A stretch of DNA of 46,491 bases. Origin: a virus. This document shows, piece after piece, positions 1 through 46,491 of this stretch. The notes beneath the pieces are model-generated. The model ran no database searches. It saw only the letters and a program-made list of their open reading frames with translations, and was not told the DNA's origin. The stretch spans positions 1 to 46,491 of the IMG/VR virus record IMGVR_UViG_3300005613_004257; one strand, 5' to 3'. The stretch's first letter is position 1. The number at the start of each line of letters is the position of its first letter. The position numbers were made by a program, and so were the translations under genes.

Positions 1-3000
1 GGGGAAGCATCTGCGGAATTGGATGCTGTTTTTGAGAGTAGTGCTACCCAGGCTAAGAAGTTGGCTGAGATGGAGGAAAATCTTGCCAAGATGAGGGCAC
101 AGGGAGAGAAGGGTATTGCTAATTTGGCCAAGGAAGACCCATCTAAGATAGCAGAGATGGGTATGAAGGGGCTGGTTAAGTATACTGATGATGGTTATAA
201 GATTGTTGAAGGAAGAGCTGGCGAGTTGGCTGAGAAACTTAAGGGTGATGCTGATAAAATTTCAGATAGTTTAGATACTCTCAGGCAGAGTCTCCCAAGT
301 GATTCAATAGAAAAATTAGCTGGTGATATGTCGTCTGCCAAAGGGACTGCTGATAAAATGGCTGAGGCTGTTGCTACTGCTCAGGCTGAATTGGCTGAGG
401 CACAAGAGGGTGGTTGGTTAGGTGTTAAGCCGGAGAAGGTTAAAGAGGCTAGAGCTAATCTTGAGGCTGTTCAGAAGGAGCAGGCTGCGGCACAGAAAGC
501 GTTATCAGAATCACAGGATGCTTTTAATGAGTTGGTTAAGAAGGCTGCCCAGGGTACGGGAGTAGATGTAACAAAGATTGAAGGTTCTTTGAATGAGGTG
601 GCTGAGGCTATCGCTGCGGGACGTAAGACCGAAGCTGAGGCTTTGCTTAAGGAATTGAACCTTTCTGGTGATGTTAATAAACTTTTAGATAATATCAATG
701 CAATGCAGAATGCTTCTCCGCGTATAATGGGTGAGATTAAGAAGAATATGGAAAAACTTTCTAAAGTGGCGGATTGGGAGGCTCAGGCCTCTTTAGTTGC
801 TGATGCTGTTGATGGAAGTACTAAGATAATTGAAGAGACGAAGAAGAGGTGGGATGCTACCTCTGCTGCTTTGAATAAGACTGATGCCGCTGCTCAGCAG
901 GCTTTAAGGGCTGCTGATACTGGTCTTGTGGAGACTATAAGAAGGCAGGGAGAGGTACTTGAACTGGAGGCTGCACAGATTGCTCAGACTGGTGATTCAT
1001 CTGCGAAGGTGGGAGAGTTATTGGCGAATCAGGTTGATTTTTATGCTCAACAGGCTAAGCAGATGGCTGAGGCTATTCCTGTATTGGAGGCAGCACTTAG
1101 AGATGGTGATAAGGAATTGGTTATTCAAAATAAGAGGGTTAAGTTAGCAGAGAAAGCTGCTGAAGAGGGAGACAAGGGTGCTCAGGCGGTTTTGCAAGCA
1201 GAGGAGGAGAATTTAAAAGTACTACAAGCTAGGCAGGGTAAATTAGGTAAGCAGTTGGCTGAGGCGAGAGGTAAGACAACTAATGCTATAAATGAGCTTG
1301 GTCTGGTGGGTGATTCAATATCGAAGGCTCTTGATGATTTTGAAAAGAGTTTTGAGGGTCGTAGGGTTCAGGCTAATCTTGATTTGTCGGAGGCATTGTT
1401 CGAGTTTTCTGAGTTCTCTGATAATGTGGCTGCTGATGCTAAAGAGGCTATGAAGACGGCTATAGAGGCTTCTAAGGAGAGAATGGAACTTGAGAGGCGT
1501 CTTGTGGATGCGTCTATAGCTGCTGACCAGAAGAGGTTGCAGTCCCAGGTGGAGTTGAAGAGACAGACTGAAGGTGCTGGTGCTGCTGAAGAGTTCAGGA
1601 AGCAGGGTCAGTTGGTTATAGATGCCAAGAAGAGGGCTGAATACTCTAAGATAGAGGTTAAGCAGAAGCAGTCGGTGGTTGATGCTGCAAAAAGAGCAGC
1701 AGAGATACAGATGAGGAGTATCGAACTAAGGGATGAGGGTTTACAGGCTGAAATAGATTTCTTGTCTGAAATAGGTGGTGATTTTGGAAGAATATTTGAT
1801 TTACAGAAGCAGGGTCTGAGGCTTGAGCAGGAAAAGTATAATCTGATACAGGCTCAGTATGAAGAAGCGAAGGCTGGGGGTGCTAGTGGGCAGAAGTTAC
1901 TTGAGTTAGAGACACAGTTGAAGTTGCAGGGCTTTAAGATACAGCAGAAGGCTTTGGGTGCTCAGAAGAGTGTATATGAAAGACTTGCTGGAATGGCATT
2001 TGGACAGATTAGAAGTAGTGTAGGGCCTGCAAGGTTTAGGACTTCTGCTGCGGGATTACTGGGTAGAGATGCTAGTAGGGTAAGGACTAGGGCAGGATTG
2101 TTTACAGGTGCTGGTGGTGGACCGACTACAATAGCGGGTAGGTCGGCTCAATTACAGGCTTCCAGGGGTCCAAAGAGGCTTACTGTAGAGGAGAAGATTG
2201 AGAAGGGTTTGAGGGGTAATAAGGAGGCTAATGATACTACAGCAGATGCTACTAAGCGAATTGCTGATGCTGGTACCACACCTGGGTCTCTTTATACGCA
2301 TGATATAAAGTCTGAAGGTTTGCTGGCTCAGATAAATGAGAAGATGGGTCATCTGGTTGATGGTACAAGTGAGGTGGCAGGTAAGGTTGCTGATGCTGTG
2401 ACGGCTTCTGAGTCTGCGAATAAGGAGATTGCCAAGCCGGTAGCCGAGGCTGTAGCAAAGGCGTCTGACAATCAGGTACAGGCCTCTGAGGAAGTTGTGG
2501 CTCAGACAACCCAGGTTAAGGGGATGACTGAGAAGGCTACTTCGGCTAGTAAGAAGATGGCGAATAAGTTGGGTGTTGGGGGCAAGAAGTTCCTCGGTGG
2601 TGGTTTTACGAGGCTGGAAGGAAAGGGTCCGGCGAGTAGGCTTGGTTCTGGTGGTGCTGCGTTGGGTGAGAGTTTGTCTCAGTCCAAGACGTTGAAGCAG
2701 AGGCATGCTGAGGCATTTGGGAAGAAGAAGGGTGCTGCTCCTGGTGGTGCTGTTGGTAAGGGTGTGGCTGCTGAGGCTGTAGGTCCAACGATGATGACGG
2801 GTGCGCAGACTGCTAAGATGGCTGCTGAGCAGAGAGATTTGACAAGTAGTAATGAGATGGCTGTGAATGCTCAGCCGGGACTTGGTGTAAGGGAGGCTAA
2901 TGTTACTGAGGTTGCTGCCGGTAAGGGTGCTGGTGGGGGAGCTGAGTCTGCTGGAGGAGATGTTGCTTTCAAGTTTAGGGGTGAGATAATGGTGAAGTTT

Positions 3001-3111
3001 AATAATGAGATGTTTAGGAATCAGGTGGCTCTTATTATAGGTGAGTCCATTAATAATGGGGAGATTCGACAGACTCTGCTTAAGGCGGGGTATGTGAATA
3101 AGAATACATGA
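1..3111 (+). CDS. Ala-rich coiled-coil virion protein, tape-measure-like (5' end missing)
   Basis: The frame is open from base 1, so the gene begins before the window; the TTG at 19 is just the first start-like codon inside it. About 1035 codons are visible. The product is rich in Ala, Glu, Lys and Gln with long heptad-like stretches (roughly residues 30-520), typical of an extended alpha-helical coiled coil. Residues 640-980 are Gly/Ser/Ala-rich and less regular. The last ~60 residues form a compact segment (FKFRGEIMVKFNNEMF) that looks like a folded C-terminal domain. No transmembrane segment or peptidase motif was seen. It overlaps the next gene by ATGA and lies directly before a hub-like gene, the usual place for a tail tape-measure protein. 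The role is inferred from length, composition and position, not from a family match; another long structural protein is possible. Confidence 0.6.
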   Translation, partial: GEASAELDAVFESSATQAKKLAEMEENLAKMRAQGEKGIANLAKEDPSKIAEMGMKGLVKYTDDGYKIVEGRAGELAEKLKGDADKISDSLDTLRQSLPSDSIEKLAGDMSSAKGTADKMAEAVATAQAELAEAQEGGWLGVKPEKVKEARANLEAVQKEQAAAQKALSESQDAFNELVKKAAQGTGVDVTKIEGSLNEVAEAIAAGRKTEAEALLKELNLSGDVNKLLDNINAMQNASPRIMGEIKKNMEKLSKVADWEAQASLVADAVDGSTKIIEETKKRWDATSAALNKTDAAAQQALRAADTGLVETIRRQGEVLELEAAQIAQTGDSSAKVGELLANQVDFYAQQAKQMAEAIPVLEAALRDGDKELVIQNKRVKLAEKAAEEGDKGAQAVLQAEEENLKVLQARQGKLGKQLAEARGKTTNAINELGLVGDSISKALDDFEKSFEGRRVQANLDLSEALFEFSEFSDNVAADAKEAMKTAIEASKERMELERRLVDASIAADQKRLQSQVELKRQTEGAGAAEEFRKQGQLVIDAKKRAEYSKIEVKQKQSVVDAAKRAAEIQMRSIELRDEGLQAEIDFLSEIGGDFGRIFDLQKQGLRLEQEKYNLIQAQYEEAKAGGASGQKLLELETQLKLQGFKIQQKALGAQKSVYERLAGMAFGQIRSSVGPARFRTSAAGLLGRDASRVRTRAGLFTGAGGGPTTIAGRSAQLQASRGPKRLTVEEKIEKGLRGNKEANDTTADATKRIADAGTTPGSLYTHDIKSEGLLAQINEKMGHLVDGTSEVAGKVADAVTASESANKEIAKPVAEAVAKASDNQVQASEEVVAQTTQVKGMTEKATSASKKMANKLGVGGKKFLGGGFTRLEGKGPASRLGSGGAALGESLSQSKTLKQRHAEAFGKKKGAAPGGAVGKGVAAEAVGPTMMTGAQTAKMAAEQRDLTSSNEMAVNAQPGLGVREANVTEVAAGKGAGGGAESAGGDVAFKFRGEIMVKFNNEMFRNQVALIIGESINNGEIRQTLLKAGYVNKNT

Positions 3112-5663
3112 GCAATCCCGTATTAACTATAGGTGATACAATACCGACTCCTGCTGACCCGCAGGTGGTTAGGAGAACTTTTACTCGTATAGTTTATGAG
3201 TCGCAGGACTTCTTTACTTATGCTGAGGGAGAGTATGACCCTACTTATTCTGGAATGAGTCCGGAAGACCAGGGGCAGAGATTCTATATGGTTGTACCTT
3301 TGGATAATTCTCTGGGTGTGGGAGGGGTACCGCCTGGTACTCAGCCTGATTTTGTAGCAAATGAATCATGGGAAGTATTGAAAAAGGCTCCTTCTTCTTT
3401 CGTTACAGGTGTCAAATCTGTGATGCCGAAGATGATAATACCTTCTAAGTTATTGGTGGATAATGGTTTGATAACTCCTGCTGATGTTTTTCTTGGAGTT
3501 GTTTGGGATGGTGGGGATTGGAAGGATTTGTTTAATTGGGAGATTGTGACTTTCAATGGTGCTCCGGTGGCTGGTGATAAGTTTTATGAATATACTCAGG
3601 TTGGTGCATTTTTCGGGTCTCAGTATATAAGTAATAAGGCCAAGGATGATTCGAGTAGTCAGAATGAGATGGTTCTGAAGTTGGAAAATACTGGGACTCA
3701 GCCGGCGGGTGCTGACCATGATTTTAGAAGTGGTGATTTGGACCAGTTAGTGGTGAATGGTGCTTTTGTTTTGATGCTGAATTTGGTTCCGTCAAGACCT
3801 GCTACATCGAGTCCTGATGATGTTGGTGATAATCCATGGTCATTCAAGGTGGAATTTGGTGATGTGACTATGGAGATTAGTGAGGCTGGCGCTGCAAAGG
3901 TGAATATCGCGGGAGAGGAGAATGGTAATACTGTGACGGTGAACTTGTCTGAGGGTAAGACGAAGGAAGGTCCTACTCAGCAGCAGCATATAGATGACAA
4001 GCAGCCTTATATTATATTTGTATATCCGGTATGGAATGGGATAGTGGTTTCAAGTGGTGTTCAGGAAGGGCGGGGAAGTTCTTCTAACTTGGCTCCTGTG
4101 TTGTCGACCAGTTATTTTGTACCGAAGTTGAAGAAAGCGAGTGTTCTTGTGGAGCCTTATTCGTCTGGATTTGACCCTTCAGCGCCGGATAATGTAGAGG
4201 TTGATGTAGGAGCAGGTGCGGATAATGTTGAGGTTGATTTTGGAACTGAGATGTTGGTAACTGCTAATAATGTTAAGTTTGAACTTGCTTATATGCCGTC
4301 CTTTTTCTGTAAGGAGGGATGGTTTGATGAGTGGTTTGTTACCAGTGACGATAACCCTGGGGTGGTAGATTTTGAATATGAGATGTATCCGATATGGACA
4401 AAGAATGGTTCGACAAATGTGGATTTAGACCCGTTCCCGACTATACAGGCAACTCCTTATCCTGGGCCGGCTACAGATACAACTTATAGTGTTGTTCAAT
4501 GGAGGTTGAAGAATGATAAGTTTGATAGAATAGCGGGTGAAGTGTTTGGTTCATATTTGGAGACTATAGAGACGAGGGATTTCCCGGTTAAGAATGATAA
4601 TGGTAATTTCAATTTATCTTGGGCAGGGGGGAGTCCAGGAGACCCGGCGCCGTCGGGTGATTGGCATGACTATGTACAGAGTTTTAGTGTGACAATCAGT
4701 GATGATGGGAGTAGTGGCTCGCTGGTGATTGATAAGTTTGGAATTGCAGGCCAGGATGCTGCTGCTTTGCAGAGTATAGGGGCTATCACTATAGATGCAA
4801 CAGGAGGCTATGGTACTCAGGATGGAAGTCTGTTCCAGGGTTTAGCGTTGGGAGTGGCTACTACTGAGTCGGCTGATGGTGCGACATGGACAGTTCCTCT
4901 TGTTGGACTTGAGAAGAAGATGGAAGATATAGCGTTGATAAATGTACCTTTCTTTGATGGTGAGGCTTTGTCTGTAGCTTTGGATTTCTTGACCAGGTAT
5001 GCTGGTATAATATCTGACACTGCTGCTGCTGACCCTGCTGTAATATTGGGGCTGTCTGAGGATATAAATGTTCCGAGGTTTGATTGGAAGTCGGGTACAT
5101 CAGTAAAGACGGCGCTTGATGAGGTGATGGAGGATACATTACATTGGTATGTCGTACGTGATGGTTCTATTTATTTTTATGAGTTGAGTGATGTAACAGG
5201 GTTGCCGGTAGTATTGGGGCCTGATTGGGAACCGACATATCCGTCTACAAAAATAGTGAGTATTGATTCGACACCTGATTTTGAGGATTTGAGAAATGAG
5301 ATTATGGCTATAGCCTTGGAGCAGGTACCTGAAGGTAAGGGTGCTGAGATAGATAATGTGCCATTGTCTCCGTTGGTCGAACTTAGAAATGTAGTGACGA
5401 CGCCTGATTTTCCGTGGGCAAGGTCGATGGTTCAGGATTATCCTGGTGCATTAACTCCAGACCAGCTTGAGGATAATGTGGATAGATTGGTGGCTTTGGT
5501 GGCTAATTATATTGTTTCTGGAAGGACAACTATTCCAGGAAATGCTAATATTAAGCCTTATGATAGTTGGGGTGATTATATAATAAAGAGTGTAACTCAT
5601 AATGTGGACCTGGTTGGTAAGACTTGGACTACTGACCTTGAGTTCTGGGGGCAGGTGGCATAA
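3108..5663 (+). CDS. Tail/baseplate hub-like structural protein
   Basis: 851 residues, starting at an ATG that overlaps the stop of the preceding gene (ATGA). The N-terminal two thirds are beta-rich, with many Gly, Asp, Val and Thr and no low-complexity tracts, as in virion proteins. The C-terminal ~200 residues (about 640-851) have a pattern reminiscent of phage hub or gpD-like proteins: a segment around SGTSVKTALDEVMEDTLHWY, then an end domain finishing in DYIIKSVTHNVDLVGKTW. The position after a tape-measure-like gene and before the fibre gene fits a baseplate hub or a tail-tip protein. No lysozyme or peptidase motif was recognised. The structural assignment is fairly safe; the exact role is inference. 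Confidence 0.55.
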   Translation: MSNPVLTIGDTIPTPADPQVVRRTFTRIVYESQDFFTYAEGEYDPTYSGMSPEDQGQRFYMVVPLDNSLGVGGVPPGTQPDFVANESWEVLKKAPSSFVTGVKSVMPKMIIPSKLLVDNGLITPADVFLGVVWDGGDWKDLFNWEIVTFNGAPVAGDKFYEYTQVGAFFGSQYISNKAKDDSSSQNEMVLKLENTGTQPAGADHDFRSGDLDQLVVNGAFVLMLNLVPSRPATSSPDDVGDNPWSFKVEFGDVTMEISEAGAAKVNIAGEENGNTVTVNLSEGKTKEGPTQQQHIDDKQPYIIFVYPVWNGIVVSSGVQEGRGSSSNLAPVLSTSYFVPKLKKASVLVEPYSSGFDPSAPDNVEVDVGAGADNVEVDFGTEMLVTANNVKFELAYMPSFFCKEGWFDEWFVTSDDNPGVVDFEYEMYPIWTKNGSTNVDLDPFPTIQATPYPGPATDTTYSVVQWRLKNDKFDRIAGEVFGSYLETIETRDFPVKNDNGNFNLSWAGGSPGDPAPSGDWHDYVQSFSVTISDDGSSGSLVIDKFGIAGQDAAALQSIGAITIDATGGYGTQDGSLFQGLALGVATTESADGATWTVPLVGLEKKMEDIALINVPFFDGEALSVALDFLTRYAGIISDTAAADPAVILGLSEDINVPRFDWKSGTSVKTALDEVMEDTLHWYVVRDGSIYFYELSDVTGLPVVLGPDWEPTYPSTKIVSIDSTPDFEDLRNEIMAIALEQVPEGKGAEIDNVPLSPLVELRNVVTTPDFPWARSMVQDYPGALTPDQLEDNVDRLVALVANYIVSGRTTIPGNANIKPYDSWGDYIIKSVTHNVDLVGKTWTTDLEFWGQVA

Positions 5664-5848
5664 TGAAGAGGTCACAGGTATGGTTAAAAGGTTTGGTTCA
5701 GCAGAGGGAGTATGTGAGGCTTGGGAGAATACCTGCTGTGGTAAGTTCTGGTAGTCGTAAGAGAAGTGTTGAAGCCAAAAAGCCGAAGAAGGATAAAGGG
5801 ACTTTCGTTGTGGGCGAATCCATTATAGGTGAAGGAGATGTGATATGA
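5663..5848 (+). CDS. Small basic protein of unknown function
   Basis: 61 residues, strongly basic in the centre (RKRSVEAKKPKKDKG). The ATG overlaps the last base of the preceding stop codon, and the stop overlaps the ATG of the next gene, so it is translationally embedded between two structural genes. Its codon usage resembles the neighbours. No family recognised. The arrangement suggests a minor virion or tail-assembly component, but nothing in the sequence shows this. Confidence 0.55.
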   Translation: MKRSQVWLKGLVQQREYVRLGRIPAVVSSGSRKRSVEAKKPKKDKGTFVVGESIIGEGDVI

Positions 5849-6714
5849 AGGAGAGGAAATATAGGCATAGGACTCCGGGCTTGGGGCTTCCGGTCCCGGG
5901 ATTTGGACATGGGTTGCTTCCGAGTGTGGAGATGAGAAAGTGGATGGTAGTTGAAAATCTACTTATGGCAGCCATGAGGGGAATGGAAAGCTGTGTTTTT
6001 AAGGAGGGTTCTTTAACTGTCCAGAAAACAGATGAGTCTTATGATGCTGTTATGGCTATTTCTAAGGGCGGAAAGTCTCTGACAGGTATTGCTGGAGGAG
6101 CGTATTTTGAGTGTAGGGGCAAGGTGAAATGGGAAGGATTGAAGAAGGGCTCTAAATATTTCCTCTATATTGTTGCTAATGCTAGAACCTTTGAGGACCC
6201 GAGGAAGGTCAGGATGGTGGCTTCAAAATATAGGAAGCCGGTTTCGTCTGCTCTGGTGGCGGTTGTAGATTTAAAGGGAGATAAGCCGGCAGTGGATATG
6301 GAGCCTGAGGGTAAGTTGACTCCTCAGATGCTGGAAAAGCATATGGCTGTTTCGAGGAATCCTCATGGTAAGTTGATGTTGCAGGATGAGTTGGCTGTGA
6401 AGAAGCTGGCGGTTGTGGAGTCATTGGAAGTTGATGAGTCTGGACCTATAAGTAAGGAGGGTCTGAGAGAGGCTGCTTCTATATCATGGCAGACCCAAAG
6501 AATAAGAACCAAGGGTACTAATGGTGTTGTAGTTAAGTTTTCTGGAGTTGTGAGGAATGCTATGGCGTCATTAGAGGCAAAGCCGGATGTTGGCGGTGAT
6601 GTATGGTTTGGTTATCATGGGTTTGATGAGGCTGCTGAGAGTGACAAAGAGGTTGTGGTTTATAGTAAGGATTATGATGTGACACTGAGGGTTTCTGCTC
6701 TTTGTGAGAGATGA
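5845..6714 (+). CDS. Unknown protein of the tail gene cluster
   Basis: 289 residues. The start at 5845 overlaps the previous stop (ATGA) and has GAAGGAG seven bases upstream. No signal peptide, membrane helix or catalytic motif is visible. The middle (about residues 60-120) looks beta-rich and Gly-containing; the rest is mixed alpha/beta with many Lys and Val. It is followed 12 bases later by the fibre gene, so it probably belongs to the tail or baseplate cluster. I do not recognise the family. Confidence 0.65.
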   Translation: MKERKYRHRTPGLGLPVPGFGHGLLPSVEMRKWMVVENLLMAAMRGMESCVFKEGSLTVQKTDESYDAVMAISKGGKSLTGIAGGAYFECRGKVKWEGLKKGSKYFLYIVANARTFEDPRKVRMVASKYRKPVSSALVAVVDLKGDKPAVDMEPEGKLTPQMLEKHMAVSRNPHGKLMLQDELAVKKLAVVESLEVDESGPISKEGLREAASISWQTQRIRTKGTNGVVVKFSGVVRNAMASLEAKPDVGGDVWFGYHGFDEAAESDKEVVVYSKDYDVTLRVSALCER

Positions 6715-6726
6715 TAGGGGAGATTT

Positions 6727-9700
6727 ATGGCTAGTCCTGCAATGACAAACAAACAGTTCTATCACACAAATCATTCACCAGAGATGGTTGTGTGTAAGGA
6801 CAGGGATGTGATGACTTTCTTCCAAGACATCCTTCCTTCCGATGTATCTGACCCGATGGAGCTATGGAGAGATGAGAATGAAAACTTCATGGCTTATGAG
6901 TATACCGGTAGCGGGCCATCAAGAGGAGACAGGGTGTTGATATGGGCCAGGACTTCGGGTATGAATCTGGTTTCGGCTTTTAGGTGGGTTCCTTATGTTG
7001 ATTCACGTAATCCGGATGAGACAGAGATAAAGCCTCTTAGAGAGGTTTATAATCCGAGGTTTGTGTATGACAGGACATCTAATGTATTGCATGTGTGGTT
7101 CTGGACTAATTTCAATATTGATTATAATGGTACGGAGTATGATGAGAGTCAGCTTTGGAGAATAAGTGATACTGGGTTTAAGAAGTTTCAGAAGGATGTT
7201 CTTGAGGAGAAGGCTAAGAAGGTGCTTTGTTATTCTCAGGGACAGATGAATCATTATTGGGTGAAGGGTGGTTTGATTGATGGTAAGGCTGTTCCTGGTG
7301 GGTCTGGTGGCTATAAGGGGATACAGTGGGGTTCACAGGGAACACAGGGTACGGACAAGTTTGCAGATGAGCAGTATGATTTGGTACCAATCTTTACGAA
7401 GCCTGTTCTTGTTACGAATATAGATTATGCTGCGGAGAAGTTGAAGGATGAGGATTATGTTTATCCTGGAGTGATACTTGACGGGTGGTTTGGAGCACAA
7501 GGCGGACAGGGGATTCAGGGATATCAGGGATTCCAGGGCTTTCAGGGCTTTCAAGGATTCCAGGGTTTCCAAGGTTTCCAGGGCTTTCAAGGCTTCCAAG
7601 GCTTCCAGGGTTTTCAAGGATTTCAGGGATTCCAAGGTTTCCAGGGTTTCCAAGGTTTCCAGGGTTTCCAAGGTTTCCAAGGTTTCCAAGGTCCTCAGGG
7701 TTTCCAAGGATTCCAGGGTCTTCAGGGATTCCAGGGATTTCAGGGATGTCCTGCTTGTATGAAGTCTGACGGTAACGCGGGTTGGTCTAGCCCATATCTT
7801 TATTGTCCAATACCATTAGGAGCACCCCCAAGTTATATCGACTATTGTTGGGAAATTGGTGAGACAGTTTGTATCTGGTTTGATGATAGTGGCAATATTT
7901 ATCAGGGATATGGTACTATTTCTAATCAGTATTCTGGACTTGTAGAGGTAACCAGCCCTACTTGGGTTGGTGCTGTTCCTACTGGAAGTGCGAGTGGTCC
8001 AGGTGGGGTATGTCACGGCATTTGCGCCCCAATGGGTCATCAGGGTTTTCAGGGATTTCAGGGATGTCCTGCTTGCGAAGCGACCGGTAGTGTTGGTGTA
8101 GGTAGTTCTCTCATCACAATCGGTCTATCTCATAGAGCCGACCAGTGCTGGGTCGAGGGTGAACTTGCTTGTGTGTCTATTGATACTGGGCCTGGGGTGG
8201 CTCTTGTTCATGGTCATATATCATTTGGTGGTGGGCCTTCTTCTTTCTCGGTAGACCTTACTTCTTTTGAGTGGGTCGGTGAGAGTCTCCCGAATGGTTA
8301 TTATTCTCCTGGTACTATCTGTCACGGTGGTTGTCCTCCGATGGGTCCTCAGGGTTTTCAGGGACCTCAAGGACCTGAGGGTCATCAGGGTGGCCAGGGA
8401 TGGTATGGTCATCAGGGTGGACAGGGTGTTCAGGGTCATCAGGGCTTTCAGGGATTCCAGGGATGTCCTGCTTGTGATGGAGGAGGTTCTGCTGCGGTTT
8501 CAGGAGGTGGAACCAGCGTTGTTGTAGCAGTGGCTTACCCTGCATGTTGGGAGCAAATGGGTAGTACTCCAAATATCGTTTGTGTTACGGTGGAGAATCC
8601 TACTGGTGCCAGCCACATGGGTGAAGGATATGTATCTAGTGTAGACTATGGCTCAAGTGCAGTGTATGTAAGTATTAATAAGTGGTACGGTGGGACTCCA
8701 CCTGATGGCGGTGCTGCTGCGTCGATATGTCATGGTTTTTGTCCTCCAATGGGTCCTCAGGGATTACAGGGATTCCAGGGATTACAGGGATGTTCTGCTT
8801 GTGAAATAGCATCGGGTGTTGATGTTAGTGGTGGAGGGACTACTTCTAATATAAGTATAGAAAATCCAGATTGTTGGGTAAGTGGTGAAGCAGTATGTGT
8901 TTCTCTTTCTTCTGGTGGTAATTCATATATGGGTTATGGGACTTTGGTTGTATATGGTGTCAGTTCGTTTGGTGTCACTTATTCTGGATGGGTAGGTGAG
9001 ACAGCACCTGATGGGACTGGTTATGATGCTACTATATGTCATGGTACATGTCCACAGGTTACTGATGGGTGTCCAGCCTGTGAAGATGGAACCTTTGTAA
9101 CTCTTACATTTACTCCTGGAGGAGATTTCTCTGAGGATTGTTGGGAGGTTGGGGCTGTAGTTTGTGTTTCTGGTGAGAATGGTGGGAATAGTTATATGGG
9201 CTATGGCACTATTGCTTCAACTACTGATACAACGATAGTTCTTGGAGGAATAACTTGGGTAGGTGATACGCCCGGAGCGGTTAATCTTAATCCTGCTGTG
9301 ATATGTCATGGCGATTGTCCTCCTAAGGGGTCTGATGGTGCTGATGGTGCTCAGGGACCTGATGGTGCTGATGGTGCTGATGGTGCTGATGGTGCTGATG
9401 GTGCTGATGGTGCTCAGGGTCCTCAGGGGGTTAATGGTTCTCAGGGATTTGATGGTTCTCAGGGATTTGATGGGGTTCAGGGTTCTCAGGGAGTTGATGG
9501 TGCTGATGGTTTTCAGGGTCCTCAGGGATTTGATGGAGCTGATGGTTTTCAGGGTAATCAGGGTCCTCCAGGACTAAAGACTGCTATTGTGAAGGTTGAA
9601 GAGGAGTATAAAGAATTGGTCTGTATGGAGGCACCGGAGGTATTATTCTTCGATGTGATGATGGTTCAGTGTCATGGAGTAGAGACTTTATTTAATGTGA

Positions 9701-9960
9701 ATGATACATTTAAGAAGGTATGTGAGCCTGGGAGTATTAGAGTAGTATCTGCTGTGCCTTCGATGCCTGTAAGGGTTGGGGTGGTTAAAGAAGGTGATGG
9801 ATTCATAGTGAGGTCGGATTATGATGGCAGATTTGTTGTGACGCTTATGGTATGCGGTGTCAGGCAGGGATATGCTGGTAGAAGGTTTGCAAGTAGAACA
9901 AAGAAGGATTATTTGAGGAATATGACACTGTACGAGGATATAATGTTAGGGAGGTTGTGA
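6727..9960 (+). CDS. Collagen-like (Gly-X-Gln) tail fibre with five Cys-rich cassettes
   Basis: 1077 residues. Residues 1-255 form a non-repetitive N-terminal part, probably for attachment to the virion. Residues 262-339 are 26 consecutive Gly-X-Gln triplets, mostly Gly-Phe-Gln. Then come five cassettes of roughly 80-100 residues, each opening with CPAC (CSAC in the fourth), containing a CW..GE/A.VCV core and a GYGT-like strand, and closing with CHGxC. Short GFQ/GPQ linkers separate the first four; the fifth follows directly. Residues 870-955 are Gly-Ala-Asp and Gly-X-Gln triplets, and about 120 residues of globular C-terminus follow. Gly-X-Y arrays of this kind form trimeric collagen-like rods in phage fibres (established for the class). 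The cassettes are probably surface-binding beta domains (inference). SD-like GGGGAG precedes the ATG. Confidence 0.85.
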   Translation: MASPAMTNKQFYHTNHSPEMVVCKDRDVMTFFQDILPSDVSDPMELWRDENENFMAYEYTGSGPSRGDRVLIWARTSGMNLVSAFRWVPYVDSRNPDETEIKPLREVYNPRFVYDRTSNVLHVWFWTNFNIDYNGTEYDESQLWRISDTGFKKFQKDVLEEKAKKVLCYSQGQMNHYWVKGGLIDGKAVPGGSGGYKGIQWGSQGTQGTDKFADEQYDLVPIFTKPVLVTNIDYAAEKLKDEDYVYPGVILDGWFGAQGGQGIQGYQGFQGFQGFQGFQGFQGFQGFQGFQGFQGFQGFQGFQGFQGFQGFQGFQGFQGFQGPQGFQGFQGLQGFQGFQGCPACMKSDGNAGWSSPYLYCPIPLGAPPSYIDYCWEIGETVCIWFDDSGNIYQGYGTISNQYSGLVEVTSPTWVGAVPTGSASGPGGVCHGICAPMGHQGFQGFQGCPACEATGSVGVGSSLITIGLSHRADQCWVEGELACVSIDTGPGVALVHGHISFGGGPSSFSVDLTSFEWVGESLPNGYYSPGTICHGGCPPMGPQGFQGPQGPEGHQGGQGWYGHQGGQGVQGHQGFQGFQGCPACDGGGSAAVSGGGTSVVVAVAYPACWEQMGSTPNIVCVTVENPTGASHMGEGYVSSVDYGSSAVYVSINKWYGGTPPDGGAAASICHGFCPPMGPQGLQGFQGLQGCSACEIASGVDVSGGGTTSNISIENPDCWVSGEAVCVSLSSGGNSYMGYGTLVVYGVSSFGVTYSGWVGETAPDGTGYDATICHGTCPQVTDGCPACEDGTFVTLTFTPGGDFSEDCWEVGAVVCVSGENGGNSYMGYGTIASTTDTTIVLGGITWVGDTPGAVNLNPAVICHGDCPPKGSDGADGAQGPDGADGADGADGADGADGAQGPQGVNGSQGFDGSQGFDGVQGSQGVDGADGFQGPQGFDGADGFQGNQGPPGLKTAIVKVEEEYKELVCMEAPEVLFFDVMMVQCHGVETLFNVNDTFKKVCEPGSIRVVSAVPSMPVRVGVVKEGDGFIVRSDYDGRFVVTLMVCGVRQGYAGRRFASRTKKDYLRNMTLYEDIMLGRL
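7510..7746 (+). repeat. 9-bp tandem repeat coding for 26 Gly-X-Gln triplets
   Basis: Twenty-six uninterrupted codon triplets Gly-X-Gln plus a final Gly. X is Phe except for single Ile, Tyr, Pro and Leu. Synonymous codons vary from unit to unit (GGA/GGC/GGT, TTC/TTT, CAG/CAA), so the repeat is conserved as protein rather than as identical DNA. All three forward frames and part of the reverse strand stay open here simply because of the 9-bp period. Confidence 0.95.
7747..9318 (+). repeat. Five diverged Cys-rich cassettes within the fibre gene
   Basis: Units run approximately 7747-8025, 8065-8334, 8464-8742, 8791-9051 and 9070-9318. Each unit has six Cys in the same order: C-x2-C at the start, two in the CW...VC core, and C-H-G-x-C at the end. 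The sequence between the Cys positions is diverged, which suggests old duplications kept for a structural fold or for ligand diversity. The pairs could form disulfides or bind a metal; the sequence does not decide this. Confidence 0.85.
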
Positions 9961-10418
9961 TGCCAATAGAGGAATTTTATGACTCCACGAAGGCCTATCC
10001 GTGTGACTTGAACGGGATACTCGTTTCGGAGCAGAGGATGGATGGTATTGTTAATAATTACCCAAGGAGGGTTACTGTGCCTAGTTATACTATAGATATG
10101 TACAAATCGGATGATAGGACTTTCAGGGTCTTTGTCAAAACACCGGACTTGAATGTGGTGGACTTGACCGGAGCGGTTGGGAATATGACATTTAAGGAGC
10201 TTCCTGGAGGTTCGGCTATAATAGATAAGAGCACAAATGTATCAGGAGAAGGGCAAATAGGTGCTGCTGATGAGGGCGAGATGTTCTTTTATCTTGTCCC
10301 TGCTGACACTTCTTCGATAGATGTAAGGCAGTATGTGTTTGATATATCTGTGACGCTGGCGAGTGGTAAGAAATATACCATTCTTACTGGTGTGATGAAT
10401 CTTCTTCAGCCTGTTTGA
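9960..10418 (+). CDS. Small baseplate/fibre-associated protein (BppU-like N-domain flavour)
   Basis: 152 residues from the ATG at 9960. A GTG at 9957 is in frame, but GGGAGG at 9949-9954 is better spaced for 9960, giving a TGATG overlap with the fibre stop. The product is beta-rich. A segment around residues 40-110 (FRVFVKTPDLNVVDLTGA ... VDVRQ-like strand ... FDISVTLASGKKY) resembles the small immunoglobulin-like or BppU-type domains that phages place next to receptor-binding proteins. Its position directly after the fibre gene supports a fibre accessory or baseplate role. The family is suggested by pattern only. Confidence 0.6.
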   Translation: MPIEEFYDSTKAYPCDLNGILVSEQRMDGIVNNYPRRVTVPSYTIDMYKSDDRTFRVFVKTPDLNVVDLTGAVGNMTFKELPGGSAIIDKSTNVSGEGQIGAADEGEMFFYLVPADTSSIDVRQYVFDISVTLASGKKYTILTGVMNLLQPV

Positions 10419-10421
10419 CGA

Positions 10422-10457
10422 TTTTTTGCCAAGGGAGCCGGTCTATTTGAGTATAAT
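10422..10457 (+). promoter_or_regulatory. Promoter-like motif, T6G-N23-TATAAT (copy F)
   Basis: TTTTTTG at 10422-10428, then 23 bases, then TATAAT at 10452-10457 followed by GG. The same layout occurs at 28629 and 29620. It lies in the only gap between the virion block and the helicase gene. Read as an ordinary sigma-70 promoter it would be TTGCCA with a 20-bp spacer, which is longer than the usual 16-18. Confidence 0.5.
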
Positions 10458-10472
10458 GGACTGGAGGAATGT

Positions 10473-13400
10473 ATGGCTTTTATTTCGTTAGATGACAGTA
10501 ATGCTCTGGTTGTTCATGATTGTTATGACCAGAAGAAATTGGTTTCCGATATGGGAGGCCAGTGGGACCCGGTTTCCAGAACCTGGAAAGTCGTTTTCAC
10601 GATGTCGAACCTTGAATCCCTTATTGATGGGTTTGATGTTATAGGTGTTGATGATAGCGTTGAAGCGGCTGCTCTGTTGCAGGGAGAGAAAGAGCAGCGT
10701 TTGGAGCGTTTGCGGGAAATGTCTAAAGCGGATGTACCTGTCCGATTAATGATTCCGGGTCTGAAGGTTAGTCTCTATAACTACCAAAAGCTAGGCGTTA
10801 TGTATTCTGTAACTAATGGGGTTGGAGTCTTATTGGCTGATGAGATGGGTCTTGGAAAAGCTTTGGCAGAAGGTACTGAGGTTTATACCCCTTATGGTAG
10901 AAAGAATATAGAGGATATAAGAGTTGGAGATGAGGTGATTGGGAGTGATGGTTGTGCTACAAGGGTGATGGGTTTTTATCCTCAGGGAAGAAGGAAAGCT
11001 TACCGTGTTTCTTTTTCAGATGGTGCTAGTGTGGATTGTTGTAAAGAGCACTTATGGCAGGTTAATACGGCTACTCGTAAGAATCGTGGAAATCCTTCTC
11101 TAGTTAAGACTACGGAGGAGATAATAGAGGACGGGTTGGTTAGAAGAAATGGAAAGAATGGGGAAAGATGGAATTGGTATATACCATTAACCAAACCAGT
11201 TAATTTTGTTACAAGGAGTATTATATTGGATGAGTTACCTCCTTATGTTTTAGGGATTTTGATGGGTGATGGAGCTCTTTCTAATGGTAGGATTGGCTTT
11301 TCTAGTGGGGATAGTGAGATAATTGAAAGAGTTGAATCTTTGATGGGTAAAGATTGGCATGTTAGAAAATGTGGGGGAAAGTATGATTATGAGATTTCAA
11401 GAATAAGTTTCAGAACAGCATGTCAGGATGACCTGGTACATAAGTTTTTGAGAGAAAGAGGTTTGAAGAGAGTAAAATCTCCTGATAAGTGGATTCCAGA
11501 TGAGTATCTTTATTCACCTTTAGATGACCGTTTAGAGCTTTTAAGGGGTCTGTTGGATTCTGATGGTACTGTTTCAAAAGGGGAGAGAGGTAATGCTTGT
11601 GTGTTCTCTACTACTTCTTCTGATTTAAGAGATGCGGTGGTATGGTTGTGTAGGTCCTTGGGTGGAACAGCATCTTGTGGAAGAAAGAGTCCTTTCTATT
11701 ATAAGGATGGGAAGAGGATTTATTGTAGGGAGGCTTGGAATGTAACAGTATCTTTGCCAGGAGGCATGTGTCCTTTTTATTTAAAAAGGAAGGCTTCTGA
11801 GTATTTAAATTGTCGTTTAAAGTACCCGCCATCTAGGGCAATTACATCTATAGAAAGGGTTGGAGAGAAAGAGATGTATTGTATAGCAGTAGATGCTGAA
11901 GATAGTCTTTATGTGACGAAGGATTTTGTTGTGACTCATAATACGATACAGGCTATATCTACTGCTCTAATGTTGAAGTTTAGAGGTCTTGCTAAAAAGG
12001 GTCTTATAGTCACTCCTGCCTCATTGAAATTCAACTGGCCTCTCGAGATAGAAAAGTTCACGGATGAGAAATATGTAATCATAGATGGTAGTCCTGATGA
12101 AAGGGTAGCCCAGTGGCTCAGAGATGATGTCTTTTTCTATGTGGTTAATTCGGAGCTTGTACTGGAGGATTTGTTTGGTGGTAGGGAGTTCAAGGCCAAG
12201 AAGGGAGAGACGCCTCAACAGGCGGCCAGGAGGAAGGCCAGAATAGCCAAAGCCAAGGCCAGGGAGAGGATTCTTGGGCCGGTAAGAAGGAGGATGTGGG
12301 ACTTTATAGCGGTGGATGAGTGTTTCCCATATTATACACCTGTGATTACAGATAGGGGTATTATACCGATAGGTCAGATTGTAGAAAATTGTCTTAATGT
12401 GTCCGTTTTATCTTGTGATTTTTCAACAAATGAGTTATCATACAAGAAGGTAGTTAGGTATATTGACAAGCCTTTGGCTGGATGTCTTGTAGAGATAAAG
12501 CATGAGTTTGGAAGTCTTGTCTGTACGGAGAATCATCGAGTCTGGACGGAGGAGGATGGTTATGTTGAGGCAGGTAAAATCAAGAGGGACGGTGTTACGC
12601 ATTTGCGAGTGGTGCGAGGAGGAGTTTCAGGCACAGAAGAGGGGGAAGTCTACCCCGAGATTTTGCAGTCACAAGTGTTCGAACAGATGGAAACTATCTC
12701 AGCCGTCGGTAATAGAGAAGATAGTAGAGAAGCGAAGAATGCCGGAGAAAAAGAAGAAGTGCAAGGAGTGTCATGGTGTCTTCGTCGTGAGGACTGCAAG
12801 GGAACAGGAGAGAGTTTTTTGTTCAAAGAGGTGCAGTGCGATTTGGAGGACGAAGCACGAGGACGGGTGGGACATCAAGATGCGGAAGATGCACAAGGAA
12901 AGCATGAAGGTTATCAAGGGAGGGAGGAATCCATCGGCTTCTTTGAGAATGAAGATGTTAAATCAAGACCCTGTGTTCAGAAAGAAAGTGATGGACGGTG
13001 CTGCGAAGTGGAGGGAGAGCAATCCGTCATTTATTGCCAGAGGAGGGAAGCCGTTCATAACGGAGCCTCAGAGGATTTTGTATCAGATTTTGGGAGAGGG
13101 GTGGATACTGGAGTATGTGGTTGCCGACAAGTTGAAGATGGCGGAAGTAATAGAGTCTCCCCCGAATTTCTATCAGATAGATATTGCTCATCCGGAATTG
13201 AAGATTGCAGTGGAAGTAGATGGAAAGACTCACAAGACAGCGAAATGGAAAGTAATAGATGGCAGGAAGAACAAGGCTTTGTCTTATCTAGGGTGGTCGG
13301 TGTTGAGATTCTGGAACGAGGAGATTATGCAGGATGCAGAGGGGGTAGCGAAGAAGGTCAGAAAGTGTATAACCTCGAAGTAGAGGATAATCATAACTAT

Positions 13401-14414
13401 GTGGCTGACGGGGTATTAGTTTCAAACTGTCAAATGTTGAAGAGCCATTCCTCAAAAAGGAGTAGGAATGTAAAGCAGTTGAGGGCTAAATTCAAGATGG
13501 CGTTGACAGGAACGCCGATGGACGGCAAGTTAGAGGAGCTTCATAGTGTGATGGGCTTTGTGGCGCCTGGGTTGCTGGGTTCTAAGATGAGGTTTTTCCA
13601 GAAGCATGTTGAGACGGATTTCTATGGCAAGGTGACAGGGTATAAGAGGTTGTCTGAAGTGACGAGTAAAATTCAGCCTTTCTTCATAAGGAGGTTGAAG
13701 AGGGATGTACTGGAGGACTTGCCTGATAAGATTTATGAGAATAAGGTAGTTATCTTGTCAAAACAGGAGGCTGACATATATAAGAAGTTGGCTTCAAATG
13801 GACATGAGGCTACTGAGGATGCTGAGGCTGTGGTGGCTGTTATCAGATGTAAGCAGTTCTGTAATTGGCCGGGGATGATTGATGATGAGTGCCGGAAGTT
13901 CTCGAAGATGGATGCTTTCAAGGAAGTGCTCGATGAGGTTGTGATAGAGAATGGCAACCAGGCTTTGGTGTTCAGTCAGTATAAGGAGATGCTGGATGTA
14001 ATCGCGACTCATATCAAGGGTATGGGGTTGAAGTATTTAAGGATTGATGGTGATACTGACAAGAGGGACAGGGCAGATTATCAGAAGGTGTTCAAGGAGG
14101 ATAAGACTATAGATTTGATGATAGGTACTGAGGCCATGTCTACTGGTCTGAATTTAACTGCTGCGAGTTATGTTATAAACTATGATGATAATTGGGCACC
14201 TGCTGTGATGGCTCAGAGGGAAGATAGGGCTCATAGAATAGGGCAGTTGAAGGGTGTTACTGTTATTAATTTTATATGTAAGAATACGATAGAAGAGAGA
14301 ATAAGGGATGTCATATATGCAAAGTCGAAAGTGACTGCTACTGTGTTGGGTGATGATATTGATGAGATGGTTTTAAAGAGGCTGGGTCCGAAGGACGTAG
14401 CAAAATTGTTATAG
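10473..14414 (+). CDS. SNF2/HARP-like DNA helicase precursor with two inteins
   Basis: 1313-residue precursor, about 583 residues after removal of both inteins. Residues 1-75 resemble the N-terminal part of HARP/SMARCAL1-like helicases. Motif I is ADEMGLGK (ending at residue 129) and continues as TIQAIS after intein 1 (residues 130-490). Motif II is VDE followed by CQ after intein 2 (residues 617-985). Later motifs include TGTPMDGKLEE, a FSQYKEM block, and motif VI QREDRAHRIGQ. The family translocates on double-stranded DNA and remodels forks; here a role in replication or recombination is inferred from the neighbours. The ATG at 10473 has GGAGG upstream. The next gene starts 7 bases after the stop. 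Activity requires protein splicing, since both inserts interrupt ATPase motifs. Confidence 0.9.
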   Translation: MAFISLDDSNALVVHDCYDQKKLVSDMGGQWDPVSRTWKVVFTMSNLESLIDGFDVIGVDDSVEAAALLQGEKEQRLERLREMSKADVPVRLMIPGLKVSLYNYQKLGVMYSVTNGVGVLLADEMGLGKALAEGTEVYTPYGRKNIEDIRVGDEVIGSDGCATRVMGFYPQGRRKAYRVSFSDGASVDCCKEHLWQVNTATRKNRGNPSLVKTTEEIIEDGLVRRNGKNGERWNWYIPLTKPVNFVTRSIILDELPPYVLGILMGDGALSNGRIGFSSGDSEIIERVESLMGKDWHVRKCGGKYDYEISRISFRTACQDDLVHKFLRERGLKRVKSPDKWIPDEYLYSPLDDRLELLRGLLDSDGTVSKGERGNACVFSTTSSDLRDAVVWLCRSLGGTASCGRKSPFYYKDGKRIYCREAWNVTVSLPGGMCPFYLKRKASEYLNCRLKYPPSRAITSIERVGEKEMYCIAVDAEDSLYVTKDFVVTHNTIQAISTALMLKFRGLAKKGLIVTPASLKFNWPLEIEKFTDEKYVIIDGSPDERVAQWLRDDVFFYVVNSELVLEDLFGGREFKAKKGETPQQAARRKARIAKAKARERILGPVRRRMWDFIAVDECFPYYTPVITDRGIIPIGQIVENCLNVSVLSCDFSTNELSYKKVVRYIDKPLAGCLVEIKHEFGSLVCTENHRVWTEEDGYVEAGKIKRDGVTHLRVVRGGVSGTEEGEVYPEILQSQVFEQMETISAVGNREDSREAKNAGEKEEVQGVSWCLRREDCKGTGESFLFKEVQCDLEDEARGRVGHQDAEDAQGKHEGYQGREESIGFFENEDVKSRPCVQKESDGRCCEVEGEQSVIYCQRREAVHNGASEDFVSDFGRGVDTGVCGCRQVEDGGSNRVSPEFLSDRYCSSGIEDCSGSRWKDSQDSEMESNRWQEEQGFVLSRVVGVEILERGDYAGCRGGSEEGQKVYNLEVEDNHNYVADGVLVSNCQMLKSHSSKRSRNVKQLRAKFKMALTGTPMDGKLEELHSVMGFVAPGLLGSKMRFFQKHVETDFYGKVTGYKRLSEVTSKIQPFFIRRLKRDVLEDLPDKIYENKVVILSKQEADIYKKLASNGHEATEDAEAVVAVIRCKQFCNWPGMIDDECRKFSKMDAFKEVLDEVVIENGNQALVFSQYKEMLDVIATHIKGMGLKYLRIDGDTDKRDRADYQKVFKEDKTIDLMIGTEAMSTGLNLTAASYVINYDDNWAPAVMAQREDRAHRIGQLKGVTVINFICKNTIEERIRDVIYAKSKVTATVLGDDIDEMVLKRLGPKDVAKLL
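10860..11942 (+). other. Intein 1: class 3 (W-C-T), LAGLIDADG type, at the Walker A Lys
   Basis: 361 residues inserted between GK and T of motif I. It begins Ala-Leu-Ala-Glu-Gly-Thr instead of Cys or Ser and ends Thr-His-Asn before Thr+1. The three residues that define class 3 inteins are present: Trp in block B (HLWQV, codon 11055-11057), Cys in block F (MYCIAVD, codon 11880-11882) and Thr in block G (VVTHN, codon 11934-11936). Two LAGLIDADG-like motifs, LGILMGDGAL and LLRGLLDSDGTV, mark an in-frame homing endonuclease. Class 3 inteins start splicing through the block F Cys (established knowledge). All key residues are intact, so it is probably active. Confidence 0.9.
12548..12564 (+). promoter_or_regulatory. 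Internal ribosome binding site for the nested endonuclease
   Basis: GGAGGAGG at 12548-12555, six bases before the ATG at 12562. In the intein frame the same bases encode part of the TEEDGY segment just after block B. An ATG at 12556 is also in the endonuclease frame but would sit directly on the SD. Confidence 0.6.
12562..13383 (+). CDS. Vsr/EDxHD-like homing endonuclease nested out of frame in intein 2
   Basis: 273 residues in the +1 frame relative to the helicase. The open frame reaches back to 12502, but the ATG at 12562 has a strong GGAGGAGG (12548-12555) six bases upstream. Two treble-clef-like zinc fingers use C15, C18, C35, C39 and C67, C70, C87, C91. A helical segment with DPVFRKK follows. 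The C-terminal nuclease core has D207, the EVDG..H motif (E218, D220, H224), D233 and LGWSVLRFWNEEI, as in Vsr-like/DUF559 and EDxHD homing enzymes (PD-(D/E)XK-like fold). The stop falls inside block F of the intein. It would cut intein-less alleles and spread the insertion. Translation as a separate protein is inferred from the internal ribosome binding site. Confidence 0.85.
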   Translation: MLRQVKSRGTVLRICEWCEEEFQAQKRGKSTPRFCSHKCSNRWKLSQPSVIEKIVEKRRMPEKKKKCKECHGVFVVRTAREQERVFCSKRCSAIWRTKHEDGWDIKMRKMHKESMKVIKGGRNPSASLRMKMLNQDPVFRKKVMDGAAKWRESNPSFIARGGKPFITEPQRILYQILGEGWILEYVVADKLKMAEVIESPPNFYQIDIAHPELKIAVEVDGKTHKTAKWKVIDGRKNKALSYLGWSVLRFWNEEIMQDAEGVAKKVRKCITSK

Positions 14415-14421
14415 GAGTTTT

Positions 14422-16113
14422 ATGGCCAGTTTTGCGCAAACAAGAGATTTAGAGAGGTCGCTGATAAAGTTGCTGTCGGGTAGTAAGATGATGGCCCGGT
14501 TGCATATGTCTAAGGTTAAGACGGAGTGGTTTACCTCACCGGAGCGGAAGTTTATAGCTGACTGTATGCGTGAGGTAATGAGTTCAAATAATGCTGCTCT
14601 GAGCAAGAATGTATTTGAGTATATGGTTGGTTCTCAGGTTCCTGACTCAGAGAGGTCGTCTTACATCTCGGAATGGAATTTCATAGAGGCTTTGACTACT
14701 AATGAGGATGTTGAAGTCCTTATGGGCAAGATGGAAGAGGCCAGGGTTGGCCAGGAGGCTTTGGGTACTCTTGAGGAGGTGGCTGAGCTCTTGGAGGAGG
14801 GTAGGGTTCCTGAGGCCATATCTGCTCTTAAGATGAAGGCTGTAACCATAGGGGGTACAGTAGAGGATAGGCCATTGGTTGAGATAACCGATTATCAGCG
14901 GAGGTTGCAGCTGATAAAGGATAAGCAGGCTAATCCTGATAAGTATAAGGGTATAAAGATAGGCTTTGAGACATTTGACAATAATGCTGGTGGTGTGTTT
15001 ATAAATGAGCTGCTTCTTATTGCTGGTATAACTGGTCTGGGAAAGTCTACTCTGGTTAAGCAGATATGTACTAATATTATCAGGCTTAATAAAGATATCA
15101 ATGTACTCCATATCGCTAATGAGGAGCATCAGGAACAGGTGGAGTCAAAGTATGATGCCAACTTGTCGGGGATACATTATAGTAATTTTAAGAGGGCGGA
15201 TATCACTGATGAAGAGGTCGAGAAGTGGACTGATGGTATGGACAGGCTTAAGGATAGGTCTAAGAGAGGAGAGTCTGGTCGTATCTTTGTCAAGGAAGTT
15301 GCTGCTTTTACAGATGCTACATTGATAGAGCAGGCTTATAGGGAGCTTGAACAGAGAGGTATTAAAATCCATGTTATAGTTATTGACCACTTGCCTCACT
15401 TGAAGCCTATTCAGCAGGCATGGGGTGAGAATGACGAGAGAGCAAAGGCGGCTTCGGATTGTAAGGAGCTTGCAAGGTCTCTTCATACTGCGGTGATAGT
15501 TCCGACTCAGGCTGCTACGGATGTGGAGGAAAAGCAGAACAAGGGCCGTAGGGCTGGTAAATTGGATGTGTATGGTTCCAAGGGACAGATTCATGTGGCG
15601 AATACCTTCTTGATAATAACCTCGAAGGGTCAGGATATGGGTCAGGAGTTGGGTAAGGATATTGACGAGGATTGGGAAAGGGATGTCTTCTGGTTGTGTG
15701 ATATTAAGAAACAGAGGGATGGTGCTCCTTTCTGGTTCTTTGCTAAGCATTTTGTGAAAAATGGTCGTGTTGTAGAGATTAAGGAAGAGATGATGTCTCA
15801 GCCGAAGGGTAAAGATGTCAATAAGGCTATAACTGAGGCTGTGGGAGATGGCTCTGAAGATGAGGAGAAGCCTGAGGGTGAGAAGCAGGAGATTGATGCC
15901 CAGGTGGCTAGAGAGTGTGATGAGGCTTTGTTAGAGGAGCCTGAGGCGCCGTCTGAGCCTGATAAGAATGATAAGGCTGATAATGTGCCAAGTGAGCCTG
16001 TGAAGGCTTCTGAGGACAATTCTGGGGCTTCTGAGGGTGATTCGAAGATGACTGCCAGAATGGCTAAAATGAAAGCGGCTGCCAGAATTTTGGCAAAGAA
16101 ATCTGCTCAATAA
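14422..16113 (+). CDS. DnaB-like replicative helicase
   Basis: 563 residues. Residues 1-110 form an all-helical N-terminal domain of the DnaB type. The RecA-like core starts near 180, with Walker A GITGLGKST (202-210), a segment ANEEHQEQVESKYD matching the catalytic Glu region, and Walker B HVIVIDH (316-323). Residues 480-563 are an acidic, Pro/Glu/Ser-rich tail ending in a basic helix (MAKMKAAARILAKKSAQ), unusual for DnaB and possibly a partner-binding tail. The family forms hexameric rings that unwind the fork 5'-3'. It sits next to an SNF2-like helicase and upstream of a primase, consistent with a phage primosome. SD AGGAG precedes the ATG. Confidence 0.85.
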   Translation: MASFAQTRDLERSLIKLLSGSKMMARLHMSKVKTEWFTSPERKFIADCMREVMSSNNAALSKNVFEYMVGSQVPDSERSSYISEWNFIEALTTNEDVEVLMGKMEEARVGQEALGTLEEVAELLEEGRVPEAISALKMKAVTIGGTVEDRPLVEITDYQRRLQLIKDKQANPDKYKGIKIGFETFDNNAGGVFINELLLIAGITGLGKSTLVKQICTNIIRLNKDINVLHIANEEHQEQVESKYDANLSGIHYSNFKRADITDEEVEKWTDGMDRLKDRSKRGESGRIFVKEVAAFTDATLIEQAYRELEQRGIKIHVIVIDHLPHLKPIQQAWGENDERAKAASDCKELARSLHTAVIVPTQAATDVEEKQNKGRRAGKLDVYGSKGQIHVANTFLIITSKGQDMGQELGKDIDEDWERDVFWLCDIKKQRDGAPFWFFAKHFVKNGRVVEIKEEMMSQPKGKDVNKAITEAVGDGSEDEEKPEGEKQEIDAQVARECDEALLEEPEAPSEPDKNDKADNVPSEPVKASEDNSGASEGDSKMTARMAKMKAAARILAKKSAQ

Positions 16114-16186
16114 TTGCTTTGGGATGTGTATAGTAGTTGTGAAAGATTATGTAATGTCAATGTTTGACTAAAAACAGGAGGAAATA
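16114..16186 (+). promoter_or_regulatory. 73-bp gap with a weak promoter-like box
   Basis: Contains TATAGTAG at 16129-16136 followed by TTGTGAAAGA, similar to the box at 45804 (ATAGTAGTATGTGAAGA). No T-rich or CCCC box was found at the expected distance upstream, so this is only a candidate. CAGGAGG just before 16187 is the ribosome binding site of the next gene. Confidence 0.25.
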
Positions 16187-17158
16187 ATGAGTGATGGGCA
16201 TGAGTTGATTGGGCAAAGAAAGATTGGTGATGAGTTCTCGGGGACTTATTATGTGGAATCGGTCTATATTAAGAAGACCGTCCAAAAGAAAGACTATTCT
16301 GACTTCGTTCTGAAGGACAAATCTGGCTCCAGAAGCGTAAAGTTTTGGGGTGTGGTAGATGGCGTCAAAAAGGGAGACTTCGTATTTATAGCAGCCAATG
16401 TAGAGGAGTACCACGGTAATCCAAGCATGGTGGCTAAGAATGTTGAGAAGTCAGACCCTCCAGAGGATATGACTCCTTATATGGCAGTCCATGAGGATGC
16501 TGAGGAGAATGCTGGTAAGTATGATTTTCTGCATGACCAGTTGAAAGAGCTGTGTGAGAAGACGGGTGACGATACTCCTCTCTTGATAGTGGATGAGGTG
16601 TATGGAAATAGTGCATTCTTCACTAAGTTTGTAGAGGCACCTGGAAGTTCAAAATCTCACTATGGTGTGGTTGGTGGTCTGATGGCTAATACTGTGAGAC
16701 TTGGAGAGAAGGCTCATGATGATGGTAGAATGTATGGCCTTAGTGAGGCTGAGTTGAGTGTCGCTCTGGCTTCTGCTCTTCTGGCCAGGATAGGTGCTAT
16801 AGATGCTTATGAGTTTGTTGATTGTTCTGCGCAGGAGACTAAGATGGGAGTCTTGCTTGGAATGAACAACTTGACTATGACCAGGGTGTCATCTGCTTTG
16901 AAGAGAGTTGTGGCGAAGTTGAAGAAGGAGAAGAGGAGACCTTCTCAGGATACAGTAGTGAGAATATTGCATGCTGTGTCGGCTTGTCATAATGGTGGTG
17001 TAGCTTCTATGACTCCTGAGGCAATGGTTGTAAATTCAGCTTACAGGCTTGACTCGGAGATGGTCCATGCAATGGACTTTATATCAGAGGACATGAATGC
17101 GGAGGAGTTTACAGCATTTGACCCTATTCTGAGACGCTGTTATTATACTGGTAGCTAG
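16187..17158 (+). CDS. YhaM-like protein: OB fold plus degenerate HD domain
   Basis: 323 residues. Residues 10-90 follow the OB-fold pattern of YhaM/CBF1 exoribonucleases (a D.SG..V.FWGVVD block, then F.AANVEEYHGNPSM). Residues 125-300 align by pattern with the HD domain: APGSSKSHYGVVGGLMANT corresponds to the family's APAA..HH.Y.GGLLEHT, and LARIGA sits where HDIGK is expected. The metal-binding His and Asp are therefore largely lost. The family degrades RNA 3'-5'; this member may only bind nucleic acid or protein. It lies between helicase and primase genes, so a replication accessory role is plausible. Family call is from pattern and domain order. Confidence 0.6.
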   Translation: MSDGHELIGQRKIGDEFSGTYYVESVYIKKTVQKKDYSDFVLKDKSGSRSVKFWGVVDGVKKGDFVFIAANVEEYHGNPSMVAKNVEKSDPPEDMTPYMAVHEDAEENAGKYDFLHDQLKELCEKTGDDTPLLIVDEVYGNSAFFTKFVEAPGSSKSHYGVVGGLMANTVRLGEKAHDDGRMYGLSEAELSVALASALLARIGAIDAYEFVDCSAQETKMGVLLGMNNLTMTRVSSALKRVVAKLKKEKRRPSQDTVVRILHAVSACHNGGVASMTPEAMVVNSAYRLDSEMVHAMDFISEDMNAEEFTAFDPILRRCYYTGS

Positions 17159-17167
17159 GAGGGTTTG

Positions 17168-18238
17168 ATGTCCAGACATAGCGTCAAGGACAGGATAAAG
17201 TACAAGGACATATCTTGGCTTATGCCGAGTGTGGATGTGGTGGCTTCTCTGGAGAAACTTGGAGTACAAGGTATATCCAGGACGGGTGATGAGATTACAG
17301 CTTATTGCCCGGACCACCATATATTCACCGGTAATGAGCCTTCTCATCCAAAATGGACTCTTAATGTAAAGAATGGTAAGACGTTCTGTTTTACCGAGGG
17401 AAGGGGTAGTAATCTTTTATGGATTATATCCAGAGTCTTAGATGTATCTGCTGATGAGGCGATGAAATTCTTATGCGGTGAGAATGGGGATATAGATGTC
17501 AGTAAGCTGAGACTTGATGCTATGAAGAGGGCAAAGGAACGTCTTCTTGATAATGATGAAGAGGATGATACTCCGAGGGTGTCTGGTTTATCTTCAGTGA
17601 GGAGGGAGATGGAAAGAGGATGTATGAGTCCTGAGGCTTATGAATTCTTTATGAGTCCTCCTGGCAAAAAGCATCCTACCAATATATGTAAGGATACTGT
17701 AGACCATTATCAGGTGTTCGAAAGAACATGGGGTTATTATGTTGACACGGTGGTTATACCTTTCGTGCAGAAGGGTGTCCTTATGGGATTTTCCGCGACC
17801 GATATTCTTGGCAAGGAGGAGTGGCTATTCAGACATCCTACTAAGTCTGAGAATGAGTATAAGAAGACCAGGTTTCCATCTGGATTTAAGACGAGAGAGT
17901 TCTTATTCGGATATGATGACTGCCAGGAGGGTGCTGACTTTCTAATTGTAACTGAGGGGCCTCGGGAAGTCATGAAGTTGTGGCAGGAAGGTTTTACTAA
18001 TTCAGTGGCTGTATTGGGTTCGTTTATGGGTGATACCCAGATGGAGTTGTTGTCAAGTTTGGCTCCGAAGAAAGTGGTCTTAATGTTTGATGGTGATAGT
18101 GCGGGTGATAGGGCTGCTGAGGGAGTGGGCAAGAAATTGGAGAATCTTGTGGAGGTAGTTGTTTGCAGGCCTCCTGAGGGAATGGACCCTAAAAATCTTG
18201 AAAGGAGAGACTTTGAGAAGATGATTTTTGGAAAATAG
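17168..18238 (+). CDS. DNA primase (Toprim, CHC2-like zinc finger variant)
   Basis: 356 residues from the ATG at 17168 (AGGAGGG at 17157-17163); a TTG three bases earlier is less likely. N-terminal CPDH (C47, H50) and FCFTEG (C74) match a CHC2 zinc finger, but the fourth ligand, normally Cys, is Glu or missing. Residues 180-245 are a DnaG-like core (VIPFVQKGVLMGFSATDI). The Toprim domain has E263 (VTEGPREVM) and MFDGDSAGDRA (DGD at 308-310), the metal-binding signature. It makes RNA primers for lagging-strand synthesis and probably works with the DnaB-like helicase two genes upstream. Confidence 0.85.
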   Translation: MSRHSVKDRIKYKDISWLMPSVDVVASLEKLGVQGISRTGDEITAYCPDHHIFTGNEPSHPKWTLNVKNGKTFCFTEGRGSNLLWIISRVLDVSADEAMKFLCGENGDIDVSKLRLDAMKRAKERLLDNDEEDDTPRVSGLSSVRREMERGCMSPEAYEFFMSPPGKKHPTNICKDTVDHYQVFERTWGYYVDTVVIPFVQKGVLMGFSATDILGKEEWLFRHPTKSENEYKKTRFPSGFKTREFLFGYDDCQEGADFLIVTEGPREVMKLWQEGFTNSVAVLGSFMGDTQMELLSSLAPKKVVLMFDGDSAGDRAAEGVGKKLENLVEVVVCRPPEGMDPKNLERRDFEKMIFGK

Positions 18239-18251
18239 TTTCGATTTGTTG

Positions 18252-18280
18252 TTGACTGGAATCGTGATTATTGGTATTAA
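18252..18280 (+). promoter_or_regulatory. Candidate sigma-70-type promoter before the sigma-like gene
   Basis: TTGACT (18252-18257), a 17-bp spacer, TATTAA (18275-18280), in the 114-bp gap between the primase and sigma-like genes. The -35 box matches the consensus at 5 of 6 positions and the -10 at 4 of 6. This is the best housekeeping-type promoter in the window; it would let host polymerase express the phage factor. No terminator hairpin was seen in the gap. Confidence 0.45.
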
Positions 18281-18352
18281 TTAGAAAAGTAGCCGATGTT
18301 CGGTTTAGGGCGTTAATTAGTATTGACCGGTTATGGTCTAAAGGAGGTCTGG

Positions 18353-19000
18353 ATGGCAGTGAAATGTGGTTCATGCGAAGTTGAGCGAGTCCCTGTGACT
18401 CAGGAGTATATGGTTGAAGTTCTAGTGGCTGAAGGGCCGCATCCCCAAAAGGAGCTATTCGAAAGAGCTCTCTATGATTCGATAATCAGAATGGTCATAG
18501 GCATAGCTAATGGTTATGCAGTAAACTCCATAGATACCAGTGATGATTTGGTACAGGAGTGCATGAAGCGTATAATGACCAATCTTCATAAGTATGAATC
18601 ACATAAGGCTAAGTTCTCTACTTGGTCTTATCGAGTCTGTAGGAGTGTTTTGGACCGTAAGTATCTTCATAGTAGTAGGCATAAGTCAACTTTTGTGGGG
18701 ATGAAAGAGGGATGGGATGCTCCATCCAGTGAAAGGGTTACATCAGAGCTGGTTCGTTCTGAGATAACCGAGGTGGTAAGAGAACTTTTCCATGAGAATC
18801 CAAAGAATCATCACATCCTTTCTGCTATATTTGGTAATCCAGATTCGGAAGGGTTTATTCTTCCAGACAGTGTAGATATTTCAGATGCGGCAAAGAAGGC
18901 TGGGGTGGATTATGGACAGGCTCATGCATTTTACAGTCGTAAAGTGAGGCCTTTTTTCAGAAAGAAATTTAGCAGGGAGGATTTCAATGCAGGAAATTGA
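18353..19000 (+). CDS. Sigma-70-family-like transcription factor
   Basis: 215 residues. The ATG at 18353 is chosen because AAGGAGGT lies at 18341-18348; the upstream TTG at 18323 has no such site. Residues 62-110 match sigma region 2 (SDDLVQECMKRIMTNLHKY followed by FSTWSYRVCRSVLDRKY). Residues 178-205 look like a region-4 helix-turn-helix (ISDAAKKAGVDYGQAHAFY). Residues 5-8 are CGSC. Such small factors recruit RNA polymerase to phage promoters. The repeated promoter-like motifs elsewhere in the window are possible targets (inference). The 3' end overlaps the next gene by 14 bases. Confidence 0.7.
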   Translation: MAVKCGSCEVERVPVTQEYMVEVLVAEGPHPQKELFERALYDSIIRMVIGIANGYAVNSIDTSDDLVQECMKRIMTNLHKYESHKAKFSTWSYRVCRSVLDRKYLHSSRHKSTFVGMKEGWDAPSSERVTSELVRSEITEVVRELFHENPKNHHILSAIFGNPDSEGFILPDSVDISDAAKKAGVDYGQAHAFYSRKVRPFFRKKFSREDFNAGN

Positions 19001-19406
19001 GATGAAGAGTGCTGCGGGTGATGTGGTAAGAGGTGCTTGTTATGGAAAGTGGAGCAGGTATCATCCTGCATGTTCAGACTGTATGGTGTGGACAGACTGT
19101 CAGAGGATTACAGAAAAAACTAAGAGGGTTGCTGCAAAGAAAGCTCAGGAAGAGGCTGACCCTGTTGCTTATTTATTAGGCCTTCTCCGGAAGAAGTATT
19201 CAGAGGAGAGGAAGTTTGGAGAAGGGGTCTGTGGTCACTTGTTTAAGAATAAGAATGGCGAGAAGGTAGTGGCTGTTTTTGTAGCAGAGGATGGAAAGGT
19301 AAAGATTCAGTCGGCTGGCGGATTGAAGGTTTTCAAGAAGTTGGAATCGGCAGATATGGTAAGGAATGATGTCCTGACTGATGATGTGATGAAGGACATT
19401 GTCTGA
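18987..19406 (+). CDS. Unknown protein with a Cys cluster
   Basis: 139 residues. The N-terminal part has C-x10-C-x2-C-x5-C within residues 18-38 (a HPACSDCMVWTDC core), likely to bind zinc or an Fe-S cluster. The C-terminal half is a small alpha/beta region of Lys- and Val-rich sequence. The ATG overlaps the sigma-like gene, with GGGAGG upstream, and the stop overlaps the next start (TGATG), so all three are probably co-translated. A regulatory role with the sigma-like factor is possible but unsupported by motif. Confidence 0.6.
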   Translation: MQEIEMKSAAGDVVRGACYGKWSRYHPACSDCMVWTDCQRITEKTKRVAAKKAQEEADPVAYLLGLLRKKYSEERKFGEGVCGHLFKNKNGEKVVAVFVAEDGKVKIQSAGGLKVFKKLESADMVRNDVLTDDVMKDIV

Positions 19407-20308
19407 TGGTCTCAAGGCTTCCTTATTATGTACCTCCGTTCGCGGAGTTTAATGTGGCCCAGGAGGCTGTTCTGCCTTACTTGGACCAAGATGTGAATAT
19501 GGTAATATCCTTCGAGACAGCGGTGGGAAAGACCGTGTTGGCTGAGGGGTGTTTTGCTTATCATTTACTGCATGGAAAGGGTAGACTGGCTTATGTTTGC
19601 CCTTTCAAAAGTTTGGCGTATGAGAAGCATTCGTCTTGGAGTGATGATGTCCAACTTTGTTCAGGTGGTGTGTCAGTAAGTACAAGTGATATAAAGACGA
19701 CGCCTGAGGAGTGTATGGATTCAAGGTTGCTTATTGTGACTAATGAGTCTTTTGATGCCAAGTCGAGGTCGAGGGCGTATCTGAAGTGGGTAAAGAGTCT
19801 GGAGTGTGTGGTATTCGATGAAGCACACATGTTGTCTGATAAGAGAAGAGGAGGTGCTTTGGAGGCTTCGATGGTAAGGCTTTCTGAGGTGAACCCGGGT
19901 TGTAGGATGGTGCTTTTATCGGCAAGTATGGCTAATGCCATGGAAATTGCTAAGTGGGTGAAGTCGCTTAATGGGAAGAAGACAAAGTGTGTACAGAGTG
20001 AGTGGAGACCTACGAAGATAGAGTTGGAGTATCATGAGGTATCGGGAAGGTCTGCTATGATATCCAAGGCGGTAGAACTTGCGTCTGAGAGGAATGGAAA
20101 GATAGTTGTTTTTGTGCATTCAAAGTTAGTGGGTAATGATATCAGGAAGGGATTGAAAAGGGGACGTGTGAGGTCTGCTTTTCATAATGCTTCCTTGAAG
20201 CCGGCTGTTAAGAAGAAGTTAGAGGAAGCATTTAATAATAAGTTTTCTGGGATGGATGTGCTCGTTAGTACGTCCACATTGGGTGCAGGGGTGAATATAG
20301 GAGGGTAA
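19406..20308 (+). CDS. Ski2-like helicase, N-terminal fragment (motifs I-V)
   Basis: 300 residues. Motif I FETAVGKTVL (36-45), motif II VVFDEAHML (136-144), motif III LLSASM (170-175), then VVFVHSK and motif V LVSTSTLGAGVNI near the end. The reading stops two Gly codons later, exactly where Ski2/Hel308 enzymes continue with P-A-x-x-V-I. The missing part, starting ADGVIVVG and including motif VI, is encoded at 20890 after a uracil-DNA glycosylase gene. The last Gly-Gly codons (GGAGGG) double as the ribosome binding site for that gene. The fragment lacks the arginine finger and can only work if it pairs with the other half. Confidence 0.85.
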   Translation: MVSRLPYYVPPFAEFNVAQEAVLPYLDQDVNMVISFETAVGKTVLAEGCFAYHLLHGKGRLAYVCPFKSLAYEKHSSWSDDVQLCSGGVSVSTSDIKTTPEECMDSRLLIVTNESFDAKSRSRAYLKWVKSLECVVFDEAHMLSDKRRGGALEASMVRLSEVNPGCRMVLLSASMANAMEIAKWVKSLNGKKTKCVQSEWRPTKIELEYHEVSGRSAMISKAVELASERNGKIVVFVHSKLVGNDIRKGLKRGRVRSAFHNASLKPAVKKKLEEAFNNKFSGMDVLVSTSTLGAGVNIGG

Positions 20309-20309
20309 A

Positions 20310-20888
20310 GTGAGTAATATATTGGAAAGTTTAAAGTCGGAGTGTATGGGTTGTAGGAAATGCGATATAGGCGGAGCTGATATTAGTGGTATGCCTTCTA
20401 ATGTGTTTTCCAATATGAACTGTGATGCCAAGGTGATGGTATTGGGTCAGAATCCTGGTATGGAAGAGGTTGTACGTGCAGAGCCTTTTGTGGGTCAGTC
20501 GGGTAAGATATTTGATGAGGCTATGAAGACAATAGGTGTGTCAAGGAAAGACCTTTATATATCCAATACGGTGAAGTGTTATACTCCTGGGAATAGGAAG
20601 CCGAAGCGGTTTGAGGTGGATAATTGCAGGTGCTTCTTGGACAGGGAGATTGAGGCGGTGAAGCCTGTTGTTATAGTGGCCTTGGGTGGTCCTGCTTTTA
20701 AGCAGATGACGGGAATGAATGGAATAACTAAGCATCATGGTACAGTACTTTTTTCTCCAAGATATATGGTTCCGGTGATACCTATGCTGCATCCAAGTCC
20801 TTTGAATACTAATAATCCAGTAAAGAAGGAGATGTTTGACGAGGATGTGCTTGCTTTGAGGCTGTTCCTGGATTCTAAGAAGGAGTAG
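20310..20888 (+). CDS. Uracil-DNA glycosylase, family 4-like, between two helicase halves
   Basis: 192 residues starting at GTG 20310. Likely 4Fe-4S ligands are among C12, C15, C18, C90, C106 and C108. Motif 1 is GQNPGMEE (46-53) followed by EPFVGQSG; NTVKCYTPGNRKP and HPSPL (161-165) are the other signatures of the family 4/5 group. It removes uracil from DNA. SPO1-like and other phages carry such enzymes in replication blocks. Here the gene sits precisely between two parts of a helicase gene: only one base separates it from the upstream stop and one base from the downstream ATG, and all three ORFs are in different frames. Confidence 0.85.
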   Translation: MSNILESLKSECMGCRKCDIGGADISGMPSNVFSNMNCDAKVMVLGQNPGMEEVVRAEPFVGQSGKIFDEAMKTIGVSRKDLYISNTVKCYTPGNRKPKRFEVDNCRCFLDREIEAVKPVVIVALGGPAFKQMTGMNGITKHHGTVLFSPRYMVPVIPMLHPSPLNTNNPVKKEMFDEDVLALRLFLDSKKE

Positions 20889-20889
20889 G

Positions 20890-21894
20890 ATGGCTGATGG
20901 TGTAATAGTCGTGGGTGCTCGTAGGGGCATGGAGCGAGTTGCTATTAATGAACTTGCTCAGATGATAGGCAGAGCAGGCAGGAAGCAGGATGGAGGAGAG
21001 TGCCATGCTGATATCATATTGGATACAAAAGATTTTTCAGTTGTTTCTTCTGAACTTGATAAGGGAGGGAAACTAAGGGTTGAGTCTTCAATAACGGATT
21101 GCAGGTCGATGGCTTTCCATATTCTTCCTCAAATATCTGATGGTGGGGTTGAGACTGTTGAGGAGGTTGAGTCTTGGCTGTCTAAAACTTTAATGGTGTT
21201 CCAGGGAGGTAGTGCTAATGCAGGAGATGCATTAGAGCTTTTGGAGAATGCTGGAGCTGTGAAGGTTGATGGGGGCAAGGTACAGGCTACTAACTTGGGA
21301 AGGATAGCAGCATCATTATATTTTCATGCAGAGGATGTAAAGGCCTGGCTGGATAACTTTACTGAGCTTTTCAGAGAGGGTTTACATGATGAGGAGACTG
21401 GGGCTGCCTGGGCACTTGGTAATGTTCCGGTAGAGAGGGCAGTTGGTGATTTCAGTGACCAGTGGGAGGTTGTAGGGGCTTGTAGGGATTCGATGTCTCA
21501 GGGATTGTCTGTAAGAGAGGGCTCTTTGATAAATGTGGTGATGTGGTGGTGTGTTATGGGAGGCGCTCCTGCTGGTAAGATGAGGCATAAGGCGCTGGCT
21601 ATGAGGGAGGACTTTGGAAGGATACGCAAGGCTCTGGAGGAACTTGATAAAGGGGTTGCTCGATGGGGTATGGAGGAGTATTTCGAGAAGTTGGCATTAC
21701 GTGTGTCCAGGGGTATACCAATGAAGATTTTTAATATTTGTTCATGGGGAGTGTCGAAAAGTCTGGCCCATCACTTGTATAATATGGGAGTTAGAGATGA
21801 AATTTCTTTAAGAGATAATCTTGAGATAATATCGTCAGATATTGATGAACGGAATATGAAGGTTTTGAGAGGTGTAGTTGAGGGCATTCGATAA
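20890..21894 (+). CDS. Ski2-like helicase, C-terminal fragment (motif VI onward)
   Basis: 334 residues. It opens ADGVIVVGARRG, the strand that follows motif V in Ski2-like helicases, and contains motif VI ELAQMIGRAGRKQ (22-33). The rest (about 100-334) is helical, as expected for the winged-helix and ratchet domains, with a possible helix-hairpin-helix near the end (LAHHLYNMGVRDE). AAGGAG at the end of the UDG gene supplies a ribosome binding site. With the 300-residue product at 19406 this would make a normal-length helicase of ~630 residues. Without the N-terminal half it has no ATP-binding site. Confidence 0.85.
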   Translation: MADGVIVVGARRGMERVAINELAQMIGRAGRKQDGGECHADIILDTKDFSVVSSELDKGGKLRVESSITDCRSMAFHILPQISDGGVETVEEVESWLSKTLMVFQGGSANAGDALELLENAGAVKVDGGKVQATNLGRIAASLYFHAEDVKAWLDNFTELFREGLHDEETGAAWALGNVPVERAVGDFSDQWEVVGACRDSMSQGLSVREGSLINVVMWWCVMGGAPAGKMRHKALAMREDFGRIRKALEELDKGVARWGMEEYFEKLALRVSRGIPMKIFNICSWGVSKSLAHHLYNMGVRDEISLRDNLEIISSDIDERNMKVLRGVVEGIR

Positions 21895-22330
21895 GAGAGC
21901 TGTAAGTGCATGTGAGAGTGCGATGAGAAATGGAACTCTGTGTCAGAGGCATGTAAGGGATGTTCTTAAGGCAAGAGAGCCGGATGTAGAGTCGATAGAG
22001 TGTTTTTTGGATAATGAAGACCCAATGATTAGGATAGGCGCTGCCAGAGTGGTAGGCATGAGGGGTGATGTTTCAAGGGTGATATCGGCTATATTGAAAG
22101 AAGAGGACAGAGAGGTCCTTATTGATATGATGTCGGTTGTTGCTGAAAGGGGTAAGGGTTTCGGAGAGCTTGGAGAGATGCTTATTGGAAGAGGTGATGT
22201 GGTGCGTGATGAGGTTATAGAGGTTCTTAGAAGGACCGGTAAGGCTGGTGCGTTGCTACCACTTATATTTGACAAGGATGATTCCCTTGTGGAGAGGGTT
22301 AAGAGGTATATGAATGAGCAAGAAGATTAG
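21878..22330 (+). CDS. HEAT-repeat-like small protein
   Basis: 150 residues from a TTG at 21878 with GAGAGGTG upstream; the first in-frame ATG is 16 codons further on. The sequence is a series of paired helices with periodic Leu, Val and Ile and spaced Asp/Arg (DNEDPMIRIGAARVVG, then similar units), typical of HEAT or ARM-type repeats that bind proteins. It overlaps the helicase fragment by 17 bases and the next gene by 17. A scaffold for the split helicase would be attractive, but the only evidence is position. Confidence 0.55.
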   Translation: MRAFDKRAVSACESAMRNGTLCQRHVRDVLKAREPDVESIECFLDNEDPMIRIGAARVVGMRGDVSRVISAILKEEDREVLIDMMSVVAERGKGFGELGEMLIGRGDVVRDEVIEVLRRTGKAGALLPLIFDKDDSLVERVKRYMNEQED

Positions 22331-22979
22331 ACCTATGAAGGTGTCTTTGCCGGACGACCATATAGTTCGGTTTTGGAATGTTGTAAAGTCGCTTGTGGAG
22401 CCTTTTGGAATTGATAGGGTTAAAGAGGTCAACCATTATGTCGAGTTATTGGGAGAGGCCGTTGATAGGCATGTCAATGAGGCTCAGGGCAAGCCTTCCA
22501 GAGAGCATAAGAGGAAGTTGGCGAGGAAGAGATTTATAGCCATATTCAAGCGTAGGTATCTATTCATGACTGATTTTGAGTATGATACGGTATTGAGTGG
22601 GGTGGAAGTAAAATTGATTGACCAGGCATTGGATGCTTTGGAGAAGAAGGGTGTAGAGTCTGATGAGTATTTGAAGTGGCAGTTTGAGACTTTTTTGGTG
22701 GATAATCCAAAATTCTGTCCACCGAATATAAAGCAGATGTGTAGTGATTTCTTTTTGAAGGAGTTCTTTTATGCAAATAAGGAGAGCATTAAGCAGAAGC
22801 AGCAGGATGAGATATTGAAAAAGGAAGTTCTTGACCTGGTTGCGAGGGCGAGGGTGCTTATAAGGTCGGCGGGAGATAAGCAGGAGCAGGAAGAGGTTAA
22901 GAAGGTGTTGAAGGCTTATAGGTCGGGTGGTATGGGTGTTTCTGAATTAAGGAAGAAAATAGAGAGTATGGAGGGCTGA
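22314..22979 (+). CDS. Unknown helical protein
   Basis: 221 residues, almost wholly helical and rich in Lys, Glu and Leu. The first half holds basic stretches (EHKRKLARKRFIAIFKRRY) that could touch nucleic acid; the C-terminal 70 residues look like a coiled coil. Overlaps the preceding gene by 17 bases; the next gene begins one base after the stop. Lying directly before a coiled-coil protein and SSB, it could be a replication or recombination accessory. Not recognised. Confidence 0.6.
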   Translation: MSKKIRPMKVSLPDDHIVRFWNVVKSLVEPFGIDRVKEVNHYVELLGEAVDRHVNEAQGKPSREHKRKLARKRFIAIFKRRYLFMTDFEYDTVLSGVEVKLIDQALDALEKKGVESDEYLKWQFETFLVDNPKFCPPNIKQMCSDFFLKEFFYANKESIKQKQQDEILKKEVLDLVARARVLIRSAGDKQEQEEVKKVLKAYRSGGMGVSELRKKIESMEG

Positions 22980-22980
22980 T

Positions 22981-23559
22981 ATGTCTGTTATTGAGAATAT
23001 AAGAGGTACGATGGATGATTTGGGGCAGGTGGAGTTGTCTGGTGTAAAACTGGAGAGTTGCGATGGTAACTTACTGGATGTTGGAGAGTATGACCTGGAT
23101 AGGCATGTAGCTGTTCAACCTGCTGCTATAGCTTATTTTGGGTCGTTGAAGAAAGAGGCTTCCAGAAGGCTTGGTGCTATCAAAAGAGCGTATGATAGGT
23201 GGCAGAAGCGTAAGTATGCAGAAGCCAAGGCGGCTGCATTGAGTGGGACTCAGACTAAGCCTACGGTGGCTGACATAGAGGCCAGATATATAGTTGATAA
23301 TGAGAAAGAGATAGAGAAGTGGGAAGACCAGGTTGAGAAGGCTCAGATGGAGTATGATACTCTTGATTCTTGGTATGAGGCATGGAGGCAGAAGTCATTC
23401 TCTATAAGGGAGTATGTAGAGGTTGATGAAGATGAAAGGTTCAATACGAGCTCTTCAATTAAGGCCGGTGAAAAGAAAGTTGAAAAAAGTGCCTCTGGAA
23501 GTGCGAGAATTGACCGCGTCAGGGATATAATGAAGAAGAATAGAGAGAAAAATAAATAA
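22981..23559 (+). CDS. Coiled-coil protein, possible recombination mediator
   Basis: 192 residues. After ~40 residues it becomes a long helix with many Lys, Glu and aromatic residues (AIAYFGSLKKEASRRLG, then KAQMEYDTLDSWYEAWRQKS), a pattern shared by phage proteins that act between SSB and RecA/UvsX. The gene lies immediately before ssb and recA, like UvsY-type mediators in other phages. The C-terminus is basic. The role is inference from position and fold pattern; no diagnostic motif exists. Confidence 0.5.
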   Translation: MSVIENIRGTMDDLGQVELSGVKLESCDGNLLDVGEYDLDRHVAVQPAAIAYFGSLKKEASRRLGAIKRAYDRWQKRKYAEAKAAALSGTQTKPTVADIEARYIVDNEKEIEKWEDQVEKAQMEYDTLDSWYEAWRQKSFSIREYVEVDEDERFNTSSSIKAGEKKVEKSASGSARIDRVRDIMKKNREKNK

Positions 23560-23564
23560 ACAAA

Positions 23565-23654
23565 ATGAAAGGAGAAGAGAGAGGTAGGGCGTTTACGTGT
23601 TGGCTGGCCGTAATTGGCATATGGGCAATTATTGGCGTATTATTGTTAAAGTAG
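23565..23654 (+). CDS. Possible 29-residue single-span membrane peptide
   Basis: ATG at 23565, stop TAG at 23652-23654. The N-terminus is charged (MKGEERGR) and is followed by a hydrophobic stretch of about 17 residues (WLAVIGIWAIIGVLLL) ending in Lys, the layout of a tiny membrane protein. There is no clear ribosome binding site, and a possible promoter for ssb overlaps its 3' end, so it may be chance. Confidence 0.3.
   Translation: MKGEERGRAFTCWLAVIGIWAIIGVLLLK
23614..23643 (+). promoter_or_regulatory. Candidate promoter before ssb
   Basis: TTGGCA (23614-23619), 18-bp spacer, TATTAT (23638-23643). The -10 is preceded by GCG, as in the promoter-like copies at 28656 and 29647. A transcript would begin ~20 bases before the ssb start codon. 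Confidence 0.35.
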
Positions 23655-23672
23655 TAGTATAGGAGAGAAGAA

Positions 23673-24925
23673 ATGAGTAATGTGTTGGATAAGGTAAGGA
23701 AGTTGAAGGCGAGTAGGCCGCGTAGCGGAAACTCAAGGATGAGGGGTATCTTCCATAAGTGGAATGATGGCGATAATATGATTCGTCTGGTTGGAGAGTT
23801 TTTGGAAGTGAAGACACACTTCATTGCTCCGGCTCCTAAGAGGAATGACAAGGGTCTGTGTAGGCCTGATTCTTTCCAGGGCGATGAAAGATTGCCGATG
23901 GTTATGAACTGTTCCGATTGGGATGTAGAGAAGGAAGAGTGGAAGAAGCATAAGACTTGTCCTATCTGTAAACTCAATGCGGTAGCAAGAGATGCTTTGA
24001 AACTCAACCCGGGTGAGGAAGAGAAGAAGGAATTCAAGGAATTGAGTTCTAAGACGTATCCGCGTCCTAACCTTAAGTGGAATATCATTGATAGAGATGA
24101 CCCGTATGTCCTTAAAGTCGAAGACGACAAAGAGGAAAAGGTTAAGGGTCTCAAGATTGCTACTGTCGGCATGGAAGCCTGGGGTGATATCGAAGGTATC
24201 TTTGACCAGGTTGGGTTTGATATAACTGATGAGGTCGAGGGTATCGACATCAAGGTTAATAAGGGTAACAATGGTACAAGAACCAGTTACTCTGCTCAGG
24301 CGGTACTTGAAGGTAAGTCTCTTAAGACTACTCCTCTTACTGACGAAGAGAAGGAACTTGTTCCGCATGACTTGAAGCAGATTTGCGGTAAGCAGGTTGA
24401 GGTTTCTAAGGTTGTGGATGCTCTTCATGAGGAGTACAGGGATATTCTGGAACTCAGTGAAGATGAGGATTCCGTTCCTGAAGAGAAGGCTGAAGAAGAA
24501 TCCAAGGAAGCTGCTGAAGACGAGAAGAAAGAGGAAGAATCCAAGGAAGCTGCTGAGGAAGAGAAGAAGGAAGATGACTCCAAGGAAGATGATTCCAAGG
24601 AGGCTTCTGCTGAGAAGAAGGCTGAAGAGAAAGCCGAGGACAAAGCTGAGGTTGACGAGGCTATAGATGAGGCCATAGAAGAGGATGGAGATGGCCTTCT
24701 TGATGGTACTGACGACTCGCAAAAAAAAAGCTAACTGACGACGGGGAACCGGAGTCGGAGAGTGAAGAGTCTGAGGCCAAGTCGGGTGCTGAGTTTGATT
24801 ATTCGAAGATAGACCCTAAAGAGGAGTGGATATGCTTCGGAAGTATAGACCTGGAAAACGACGAGTGCAAAACTTGTCCGGCCAAGGAAGATTGTGAGGA
24901 AGAGTCTAAGAAGAAGGCGGAATAA
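23673..24925 (+). CDS. gp32-like single-stranded DNA-binding protein, with -1 frameshift extension
   Basis: The zero-frame product ends at 24734 (353 residues); a -1 shift at the A9 run gives 417 residues ending at 24925. Residues 25-60 (MIRLVGEFLEVKTHF) and Cys 63, 80, 96 and 99 match the zinc-containing core of phage gp32-type SSBs. Residues 263-350 are an acidic Glu/Lys/Asp tail, the usual partner-binding end. The extension adds more acidic sequence and a Cys motif (WICFGSIDLENDECKTCPAKEDC), the kind of Cys cluster I associate with phage SSB or replication protein ends. SD GGAGAG precedes the ATG. A sequencing error in the homopolymer is the alternative explanation for the frame break. Confidence 0.8.
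24722..24758 (+). promoter_or_regulatory. Probable programmed -1 ribosomal frameshift signal in ssb
   Basis: Slippery heptamer A AAA AAA (24722-24728) in the zero frame, six-base spacer (24729-24734, including the zero-frame TAA), then a hairpin 24735-24758. The hairpin has an outer stem CTGAC/GTCGG (one G-U), a tandem G-A mismatch (GA/GA), an inner stem CGG/CCG and a GGAA tetraloop. Spacing of 5-9 bases between slippery site and structure is typical of -1 signals. Confidence 0.65.
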
Positions 24926-24943
24926 CCCGCCTTCTTCTTTTTT
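24911..24943 (+). terminator. Intrinsic terminator after ssb
   Basis: Ten-base-pair stem AAGAAGGCGG (24911-24920) / CCGCCTTCTT (24927-24936), six-base loop, then CTTTTTT. The stem's left arm encodes the last residues (KKKA) of the -1-frame ssb product, and its stop codon is in the loop. This supports the -1 frame as the real end of ssb. recA starts 12 bases later, so it may depend on partial read-through. Confidence 0.9.
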
Positions 24944-24954
24944 AGGAGGTTCTT

Positions 24955-26091
24955 ATGAGTACCAAGAAAGCGAAAGATAAGCGTGCGGATAGGATAAGTG
25001 GTATATGTGCTGCAATCAACAAGACAGATTTTGGTGGTGAGAATCACGATGCTGTTACTTGGGTAGGCTCACAGGATTCTGTGGTAATGGAGAGGTTTCC
25101 TTCGGGTTGTGTAGACTTGGATGAAGCTCTTGGAGGAGGATGGCCTAAGGGTAGGTTTGTGGAGTTGTATGGCCCTGAATCGGGAGGTAAGACGACACTG
25201 GCTCTTCATGCTATAGCTGAGCATCAGAAGAAGTATCCTGATGAGGATATAGCGCTTATTGATTCTGAGTTTGCCTGGGATGCTGAGTATGCTACGGAGA
25301 TAGGAGTAGATACGAAGTACTTGATTGTTCACCAACCTGAAAACGGTGTTCAGGCATTGAATGTGCTGGAGCAGTTAATTAAGGGAGGCGTATCCCTTAT
25401 AGTTGTTGATTCGGTGGCTGCACTGACTACAGCTGATGAGTTGGCAGGTGATATTGGTGATATTACTGTTGGTGCTCAGGCCAGGTTGATGAGTGGAGCA
25501 CTCAGGAGGCTTACTGGTGAAGCTGGAAGGCGTAAAGTAACTGTCTTCTGGACAAATCAGCTTCGTGAGAAGATTGGTATAACATGGGGCGATAAAACCA
25601 CTACTCCGGCAGGACGTGCATTAAAGCATTATGCTTCTGTGAGGGTGTCAATAAAGAGTTGGGGTAAGATTAAGGAAGGTGACGCTATTGTGTCTTCTAA
25701 GACTAAAGCCGATGTTAAGAAGAATAAAACTGCGCCTCCTTTCAGGGTTGCTGAGTTTAATATTACGTTCGGTATAGGTATAGATGTAGTAGCTTCGGTA
25801 TTGGATAGTGCAATAGCCATGGGTGTCGTGGAAAAGAGAGGTTCGTGGCTTAGTTTCCAGAGTGAGCAGCTTGGACAGGGAAGAGCTGTAGTGCTGGATA
25901 ATATGAGAAATGATGAGGAGTTGGTAGCCAAGGTATCGGCAGCGATTGATGATGCCAAGAATGAAGGTGTTAAACCAAAACCTCAGAAGAAGGCTGATAT
26001 CAAGAGGCCTAAGGCTTCTGCTGGTAAGAATGATTCTGCCGAAGATGCTGATGCCATAGATACGCCGGAAGTGGGGGTTGAGGATGCCTGA
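24955..26091 (+). CDS. recA: RecA recombinase
   Basis: 378 residues. Walker A GPESGGKTT (73-81), Walker B SLIVVDS (147-153), the L1/L2 region QARLMSGALRRLTGEAGR and FWTNQLREKIG, all as in bacterial RecA. The C-terminus from ~335 is Lys/Pro/Asp-rich and less conserved. It forms filaments on single-stranded DNA and carries out strand exchange; in phage it supports recombination-dependent replication and repair. TAGGAGG precedes the ATG. It follows ssb, separated by a terminator, and overlaps the reading of the next gene's upstream start codons. Confidence 0.95.
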   Translation: MSTKKAKDKRADRISGICAAINKTDFGGENHDAVTWVGSQDSVVMERFPSGCVDLDEALGGGWPKGRFVELYGPESGGKTTLALHAIAEHQKKYPDEDIALIDSEFAWDAEYATEIGVDTKYLIVHQPENGVQALNVLEQLIKGGVSLIVVDSVAALTTADELAGDIGDITVGAQARLMSGALRRLTGEAGRRKVTVFWTNQLREKIGITWGDKTTTPAGRALKHYASVRVSIKSWGKIKEGDAIVSSKTKADVKKNKTAPPFRVAEFNITFGIGIDVVASVLDSAIAMGVVEKRGSWLSFQSEQLGQGRAVVLDNMRNDEELVAKVSAAIDDAKNEGVKPKPQKKADIKRPKASAGKNDSAEDADAIDTPEVGVEDA

Positions 26092-26092
26092 T

Positions 26093-26989
26093 ATGAAGTT
26101 GCTTCTGATAGATGGTAATAATATGAGTCACAGGGTTCACTGGGCTCATAAAGAATTATCATGGAAGGGCACCCATGTGGGTGTCCTCTTCGGATTCTTC
26201 AAGCAGTTAGTTCATCTTGATAAAGAATATCCTGACCATTACAGGGTGATAGTCTGGGATGCTGGTCATGCCAGGAGGACTGAGGAGTCTGAAAGGGCTG
26301 TTGAGGCTGGGCTTGTTCCTTCAGCATATAAGGCCACAAGAGACCATAGTGGTGAGGATAGGGCTATTATCTTTGAGCAGATGGATGAACTTAAAGAAGG
26401 CCTCAGGAAAGTAAGGTGCTTGCAGGTCTGGAAGAAGGGGTTCGAGGCTGATGATATTATAAATACTTATGCCAAGTATGCTCAGGAATCTGGAGGTGAG
26501 GCAATAGTGGTGTCGAGTGATAAGGACTTCTATCAGGTGTTAGACCATAATGTTAAGATATATGATGCGATGAAGAAAGAGGTCTGGAGCCGGGAGAGGT
26601 TTGAGATGGAGTTTGGTTTTGAGCCGGCTCTTTGGGTCGATGCTGGTGCTATCATGGGTGAGGTAGGTAAGTCAAAGGATAATATCTTCGGAGTAGAGGG
26701 TTGGGGTCCTACTTATGCCTGTAAGTATGTACAGGAGTATGGTTCCATAGAGAATATAAGAAAGCACATACGTTCCAAGGCAGAGAAGAAGAAGTTGGGG
26801 AAGAGGGAGCAGAAGTTCATTGATAGTGATGATGTGTTGGACCTGGCTTTGTCTCTTAAGCGTATGGATATGGTTAAGGCTTTACAGAAGCCTGACCCAG
26901 AAGATAGAAAGAGTGAGGACGAGCTTAAGAAGTATTTCTTGGAATGGGGTTTTGCTAGCCTGTTGAAGGAGGCTCGGAGGCTTGTTTGA
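26093..26989 (+). CDS. 5'-3' exonuclease (Pol I N-terminal/T5 FEN-like)
   Basis: 298 residues from the ATG at 26093; in-frame TTG 26078 and ATG 26084 would add 3-5 residues. MKLLLIDGNNMSHR at the N-terminus, WDAGHARRTE and FEADDIINTYA followed by VVSSDKDFYQVL are the metal-binding acidic motifs of the FEN family. The H3TH region is near GAIMGEVGKSKDNIFGVEGWGPTYA. It removes RNA primers and 5' flaps. Its place right after recA fits lagging-strand processing. The GEVGKSKDNI reading matches the family's G(D)xSDNIPG with small changes. Confidence 0.85.
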   Translation: MKLLLIDGNNMSHRVHWAHKELSWKGTHVGVLFGFFKQLVHLDKEYPDHYRVIVWDAGHARRTEESERAVEAGLVPSAYKATRDHSGEDRAIIFEQMDELKEGLRKVRCLQVWKKGFEADDIINTYAKYAQESGGEAIVVSSDKDFYQVLDHNVKIYDAMKKEVWSRERFEMEFGFEPALWVDAGAIMGEVGKSKDNIFGVEGWGPTYACKYVQEYGSIENIRKHIRSKAEKKKLGKREQKFIDSDDVLDLALSLKRMDMVKALQKPDPEDRKSEDELKKYFLEWGFASLLKEARRLV

Positions 26990-27582
26990 GTAAGGAGTCA
27001 TATATTGGCATGAGGAAGTCTGCCCGGAGGTTGGATGACCCGGGAGGGTATCGGCTTAATGATGGGGAGATGAACTCGGTCATATTCGATGAGATGCTGG
27101 ACCTTATGAAGAGGAATGGTGTTACTAAGAGAGTATGGGAGCCTTTTGCAGGGCCGGGTTCAAAGAGGTTCTGGGTCCGGTGTGTGATGAGTGGATTCGA
27201 GATGGAGTCTTATGGCCTTGTAAAGGGTGGATGTAAGGTCTTGACGGATTCAACTGAGAGTGTGCCGGAGGGTAAGTATGGAGGTGTGATTATGCATCCT
27301 CCATACTATGGCTCAGACCCGCAGTCGGATAGTGAGCAGGACTTATCAAGGATGTTGGACTGGAAGGTGTACTCGGAGGCTTTGGAGAAGGTCTTCGGGG
27401 TGGCTGTGGATTCGCTTGATGAGGGTGGGTTTATTGTTGCGGTGGGAAGAGATTATAGGGCTCTTTCAAGTAGGGTGAGGTTGGATTTGGTGTATGTATG
27501 GATAATGGAGAGCATGGGGATGGAATTAATTGATGTTTGGATTAGTGAGCCTGATGTGGCTATAGTAGCGAGGAAAATATGA
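26986..27582 (+). CDS. DNA methyltransferase-like protein
   Basis: 198 residues from TTG 26986, four bases before the end of the preceding gene, with CGGAGG upstream; an ATG at 27010 is an alternative. VWEPFAGPGSKRFW resembles the SAM-binding motif (motif I) of N4/N6 DNA methylases, and MHPPYYGSD their catalytic (D/N/S)PPY motif, here preceded by His. No target-recognition domain was found, so it may modify DNA with relaxed specificity or be an inactive relative. It may protect phage DNA; that is inference. Confidence 0.6.
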   Translation: MSKESYIGMRKSARRLDDPGGYRLNDGEMNSVIFDEMLDLMKRNGVTKRVWEPFAGPGSKRFWVRCVMSGFEMESYGLVKGGCKVLTDSTESVPEGKYGGVIMHPPYYGSDPQSDSEQDLSRMLDWKVYSEALEKVFGVAVDSLDEGGFIVAVGRDYRALSSRVRLDLVYVWIMESMGMELIDVWISEPDVAIVARKI

Positions 27583-28133
27583 GTTATAGAATAGGAATAG
27601 TTGGTTGTGCTGGTAGTGGGAAATCGACATTGGCCCAGAAGGTTGCAGATAGGTTGGATATTCCGTGTCTAAAGTCTAAAGCGATAACCACAGAGATATT
27701 GGAAAGAGATGGGTATGATTACTCGTCAGGTATCCAGGTTGAGAGGTTTCTTGCGAATGCTGGTAGACAGAGTGAGATTCTCAGGAGGACGCTGGAGGTA
27801 CAAGCTGAACAGGATGAGTTTGTTACTGACAGGACGGTGGTGGATTTAGCGGCCTATGCGGTTTGTGAGATGCATCAGTGTGATACAATGGCGTTGGAGA
27901 ATGTTTTCAAGGCTTGTAGTGAGGTGGTGGGTGAATATACTCATCTTGTATTATGTGAATGGGATGAAGGACCTATCGGCAAAAATGACAGAAGGACTTT
28001 AAATCCGTGGTATCAGTTCCTTGTACATGCCTTGGAAGTGGGGATAATGGATTACTGGGGATGTGAGTATGTGGTTGTGAAGACTGGTGATGTTGATGAG
28101 AGGTTGGAGAAGGTAATGGAGAGTATCGGGTAA
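27579..28133 (+). CDS. P-loop nucleoside/nucleotide kinase-like ATPase
   Basis: 184 residues. The start ATG overlaps the preceding stop (ATGA). Residues 6-17 are a Walker A loop (GIVGCAGSGKST). A TDRTVVDLAAYA motif near the middle matches the DRxxxD signature of small AAA_28/NRK-type kinases, and a CEWDEGP segment follows. The size and motif order fit a small kinase acting on a nucleoside, nucleotide or cofactor. The substrate cannot be read from the sequence. Confidence 0.7.
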   Translation: MSYRIGIVGCAGSGKSTLAQKVADRLDIPCLKSKAITTEILERDGYDYSSGIQVERFLANAGRQSEILRRTLEVQAEQDEFVTDRTVVDLAAYAVCEMHQCDTMALENVFKACSEVVGEYTHLVLCEWDEGPIGKNDRRTLNPWYQFLVHALEVGIMDYWGCEYVVVKTGDVDERLEKVMESIG

Positions 28134-28170
28134 TAATTATCTTATATTTTTGCCTCATTTGAGGACTGAT

Positions 28171-28350
28171 ATGAGTGTTAATCCATACTTAAATACACCT
28201 CCGACAAAGCTGAAAAGGGATATTTCGAATGAGAAAGACCCTGCTCGGAGGAAGAAAATGCAAAATGCACTGGATGCATGGAGGAAAGTTGTTCCAGGGC
28301 CGTTCAGGAAGCAGGCTTTGGAGCTTCTTGAAATAGCTAAATTATTGTAA
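28171..28350 (+). CDS. Small unknown protein
   Basis: 59 residues from ATG 28171 with GAGG seven bases upstream; a TTG at 28150 is in frame but has no ribosome binding site. Basic and helical, with Pro and Arg. The 37-bp gap before it is A/T-rich with no clear promoter. Unknown function. Confidence 0.5.
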   Translation: MSVNPYLNTPPTKLKRDISNEKDPARRKKMQNALDAWRKVVPGPFRKQALELLEIAKLL

Positions 28351-28365
28351 AGTAGGAGGTTGAAG

Positions 28366-28626
28366 ATGAGTTCGTATAGAGAAAATGTGAGTGATAATGA
28401 GCAGAATCAGGTAGAAATTGCTGCTGATGATTCGGCTATAAGGATACAGTTGTTTGATGGTAAGCAGATTCAGACCGGTGAGACTAAGTTCATAAGGGCT
28501 TATGATAACCAGGCTCAGGGTAATGATGGTGGCCAGGTGACGAGTTCTGTGGCAAAGTATGGTGGTTCTGTTATAGGCCAGCATAATGACAAGGCTCATA
28601 GATTTGAGACTCCTGGAAAAGCGTAA
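28366..28626 (+). CDS. Small unknown protein
   Basis: 86 residues from ATG 28366 with TAGGAGG upstream. Polar and Gln/Asn/Asp-rich with short beta-like segments (AIRIQLFDGKQIQTGETKF). The gene ends just before a promoter-like motif. No family recognised; it could be a small virion or DNA-binding component. Confidence 0.55.
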   Translation: MSSYRENVSDNEQNQVEIAADDSAIRIQLFDGKQIQTGETKFIRAYDNQAQGNDGGQVTSSVAKYGGSVIGQHNDKAHRFETPGKA

Positions 28627-28628
28627 AA

Positions 28629-28664
28629 TTTTTTGTTATTTTTGAGGGACTCTCCGCGTATAAT
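28629..28664 (+). promoter_or_regulatory. Promoter-like motif, T6G-N23-TATAAT (copy D)
   Basis: TTTTTTG at 28629-28635, 23 bases, TATAAT at 28659-28664, preceded by CCGCG and followed by GG and GGAGG. The layout is identical to the copy before the SNF2 helicase. It ends only 15 bases before the ATG at 28680, so a transcript from it would have a very short leader. Confidence 0.5.
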
Positions 28665-28679
28665 GGGGCGGAGGATATT

Positions 28680-29609
28680 ATGATAAGATTTGCTTTTTAT
28701 ACTGATTCCCACTTAAGTGGAAGAACGCCGAAGCACCGTTTGGATGATTTTCCAGCGACAATGACGGGTAAGCTATCGGAGGTGTATGCTACAGCCGAGG
28801 ATACAGGTTGTAGTTTTGTTGCTTTTGGGGGAGATTTCTTTAATACCCACCGGATATTCAGCTATGATGTCATAGGTGATGCGATGGATATAATCTGTGA
28901 GTCGAAACTGAAGACTTACTGCTGCGTGGGTGAGCATGACCTTTATGGTCATAGTCCTAATACCTATAAATCTTCAACCCTGGCATTTTTTGTCAGGAGA
29001 TGTCCGAATATGCATATTCTCTGGGAGCCTTTAGACCTTGGGGATGTGGTTCTTCATGCCAAGCACGAATGGGAGAATACGTTTGATGCTATGAAGAGGG
29101 ATGTCGATGAGGCCAGACTTAATATTCTGGTTTGCCATGAGTTGATAACCAATAAGAGGGCAATGTTTGATGTGATAAATACTTCGTCTTTATCTCCGTG
29201 TCCTTATGATTTGGTTGTTTCAGGTGACTTGCATGATGGATATGAGCCTCATGAGGCTGATGGTACGTGGTTCTGCAATCCTGGAAGCCTGGCGAGAAGA
29301 ACAACTGCTGATGCCAATAGATGGCCTCAGATGGCTGTTATTGATATAGAGAAGGGTGGAGTTCCTATAATAGATATCAGAAGATTGAAGTGTGGGAAAT
29401 CTGGTGATGAGGTTCTTGGTAAGAGTATAGCTGAGGTGGCCCGGGAGGATGATGGGACTGAGGGTGACTTTGATGCAGATGAGTTCACAGAAGGTATGAT
29501 GAAACTGGAAGCGGAGTCTGTGGATGTGTATGAGCTTATTCAGAAATCAGGACTGAAAGCTGGTGTCAAAAAAGAGATACTGGATTACCTTGCGTCAAAA
29601 AAGAAGTAA
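28680..29609 (+). CDS. SbcD/Mre11-like metallophosphoesterase
   Basis: 309 residues. Order of motifs: FYTDSHLSG (DxH), FGGDFFNTH (GD), CVGEHDLYG in place of GNHD, VCHELI, and SGDLHDGYEPHEADGTWFCNPGSLARR in place of the GHxH block. The Asn of GNHD is Glu and the first His of GHxH is Asp, unusual for the family but at positions that bind metals, so the enzyme may still be active. The C-terminal ~80 residues are acidic and helical. Mre11-type nucleases trim DNA ends with an SbcC partner; no SbcC/Rad50 gene is in this window. Confidence 0.75.
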   Translation: MIRFAFYTDSHLSGRTPKHRLDDFPATMTGKLSEVYATAEDTGCSFVAFGGDFFNTHRIFSYDVIGDAMDIICESKLKTYCCVGEHDLYGHSPNTYKSSTLAFFVRRCPNMHILWEPLDLGDVVLHAKHEWENTFDAMKRDVDEARLNILVCHELITNKRAMFDVINTSSLSPCPYDLVVSGDLHDGYEPHEADGTWFCNPGSLARRTTADANRWPQMAVIDIEKGGVPIIDIRRLKCGKSGDEVLGKSIAEVAREDDGTEGDFDADEFTEGMMKLEAESVDVYELIQKSGLKAGVKKEILDYLASKKK

Positions 29610-29619
29610 ATTTTTCAAC

Positions 29620-29655
29620 TTTTTTGTCGAGAATGGTGTCCGGTACGCGTATTGT
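29620..29655 (+). promoter_or_regulatory. Promoter-like motif, T6G-N23-TATTGT (copy E)
   Basis: TTTTTTG at 29620-29626, 23 bases, TATTGT at 29650-29655 preceded by ACGCG. It sits in the 75-bp gap before the ParB-like gene. Same spacing as the copies at 10422 and 28629. Confidence 0.5.
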
Positions 29656-29684
29656 ATTTTAGAATTGTTTAAAAGGAGGAAGAG

Positions 29685-30848
29685 ATGTCTGATGATGTAG
29701 ATAGAGATGGTATATTGAGTGATGATGGGTTTGGTGATATGAGTTTTGGAGATGACTTTGGAGAAGGGTCTTCTGGTGCTGAAAGGGCTGCCGCTGTGAG
29801 CGTGCATGTGCCTGATTCTGGACAGGGAGACGGCAGGAATCTTACGAAGAGGCAGAAAGCTATAAGGGTAATGCTGAGGCGTGCTGATTTGGATGAGATG
29901 CCTACTATTTCTCATATCATGAGGGGCAAGGGTGGAGAGGTTATTAAGATAAGCGATATAGCCATATTCATAGATGAGCCCAGGGATGAATTGATGGCTG
30001 AGATTGCTGCTGAGTGTAAGGTTCGGAATAGAGTGAACCTTAGTGCTGAGGTGTTGAAGTCAAGAGTAATAGCTGTTGGCTCGCAGATAATGGAAGCTGC
30101 AAGAATGTATCAGCCGATACAGGTTGCCAGAATCAAAGATGATGAAGGCAATACAATGCTTGAGTGTACAAGTGGGCGTCATAGGCTTGTGGCTATAGCT
30201 CTTATCTATGGATGTGATTCTGAGATACCTGTCTATGTAGAAAATATGACACTAAACGAGGCCAGAGACGCTGTGGTGGTTGCTAACCAGGCAAGACCTA
30301 CTAAGGCTATGGAGAGAGCGGAGCATGCTGTCTTAAGAGCTGTTGGTGGGGATATATCGGCAGGTCAGGATGAGATGTATGAGAAGACTGCTAAGACCAA
30401 GGCCAAGGCAAGGAAGTATTGCGTTTATAGTGTGGTGCGTAATGGCTATCCCAAGAAGTTGACATTTAAAGTGTCGATGACTTCTTCGAGGAAGGATGGC
30501 GGCCTTACTACTTTGACCAATGTGGAAAACTTTATGGGTGCTGCATTGGAATGGTCTAAAGAGATGTCTCAGAAAGAGTTTGATAAAGAACTCGGTAAGG
30601 TGGTTACTTTCTTGAATGCTGTGGCTAAGGCTTTCAAGGGTATTGAAGGATTTGACCCTGCTCATCATATGGCCTCGATGACTATGTCTTCTATGGGTAA
30701 GTATTATAAGACGTATGGTGAGATTACGGGAGACAATCCTGTTAAGGTGGCTCCGAAGGTTGCTGAGGTGGTTGTTTCTATGGGTAAGATTGGCCGTCAG
30801 AAGTCTGAAGAGACTTATGAGATGATAGCAAAGGCCATGAGAGGCTAA
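29685..30848 (+). CDS. ParB-like/sulfiredoxin-fold protein
   Basis: 387 residues. After an acidic N-terminal ~50 residues (DDVDRDG, FGDDFGEG) there is a ParB N-terminal-like region with YQPIQVARI and the GRHR motif (SGRHRLVA, 164-170) followed by IPVYV. GxHR is the nucleotide-binding or nuclease signature of ParB/sulfiredoxin proteins. The C-terminal 180 residues are helical. The protein may segregate or regulate phage DNA, or act as a nuclease. AAAAGGAGG precedes the ATG. A strong terminator follows 22 bases after the stop. Confidence 0.65.
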   Translation: MSDDVDRDGILSDDGFGDMSFGDDFGEGSSGAERAAAVSVHVPDSGQGDGRNLTKRQKAIRVMLRRADLDEMPTISHIMRGKGGEVIKISDIAIFIDEPRDELMAEIAAECKVRNRVNLSAEVLKSRVIAVGSQIMEAARMYQPIQVARIKDDEGNTMLECTSGRHRLVAIALIYGCDSEIPVYVENMTLNEARDAVVVANQARPTKAMERAEHAVLRAVGGDISAGQDEMYEKTAKTKAKARKYCVYSVVRNGYPKKLTFKVSMTSSRKDGGLTTLTNVENFMGAALEWSKEMSQKEFDKELGKVVTFLNAVAKAFKGIEGFDPAHHMASMTMSSMGKYYKTYGEITGDNPVKVAPKVAEVVVSMGKIGRQKSEETYEMIAKAMRG

Positions 30849-30869
30849 TAAGCGGACGGGGGTTTAGAT

Positions 30870-30898
30870 GCCGGGGTCGTTCGTGGCCCCGGCTTTTT
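30870..30898 (+). terminator. Intrinsic terminator after the ParB-like gene
   Basis: GCCGGGG (30870-30876) pairs with CCCCGGC (30887-30893), extendable by T-G and C-G pairs, followed by TTTTT. The next gene's ATG is only 4 bases after the T tract. Confidence 0.9.
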
Positions 30899-30901
30899 GC
30901 T

Positions 30902-31879
30902 ATGAAGTATGCTGCTGACAGTTCTGGTAATGTTATATCATTTGATGGCAAGTTTAAACATCATGGTGTATCAGGTGTCCCAAAGGGGAGTATTTTGTGT
31001 CCACCTTTGTCTGAGCCTTCTGCTTCTGCTGCTGGATGTTTTTATATGTCTGCGAGTAGAGAACCTATGCAGGTGGTTTGGTCGGATGGTTCATCCAGGA
31101 GAGTGTTTGGAGTAGCGAGGGTATTTGGCAGATATGCAGGTGAGGAGATTCCTGAGGTAGTTAAGGCTTCTATGGTAGCAGTGTGTGGGCCGGTTTGTTC
31201 GATGCCGGATAAGTTGTCAGAATTGGTGGCAGAGTTGCCGGCAGGCAATGTGTATGCTTGTGAACTTGTGGATGGATTGCCTGCTATGGGTATGCTGGTG
31301 TGTTCGATGCTTGAGAGTAAGGGCTATAGAGTAGATTTCAGGCAACCTGTGATGCTAAGTGATAAAGATGAATGTCAGGTATATGAGGATGGCCTGGAGG
31401 GTGATGCAGAAGGCAGGATGGCTGACTTGGTAAACAAGGGAATGACTGTTCTGAATAAGATGTATGAGTCTCCTTGTGTGGGTGCGTTCGATGGGAGACT
31501 TTTGTCATTTAAGGAGTATGGAGACTCGGTGTATCTGTTGAGAAGAAATGATGTACTTGATTGGTTTCCTACGGAGAGTTTGTTGGTAAGGGATTATGCC
31601 TCTATGACGGTGCCGGTTGAGTTGACCAACACTGATAGTTTCAAAAACTCTACTGGTTGTACTTCGGAGAAGGTGAAGGTTATGGTTTCGTCAACATTTA
31701 AGAATTTAAGGTCGATATCGGATTTTATGAGATTCTTAAAAGTGATGTCGGGCAAGGGATGGGTTGTTTCTTCTGACCCGGGTAAAGTGTTGATGGATAC
31801 AGAGGTGCCGGTTTTTATGAATAATGGAGCGAGGAAAATGGGAGCTGATGAATACAGGGAGACATATCATGCTGGATAA
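30902..31879 (+). CDS. Unknown protein, start close behind a terminator
   Basis: 325 residues. ATG 30902 is the first start codon in the frame after an upstream stop; no ribosome binding site precedes it, because the terminator T tract fills that space. Several Met codons inside could be alternative starts. The sequence is mixed alpha/beta with scattered Cys. The last 11 bases overlap the preferred start of the Pol III gene. No family recognised. Confidence 0.6.
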   Translation: MKYAADSSGNVISFDGKFKHHGVSGVPKGSILCPPLSEPSASAAGCFYMSASREPMQVVWSDGSSRRVFGVARVFGRYAGEEIPEVVKASMVAVCGPVCSMPDKLSELVAELPAGNVYACELVDGLPAMGMLVCSMLESKGYRVDFRQPVMLSDKDECQVYEDGLEGDAEGRMADLVNKGMTVLNKMYESPCVGAFDGRLLSFKEYGDSVYLLRRNDVLDWFPTESLLVRDYASMTVPVELTNTDSFKNSTGCTSEKVKVMVSSTFKNLRSISDFMRFLKVMSGKGWVVSSDPGKVLMDTEVPVFMNNGARKMGADEYRETYHAG

Positions 31880-34800
31880 GTTTTATGGGGATAATAATAT
31901 TGATGAGAAGCAGAGAATAGCCGACAGGAAAGAAGTGCTCTTGGTGGTGCCGGAAAAGGATTATGATATCTCATGGGCTTTGAAGGGTCTGTTGCTTGAT
32001 AAGGCCGAGGTTGTTGTGACCTGGCCAAAGGATGATGTTGATTTACTTGCTGAGGTTTCGGCTGTTAGGGCGAAGGTGGTTCTACAACTTGGTAAGCAGT
32101 TCTCCAGGAAGTTTATGTTTGCTGAGGATGAGTCGGGACTTGATGCTGTAAAGAAGTCTATTGAAAATGGTTTGCCTGATGAGTATGTGGTACTTCATCA
32201 TCATGATGAATTCAGCATACGTGATGGTGTTGGCTCGATGAAACAACTTTTGAAATTGATTAAGGCCCAGGGAAGGTCTTTTTGCTGTGTGACTAATCAC
32301 GGAAGTGTGGGTGGTTGGATAAAGCAGTATAACGAGTGTAAAAAGGCTGGTGTAAAGGCTATATTTGGGATGGAGGCCTATGTAAGTGGTTACAGAGGTG
32401 ACGACCCTGAAGAAAGAAAGAAGCATAGGTCGGCAAATCATCTTGTTCTTTTGGCTAAGAATATGGAGGGCTTCGAGAATATAATTAAGATTCATAATGA
32501 TGCCCAGATTGATGGATTTTATTACTCACCCAGGATTGTTGCTGATACTGCTAAGAGGTATGGCAAGGGTGTCGTGGCGACTTCTGCATGTATGAAGGGC
32601 GAGATTGCTACTGCTCTTATGGCTGGTGAGAAGGATAAGGCGCTTGAGGTTTATAAGACCTACTCAGAGGCTTTTGATGAGTTCTATATAGAGATTCAGA
32701 TTATAGAGTTTGAGATGCAGCGTGAGGCTAATAGGTTGCTTATAGAGTTTGCCAAAGAGGTTGATGCTCCTTTGATTCTGGCGTGTGATAGTCATTATCT
32801 GGAGCCTGAGCATTCTGAGACTCATGACCTGTTGATGTGTATAAGGCAGGGTAAGACAATAATGGACCAGCATGAGAAGGATGATGTGTGGAGCTTCGAG
32901 GTGAAGAATCTGTATTATAGAAATGCTTCTCAGATGAGGGATGTTTTTGAGAGTGGTTATGTAGACAGGAATGGGGATAAGCAGGAGCCGTTCAAGGATG
33001 ATATCTTTACTGAAGAGGTGTTTAGAGAGGCAATGGCTAATACCAGGAAGGTAGCTGTTGAGGCTGAGGATATAGAGCTTGACTCGACTATCAAATTACC
33101 GAAGTTGTACCAGGATAGTAAGAAGATGTTGAGGAAGAAAGTGAATGAGGGTTTCACTAGAAGGGGTCTTGGTAAGGTAACAAACTCAAAGGAGTATCTT
33201 GATAGGGTAAGGTATGAGTTTGATGTAATAAACAAGTTGGGTTGGGCTGATTATTTTCTTGTGATGGATAAGATTGTGTCTGCGTCTGTGGAGAAGTTTG
33301 GGGAGTGGGCAATAGGTTATGGCAGGGGTTCTGCTGCTGGGTCGTTGGTGTCGTATTGTCTTGGACTGACGGATATAGACCCGGTGGAGTATGGTTTGCT
33401 GTTTGAGAGATTCCTTGATGAGGGTCGTCCTGACCCGCCTGATATTGATACTGACTTTGACCCAAGAATAAGGGAGTGGGTAAAGCAGTATATAGTTGAG
33501 GCTTTTGGAGAGGACAATGTGTGTTCGATAGGTACTTATCAGACCTATAAGACAAGGGCTGTGATACTGGACGTGGCAAGGGCTCTGGGAGAGGATGTCA
33601 TAGAGGCTAACCAGGTTACAAAGAGGATGGACCCGTTGAAGTCGTTTGAGGATGAAGAGGGAGAGTCTCATAAGGTTGATGATATGGGATTTGATGAACT
33701 TTGTGAGCAGTATCCTGAGTTGAATGATTACTTTGAGATTCATCCTGATGTAAGGATGCATTCTGAGATTCTTAGGAATCAGGTTAAGAATATGGGTACC
33801 CATGCTGGGGGTATGATAATCTCTGACATGAACCTGAAGGGTAGAATACCTGTATTATGGGATAAGGCTTCGAGTGCGGAGCGTAAGGTTATATCTGCAT
33901 GGGCAGAGGCTGGTGGCAATGAAGAACTTAGTTCTGTGGGCTTGGTTAAATTCGATTTGCTTGGATTGAATAATCTTCCTGTGATATCTGATTGCGTAAA
34001 GTTGATAGAGGATACCAGGGGTGAAAAACTCAAGAGGCATGATATGCCGATTGATGACCGCGAAGCTATAAAGATTGGTTCAAAGGAGAATCTTGTTGGT
34101 ATATTCCAGTTGGAGAATCCGGGGACATTCCCGATAGCTAAGGAAGTTGGTCTGGAGTCGTTGGCTGATGTATCTGCTTTGACCTCTTTGATTCGTCCTG
34201 GGCCGAGGGATATGGGAATGGATATGACTTATGCTAAGAGGAAGCATGGGGAGCCTTATGAGTCGATAGAGATGCTTGAGGAGATAATGGAAGAGACTCA
34301 TGGTGTCATGACTTACCAGGAACAGATGATGAAGATTTCCAGAGTCATGTGTGGGTTTGATGGACCGATGTCGAATAAGCTCAGGAAGGCTTGTGGTAAG
34401 AAGATTAAAGAGCTGATGGACTCGATAAGGGAGAAGTTTATAGAGGGTGCACAGCCGAATATCAAGGATGGCAAGGTTACCCAGGCGCAGGTAGAAAAGA
34501 TATGGGACTTGATTGCCAGTTTTGCGAAGTACTCATTTAATAAAACAGTTGACAAGGATGAGTTGGTTTTATATAGTGATGGACGTACTGCTAGGATAGA
34601 GGATGTAAAATCTGGTGACCGAGTTGTATGTTTTGATGGTAACGGTTTTGTGGAGACAGAGGTTATAGAGCGTCATGACCATGGATGTCTTCCGGCTTAT
34701 GAGTATGTTTTTGATGATGGTTCGGTTCATGTATGTACTGTGAATCATAAGTTTTTGACATCTGAAGGACAGCTTCCAATAAGGGATGTATTTAAACGAG

Positions 34801-37313
34801 GACTTGGGGTTTATGCCAAAGGCATTGAAAAATTGGAAATGTCTGACGTGCGGAGATGTATTTCAGACAAAGAGAGCATTGGCTCTACATCGGAAGGAAA
34901 GCGGACATTCACAGAAAGGGTGTCCGAAGAAATCCAGATGTGTGGGGTGCGGATTGGAAATGAAGACGGAAAGGGAATGCAGTCGTCATCAGGCTTCGTG
35001 TCCGAGTGCCATAGATGTGGCGAACAAAAACAGAAGAGAGAAGTGTTTTCAGAACCTGGAGTCTGCCAACAGGGTTCTTTCGGAAATGATGGAGAAGGAG
35101 AGGAAAGATGTCCGGAAGAGGACTATGGAGAATACTATTTGGAGTCAGGAGGTAAGAGAGTTGAGGTCAGAGATGATGAAGGGGTTATGGAAAGACCCAC
35201 TATTCAGAGAGAAGGCGATAAGGACTTCATCGGAAACAGCCAAGAAGACATCAGCGAGACCGGAGATTCAAAAACAGAGAACTGCGAACTTGGCTCGATG
35301 GAGAAAAGAACACCCAGAGGAGTTCAAGGCAATAACCAGAAAGGCTCAGGCGTCCCCGAAACACTCAAGGGCAGAAGGTTGGCTACAGGAGAGACTGAAG
35401 GGTCGCAGATTCAAAAGAAGCGTTCAGGTTCGGTGCGGGAAGAAGACGAAGCAAGTGGACTTTGTGAGGTCGGATATGTGGATAGAAGTAGACGGAGCAT
35501 GGCACTTCGGTCTGGACTTCACACGAAAACGCTATCCAGGAGAGAAGGTTCACAAGAGGGATTTGATGCTGAACAGAGAAGCGGAAAAGCGTCAAATAAC
35601 ATTAGTGAGGCTGGGATTGGGGTGTTGGAGGGGTCATGGAAAGAGAATACTCAAGGACGATTGGATGGAGTTTTTGATGCAGATGATTCAAAAGCCGGTG
35701 CCGGGTGTGTATCTGTGCGGAGAGTGTTATCAGAGCGGTTTGTGGGAGTTAGACAGATGTACGACTTGGAAGTATCTCACCCTTCCCATAATTTCTGTTT
35801 AGCGAGTGGACTCGTGACATCGAATAGCCATGCTGTATGTTATTCAGCCATATCAACTGTAGAGTTGTGGTTGAAGTATAATTATCCAGTGGAGTATATG
35901 ACAGCTCTTATCAATAATACTAAGTTGGGTAAGAAGAAGCACGGCAAGGATGTGTTTGTGTGGTATATGAATTATGCAAGGAAGAGCGGTATAGAGATAC
36001 TGGGTCCGGATATTAGTAAGAGTAAGACTGGGTTTACAATCGAAAATGGTAAGATAAGGTTCTCTCTGGGTCATATAAAGAATGTGGCTTCACAGGCTAA
36101 GGTGGTAGAGTCATTCCAGCCGATAAAGAGTGTTGAGGACTTCCATGAGAGGGTAAAGGCTGAGACTGTTAGTGCAGCGGGGAGGAAGTCTTCCAGAAGA
36201 CCTAATAAGAAGGTAGTCGAGCATCTTATAGCTGCCGGGGCATTTGATTGTTTCGGTACCAGGAATGAAATGATTGCAGAGTATTATAAGGTGAGGAAGA
36301 ATAAGAAGGATGGAGACCCGCCAGAGAGAACAGATAAGGAATGGCAGGAGTTGGAATTGGAAGTTACTGGTATGTGTTTGTCAATACCTCCTCTTTATAA
36401 GAGCTATCAGGAAGAGATTAAAGAACATAAGTTAAAGATGTGTGGTGATGTCGAGGAAGATATAAAGAGAATGAAAGTGTTCGGTAGGATAGAGGGAGTT
36501 ACTGCAAAGCGGTCGAAGGCTGGAAATCAGATGTTTATTGTTCAGATGGGTGATGGCATAGATTCATTCACTTTCTTTGTATTCCAGGCGGCTAAGGAGT
36601 ACTTTAAGGACAATTTCAGAGTAGGGATGATAGTTGGAATGCCTTTGAGTAGGTTTGATGATGGAGGAGCAAGGTTCTTTGATGACAGGGGAGAGCCTGT
36701 TATTATTCCGGAAAAAAAGGATGTAAAGGTAAATCATGTTAAGAAAGATATTCATTTACCTGGTGTGAATAATAGAAGGAAGATAAGGGTTTTAAGTAAT
36801 GGGTATGAGATTTATTTTTCAGAAGGGGATATTGAATATGAAGATGGGACTTATGACCAGTTTTATGTGAGTGTTGAGCAAGGTAGTGCTGAGAGTTTCG
36901 ATTATAATTCAGATTTTGTATTGGATAAGAATATATTTTTAGCCTTGATGGATTTAGGTAGTTTATATGGAGAGCAAGTAGTTTATGATGATTTCTTGAA
37001 GTTTTATAATATGACTAAGTCTGTTGTTGAGGGCAAGGAATTTGGTCAGATGCAGTCTGTTTTTGATTGTATATTGGAATTGTCAAAGAGGTATAGAAAG
37101 GATGCATTAAGAGTTGAGGTGGTATTCTCATGGTTGTATTCTGCTATGGTGGCAGAGGAAAATAAGAGAAATACGAAATTGGGGAAGAGAGTTAAAAGAT
37201 TAGGAGTGTATCAAGTTTTAATTGAGAATATGTCTCCAGAAAATGCTTCTGAGTTTTCGTGTGATAAGACGTGGCAGTGGATTGATGGAGAGTGTGAGAA
37301 GAGAGGTCTCTAA
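31869..37313 (+). CDS. dnaE: DNA polymerase III alpha subunit precursor with an intein
   Basis: 1814 residues from the ATG at 31869 (GGGAG upstream); the frame is open to ATG 31824. An N-terminal PHP domain starts around residue 95 (LHHHDEFSIRDG, VTNHG). The palm has PDIDTDF with D525 and D527/D529, then LIRPGPRDMGMDMTYAKRKHGEP. The FNK motif is followed by the intein (893-1319), then SHAVCYSAISTVELWLKYN. An OB-fold region (RIEGVTAKRSKAGNQMFIVQMGDG) follows near residue 1545. The last ~190 residues look different in composition. Splicing would give about 1387 residues. This is the replicative polymerase, so the phage brings its own, and splicing is probably essential for activity. Confidence 0.9.
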   Translation: MLDKFYGDNNIDEKQRIADRKEVLLVVPEKDYDISWALKGLLLDKAEVVVTWPKDDVDLLAEVSAVRAKVVLQLGKQFSRKFMFAEDESGLDAVKKSIENGLPDEYVVLHHHDEFSIRDGVGSMKQLLKLIKAQGRSFCCVTNHGSVGGWIKQYNECKKAGVKAIFGMEAYVSGYRGDDPEERKKHRSANHLVLLAKNMEGFENIIKIHNDAQIDGFYYSPRIVADTAKRYGKGVVATSACMKGEIATALMAGEKDKALEVYKTYSEAFDEFYIEIQIIEFEMQREANRLLIEFAKEVDAPLILACDSHYLEPEHSETHDLLMCIRQGKTIMDQHEKDDVWSFEVKNLYYRNASQMRDVFESGYVDRNGDKQEPFKDDIFTEEVFREAMANTRKVAVEAEDIELDSTIKLPKLYQDSKKMLRKKVNEGFTRRGLGKVTNSKEYLDRVRYEFDVINKLGWADYFLVMDKIVSASVEKFGEWAIGYGRGSAAGSLVSYCLGLTDIDPVEYGLLFERFLDEGRPDPPDIDTDFDPRIREWVKQYIVEAFGEDNVCSIGTYQTYKTRAVILDVARALGEDVIEANQVTKRMDPLKSFEDEEGESHKVDDMGFDELCEQYPELNDYFEIHPDVRMHSEILRNQVKNMGTHAGGMIISDMNLKGRIPVLWDKASSAERKVISAWAEAGGNEELSSVGLVKFDLLGLNNLPVISDCVKLIEDTRGEKLKRHDMPIDDREAIKIGSKENLVGIFQLENPGTFPIAKEVGLESLADVSALTSLIRPGPRDMGMDMTYAKRKHGEPYESIEMLEEIMEETHGVMTYQEQMMKISRVMCGFDGPMSNKLRKACGKKIKELMDSIREKFIEGAQPNIKDGKVTQAQVEKIWDLIASFAKYSFNKTVDKDELVLYSDGRTARIEDVKSGDRVVCFDGNGFVETEVIERHDHGCLPAYEYVFDDGSVHVCTVNHKFLTSEGQLPIRDVFKRGLGVYAKGIEKLEMSDVRRCISDKESIGSTSEGKRTFTERVSEEIQMCGVRIGNEDGKGMQSSSGFVSECHRCGEQKQKREVFSEPGVCQQGSFGNDGEGEERCPEEDYGEYYLESGGKRVEVRDDEGVMERPTIQREGDKDFIGNSQEDISETGDSKTENCELGSMEKRTPRGVQGNNQKGSGVPETLKGRRLATGETEGSQIQKKRSGSVREEDEASGLCEVGYVDRSRRSMALRSGLHTKTLSRREGSQEGFDAEQRSGKASNNISEAGIGVLEGSWKENTQGRLDGVFDADDSKAGAGCVSVRRVLSERFVGVRQMYDLEVSHPSHNFCLASGLVTSNSHAVCYSAISTVELWLKYNYPVEYMTALINNTKLGKKKHGKDVFVWYMNYARKSGIEILGPDISKSKTGFTIENGKIRFSLGHIKNVASQAKVVESFQPIKSVEDFHERVKAETVSAAGRKSSRRPNKKVVEHLIAAGAFDCFGTRNEMIAEYYKVRKNKKDGDPPERTDKEWQELELEVTGMCLSIPPLYKSYQEEIKEHKLKMCGDVEEDIKRMKVFGRIEGVTAKRSKAGNQMFIVQMGDGIDSFTFFVFQAAKEYFKDNFRVGMIVGMPLSRFDDGGARFFDDRGEPVIIPEKKDVKVNHVKKDIHLPGVNNRRKIRVLSNGYEIYFSEGDIEYEDGTYDQFYVSVEQGSAESFDYNSDFVLDKNIFLALMDLGSLYGEQVVYDDFLKFYNMTKSVVEGKEFGQMQSVFDCILELSKRYRKDALRVEVVFSWLYSAMVAEENKRNTKLGKRVKRLGVYQVLIENMSPENASEFSCDKTWQWIDGECEKRGL
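34545..35825 (+). other. Intein 3: in Pol III alpha, with Thr at position 1 and an overprinted linker
   Basis: 427 residues between FAKYSFNK and SHAVCYS. Block A is TVDKDELVLYSDGRTARIEDV, aligned with the usual CVDGDTLV but starting with Thr. Block B has TxxH (CTVNHKF). Block F is MYDLEVSHPSHNFCLASG, and the end is LVTSN before Ser+1, with Ser replacing the penultimate His. Between them ~310 residues of Gly/Glu/Ser/Arg-rich sequence have no recognisable fold; this stretch is the intein-frame reading of the endonuclease gene in the +1 frame. The site lies four residues after the position used by the split DnaE inteins of cyanobacteria. Confidence 0.85.
34813..35802 (+). CDS. Vsr/EDxHD-like homing endonuclease nested out of frame in the Pol III intein
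   Basis: 329 residues in the +1 frame relative to the polymerase. ATG 34813 is chosen over 34786 because the protein then starts directly before a zinc finger and GAGG and GGGG lie upstream; the site is weaker than in the helicase intein. Zinc finger 1 uses C10, C13, H26, H32; finger 2 uses C43, C46, H59, C63. A helical DPLFREK segment matches DPVFRKK in the other nested enzyme. The core has D216, IEVDG..H (E225, D227, H231), D250 and LVRLGLGCW. The last codons overlap block F of the intein, and the stop is 23 bases before the splice junction. Confidence 0.85.
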   Translation: MPKALKNWKCLTCGDVFQTKRALALHRKESGHSQKGCPKKSRCVGCGLEMKTERECSRHQASCPSAIDVANKNRREKCFQNLESANRVLSEMMEKERKDVRKRTMENTIWSQEVRELRSEMMKGLWKDPLFREKAIRTSSETAKKTSARPEIQKQRTANLARWRKEHPEEFKAITRKAQASPKHSRAEGWLQERLKGRRFKRSVQVRCGKKTKQVDFVRSDMWIEVDGAWHFGLDFTRKRYPGEKVHKRDLMLNREAEKRQITLVRLGLGCWRGHGKRILKDDWMEFLMQMIQKPVPGVYLCGECYQSGLWELDRCTTWKYLTLPIISV

Positions 37314-37325
37314 AAGGAGGATAAG

Positions 37326-37670
37326 ATGAAGATAGAAAAGGGTTCGTTATTGAAGGTGACCACTAAGACGCAGGATGATGTATTTGGGGATGTCTTGTGG
37401 GAGATAGATGAGATAGGTTTGCCGGCTCCTGAGAAGGAGAGGGCGGGTGAGAATGATGGCGTGAGATGTATCATTCTCGGTGGTACTGGTCCTGCTGCGA
37501 GGAAGGGATTCGTAGTGATAGATTCTGAGGCCAGGATTGCTGGTGATGTCGCTAATGGTATCACAGAGATTAAGCCGGCGAGTGATAGGGATATACTTAT
37601 GTCGGCATATCCAGAGAAGGTGGATGACCCGGTTCATTCTGGGAGTGGGTGTTTTGAGGTGGAGATGTGA
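37326..37670 (+). CDS. Unknown small protein
   Basis: 114 residues, AAAGGAGG upstream. Beta-rich pattern (LLKVTTKTQDDVFGDVLWEI) with a Gly-rich centre (IILGGTGPAARKGFVVID). No catalytic motif recognised. The stop overlaps the GTG of the next gene. Confidence 0.6.
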   Translation: MKIEKGSLLKVTTKTQDDVFGDVLWEIDEIGLPAPEKERAGENDGVRCIILGGTGPAARKGFVVIDSEARIAGDVANGITEIKPASDRDILMSAYPEKVDDPVHSGSGCFEVEM

Positions 37671-38260
37671 TAGTTGAGCCGGTACAGAAGGTTGAACCCA
37701 TATGTGAGTCGAAGGTTGAGAAGACTTTTGATATCCCGGGTTCTATCTTGTACCGGGTAGAGGCGACATGTCCTGACGGAACAACTAAGGTCTTTGATAA
37801 GACCAGGGCATATACTGAGTCTGTTGAACTGTCTTCTGATGGCAAGATAAAGGTTAGGATAGGAGCTAAGCAGGACCGTCATAGGGCTACGGCTCCTTAT
37901 CCTTATCATTATCTTTGTGATGATAGGCTTTTGTGTGTGGTGAAGATTAATAAGATGGAGACCTTGTCAAATGAGGATGAGGGTTACAGAACTTTTGCTC
38001 TGAATTATAACTTGTTCTGTATAGACTGGGATGCGTGTCTGGTTATGCATGGTTCTGGAGGGATGAAGCAGATTTATGTGACAAGCAGGGCAGAATGGGA
38101 TAGGGGTGTTTTGGAATCCTATAACAGGGAAGTCCAGATGTTTTTGAAAGTTGATGAGGAGCGTGGTGTTCCTCTTGGGATAGCCTATTCCATGATGAGT
38201 GATGGTGTTAAGAAATGGATTGATGTGGCAAGAGCTGAGATGGTCAGAAAGTTCAGGTAA
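37667..38260 (+). CDS. Unknown protein
   Basis: 197 residues starting at GTG 37667, which overlaps the previous stop (GTGA) with GAGGTGGAG upstream. Mixed alpha/beta; a HRATAPYPYHYLCDDRLLCV segment near the middle is distinctive but not one I know. The C-terminal third is helical. It lies just before the glycosyltransferase genes and may belong with them or with the preceding small protein. Confidence 0.6.
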   Translation: MIVEPVQKVEPICESKVEKTFDIPGSILYRVEATCPDGTTKVFDKTRAYTESVELSSDGKIKVRIGAKQDRHRATAPYPYHYLCDDRLLCVVKINKMETLSNEDEGYRTFALNYNLFCIDWDACLVMHGSGGMKQIYVTSRAEWDRGVLESYNREVQMFLKVDEERGVPLGIAYSMMSDGVKKWIDVARAEMVRKFR

Positions 38261-38271
38261 TTGGAGGAGTT

Positions 38272-39192
38272 ATGACGAGGGTACGGGTAGTTATTTGTTA
38301 TGAGGCTGGAACTGCTCCGATATTGGAGTCTTGTCTTGGTTCAATAGGGGCTTATACTGATTATCAGGATGCTAAAGTTTTGGTGGTGTCAAGAGATTTC
38401 GATGAAGCAGGGGCAGATGTTATTCTGGGTTATGACTTTGCTCAGATGGCGCGGATTGATATAGGAGTAGAGCCTGATGTATCAAGCAGGGTGCATGGGA
38501 TGATGCTTGATAATATATGGCCGGGAATAGATGAAGAACTTATTCTTACCTTGGATTCTGATTGTATGCCGATTGCCAAGGGGTGGTTGCAGGGCCTGGT
38601 GGATATGATTGATAATGGTGCTGATGTGGCAGGGATATTGCATCCGTGGGCACCTCCTCCTGATGATATGAAGAAGACCAAGATTGAGTGGAGGGTAAGG
38701 AGTCAGCATTGTTGGAATGTAACACATGTGGCTTGTCAGCTTGTTAGAAAGAGTTTCTTGGAGTCTGCTGGGGTTGGTTATAATGAGGGTGATGATACTG
38801 GGCTTGCCATACCGATGAAGGCATTGGAAATGGGTAAAAAGGTTGATGGATACAAGGTGACGAGATGTCCTAAGCCGGCAGTGAAGGAAACTGCTTCAGA
38901 GGGTGAGTATGAACCATTGATAGACCCGGAGTTTAATAGGTATGTCTGTTTGGTGTTTGGGGATAAAGTATATCACCAGGGTGGTTATACAAGGAAAACT
39001 ACTTTTGGAGATGAGGCTCAATGGGAGGAATCATTTGGTTGGGCCATGAAGAGGGTAGTTGATGAGTATTCTGCTGACTTTCTTCTAAATGATAGGCTTT
39101 CTTATAAGTTTAAACTGGACAAGGAGGAAGAGGTCGCTGCTGAAAAGATGCAGAGGCTTTTTGGATTCAGGTCAGAGAGGATGCAGGGATGA
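38272..39192 (+). CDS. Glycosyltransferase, GT-A fold
   Basis: 306 residues. An N-terminal nucleotide-sugar-binding beta-alpha region is followed by the DxD-type motif (LTLDSDCM, residues ~89-96). A later segment RVRSQHCWNVTHVACQLV and GDDTG are shared with the next gene, so the two are paralogues. It should transfer a sugar from a nucleotide sugar; the acceptor is unknown. TTGGAGGAG precedes the ATG. It opens a six-gene block whose products may glycosylate virions, phage DNA or host polymers. Confidence 0.75.
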   Translation: MTRVRVVICYEAGTAPILESCLGSIGAYTDYQDAKVLVVSRDFDEAGADVILGYDFAQMARIDIGVEPDVSSRVHGMMLDNIWPGIDEELILTLDSDCMPIAKGWLQGLVDMIDNGADVAGILHPWAPPPDDMKKTKIEWRVRSQHCWNVTHVACQLVRKSFLESAGVGYNEGDDTGLAIPMKALEMGKKVDGYKVTRCPKPAVKETASEGEYEPLIDPEFNRYVCLVFGDKVYHQGGYTRKTTFGDEAQWEESFGWAMKRVVDEYSADFLLNDRLSYKFKLDKEEEVAAEKMQRLFGFRSERMQG

Positions 39193-40082
39193 TAAATGTT
39201 CTTATAGCTTATGTGGCAGGTACTGAGAGGATGATGAGGGCTTGCCTGGAGTCTATAAAAAGGCATGATGCTGGGGTAGATTATAGGGTAGTGGTGATAT
39301 CCGATAATGAGGCCTGGGATGAGGCTAAAGAGCTTTTTGGGGGTGAAGTAGGTGAGGTGGTTTCATATTCAGTTGATAAAAGTGCCATAGGTAGTGAGAG
39401 ACATGCTTCGTTGCTGGATAAGTATATGAGGACCGCTGAAGGCATGGTTTTGACTATGGATTCGGACTGTATGGTGGTTGCTGATGGCTGGCTTAAGGAG
39501 TTATGGAGTCTTTATAGGCCTGACCATGGGTTGATTTTACCGGGGATAAGATGGCCCTGGGAGCCGATGAAGAAGCCTACAGATGATATTGAGGGCCGTG
39601 TGAGGAGCTTTCATAACTGGGATAGGACTTGGGTGGCTTGTCAGTTGGTTGACCCTGGATGGATTAGGGAGAAGGGTTTAACTTATGCTGGCGGAGATGA
39701 TACGGGTTTTGAATTGGCTAATGCTGCTGAAGAAGATGGGATGCAGATGCATGGATGGCTACCGACGAGATGTGCTCTTCCGGATGGTGAACTTGACCCG
39801 GAACTGAATCGGATGGTCTGTGTGGTGTATGGGGATAAGGTGGTTCATATAGGTGGTGGCTCCGGGGAAGCAGTGGGAAGAGTAGTTGATGTTGATGGTA
39901 TGTATAAGGATGCTATCGAGAGAGTTTTGGAAGAGCAAGGGGCTGAGTGGATGCTTGATGAGAAGGAGAGTCATAAGTATGCTTTTGACAGAGAAGATGA
40001 GGTCATAGAGTATAAGATGATGATTATGTATAGTGAGATGAGAAGGTACTTGCAGACGCATGATAGTCTTTTTAGGAGTTAA
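39189..40082 (+). CDS. Glycosyltransferase, GT-A fold, paralogue of the preceding gene
   Basis: 297 residues. The ATG overlaps the preceding stop (ATGA). DxD motif LTMDSDCM (residues ~89-96) and shared segments RVRSFHNWDRTWVACQLV and GDDTG show descent from a common ancestor with the neighbour. The two are diverged outside these blocks, which suggests different donors or acceptors. The acceptor is not readable from the sequence. Confidence 0.75.
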   Translation: MINVLIAYVAGTERMMRACLESIKRHDAGVDYRVVVISDNEAWDEAKELFGGEVGEVVSYSVDKSAIGSERHASLLDKYMRTAEGMVLTMDSDCMVVADGWLKELWSLYRPDHGLILPGIRWPWEPMKKPTDDIEGRVRSFHNWDRTWVACQLVDPGWIREKGLTYAGGDDTGFELANAAEEDGMQMHGWLPTRCALPDGELDPELNRMVCVVYGDKVVHIGGGSGEAVGRVVDVDGMYKDAIERVLEEQGAEWMLDEKESHKYAFDREDEVIEYKMMIMYSEMRRYLQTHDSLFRS

Positions 40083-40094
40083 AGGAGGTAAGGT

Positions 40095-41000
40095 ATGAAG
40101 TTGCCATTTGAATATAGTTCGATTGAAAGTGACATGGTGGGTAAGAGGTTTGCCGTGTATAGAAATAGGATAGGCTCTCAGAGGTTTAGGAAGCTGGTCG
40201 AGTTCGACATGAAAGAAGGAGGCGAGGCTGAGGGTGTATCAGAGTGGAATGTAGAGGAAGGTTCTTTGAAAGTAGTTCATAGTCCTAAAGATGGCTTTTA
40301 TGAGTTTGGTGGACTTGAAGTGGTGAATGGTAAGGTTTGTATGTCGGGATATCACAGTGTTGAGAAGGGTTCGATGTATAAGGTTATGATGTCAGAGGTT
40401 TCTCCTATAGGGGAGGACTTTGGGCTGTGTATATCAAGTCATAAGGATTATGAAGAGGCATTACCTGGTATTTACAAGTCATTGGACAAGGCAGGATTTA
40501 AAGGCCCGGTGAATGTAGTTGTAGGTGGTTGTAAGAATGTTGATGCCGGTAAAGTGCATGAGACGGGTAATGTAAAAGTGATAACCAGTGAGGTTAATCA
40601 TATGGGTTTCACGGCATTGTCTGAGGTCTCTGATGTCAAGCCTTATTGGATGCTCCTGCATGATACTTGTTCGGTGGATAGTGATTTTGTTGCCAAGGCT
40701 TCGAGTATAGATATCGGTTTGAATCCGGATATGGTTTTGTTTGGTGATGCCGATGAGAAGTTAGAGATAGGTCTTTATTCTGCTGAGTATGTAAAGGGAC
40801 TTGACCTGGGGTTGAGGAGTGTGGGGATGCTTAAGAAGCTGGTTGAAAATGCTTCTGTGGTTGTAGAGTCTATTTCTGTTCCGAATTATAAAGGTGAAGA
40901 CGATGTTTATGGCTCGGGTATTATGAGAAAAGTCCTTGAAATGGACCGAGTTGGAGTGAGAAAGTATGTTGGAAGAAGGATGGTTGGAGGCCGGCCTTAG
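40095..41000 (+). CDS. Glycosyltransferase-like protein with a lost or altered DxD
   Basis: 301 residues. Residues 1-105 form a separate beta-rich part. From ~115 the order resembles a GT-A domain: LCISSHKDYEEALPGIYKSL, then a strand and YWMLLHDTC where DxD is expected, so the key acids are changed to HDT. A VLFGDADEK segment may supply acids instead. AAAGGAGG upstream; it overlaps the next gene by 35 bases. Family call is by pattern and context and is tentative. Confidence 0.45.
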   Translation: MKLPFEYSSIESDMVGKRFAVYRNRIGSQRFRKLVEFDMKEGGEAEGVSEWNVEEGSLKVVHSPKDGFYEFGGLEVVNGKVCMSGYHSVEKGSMYKVMMSEVSPIGEDFGLCISSHKDYEEALPGIYKSLDKAGFKGPVNVVVGGCKNVDAGKVHETGNVKVITSEVNHMGFTALSEVSDVKPYWMLLHDTCSVDSDFVAKASSIDIGLNPDMVLFGDADEKLEIGLYSAEYVKGLDLGLRSVGMLKKLVENASVVVESISVPNYKGEDDVYGSGIMRKVLEMDRVGVRKYVGRRMVGGRP

Positions 41001-42564
41001 GGGTAACGGAATTGATATAAGGAGGAGCAGTGGGGAGCCTCCGTTCGGAAAAGCAGGAACTCGTTTTACACAAGAGATGGGTGATGCTAATTTCCTATCG
41101 GAGTATTTCGGGTGTTGCTCTCTTGATTTTGTAATAGCTCCTGCTGAGATGAGGTGGTATAAGGGATATAATGCCCTGGCGAATTGGCTTTATACTATCA
41201 AGACTGGAGGAATACTGGCTTTTGATGGGGTGCTGAAGGATTCAGTTCTTCATGATGATGTAAGAAGAATACCTTTCTGTGAGGTGGTTCAAGAGAAGCC
41301 TTTTACTGTATTATCCAAGTTACCTATAGAGTCTAAGAAGAGAGTTTTTAGACACTCTGGTGCAAGGGGTGATATAGTCTATGCTTTGCCGGCTATTATT
41401 TCGATGGGTGGGGGTGACTTAAAGGTTTCCCTGGCGTCGAAGGCTTATAAGTCTGCTCCAATGACTGGTAATGATGTTACTCAATTAGCAGAGCTCCTGG
41501 AGACAATTCCGTGTCTTGATTCTGTTTCGGTTTATGAGGGTGGTCGTGTGGACTGTAATCTTAATAGGTTTAGAAATGTATGTTCTGACTATGCTCATCT
41601 TGCGAGGTGTCACCTTCTTACTTTTGGTGTGGGGTATGATTTATCTCAGCCTTGGCTTGATGCTGATGTAATAGGCAGGAGACAAGAGGCTCCTATAGTG
41701 GTATCCAGGTCAGGGAGGTATCATGGTTACTTTGATTGGGATGTGTTGAAGGGAAGGGAGCATGAGTGTGTTTTCTTGGGCACCAAGGGTGAGTATGAGG
41801 AGTTTGAGGATGTAACGGGTATAGAACTTCCTTATCTTGGGGGTTTGACGATGTTAGAGATGGCCAGGGTGATAGCTGGTTCTTCATTGTTTATAGGTAA
41901 TCAATCCTTCCCTTATGCTGTTGCTGAGTCTATGAAGGTTCCCAGAGTACTTGAGGTGTTTATGGATGCTTTAAATAGTTTACCAAGTGGGAGAGGTGGA
42001 TATACGAGGCTTACTAAGCAGCTTATTTATGATGTGGTTGATGCAGGGAAGTTACCGGACAATCCAGGCAGGGATTACAGGATGACTTTTAATGAGAATA
42101 GAGGTCGTGCCAGGTCTGTAGCGATGATGAATTCTTTTGCTAAACTACCTTTGACTTGTACATGTTTGGTGTATGGTGAAGTGCCTCAGGAGGATTTGGA
42201 TTTTATTAAGGGTATGGGTATGTTGCCATTGGTTGTTGAAGGAAGTGAATTTGAGAAGAATGTTAAGGGTCAGGCATCTACCAGTGAGGGAGATTATTTG
42301 TGTATCGTGGATGCCAGAGATGGATTTGATAGAGGTCTCGTACAGAGGGTCTATGAGTTAATGATGAGGACGAAGAAGGATGGCATATTTGGAGAGATGG
42401 GTGTAGAGGATGGAAAGATGTGCTGTGTTGGACCGGTGTTTGGAGTATCCAGGAGAGCCTATGATGATTGTGGTATTTTTGTAGGTGGAGAGTCTTTAGC
42501 AGAGATGACAGCAAGGTACGGCTCCAGAAGATATAGATGCTTTAGTGTGGGAGTGAGGAAATGA
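40966..42564 (+). CDS. Multi-domain glycosyltransferase with a methyltransferase-like N-terminal part
   Basis: 532 residues. Residues 35-105 resemble the end of a SAM-methyltransferase fold (CCSLDFVIAPAEMRWYKG, TIKTGGILAFDG). From ~125 a GT9/heptosyltransferase-like GT-B region starts (HSGARGDIVYALPAII), with VFLGTKGEYEEF and the late motif AGSSLFIGNQSFPYAVAESM. The last ~150 residues look like part of another GT-A domain (LCIVDARDGFDRGLV). Fusions of this type build complex glycans. Which domains are active cannot be told. Confidence 0.65.
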   Translation: MLEEGWLEAGLRGNGIDIRRSSGEPPFGKAGTRFTQEMGDANFLSEYFGCCSLDFVIAPAEMRWYKGYNALANWLYTIKTGGILAFDGVLKDSVLHDDVRRIPFCEVVQEKPFTVLSKLPIESKKRVFRHSGARGDIVYALPAIISMGGGDLKVSLASKAYKSAPMTGNDVTQLAELLETIPCLDSVSVYEGGRVDCNLNRFRNVCSDYAHLARCHLLTFGVGYDLSQPWLDADVIGRRQEAPIVVSRSGRYHGYFDWDVLKGREHECVFLGTKGEYEEFEDVTGIELPYLGGLTMLEMARVIAGSSLFIGNQSFPYAVAESMKVPRVLEVFMDALNSLPSGRGGYTRLTKQLIYDVVDAGKLPDNPGRDYRMTFNENRGRARSVAMMNSFAKLPLTCTCLVYGEVPQEDLDFIKGMGMLPLVVEGSEFEKNVKGQASTSEGDYLCIVDARDGFDRGLVQRVYELMMRTKKDGIFGEMGVEDGKMCCVGPVFGVSRRAYDDCGIFVGGESLAEMTARYGSRRYRCFSVGVRK

Positions 42565-43328
42565 TTTTTAGGGTCAGTGGGGGAATAAGGGAAATTATGG
42601 CTGCTACTCCGATATTCAGGGAGTGGAAGAGGAGAGGTCTCGGGAAGGTACAGGTCGAGACTTATTGGCCGGAGTTGTTTAAGTGTTCAAACTCAGTAGA
42701 TGTGGCTGAGAAAGAAATATTGGATTGCTCTGATTCTGTGGTGGACTTTGACATGGTGGAGTGGTGGCTGAAGCCCAGGCCAGTGACGGAGACTTATGCG
42801 ATATATGCTCTCAGAGATGTAAGGATGGGAAATTGGAGGTATCAGATTTCACCTTCTGATGAAGATATATTTTGGGCTTCATCGGTGACGGGAGTTTGTC
42901 TGGGTAATGTGGCTTTGGCTGGTGCTGGGGTACATGTAGATGTGATGGATGCTTTGAGGGCTGATGGCTATGATGTAATAAGTTTGGGAGGGATGACTCC
43001 GTTGAGGATAGCTGCTATTTCATGCTTTGCTGACTTGTATGTTGGCTATGAAGGGGATGAGTCGGCTATGGCTACGACTTCTGATGTGCCGGCAGTGGTG
43101 TTGTGTGGATGGATGAGTCCTGAATTCTTTAGACCTTTCAGGAGGGGGATTCCTTATGAGACTGTTATGCCGGAGGGGTGTGATGATGTAGAGCATTGTT
43201 CGGAGAAGAGTATTCTTGGAGAGTTGGGCAAGGTTTATGGTGTCAGATGTGAAAATGGTATGCAGTGTCAAGATTCTCACGATGTGGGGAGTATAATAGA
43301 TGCTGTAAGGAGGGTGTCTAATGTCTGA
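42561..43328 (+). CDS. GT9/heptosyltransferase-like glycosyltransferase
   Basis: 255 residues. The ATG overlaps the stop before it (ATGA). GGIREIMAATPIFREWKRRG matches the GT9 start motif (normally GDxxLxTPxxxxL+), and VISLGGMTPLRIAAISCFADLYVGYEGDESAMATTSDVPAV matches the donor-binding end. Length is short for the family. It overlaps the next gene by 8 bases. Confidence 0.65.
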   Translation: MIFRVSGGIREIMAATPIFREWKRRGLGKVQVETYWPELFKCSNSVDVAEKEILDCSDSVVDFDMVEWWLKPRPVTETYAIYALRDVRMGNWRYQISPSDEDIFWASSVTGVCLGNVALAGAGVHVDVMDALRADGYDVISLGGMTPLRIAAISCFADLYVGYEGDESAMATTSDVPAVVLCGWMSPEFFRPFRRGIPYETVMPEGCDDVEHCSEKSILGELGKVYGVRCENGMQCQDSHDVGSIIDAVRRVSNV

Positions 43329-44529
43329 TATTTTGGTAGTTTCAGTTTTTGGAAGAGAGGGGTTAAACCTGGTATCTGAAGCCAAGGTTCCTGATTTTGA
43401 AGAGAATAGGATTGAGTGTAGATGTTATTCATCTGATGAATCAGTGATGAGAGTAATAGATACTGATGACCCTGGTGTGGTGTTGACTTTTGGAGACCCT
43501 ATGTCATATCCGGAATTGATGAATGCACCGTATGAGGTTAGAAGGAAGTGGGTTAATCTTGATAATAAGACTGATGATAAAAGTGTTGGTGGGATAGTAT
43601 TCAGTTCCTACATACGGAGTGTATGTAACATTAAGAAGGATGTACCTCTTGTAACAGTGTTTACGCCGGCTTATAAAACTGGGTCTATGATAAAGAGGCC
43701 GATGACTTCTCTGATGGCGCAGTCATATACCAACTGGGAATGGGTGGTAATGGACGACTCGGATGGTGATGAGACTTTTAAGATATTGTCTGAGATGGCT
43801 TCTGAAGATTCAAGAGTGAGGCCTTATAGGTCTGACAAGCACCTGGGGAAGATAGGTGCTCTTAAGAGGGATGCTTGTGGTTTGGCGAGGGGTAGTATCT
43901 TGGTTGAGATGGACCATGATGATGAGTTGACTCCCTGGGCGCTTCAGTCTGTGGTAGAGGCGTATGAGAAGATGGGTGATGAGGTTGGGTTTGTCTATAC
44001 TGATTTTGCAGAGGTAATGGAAGATGGGGCCCCGGTGAGATATCCGGAAGGCTGGGGTCTTGGTTATGGAAGTTACCGGGAAGAGATTTATAATGGTCAT
44101 CCTTATGCAGTGGTGAATTCTCCGAATATCAATTCCAAGACAATAAGACATATAGTTGCTGCTCCGAATCATATAAGGTCGTGGAGGAAGTCTGTGTATG
44201 ACGCGGTTGGTGGACACAATCCAGACTTACATGTGGTTGACGATTATGAGTTGATGCTTAGAACTTTCTTGGCTACCAGGATGTGCAGGGTGCCGAGGAT
44301 GTGTTATGTTCAGTATCGGAATGATAGGGGTAATACTCATAAGATACGGAATAAGGAAATTCAGAGACTTGTGAGGCATATATCTGTTGAGATGGACCGA
44401 AGAATTCATGATAGACTGGTGGAACTGGGAGTTGATGATTTTATATGGCAGAAAGGTATGCCTTCGTTTTATAGAATGGGAATGGTACCTAATCCCGAGA
44501 AAGAGTCTCATTGTACATTGACTCTATAA
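43321..44529 (+). CDS. Glycosyltransferase family 2-like
   Basis: 402 residues. Residues 1-105 are a separate N-terminal region. The GT2 core begins VTVFTPAYKTGSMI (~112), continues SYTNWEWVVMDDSDGDET and has the metal-binding VEMDHDDELTPW (~198-209), followed by the acceptor-binding VDDYELMLR (~303-311). The catalytic elements are intact. It closes the glycosyltransferase block. Confidence 0.85.
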   Translation: MSDILVVSVFGREGLNLVSEAKVPDFEENRIECRCYSSDESVMRVIDTDDPGVVLTFGDPMSYPELMNAPYEVRRKWVNLDNKTDDKSVGGIVFSSYIRSVCNIKKDVPLVTVFTPAYKTGSMIKRPMTSLMAQSYTNWEWVVMDDSDGDETFKILSEMASEDSRVRPYRSDKHLGKIGALKRDACGLARGSILVEMDHDDELTPWALQSVVEAYEKMGDEVGFVYTDFAEVMEDGAPVRYPEGWGLGYGSYREEIYNGHPYAVVNSPNINSKTIRHIVAAPNHIRSWRKSVYDAVGGHNPDLHVVDDYELMLRTFLATRMCRVPRMCYVQYRNDRGNTHKIRNKEIQRLVRHISVEMDRRIHDRLVELGVDDFIWQKGMPSFYRMGMVPNPEKESHCTLTL

Positions 44530-44565
44530 TTATTGTTTTATTCTCTTCCCTCTTATGGAGGGGAG

Positions 44566-44721
44566 ATGTCCAAAAAAACAATAAGAAAAATGATGAGGTC
44601 GGGTTCTGTGAAGTGTCCGATATGTGACTGCAAGCGCCCGCTTGTAGAGCATCATATACATGGTAGGGATGTTCAGGATTGGAGTAAGTCCTGGAATGTA
44701 TTAAGTCTATTTGTGTCCTAA
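44566..44721 (+). pseudogene. HNH endonuclease remnant, frame-broken
   Basis: 51 residues from ATG 44566 with GGAGGGGAG upstream. CPIC, VEHHIHGRD and SWNV are the first parts of a small HNH zinc nuclease. The frame then ends, but removal of four bases (TTAA at about 44701-44704) would continue it as VYLCPNCNKTF, the rest of the zinc site. The GIY-YIG gene begins soon after. Probably an inactivated homing endonuclease partly replaced by the next gene. Confidence 0.7.
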
Positions 44722-44765
44722 TTGTAATAAAACTTTTATATCTTTCTTATGTATAGGAGGTATAA

Positions 44766-45479
44766 ATGTACTATACATACTTGATTACTAATACAGTCAA
44801 TGGTAAGAAATACTTTGGTGTTAGAAACTGTGAAGCTGTTACTCCAGAACGTGATGGTAAATACCTAGGAAGTGGAGTCTTGGTAAAAAGAGCTGTTAAG
44901 AAGTATGGAAGGGATGCTTTTACTAAGAAGGTTGATGGGAAATGGGAGACCTCAGATGAGGCATATAAAAGGGAAAGAGAAGTTGTCAACAAGGAGTGGG
45001 TTGAAGATAAGAGGACTTATAATCTTAGGATTGGAGGACTGGGCGGGGTTATTGCTTCAGAGGAAACAAGGAAGAAGATTTCCAAACATTCAAGAGAAGT
45101 TAAAAGGACGGAAGAGTGGGGTAAGAATCTTAGTTTGAGTCTTAAGGGAAGAGAATTTTCTAAAGATGAGCGAAAGAAAATGAGTATATCTCAAAAGCGA
45201 AGATTTAAAGATAAGAAGCAGTGGAACAAGGGAAAGACATGTGATGATAATCCAAGTCTATCGAGGTTTATATATGAGATAATAACAACAGATGGAGAGG
45301 TTTTAATTATTGAGAATGGATTATCAACTTTTTATAGAGAAAGATTTGGAACTACTAGAAACCTATTCAGAAGATATTTCAATAAGGGAAAAATAAAACC
45401 AGCGAAAGGAAAGCAGTCTGTAGACAGAAAGAAGATAGTTGGATGGGAAATAAAGAAATATAAAAAGAAGAAAGGGTGA
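44766..45479 (+). CDS. GIY-YIG homing endonuclease (Seg-like)
   Basis: 237 residues. YYTYLITNTVNGKKYFGVR is the GIY-YIG start; KYLGSGVLVKRAVKKYG and the Glu of EREVVNKEW follow as in phage GIY-YIG enzymes. SEETRKKISKHSR is a NUMOD3-type DNA-binding motif, with a second basic repeat after it (KDERKKMSISQKRRFKDKK). The gene is richer in A and Lys than its neighbours, consistent with arrival by transfer. TAGGAGGT precedes the ATG. It is free-standing, with no intron seen around it. Confidence 0.9.
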   Translation: MYYTYLITNTVNGKKYFGVRNCEAVTPERDGKYLGSGVLVKRAVKKYGRDAFTKKVDGKWETSDEAYKREREVVNKEWVEDKRTYNLRIGGLGGVIASEETRKKISKHSREVKRTEEWGKNLSLSLKGREFSKDERKKMSISQKRRFKDKKQWNKGKTCDDNPSLSRFIYEIITTDGEVLIIENGLSTFYRERFGTTRNLFRRYFNKGKIKPAKGKQSVDRKKIVGWEIKKYKKKKG

Positions 45480-45531
45480 GTCTGATGATTTGATGGAAGG
45501 TGCTAAGACTCATACCTATTGATTTTCTTTT

Positions 45532-45560
45532 CCCGTTAATTCAGATTCCTGCGATAGTAT
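45532..45560 (+). promoter_or_regulatory. Promoter-like motif, CCC-box and GCGATAGTA (copy C)
   Basis: CCCGTTAA at 45532-45539, 11 bases, GCGATAGTAT at 45551-45560, then TGTGT. A T-rich stretch precedes it. The distance between the two boxes equals that of copies B and A, although the flanks differ. Confidence 0.5.
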
Positions 45561-45565
45561 TGTGT

Positions 45566-45778
45566 AATTGTTCTTTGGAATTTGGATTTGCTGTTGAAGG
45601 ACGGGTTTGTTGATTGCGTCATGCGAACTATGCGTCGGGTGCGGTTCCTGTCTGAGGCATTTTGTGTTGGCCGTATCCGGTTTTTCGAAGGGTCGTGACG
45701 GCGGGCTCTGAATAGTTCGTTCTGCTGTCAATCTCATTATGTGGCTCCTGGGTTTTCTTTTCCCCAGGAGCCTTTTTT
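45566..45778 (+). ncRNA. Candidate phage small RNA (~210 nt)
   Basis: Bounded by promoter-like motif C and an intrinsic terminator, with no supported ORF. A hairpin TGACGGC ... GCTGTCA (one G-U pair; about 45696-45730) lies before the terminator, and other parts (GCGTCATGCGAACTATGCGTC) are repetitive and could pair. It does not fold as a tRNA by eye. The start is estimated from the -10-like box, so it is approximate. Confidence 0.45.
45743..45778 (+). terminator. Intrinsic terminator
   Basis: GGCTCCTGGG (45743-45752) pairs perfectly with CCCAGGAGCC (45763-45772) around a ten-base pyrimidine loop, followed by TTTTTT (45773-45778). Confidence 0.95.
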
Positions 45779-45781
45779 ATT

Positions 45782-45810
45782 CCCCTTTTTGTGCATTCTC
45801 GCGATAGTAG
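45782..45810 (+). promoter_or_regulatory. Promoter-like motif, CCC-box and GCGATAGTA (copy B)
   Basis: CCCCTTTT at 45782-45789, 11 bases, GCGATAGTAG at 45801-45810, then TATGTGAAGAGAGAGC. Copy A at 46130 has the same boxes, the same distance and the same downstream AAGAGAGC leader. It starts right after the terminator, as expected for a new transcription unit. Confidence 0.65.
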
Positions 45811-45846
45811 TATGTGAAGAGAGAGCATAAAAACAAGGAGAAAATG

Positions 45847-46122
45847 ATGAATTGTCCGACATGTAAAGGTTCTGGGAAAATGACTATTAAAGCTCGTACA
45901 CTGACTGAGAAGGGTTGGAAGAATGAGCCTCCGGTTGATATTAACTGTATAGATTGTAAGGGTGCAGGTGAGATTACTAAGGAGAAAGCTGAGGAATTGA
46001 AGGCACTGAAGGATGCATGGTGTAGTTGTGGTAACCCTTCAGGTGATGTCGTTCCTTATGATTATGGTAATTGTCATGGGTATGATTGTAAAGATTGTGG
46101 AAAAATCATCCAAACTGGTTGA
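45847..46122 (+). CDS. Small zinc-finger protein with DnaJ-type CxxCxGxG motifs
   Basis: 91 residues from ATG 45847, six bases after AAGGAG; ATG 45844 and GTG 45814 are in frame but less likely. CPTCKGSGKM and CIDCKGAGEI are DnaJ-like zinc motifs, and WCSCGNPSG with CHGYDCKDCGK forms a second zinc ribbon. No J domain is present. Such small proteins may bind nucleic acid or chaperone clients. It is expressed from its own promoter-like motif, so it is probably an early or accessory gene. Confidence 0.7.
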   Translation: MNCPTCKGSGKMTIKARTLTEKGWKNEPPVDINCIDCKGAGEITKEKAEELKALKDAWCSCGNPSGDVVPYDYGNCHGYDCKDCGKIIQTG

Positions 46123-46129
46123 TTTTGTT

Positions 46130-46158
46130 CCCCTTTTAGTCTGTTTCCGCGATATTAA
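46130..46158 (+). promoter_or_regulatory. Promoter-like motif, CCC-box and GCGATATTA (copy A)
   Basis: CCCCTTTT at 46130-46137, 11 bases, GCGATATTAA at 46149-46158, then GATGTAAGAAGAGAGC. It lies in the 69-bp gap before the last gene. Compare copies B and C. Confidence 0.65.
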
Positions 46159-46191
46159 GATGTAAGAAGAGAGCAAATAAAGGAGATAGTT

Positions 46192-46491
46192 ATGAGTAAG
46201 TATGAAGTAAAAGGAGTTAAGAGTTTTCCGGGTCATGATGGGGCACTTGGGTTTAGTGCTAATCTTTATCGTGATGGTAAGAAGGTGGCTTCGGTGTTTG
46301 ATTCGGCTCATGGGGGTTGTTATGAGTATCGTTGGGTTGACTGGGAAGCGCCAAAAGTTGTTGTTAAGAAGGGGATAAACCCTGAGAAGAAGTATGAGTA
46401 TAAGGGAACGCCTGAAGAGGCAAAACTGGCTGAACATATTAAGGGAATGAAGTACACATGTCCTTACTCGAAGAAAGAGTATGATTTGGGT
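46192..46491 (+). CDS. Unknown protein, 3' end beyond the window
   Basis: 100 codons from ATG 46192 (AAAGGAGA upstream), still open at the window edge. The start MSKYEVKGVKSFPGHDGALG and the beta-like FSANLYRDGKKVASVFDSAHGG are of a type I associate with small phage proteins of unknown function. Codon use matches the phage genes. Confidence 0.75.
   Translation, partial: MSKYEVKGVKSFPGHDGALGFSANLYRDGKKVASVFDSAHGGCYEYRWVDWEAPKVVVKKGINPEKKYEYKGTPEEAKLAEHIKGMKYTCPYSKKEYDLG

Follow-up and report, generated by a model that had tools for sequence, protein, structure and literature searches.

Textbook inteins carry the endonuclease as an in-frame domain, with both activities in one polypeptide. A helicase gene in the window, by which we mean the whole stretch of 46,491 nucleotides from an IMG/VR virus record, raises the question of whether a continuous intein can house an endonuclease that is encoded as a separate gene one base out of phase. 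We consider it very likely (probability about 0.9) that the locus holds a mobile motif-II intein with a separate, +1-nested homing endonuclease; splicing, expression and cleavage are inferred.

The helicase gene, its two inteins and the nested frame

The helicase ORF contains no stop codon and matches the Pfam models SNF2-rel_dom (8.6e-29) and Helicase_C (1.7e-22) as well as PHROG 62, DNA helicase (6.6e-97). The features of the locus are collected in Table 1. Elsewhere in the window (24955-26091 and 14422-18238) an ordinary phage replication block was observed, with a UvsX-like recombinase, a DnaB-like helicase and a primase; tRNA genes were sought in the window and none was found.

Table 1. 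Features of the helicase locus in window coordinates (slashes within motifs mark intein junctions)
Feature	Position	Strand	Basis or remark
SNF2-like helicase gene with two inteins	10473..14414	+	single unbroken frame, 1313 codons
Intein 1, at GLGK/T of motif I (Walker A), orthodox in-frame LAGLIDADG endonuclease	10860..11942	+	
Intein 2, class-1-like, 369 aa, at DE/CQ of helicase motif II	12321..13427	+	C1, TxxH, terminal N, +1 Cys; NCBIfam end models; AlphaFold Hint fold; Foldseek
N-terminal splicing half of intein 2, host residues 1-100	12321..12620	+	pLDDT about 88-96; pN/pS 0.32 in relatives
Shine-Dalgarno GGAGGAGG of the nested endonuclease gene, in the intein block B region	12548..12555	+	6 bases from ATG 12562
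Nested homing endonuclease ORF, 273 aa, stop included	12562..13383	+	+1 relative to helicase/intein frame
Zinc finger 1 of endonuclease (C15, C18, C35, C39)	12604..12678	+	sequence; Pfam zf-FCS matches
Overlap middle, disordered linker in intein frame (host residues 103-316)	12627..13268	+	pLDDT mostly <50; stop-free
Zinc finger 2 of endonuclease (C67, C70, C87, C91)	12760..12834	+	invariant in 38-sequence alignment
Endonuclease catalytic core D207..E218xD220G..H224..D233..K236, EDxHD/Vsr-like	13180..13269	+	invariant columns; I-Bth0305I fold match
Doubly functional stretch	13278..13313	+	endonuclease LGWSVLRFWN motif; +1: intein beta-strand FVLSRVVGVEIL, host residues 320-331
C-terminal splicing half of intein 2, blocks F and G (...VYNLEVEDNHNYVADGVLVSN)	13344..13427	+	

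Intein 1, whose endonuclease is recognised by Pfam (LAGLIDADG_3, 1.1e-07; Hom_end, 1.9e-04), probably resembles a class 3 intein with an in-frame LAGLIDADG enzyme. Since it looks like class 3, the gene appears to combine two inteins differing in class and in frame design. The first residue of intein 1 is Ala, not Cys; its block B contains CCKEHLW, its block F has a Cys (YCIAV), and the intein ends in THN/T.

The catalytic residues of intein 2 were assessed in a 35-sequence alignment. The nucleophile C1 at 12321 is invariant, as are both residues of the block B TxxH motif (T69-x-x-H72), and the intein ends in N369, found in at least 90% of the aligned sequences, followed by a +1 Cys at 13428. 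The class 1 criterion of a penultimate His is not met in the window, which reads SN/C where many relatives read HN/C; inteins without a penultimate His exist as exceptions. Both NCBIfam end models pass their curated cut-offs (intein_Cterm, E 5.6e-08; intein_Nterm, E 2e-05). In the AlphaFold model the splicing halves adopt a Hint fold at a pLDDT of about 88-96 around a disordered middle, and the best PDB matches of this model in Foldseek are mini-inteins (E 1.8e-06). We regard intein 2 with high confidence as class-1-like, its splicing activity being an inference that rests on the conservation of its catalytic residues, on its fold and on the selection acting on it.

The endonuclease frame, offset by +1, is open from 12499, has its ATG at 12562 and stops at 13381-13383. 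The ORF lies wholly within intein 2, one base out of phase, and its stop codon falls within the C-terminal splicing half. A preliminary description, made from the sequence alone, had placed the intein at 12321-13427, with both splicing halves in the helicase frame, and a 273-residue ORF in +1 from ATG 12562. The coordinates held when ORF and translation were checked, and the continuous intein is supported by the open frame, the NCBIfam matches and the motifs. The two zinc fingers that it described and the DUF559/Vsr/EDxHD family in which it proposed to search held as well: Pfam recognises DUF559 (E 4.7e-13), both fingers are of the Cys4 type, with zf-FCS matches in 5 of 38 family members, and D207, E218-x-D220-G221, H224 and D233 are invariant in the 38-sequence alignment. 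The enzyme is predicted with a mean pLDDT of 90.5, and its C-terminal domain matches 3hrl (Z 12.9), the catalytic domain of I-Bth0305I (3r3p; Z 11.2, 2.5 A over 90 residues) and Vsr (1cw0; Z 10.3). In all likelihood the nested enzyme is a homing endonuclease combining zinc fingers with a DUF559/EDxHD (I-Bth0305I/Vsr-like) domain; cleavage is inferred.

We also assessed how the endonuclease might be translated. Its start in the window forms an anti-SD duplex of -12.1 kcal/mol. Across the family the best endonuclease start has a median of -6.4 kcal/mol, versus -3.2, -3.3 and -3.8 in three controls, and the internal Shine-Dalgarno sequence is enriched against each of them (p 1e-12 to 8e-8). Since it is conserved and enriched, internal initiation is the likely route, although this is inferred from sequence and no expression data exist. 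By a criterion of -6 kcal/mol, no strong Shine-Dalgarno sequence is present in about 43% of relatives, and other start mechanisms are possible there. The internal ribosome site of the preliminary description is thus present in the window and conserved in the family, while the separate enzyme it was taken to suggest is inferred.

Recurrence in relatives, stop avoidance and selection

A tblastn search with the endonuclease against 50,697 phage records returned 40 matching records from Vibrio, Corynebacterium and Pseudomonas phages, many of the matches underlying annotated helicase genes. In all eight phage loci that we opened the match lies +1 to the helicase gene and is unannotated, so databases are likely blind to this class. 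When viral contigs were scanned with the window endonuclease as a single sequence there were no matches; alignment-based scans gave 416 and 387 viral relatives, and 302 were found in bacterial and archaeal genome assemblies. From each viral scan 80 relatives (160 in all), and 80 of the 302 genome-assembly relatives, were analysed together with the eight phage loci, for 249 loci including the window. The search patterns describe the endonuclease only and carry no intein-frame information.

The endonuclease is nested in +1 within an open host frame at 207 of the 249 loci, two of them judged to be chance: the window itself, 8/8 phage records, 156/160 viral contigs and 42/80 genome assemblies, the last including the two chance cases. 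These two (L213 and L225) were first counted as nested; they are chromosomal proteins without intein motifs. Among the 249 loci none showed nesting in the other phase and none an endonuclease in frame with the intein. Short, free-standing DUF559 genes on chromosomes make up most of the other genome loci and served as controls; among the non-nested relatives, L066, L164 and L201 are free-standing endonucleases. With some 150 distinct loci in phages and bacteria showing it, the out-of-frame endonuclease within an intein is a stable packing of two genes, and a sequencing slip can be set aside.

For a stop to arise in the host frame in this phase, the third base of an endonuclease codon must be a T followed by AA, AG or GA. 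In 159 non-redundant nested relatives a wobble T never occurs before these dinucleotides (0/7671), whereas in other contexts of the same genes it makes up 31.7% of 21118 wobble bases. In the free-standing controls the two values are 21.9% and 30.6%. From the wobble-T usage of the gene family, scaled to the window gene, 25.4 intein-frame stops are expected in the window and none is observed (P about 1e-16); the third frame contains 25 stops, and the median expectation per locus is 13.7. The absence of wobble T is partly definitional for the nested class, yet 165 of the 169 window, phage and viral loci belong to it. An open frame arising by chance is ruled out by these wobble statistics, and a codon bias against T can be rejected as the cause given the 31.7% in other contexts.

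Every NNT codon can be exchanged for its synonym NNC, so that no stop in the intein frame is unavoidable in this phase and any endonuclease sequence can stay stop-free. Under the other phase a Met before Lys, Asn, Ile, Met or Thr makes a TGA obligatory, and 148 of 158 proteins would contain such an unavoidable stop. We infer that a single phase is seen because the other one would force stops.

The preliminary description had proposed that both frames be tested for purifying selection. In 21 independent pairs of relatives pN/pS is 0.32 in the endonuclease frame, and reading this DNA in the intein frame gives 1.28 over the whole aligned overlap; the splicing halves give 0.32 and 0.23 and the extein 0.30. 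The endonuclease frame and the splicing halves of the intein are thus under purifying selection, and the pattern indicates that the middle of the overlap is held open while its intein-frame residues drift.

Host residues 81-100 and 320-331, encoded at the two ends of the overlap, are part of the folded Hint domain, with a block-mean pLDDT of about 88-95. The LGWSVLRFWN motif of the endonuclease is read in +1 as RVVGVEIL, a Hint beta-strand, and the intein model reaches a pLDDT of about 95 at residues 320-331. Wobble divergence at conserved endonuclease residues decreases from this stretch (13278..13313) onward: it is 0.355 for the middle and 0.119 for the last ~30 codons (27/30 pairs), compared with 0.432 and 0.343 (7/16) in the free-standing controls. 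The last ~30 endonuclease codons are therefore constrained in both frames through the same bases. The intein-frame linker as a conserved protein can be rejected for the middle (pN/pS 1.28, pLDDT <50) and is retained for the ends.

Dual coding, as claimed in the preliminary description, is accordingly borne out by wobble-T usage, pN/pS and the double constraint at the 3' end. Its Gly/Glu/Ser/Arg-rich linker of about 255 residues held only in part: disorder extends over about residues 103-316, and the ends belong to the folded Hint domain. Two results go beyond it, namely a large family tied to the motif II/Walker B site and overlap ends constrained in both frames.

Insertion site, alleles and coexisting states

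Of 153 inteins with mapped ends, 131 are inserted exactly at DE followed by C, S or T, and the rest mostly nearby; the DNA at the site reads GAyGAr/TGyCA. Among the hosts, 139 are SF2 helicases or large proteins related to them and 14 are DnaX clamp loaders, and the endonucleases from DnaX hosts form one clade.

Near-identical phage helicases differ in the occupation of this site. The exteins of Vibrio phage K391, with an overprinted intein, and 234P10, which is empty, are 98.9% identical, and those of CP-T1 (occupied) and VchM-138 (empty) 98.6%. K459 carries a mini-intein of 150 residues in an extein 95.2% identical to that of K391. The inteins of 1.088.O and K391 share 94.4% DNA identity between flanks of 78%, which argues for recent transfer and thus for mobility; cleavage is inferred. 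As side observations, the intein-free VchM-138 helicase (L256:1129-3051) reads DEAHH, where the CP-T1 extein after splicing would read DECHH, possibly reflecting co-conversion or a resistant allele, and the helicase of Vibrio phage 13VV501A (L251:1652-4153) holds two mini-inteins, in the P-loop (GAGK/T) and at DE/CHH.

Two relatives (L133 and L191) are split genes with a similar site and the same endonuclease phase, showing 15 and 23 stops in the analysed region. In a third (L037:3839-4660) the linker is interrupted only once, by a stop where it begins, and is open beyond that point; this may be a newly split intein or an assembly error. At L201:3923-4534 a free-standing family endonuclease lies directly upstream of an intein-less helicase reading DESHH. 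The helicases of Dickeya JA11, Yersinia fHe-Yen9-02 and Salmonella S16 also appear split, and what lies between their halves is either a different endonuclease or none that is recognised; in the split intein of Yersinia phage fHe-Yen9-02 (L254:2755-3813) we observed an opposite-strand gene of another type with repeated Cys motifs.

Mini-intein, overprinted, split and free-standing states thus coexist, and tree branches are often weak and give no rooted order as to whether overprinting or splitting came first. We lean towards, without holding it firmly, a bolder reading in which the whole motif-II intein lineage has permanently moved its endonuclease into an overlapping +1 gene, stabilised in phase by synonymous stop removal, and belongs with mini-inteins, split inteins and free-standing endonucleases to a single evolutionary series, perhaps as a route from cis to split.

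Alternative explanations and known systems

Our main reading would work as follows. The intein family would home into DNA for motif II/Walker B (DE/C) of helicases and clamp loaders. The long frame would give a helicase-intein-helicase precursor from which the Hint domain splices in cis, an inference drawn from catalytic residues, fold and selection, and ribosomes starting at the internal Shine-Dalgarno/ATG, a step inferred from the conserved site, would make the zinc-finger EDxHD endonuclease separately. This enzyme would cut intein-free alleles at motif II, and repair would copy the whole intein in; the evidence here is the insertion site and the allele patterns only. The overlap would persist because every intein-frame stop, being NNT followed by AA, AG or GA, can always be replaced via NNC, its middle serving as a spacer in the intein frame and both ends serving both proteins. 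Against cis splicing it may be objected that some 215 disordered residues between the halves could make it slow, and against the reading as a whole that the residue before the terminal Asn is Ser in the window and not the common His.

Two compensating sequencing or assembly indels, one at either edge of an ordinary in-frame endonuclease, would yield such a pattern in a single metagenomic contig, and the preliminary description had named an indel as what would refute it. This refutation failed, and the explanation is practically excluded: the same phase is found in 8/8 annotated phage loci, from the 40 matching records, and in about 150 non-redundant loci, the intein frame is kept stop-free through selection on wobble bases, and no relative has an in-frame version. 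Also at odds with the data would be an endonuclease ORF that is a decaying or unexpressed passenger in an otherwise functional intein. Expression data are indeed absent; nevertheless, the endonuclease frame is under purifying selection (0.32), catalytic and zinc residues are invariant and horizontal transfer has been recent, all of which makes this very unlikely.

An intein that is split in practice, the long frame not being read through and splicing occurring in trans as in 'fractured' genes, finds some support in the true split relatives with a same-phase endonuclease and in the one with a single stop at the linker start. However, the window and about 150 relatives keep the frame open at a cost in wobble choice that would be needless if translation stopped inside, and we give this possibility very little weight. 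Programmed ribosomal frameshifting from the intein frame, in place of internal initiation, is somewhat harder to dismiss but still unlikely. Overlap between the frames at the 5' edge speaks for it, as does the lack of a strong Shine-Dalgarno sequence in some relatives; on the other hand, a strong ribosome site enriched in the family lies just 5' of the in-frame ATG in the window, and the product of a single shift would lack the C-terminal splicing half. A continuous intein with a separately translated endonuclease remains the preferred reading.

Encoding two proteins in one stretch of DNA would uncouple endonuclease dose and timing from splicing. The family is also a large natural case of overprinting with measurable constraint, showing stop avoidance alone in mid-overlap and double constraint at the 3' end. 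Homing, splicing and internal translation can be tested in cultivated phages, among which near-identical helicases occur with the intein, with a mini-intein or with neither.

In a review, intein endonucleases are described as fusions with the surrounding intein (PMC3943268). An intein with an out-of-frame endonuclease was not found in the full-text literature searched, which did not cover the fractured-gene paper of Dassa et al. 2009, where cases might be mentioned. The preliminary description mentions reports of out-of-frame endonucleases in phage inteins, but the precedent found has no detectable intein. It comprises the ShiLan domain, an out-of-frame HNH endonuclease in a phage methylase (PMC11855218, 2025), and the Pacc40 gp60 insertion, a hidden out-of-frame HNH endonuclease in a phage methylase from the same paper. 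Both share with the window family a mobile out-of-frame endonuclease, an open host frame and a disjunct distribution (PMC11855218). They differ in that no splicing element was detected, the insert is thought to be retained in the protein, the nuclease is HNH and no detectable ribosome site was reported, whereas in the window family an intein surrounds the endonuclease, which is EDxHD/Vsr-like and preceded by a conserved Shine-Dalgarno sequence.

Dassa et al. 2009 reportedly described 'fractured genes' with split inteins and Vsr-like homing endonucleases. These reportedly have a Vsr-like endonuclease ORF between the intein halves, mostly in phage DNA-metabolism genes, and L133 and L191 look like this type and are relatives of the window family. 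In a fractured gene the host gene is in two pieces and splicing is in trans; the window fails the criterion of two ORFs, its single frame being open throughout. Orthodox bifunctional inteins such as intein 1 likewise have a cis-splicing Hint domain that carries a homing endonuclease where one is canonically inserted, but there the LAGLIDADG endonuclease is an in-frame domain and in intein 2 a separate gene in another frame. I-Bth0305I shares the catalytic fold (VIA Z 11.2) and a multi-domain DNA-binding N-terminus; it is encoded in a group I intron, and the DNA-binding part of the window enzyme has two zinc fingers. The mini-inteins of Vibrio phages K459 and 13VV501A occupy the same DE/CHH position in near-identical helicases, but comprise only 143-150 aa and have neither endonuclease nor nested gene. 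Taken together, the parts are known and the arrangement, conserved across a large family, is likely new.

Follow-up and report, generated by a model that had tools for sequence, protein, structure and literature searches.

The DNA polymerase III alpha gene of the virus studied here carries an insertion which is open in the frame of the polymerase from end to end and at the same time contains a second long open reading frame shifted by +1, and this raises the question of how one stretch of DNA can serve both frames. The window, i.e. the whole stretch of DNA analysed, comprises the 46,491 nucleotides of the IMG/VR virus record IMGVR_UViG_3300005613_004257. In ordinary mobile inteins a homing endonuclease domain lies in frame in the loop between the two splicing halves. 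For the polymerase insertion, another arrangement is very probable, namely a contiguous, cis-acting mini-intein whose loop is overprinted by the gene of a zinc-finger EDxHD homing endonuclease in the +1 frame, and for which we infer protein splicing, internal initiation of translation and cutting of empty alleles.

The polymerase gene and its intein

The polymerase gene (31824-37313, + strand) was assigned by its ORF and by Pfam matches to the PHP, polymerase, finger, HHH and C-terminal DUF7004 domains. The ORF is single and unbroken, and the host protein is not divided over two ORFs as in a fractured gene. The DUF7004 tail (36825-37313) was matched with an E-value of 4e-38, and a tblastn search with this tail against the phage collection gave no match.

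The intein (34545-35825, + strand) comprises 427 residues, T908 to N1334, between KYSFNK and SHAVCYS. It starts with TVDKDELVLY and ends with HNFCLASGLVTSN, followed by Ser+1. Its N-terminal splicing half (intein residues 1-92, 34545-34820), which includes Thr1 and block B (...CTVNHKF), was delimited by the AF2 model, Foldseek and phmmer, and its C-terminal half (residues 389-427, 35709-35825) contains blocks F and G and the match to TIGR01443. In the AF2 model both halves showed Hint strands at a high pLDDT of 86-95 and 83-95, respectively, while the frame-0 linker between them (residues 93-388, 34821-35708) showed hardly any structure and a pLDDT mostly below 50. These approximately 296 residues, predicted to be disordered, come close to the low-complexity linker of about 310 residues proposed in the first-pass annotation of this DNA.

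A comparison with the Npu DnaE intein revealed a clear similarity both for the model (Foldseek against 4kl5, E 1.8e-6, rmsd 1.7) and for the sequence (phmmer, E 2.8e-12). Of the two splicing-block profiles, TIGR01443 was matched above its cut-off (E 0.0099) and TIGR01445 below (E 0.034). Judged by these splicing blocks at both termini and by the predicted Hint fold, the insert is an intein. The cyanobacterial DnaE inteins (Npu, Ssp) resemble it in sequence and predicted fold, but are naturally split, carry no nuclease and have a different junction; in the same DnaE motif, their insertion site is located a few residues further upstream.

With Thr1...Asn|Ser, the terminal Asn and the +1 residue fit the intein rule, while Thr1 is atypical. 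Since the homologous intein of locus L183 and nearly all members of the family have Cys at this position, splicing of the polymerase intein may be slow or impaired. Excision of the insert in silico rejoins the conserved polymerase motif KYSFNK|SHAV, and intein-free alleles at this site are present in two relatives, L002 and L185. In both of these an intervening sequence without an Rfam intron match interrupts the polymerase gene elsewhere, close to the PDIDxDF active site; in L002 (7600-8700) it contains a nuclease ORF.

The nested nuclease gene

Over the linker, the +1 frame is open from 34783 to 35802 (339 codons), while the third frame shows many stops over the insert. Counted from the ATG at 34813, the nested gene (34813-35802, + strand; ORF, codon test) encodes 329 residues. 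A GAGG at 34798-34801, 11 nt before this ATG, could act as a weak Shine-Dalgarno sequence. The N-terminus comprises two zinc-finger-like Cys/His clusters (34840-35001), proposed on the basis of the sequence, weak zf matches and the similarity to the zinc fingers of the nuclease of locus L186. Further downstream, the putative EDxHD catalytic core D...EVDGxxH...D is encoded at 35458-35562, and the D, E, D-G, H and D columns are invariant or nearly so in an alignment of 40 nucleases including the one described here. By this catalytic signature, the nested ORF is a zinc-finger nuclease of the EDxHD (Vsr-like) type. ORF, frames and intein boundaries were thus found as first annotated.

Beyond this signature, the protein stands apart. 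Neither DUF559 nor any other Pfam family was matched, and tblastn searches against phages with the whole protein and with the core alone as well as a scan of viral contigs yielded no relatives. The structure model, of moderate quality (pLDDT 66), shows a beta-beta-beta-alpha-beta core, for which Foldseek returned no significant match in the PDB and Vsr only at E 2.2.

A second case in the helicase gene

The same arrangement recurs, as had been claimed, in a different gene and at a different site. The second intein (12321-13427, + strand) interrupts a SNF2 helicase (10473-14414, + strand; Pfam) at the Walker-B DE|C site. It clearly meets both splicing-block profiles (TIGR01445, E 3.5e-7; TIGR01443, E 1.2e-10) and comprises Cys1...Asn|Cys, ending in SN|C. 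Its +1 frame is open from 12499 to 13383 and contains a nested DUF559/EDxHD nuclease gene (12562-13383, + strand; PF04480, E 4.7e-13; codon test), whose product additionally matches 3hrl. The start ATG at 12562 is preceded at a distance of 6 nt by the Shine-Dalgarno sequence GGAGGAGG (12548-12555, + strand). Another, conventional intein with an in-frame LAGLIDADG domain and Ala as first residue is located in the same helicase (10860-11942) at the Walker-A GK|T site. A large gene of the window (6727-9960) encodes long collagen-like GFQ/GXX repeats.

Among the + strand ORFs of at least 100 codons, these two are the only ones in the window that lie inside another + strand ORF, which agrees with their earlier description as outliers, and both nested stops fall in the block F/G region, where block F had been named. 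The Ser-Asn ends noticed in the first-pass annotation hold for both inteins of the window, but are no shared signature, since most of the wider family ends in His-Asn. The proposal that both inteins carry the same endonuclease stands only in part. The catalytic residues are shared, hhalign aligned the polymerase nuclease to the helicase-site family with a score of 29.1 (E 0.0023), which was reached by none of 150 shuffles (maximum 21.9), and a direct comparison of the two nucleases of the window by BLASTP gave a weak match (E 5e-5). However, the two are not close kin, as the HMMER profile of the helicase-site nucleases and DUF559 both miss the polymerase nuclease. On sequence comparison, it is only distantly related to the helicase-site nucleases.

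Selection on both reading frames

In order to assess chance, the codons of each nuclease were redrawn 2000 times according to the codon usage of the genome and the resulting stops in the host frame were counted. The expected number was about 32 for the polymerase and about 31 for the helicase case, with minima of 19 and 21 in the 2000 draws, whereas the observed host frame is open. Shuffling of synonymous codons within each nuclease never led to fewer than 7 host-frame stops.

A host stop arises only where a nuclease codon ending in T precedes a codon starting with AA, AG or GA. In the polymerase nuclease, none of the 118 codons at such places ends in T, compared to 60 of 209 elsewhere (p 7e-14), and the helicase nuclease showed the same pattern with 0/100 compared to 50/172 (p 1e-11). 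Four control genes showed no such bias. In the split and free-standing relatives, whose host frame is not continuous, the avoidance is absent as well, with 9-23 such codons each. Both frames are under selection in the polymerase and helicase cases, and the arrangement is more than chance. Summed over all surveyed loci, the codons in question amount to 0/5545; this total is not independent, since loci were kept only with an open host frame, and the independent figure is the 118 of 122 loci given below.

The constraint on the two frames differs. In nine close pairs of relatives, 152, 130 and 395 differences were found at the first, second and third nuclease codon position, and amino acids changed by 13% in the nuclease frame compared to 27% in the linker (host) frame. 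This indicates that the nuclease is the frame constrained in its sequence, while the constraint on the host frame is mainly that it remain open.

Distribution of the arrangement and the preference for the +1 frame

A tblastn search with the helicase nuclease matched phage records mostly annotated as helicases. In each of eight loci from isolated phages of Vibrio, Corynebacterium and Pseudomonas, the helicase ORF is contiguous and the nuclease is located at +1. While the helicase nuclease as sole query gave no match in a first viral scan, a scan based on the alignment of these eight loci succeeded and drew 80 loci from IMG/VR and 80 from bacterial genomes. After leaving out L124 and the 37 weakest genome matches (L146-L182), which comprise little beyond the catalytic core, 122 loci were classified. 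In 118 of them the host ORF is unbroken and the nuclease sits in its +1 frame; none has the nuclease at +2, and the remaining four are otherwise arranged. The frame offset suggested for comparison in metagenomes is therefore nearly uniform, and together with the resampling and codon tests and the eight isolated-phage loci this bears out that the arrangement is no accident.

According to HMMs of the splicing halves, nearly all surveyed inteins are located at helicase Walker-B (DE|C-type) sites and have complete ends, mostly C1...HN|C. A profile of 40 nucleases of the family matched 3hrl with an E-value of 1.8e-13 and, at E 0.003, the EDxHD endonuclease 3r3p of a mobile intron. A census of Chloroflexota showed family matches at E <=1e-30 in 4 of 400 genomes, which points to a sporadic occurrence in bacteria. 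In every nested isolated-phage record examined, annotation had overlooked the nuclease, the region being labelled helicase, terminase or hypothetical protein.

The preference for +1 can be explained by the genetic code. At +1, any stop in the host frame has its T at the wobble position of a nuclease codon. A change there from NNT to NNC is always synonymous, so that every host stop can be removed without altering the nuclease. Dynamic programming over codon choice accordingly found unavoidable host stops at +1 in 0 of 106 nucleases, while at +2 at least one was present in 100 of 106. By the same reasoning, a mini-intein could host any endonuclease at +1.

Within a terminase intein of the Rhodobacteraceae phage LS06-2018-MD07 (L009, 2983-3792), a short HNH gene lies nested in the +2 frame, preceded by GGAGG. 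It is an independent nested case from another nuclease family, and since its protein has zero unavoidable host stops at +2, it fits the code rule.

Proposed mechanism and alternatives

In the proposed mechanism, frame 0 would be read through the whole insert, the linker being a disordered by-product of the nested gene, and the full frame-0 protein would splice itself to give active polymerase. The nuclease would be translated separately from the polymerase mRNA, most likely from an internal start close to where the N-terminal half ends. It would then cut intein-free alleles, and repair would copy the entire insert into them.

As the window is a single metagenomic virus record and indels are common errors, the two frames could in principle be due to sequencing errors or faulty assembly, or represent an in-frame endonuclease domain that decayed and was shifted by compensating indels. 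This is very improbable: about 32 stops would be expected in frame 0 over the nuclease but it is open, the avoidance of wobble T is exact, the nuclease residues are conserved, and the arrangement recurs with the same frames in phages isolated and sequenced independently and in bacterial contigs, some of them from isolates, which speaks against the assembly artefact considered at the outset. Still less credit is given to a group I or II intron spliced as RNA, with an incidentally open frame 0. EDxHD nucleases do occur in introns too, such as the mobile intron protein 3r3p, but frame 0 encodes both splicing halves, and Rfam detected no intron in the window at the gathering threshold and none in the insert up to E 5, apart from one chance snoRNA match.

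The remaining alternatives concern the products of the two frames. The nuclease could be made by programmed frameshifting as a fusion to the N-terminal intein half, i.e. as a minor product beside the full-length polymerase, and the opening of the +1 frame shortly upstream of the nuclease as well as the weak Shine-Dalgarno sequence of the polymerase case would agree with this. On the other hand, each nested ORF examined offers an in-frame start codon close to its beginning, and GGAGGAGG precedes the ATG of the helicase case by 6 nt. Across the family, a Shine-Dalgarno match of at least 5 nt was found before one of the first four starts in 49 of 106 loci, a modest excess over the approximately 29% expected for four starts at 8% per internal start; the helicase case and L009 are strongly supported in this respect, the polymerase weakly and the family as a whole modestly. 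Frameshifting is therefore considered rather unlikely. Distinctly less probable is an insert that stays unspliced in the polymerase, the nuclease alone being the selfish element, as proposed for the methylase insertion of ShiLan (PMC11855218). While Thr1 and this precedent would fit, the intein has a complete predicted Hint fold with similarity to DnaE inteins and adjoins conserved polymerase residues, and in its helicase relatives the insertion breaks up Walker B, whose restoration is required.

Relation to known systems

The closest known arrangement is that of fractured genes, in which the halves of a split intein are separated by a gene for an EDxHD/Vsr-like endonuclease (Dassa et al. 2009, as described in PMC10448857 and PMC3653736). 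Both share splicing halves with a separately translated endonuclease of the EDxHD family between them, and the location in phage replication genes. In contrast to fractured genes, the halves described here form one uninterrupted protein, and the nuclease lies wholly over an open host frame with both frames selected.

The ShiLan element likewise is an insertion, in a methylase gene, which keeps the host frame open and hides a mobile nuclease out of frame, but the nuclease is of the HNH type and no splicing domain is present (PMC11855218), whereas the inteins of the window combine full Hint halves with an EDxHD nuclease. Actinobacteriophage inteins of non-canonical architecture, cited in PMC11855218 for overlapping reading frames, are the subject of a preprint (Gosselin et al. 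2025, 10.1101/2025.01.02.630785), which, as far as this citation indicates, may describe related cases. In a literature search of partial coverage, no report of an intein with the endonuclease out of frame was found.

Canonical mobile inteins with in-frame LAGLIDADG or HNH domains have Hint halves, a conserved insertion site and an endonuclease in the same loop in common with the inteins described here, which differ in that the endonuclease is encoded in another frame as a separate protein. The endonuclease 3r3p, which we take to be I-Bth0305I, an EDxHD homing endonuclease, carries the same catalytic signature, but is intron-encoded and not nested in an intein. In the nested arrangement, splicing and homing would be assigned to two proteins from one stretch of DNA, either of which could change or be replaced while the folding of the other stays intact. 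The overlapping gene pairs of the survey are also numerous and widespread, and the choice of frame in them follows a clear rule at the level of the code.

Split relatives and evolution

Two surveyed loci, L091 and L119, are fractured, with many host-frame stops between the intein halves, while L093 and L103 comprise free-standing nucleases. In L103 (3968-6036), such a relative of the nested nucleases lies directly upstream of an intein-free helicase. In L119 both halves share one frame and the nuclease is located at +1.

Relatives of the polymerase gene are few, and none of them showed a nested nuclease at this site. An intein homologous to that of the window (BLASTP, E 3e-21) occupies the same site in L183, but its halves are split and flank a LAGLIDADG gene. 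The polymerase gene of L183 contains at least three inteins; two of these are split and enclose separate ORFs. At another site of the polymerase (YQEQ|C...HN|C), L186 (4333-9321) carries a split intein whose halves enclose a zinc-finger EDxHD gene at +1, and in a uvsW-type helicase of a Salmonella phage (L005, 3290-6034) an unannotated nuclease-like ORF overlaps both halves of an intein-split gene.

It had been suggested that intein and nested gene travel as one mobile unit, with a comparison of splicing domains and nucleases as a check. The distances of the two indeed correlate (Mantel r 0.66; partial r 0.43 given the extein), indicating that the parts mostly travel together. Since L183 combines the polymerase intein with a LAGLIDADG gene, the strict claim holds only in part: the unit is divisible, and exchange has occurred at the polymerase site.

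Whether overprinting is a general, long-lived architecture of mobile inteins, in which a mini-intein can host any +1 endonuclease and stops in the linker are a direct route to split inteins and fractured genes, we regard as an evenly balanced matter. Such a route offers a testable origin for split inteins and predicts split relatives with both halves in one frame. The four examined split cases with a single nuclease on the same strand (L119, L186, L183 and the Salmonella phage L005), which show the fractured-gene state, all have both halves in one frame, consistent with an interconversion of contiguous and split forms.

An EDxHD-like homing endonuclease was also detected in an interrupted ribonucleotide reductase gene of the Pseudoalteromonas phage pYD6-A (L020, 2317-3216), where the host frame is not open.
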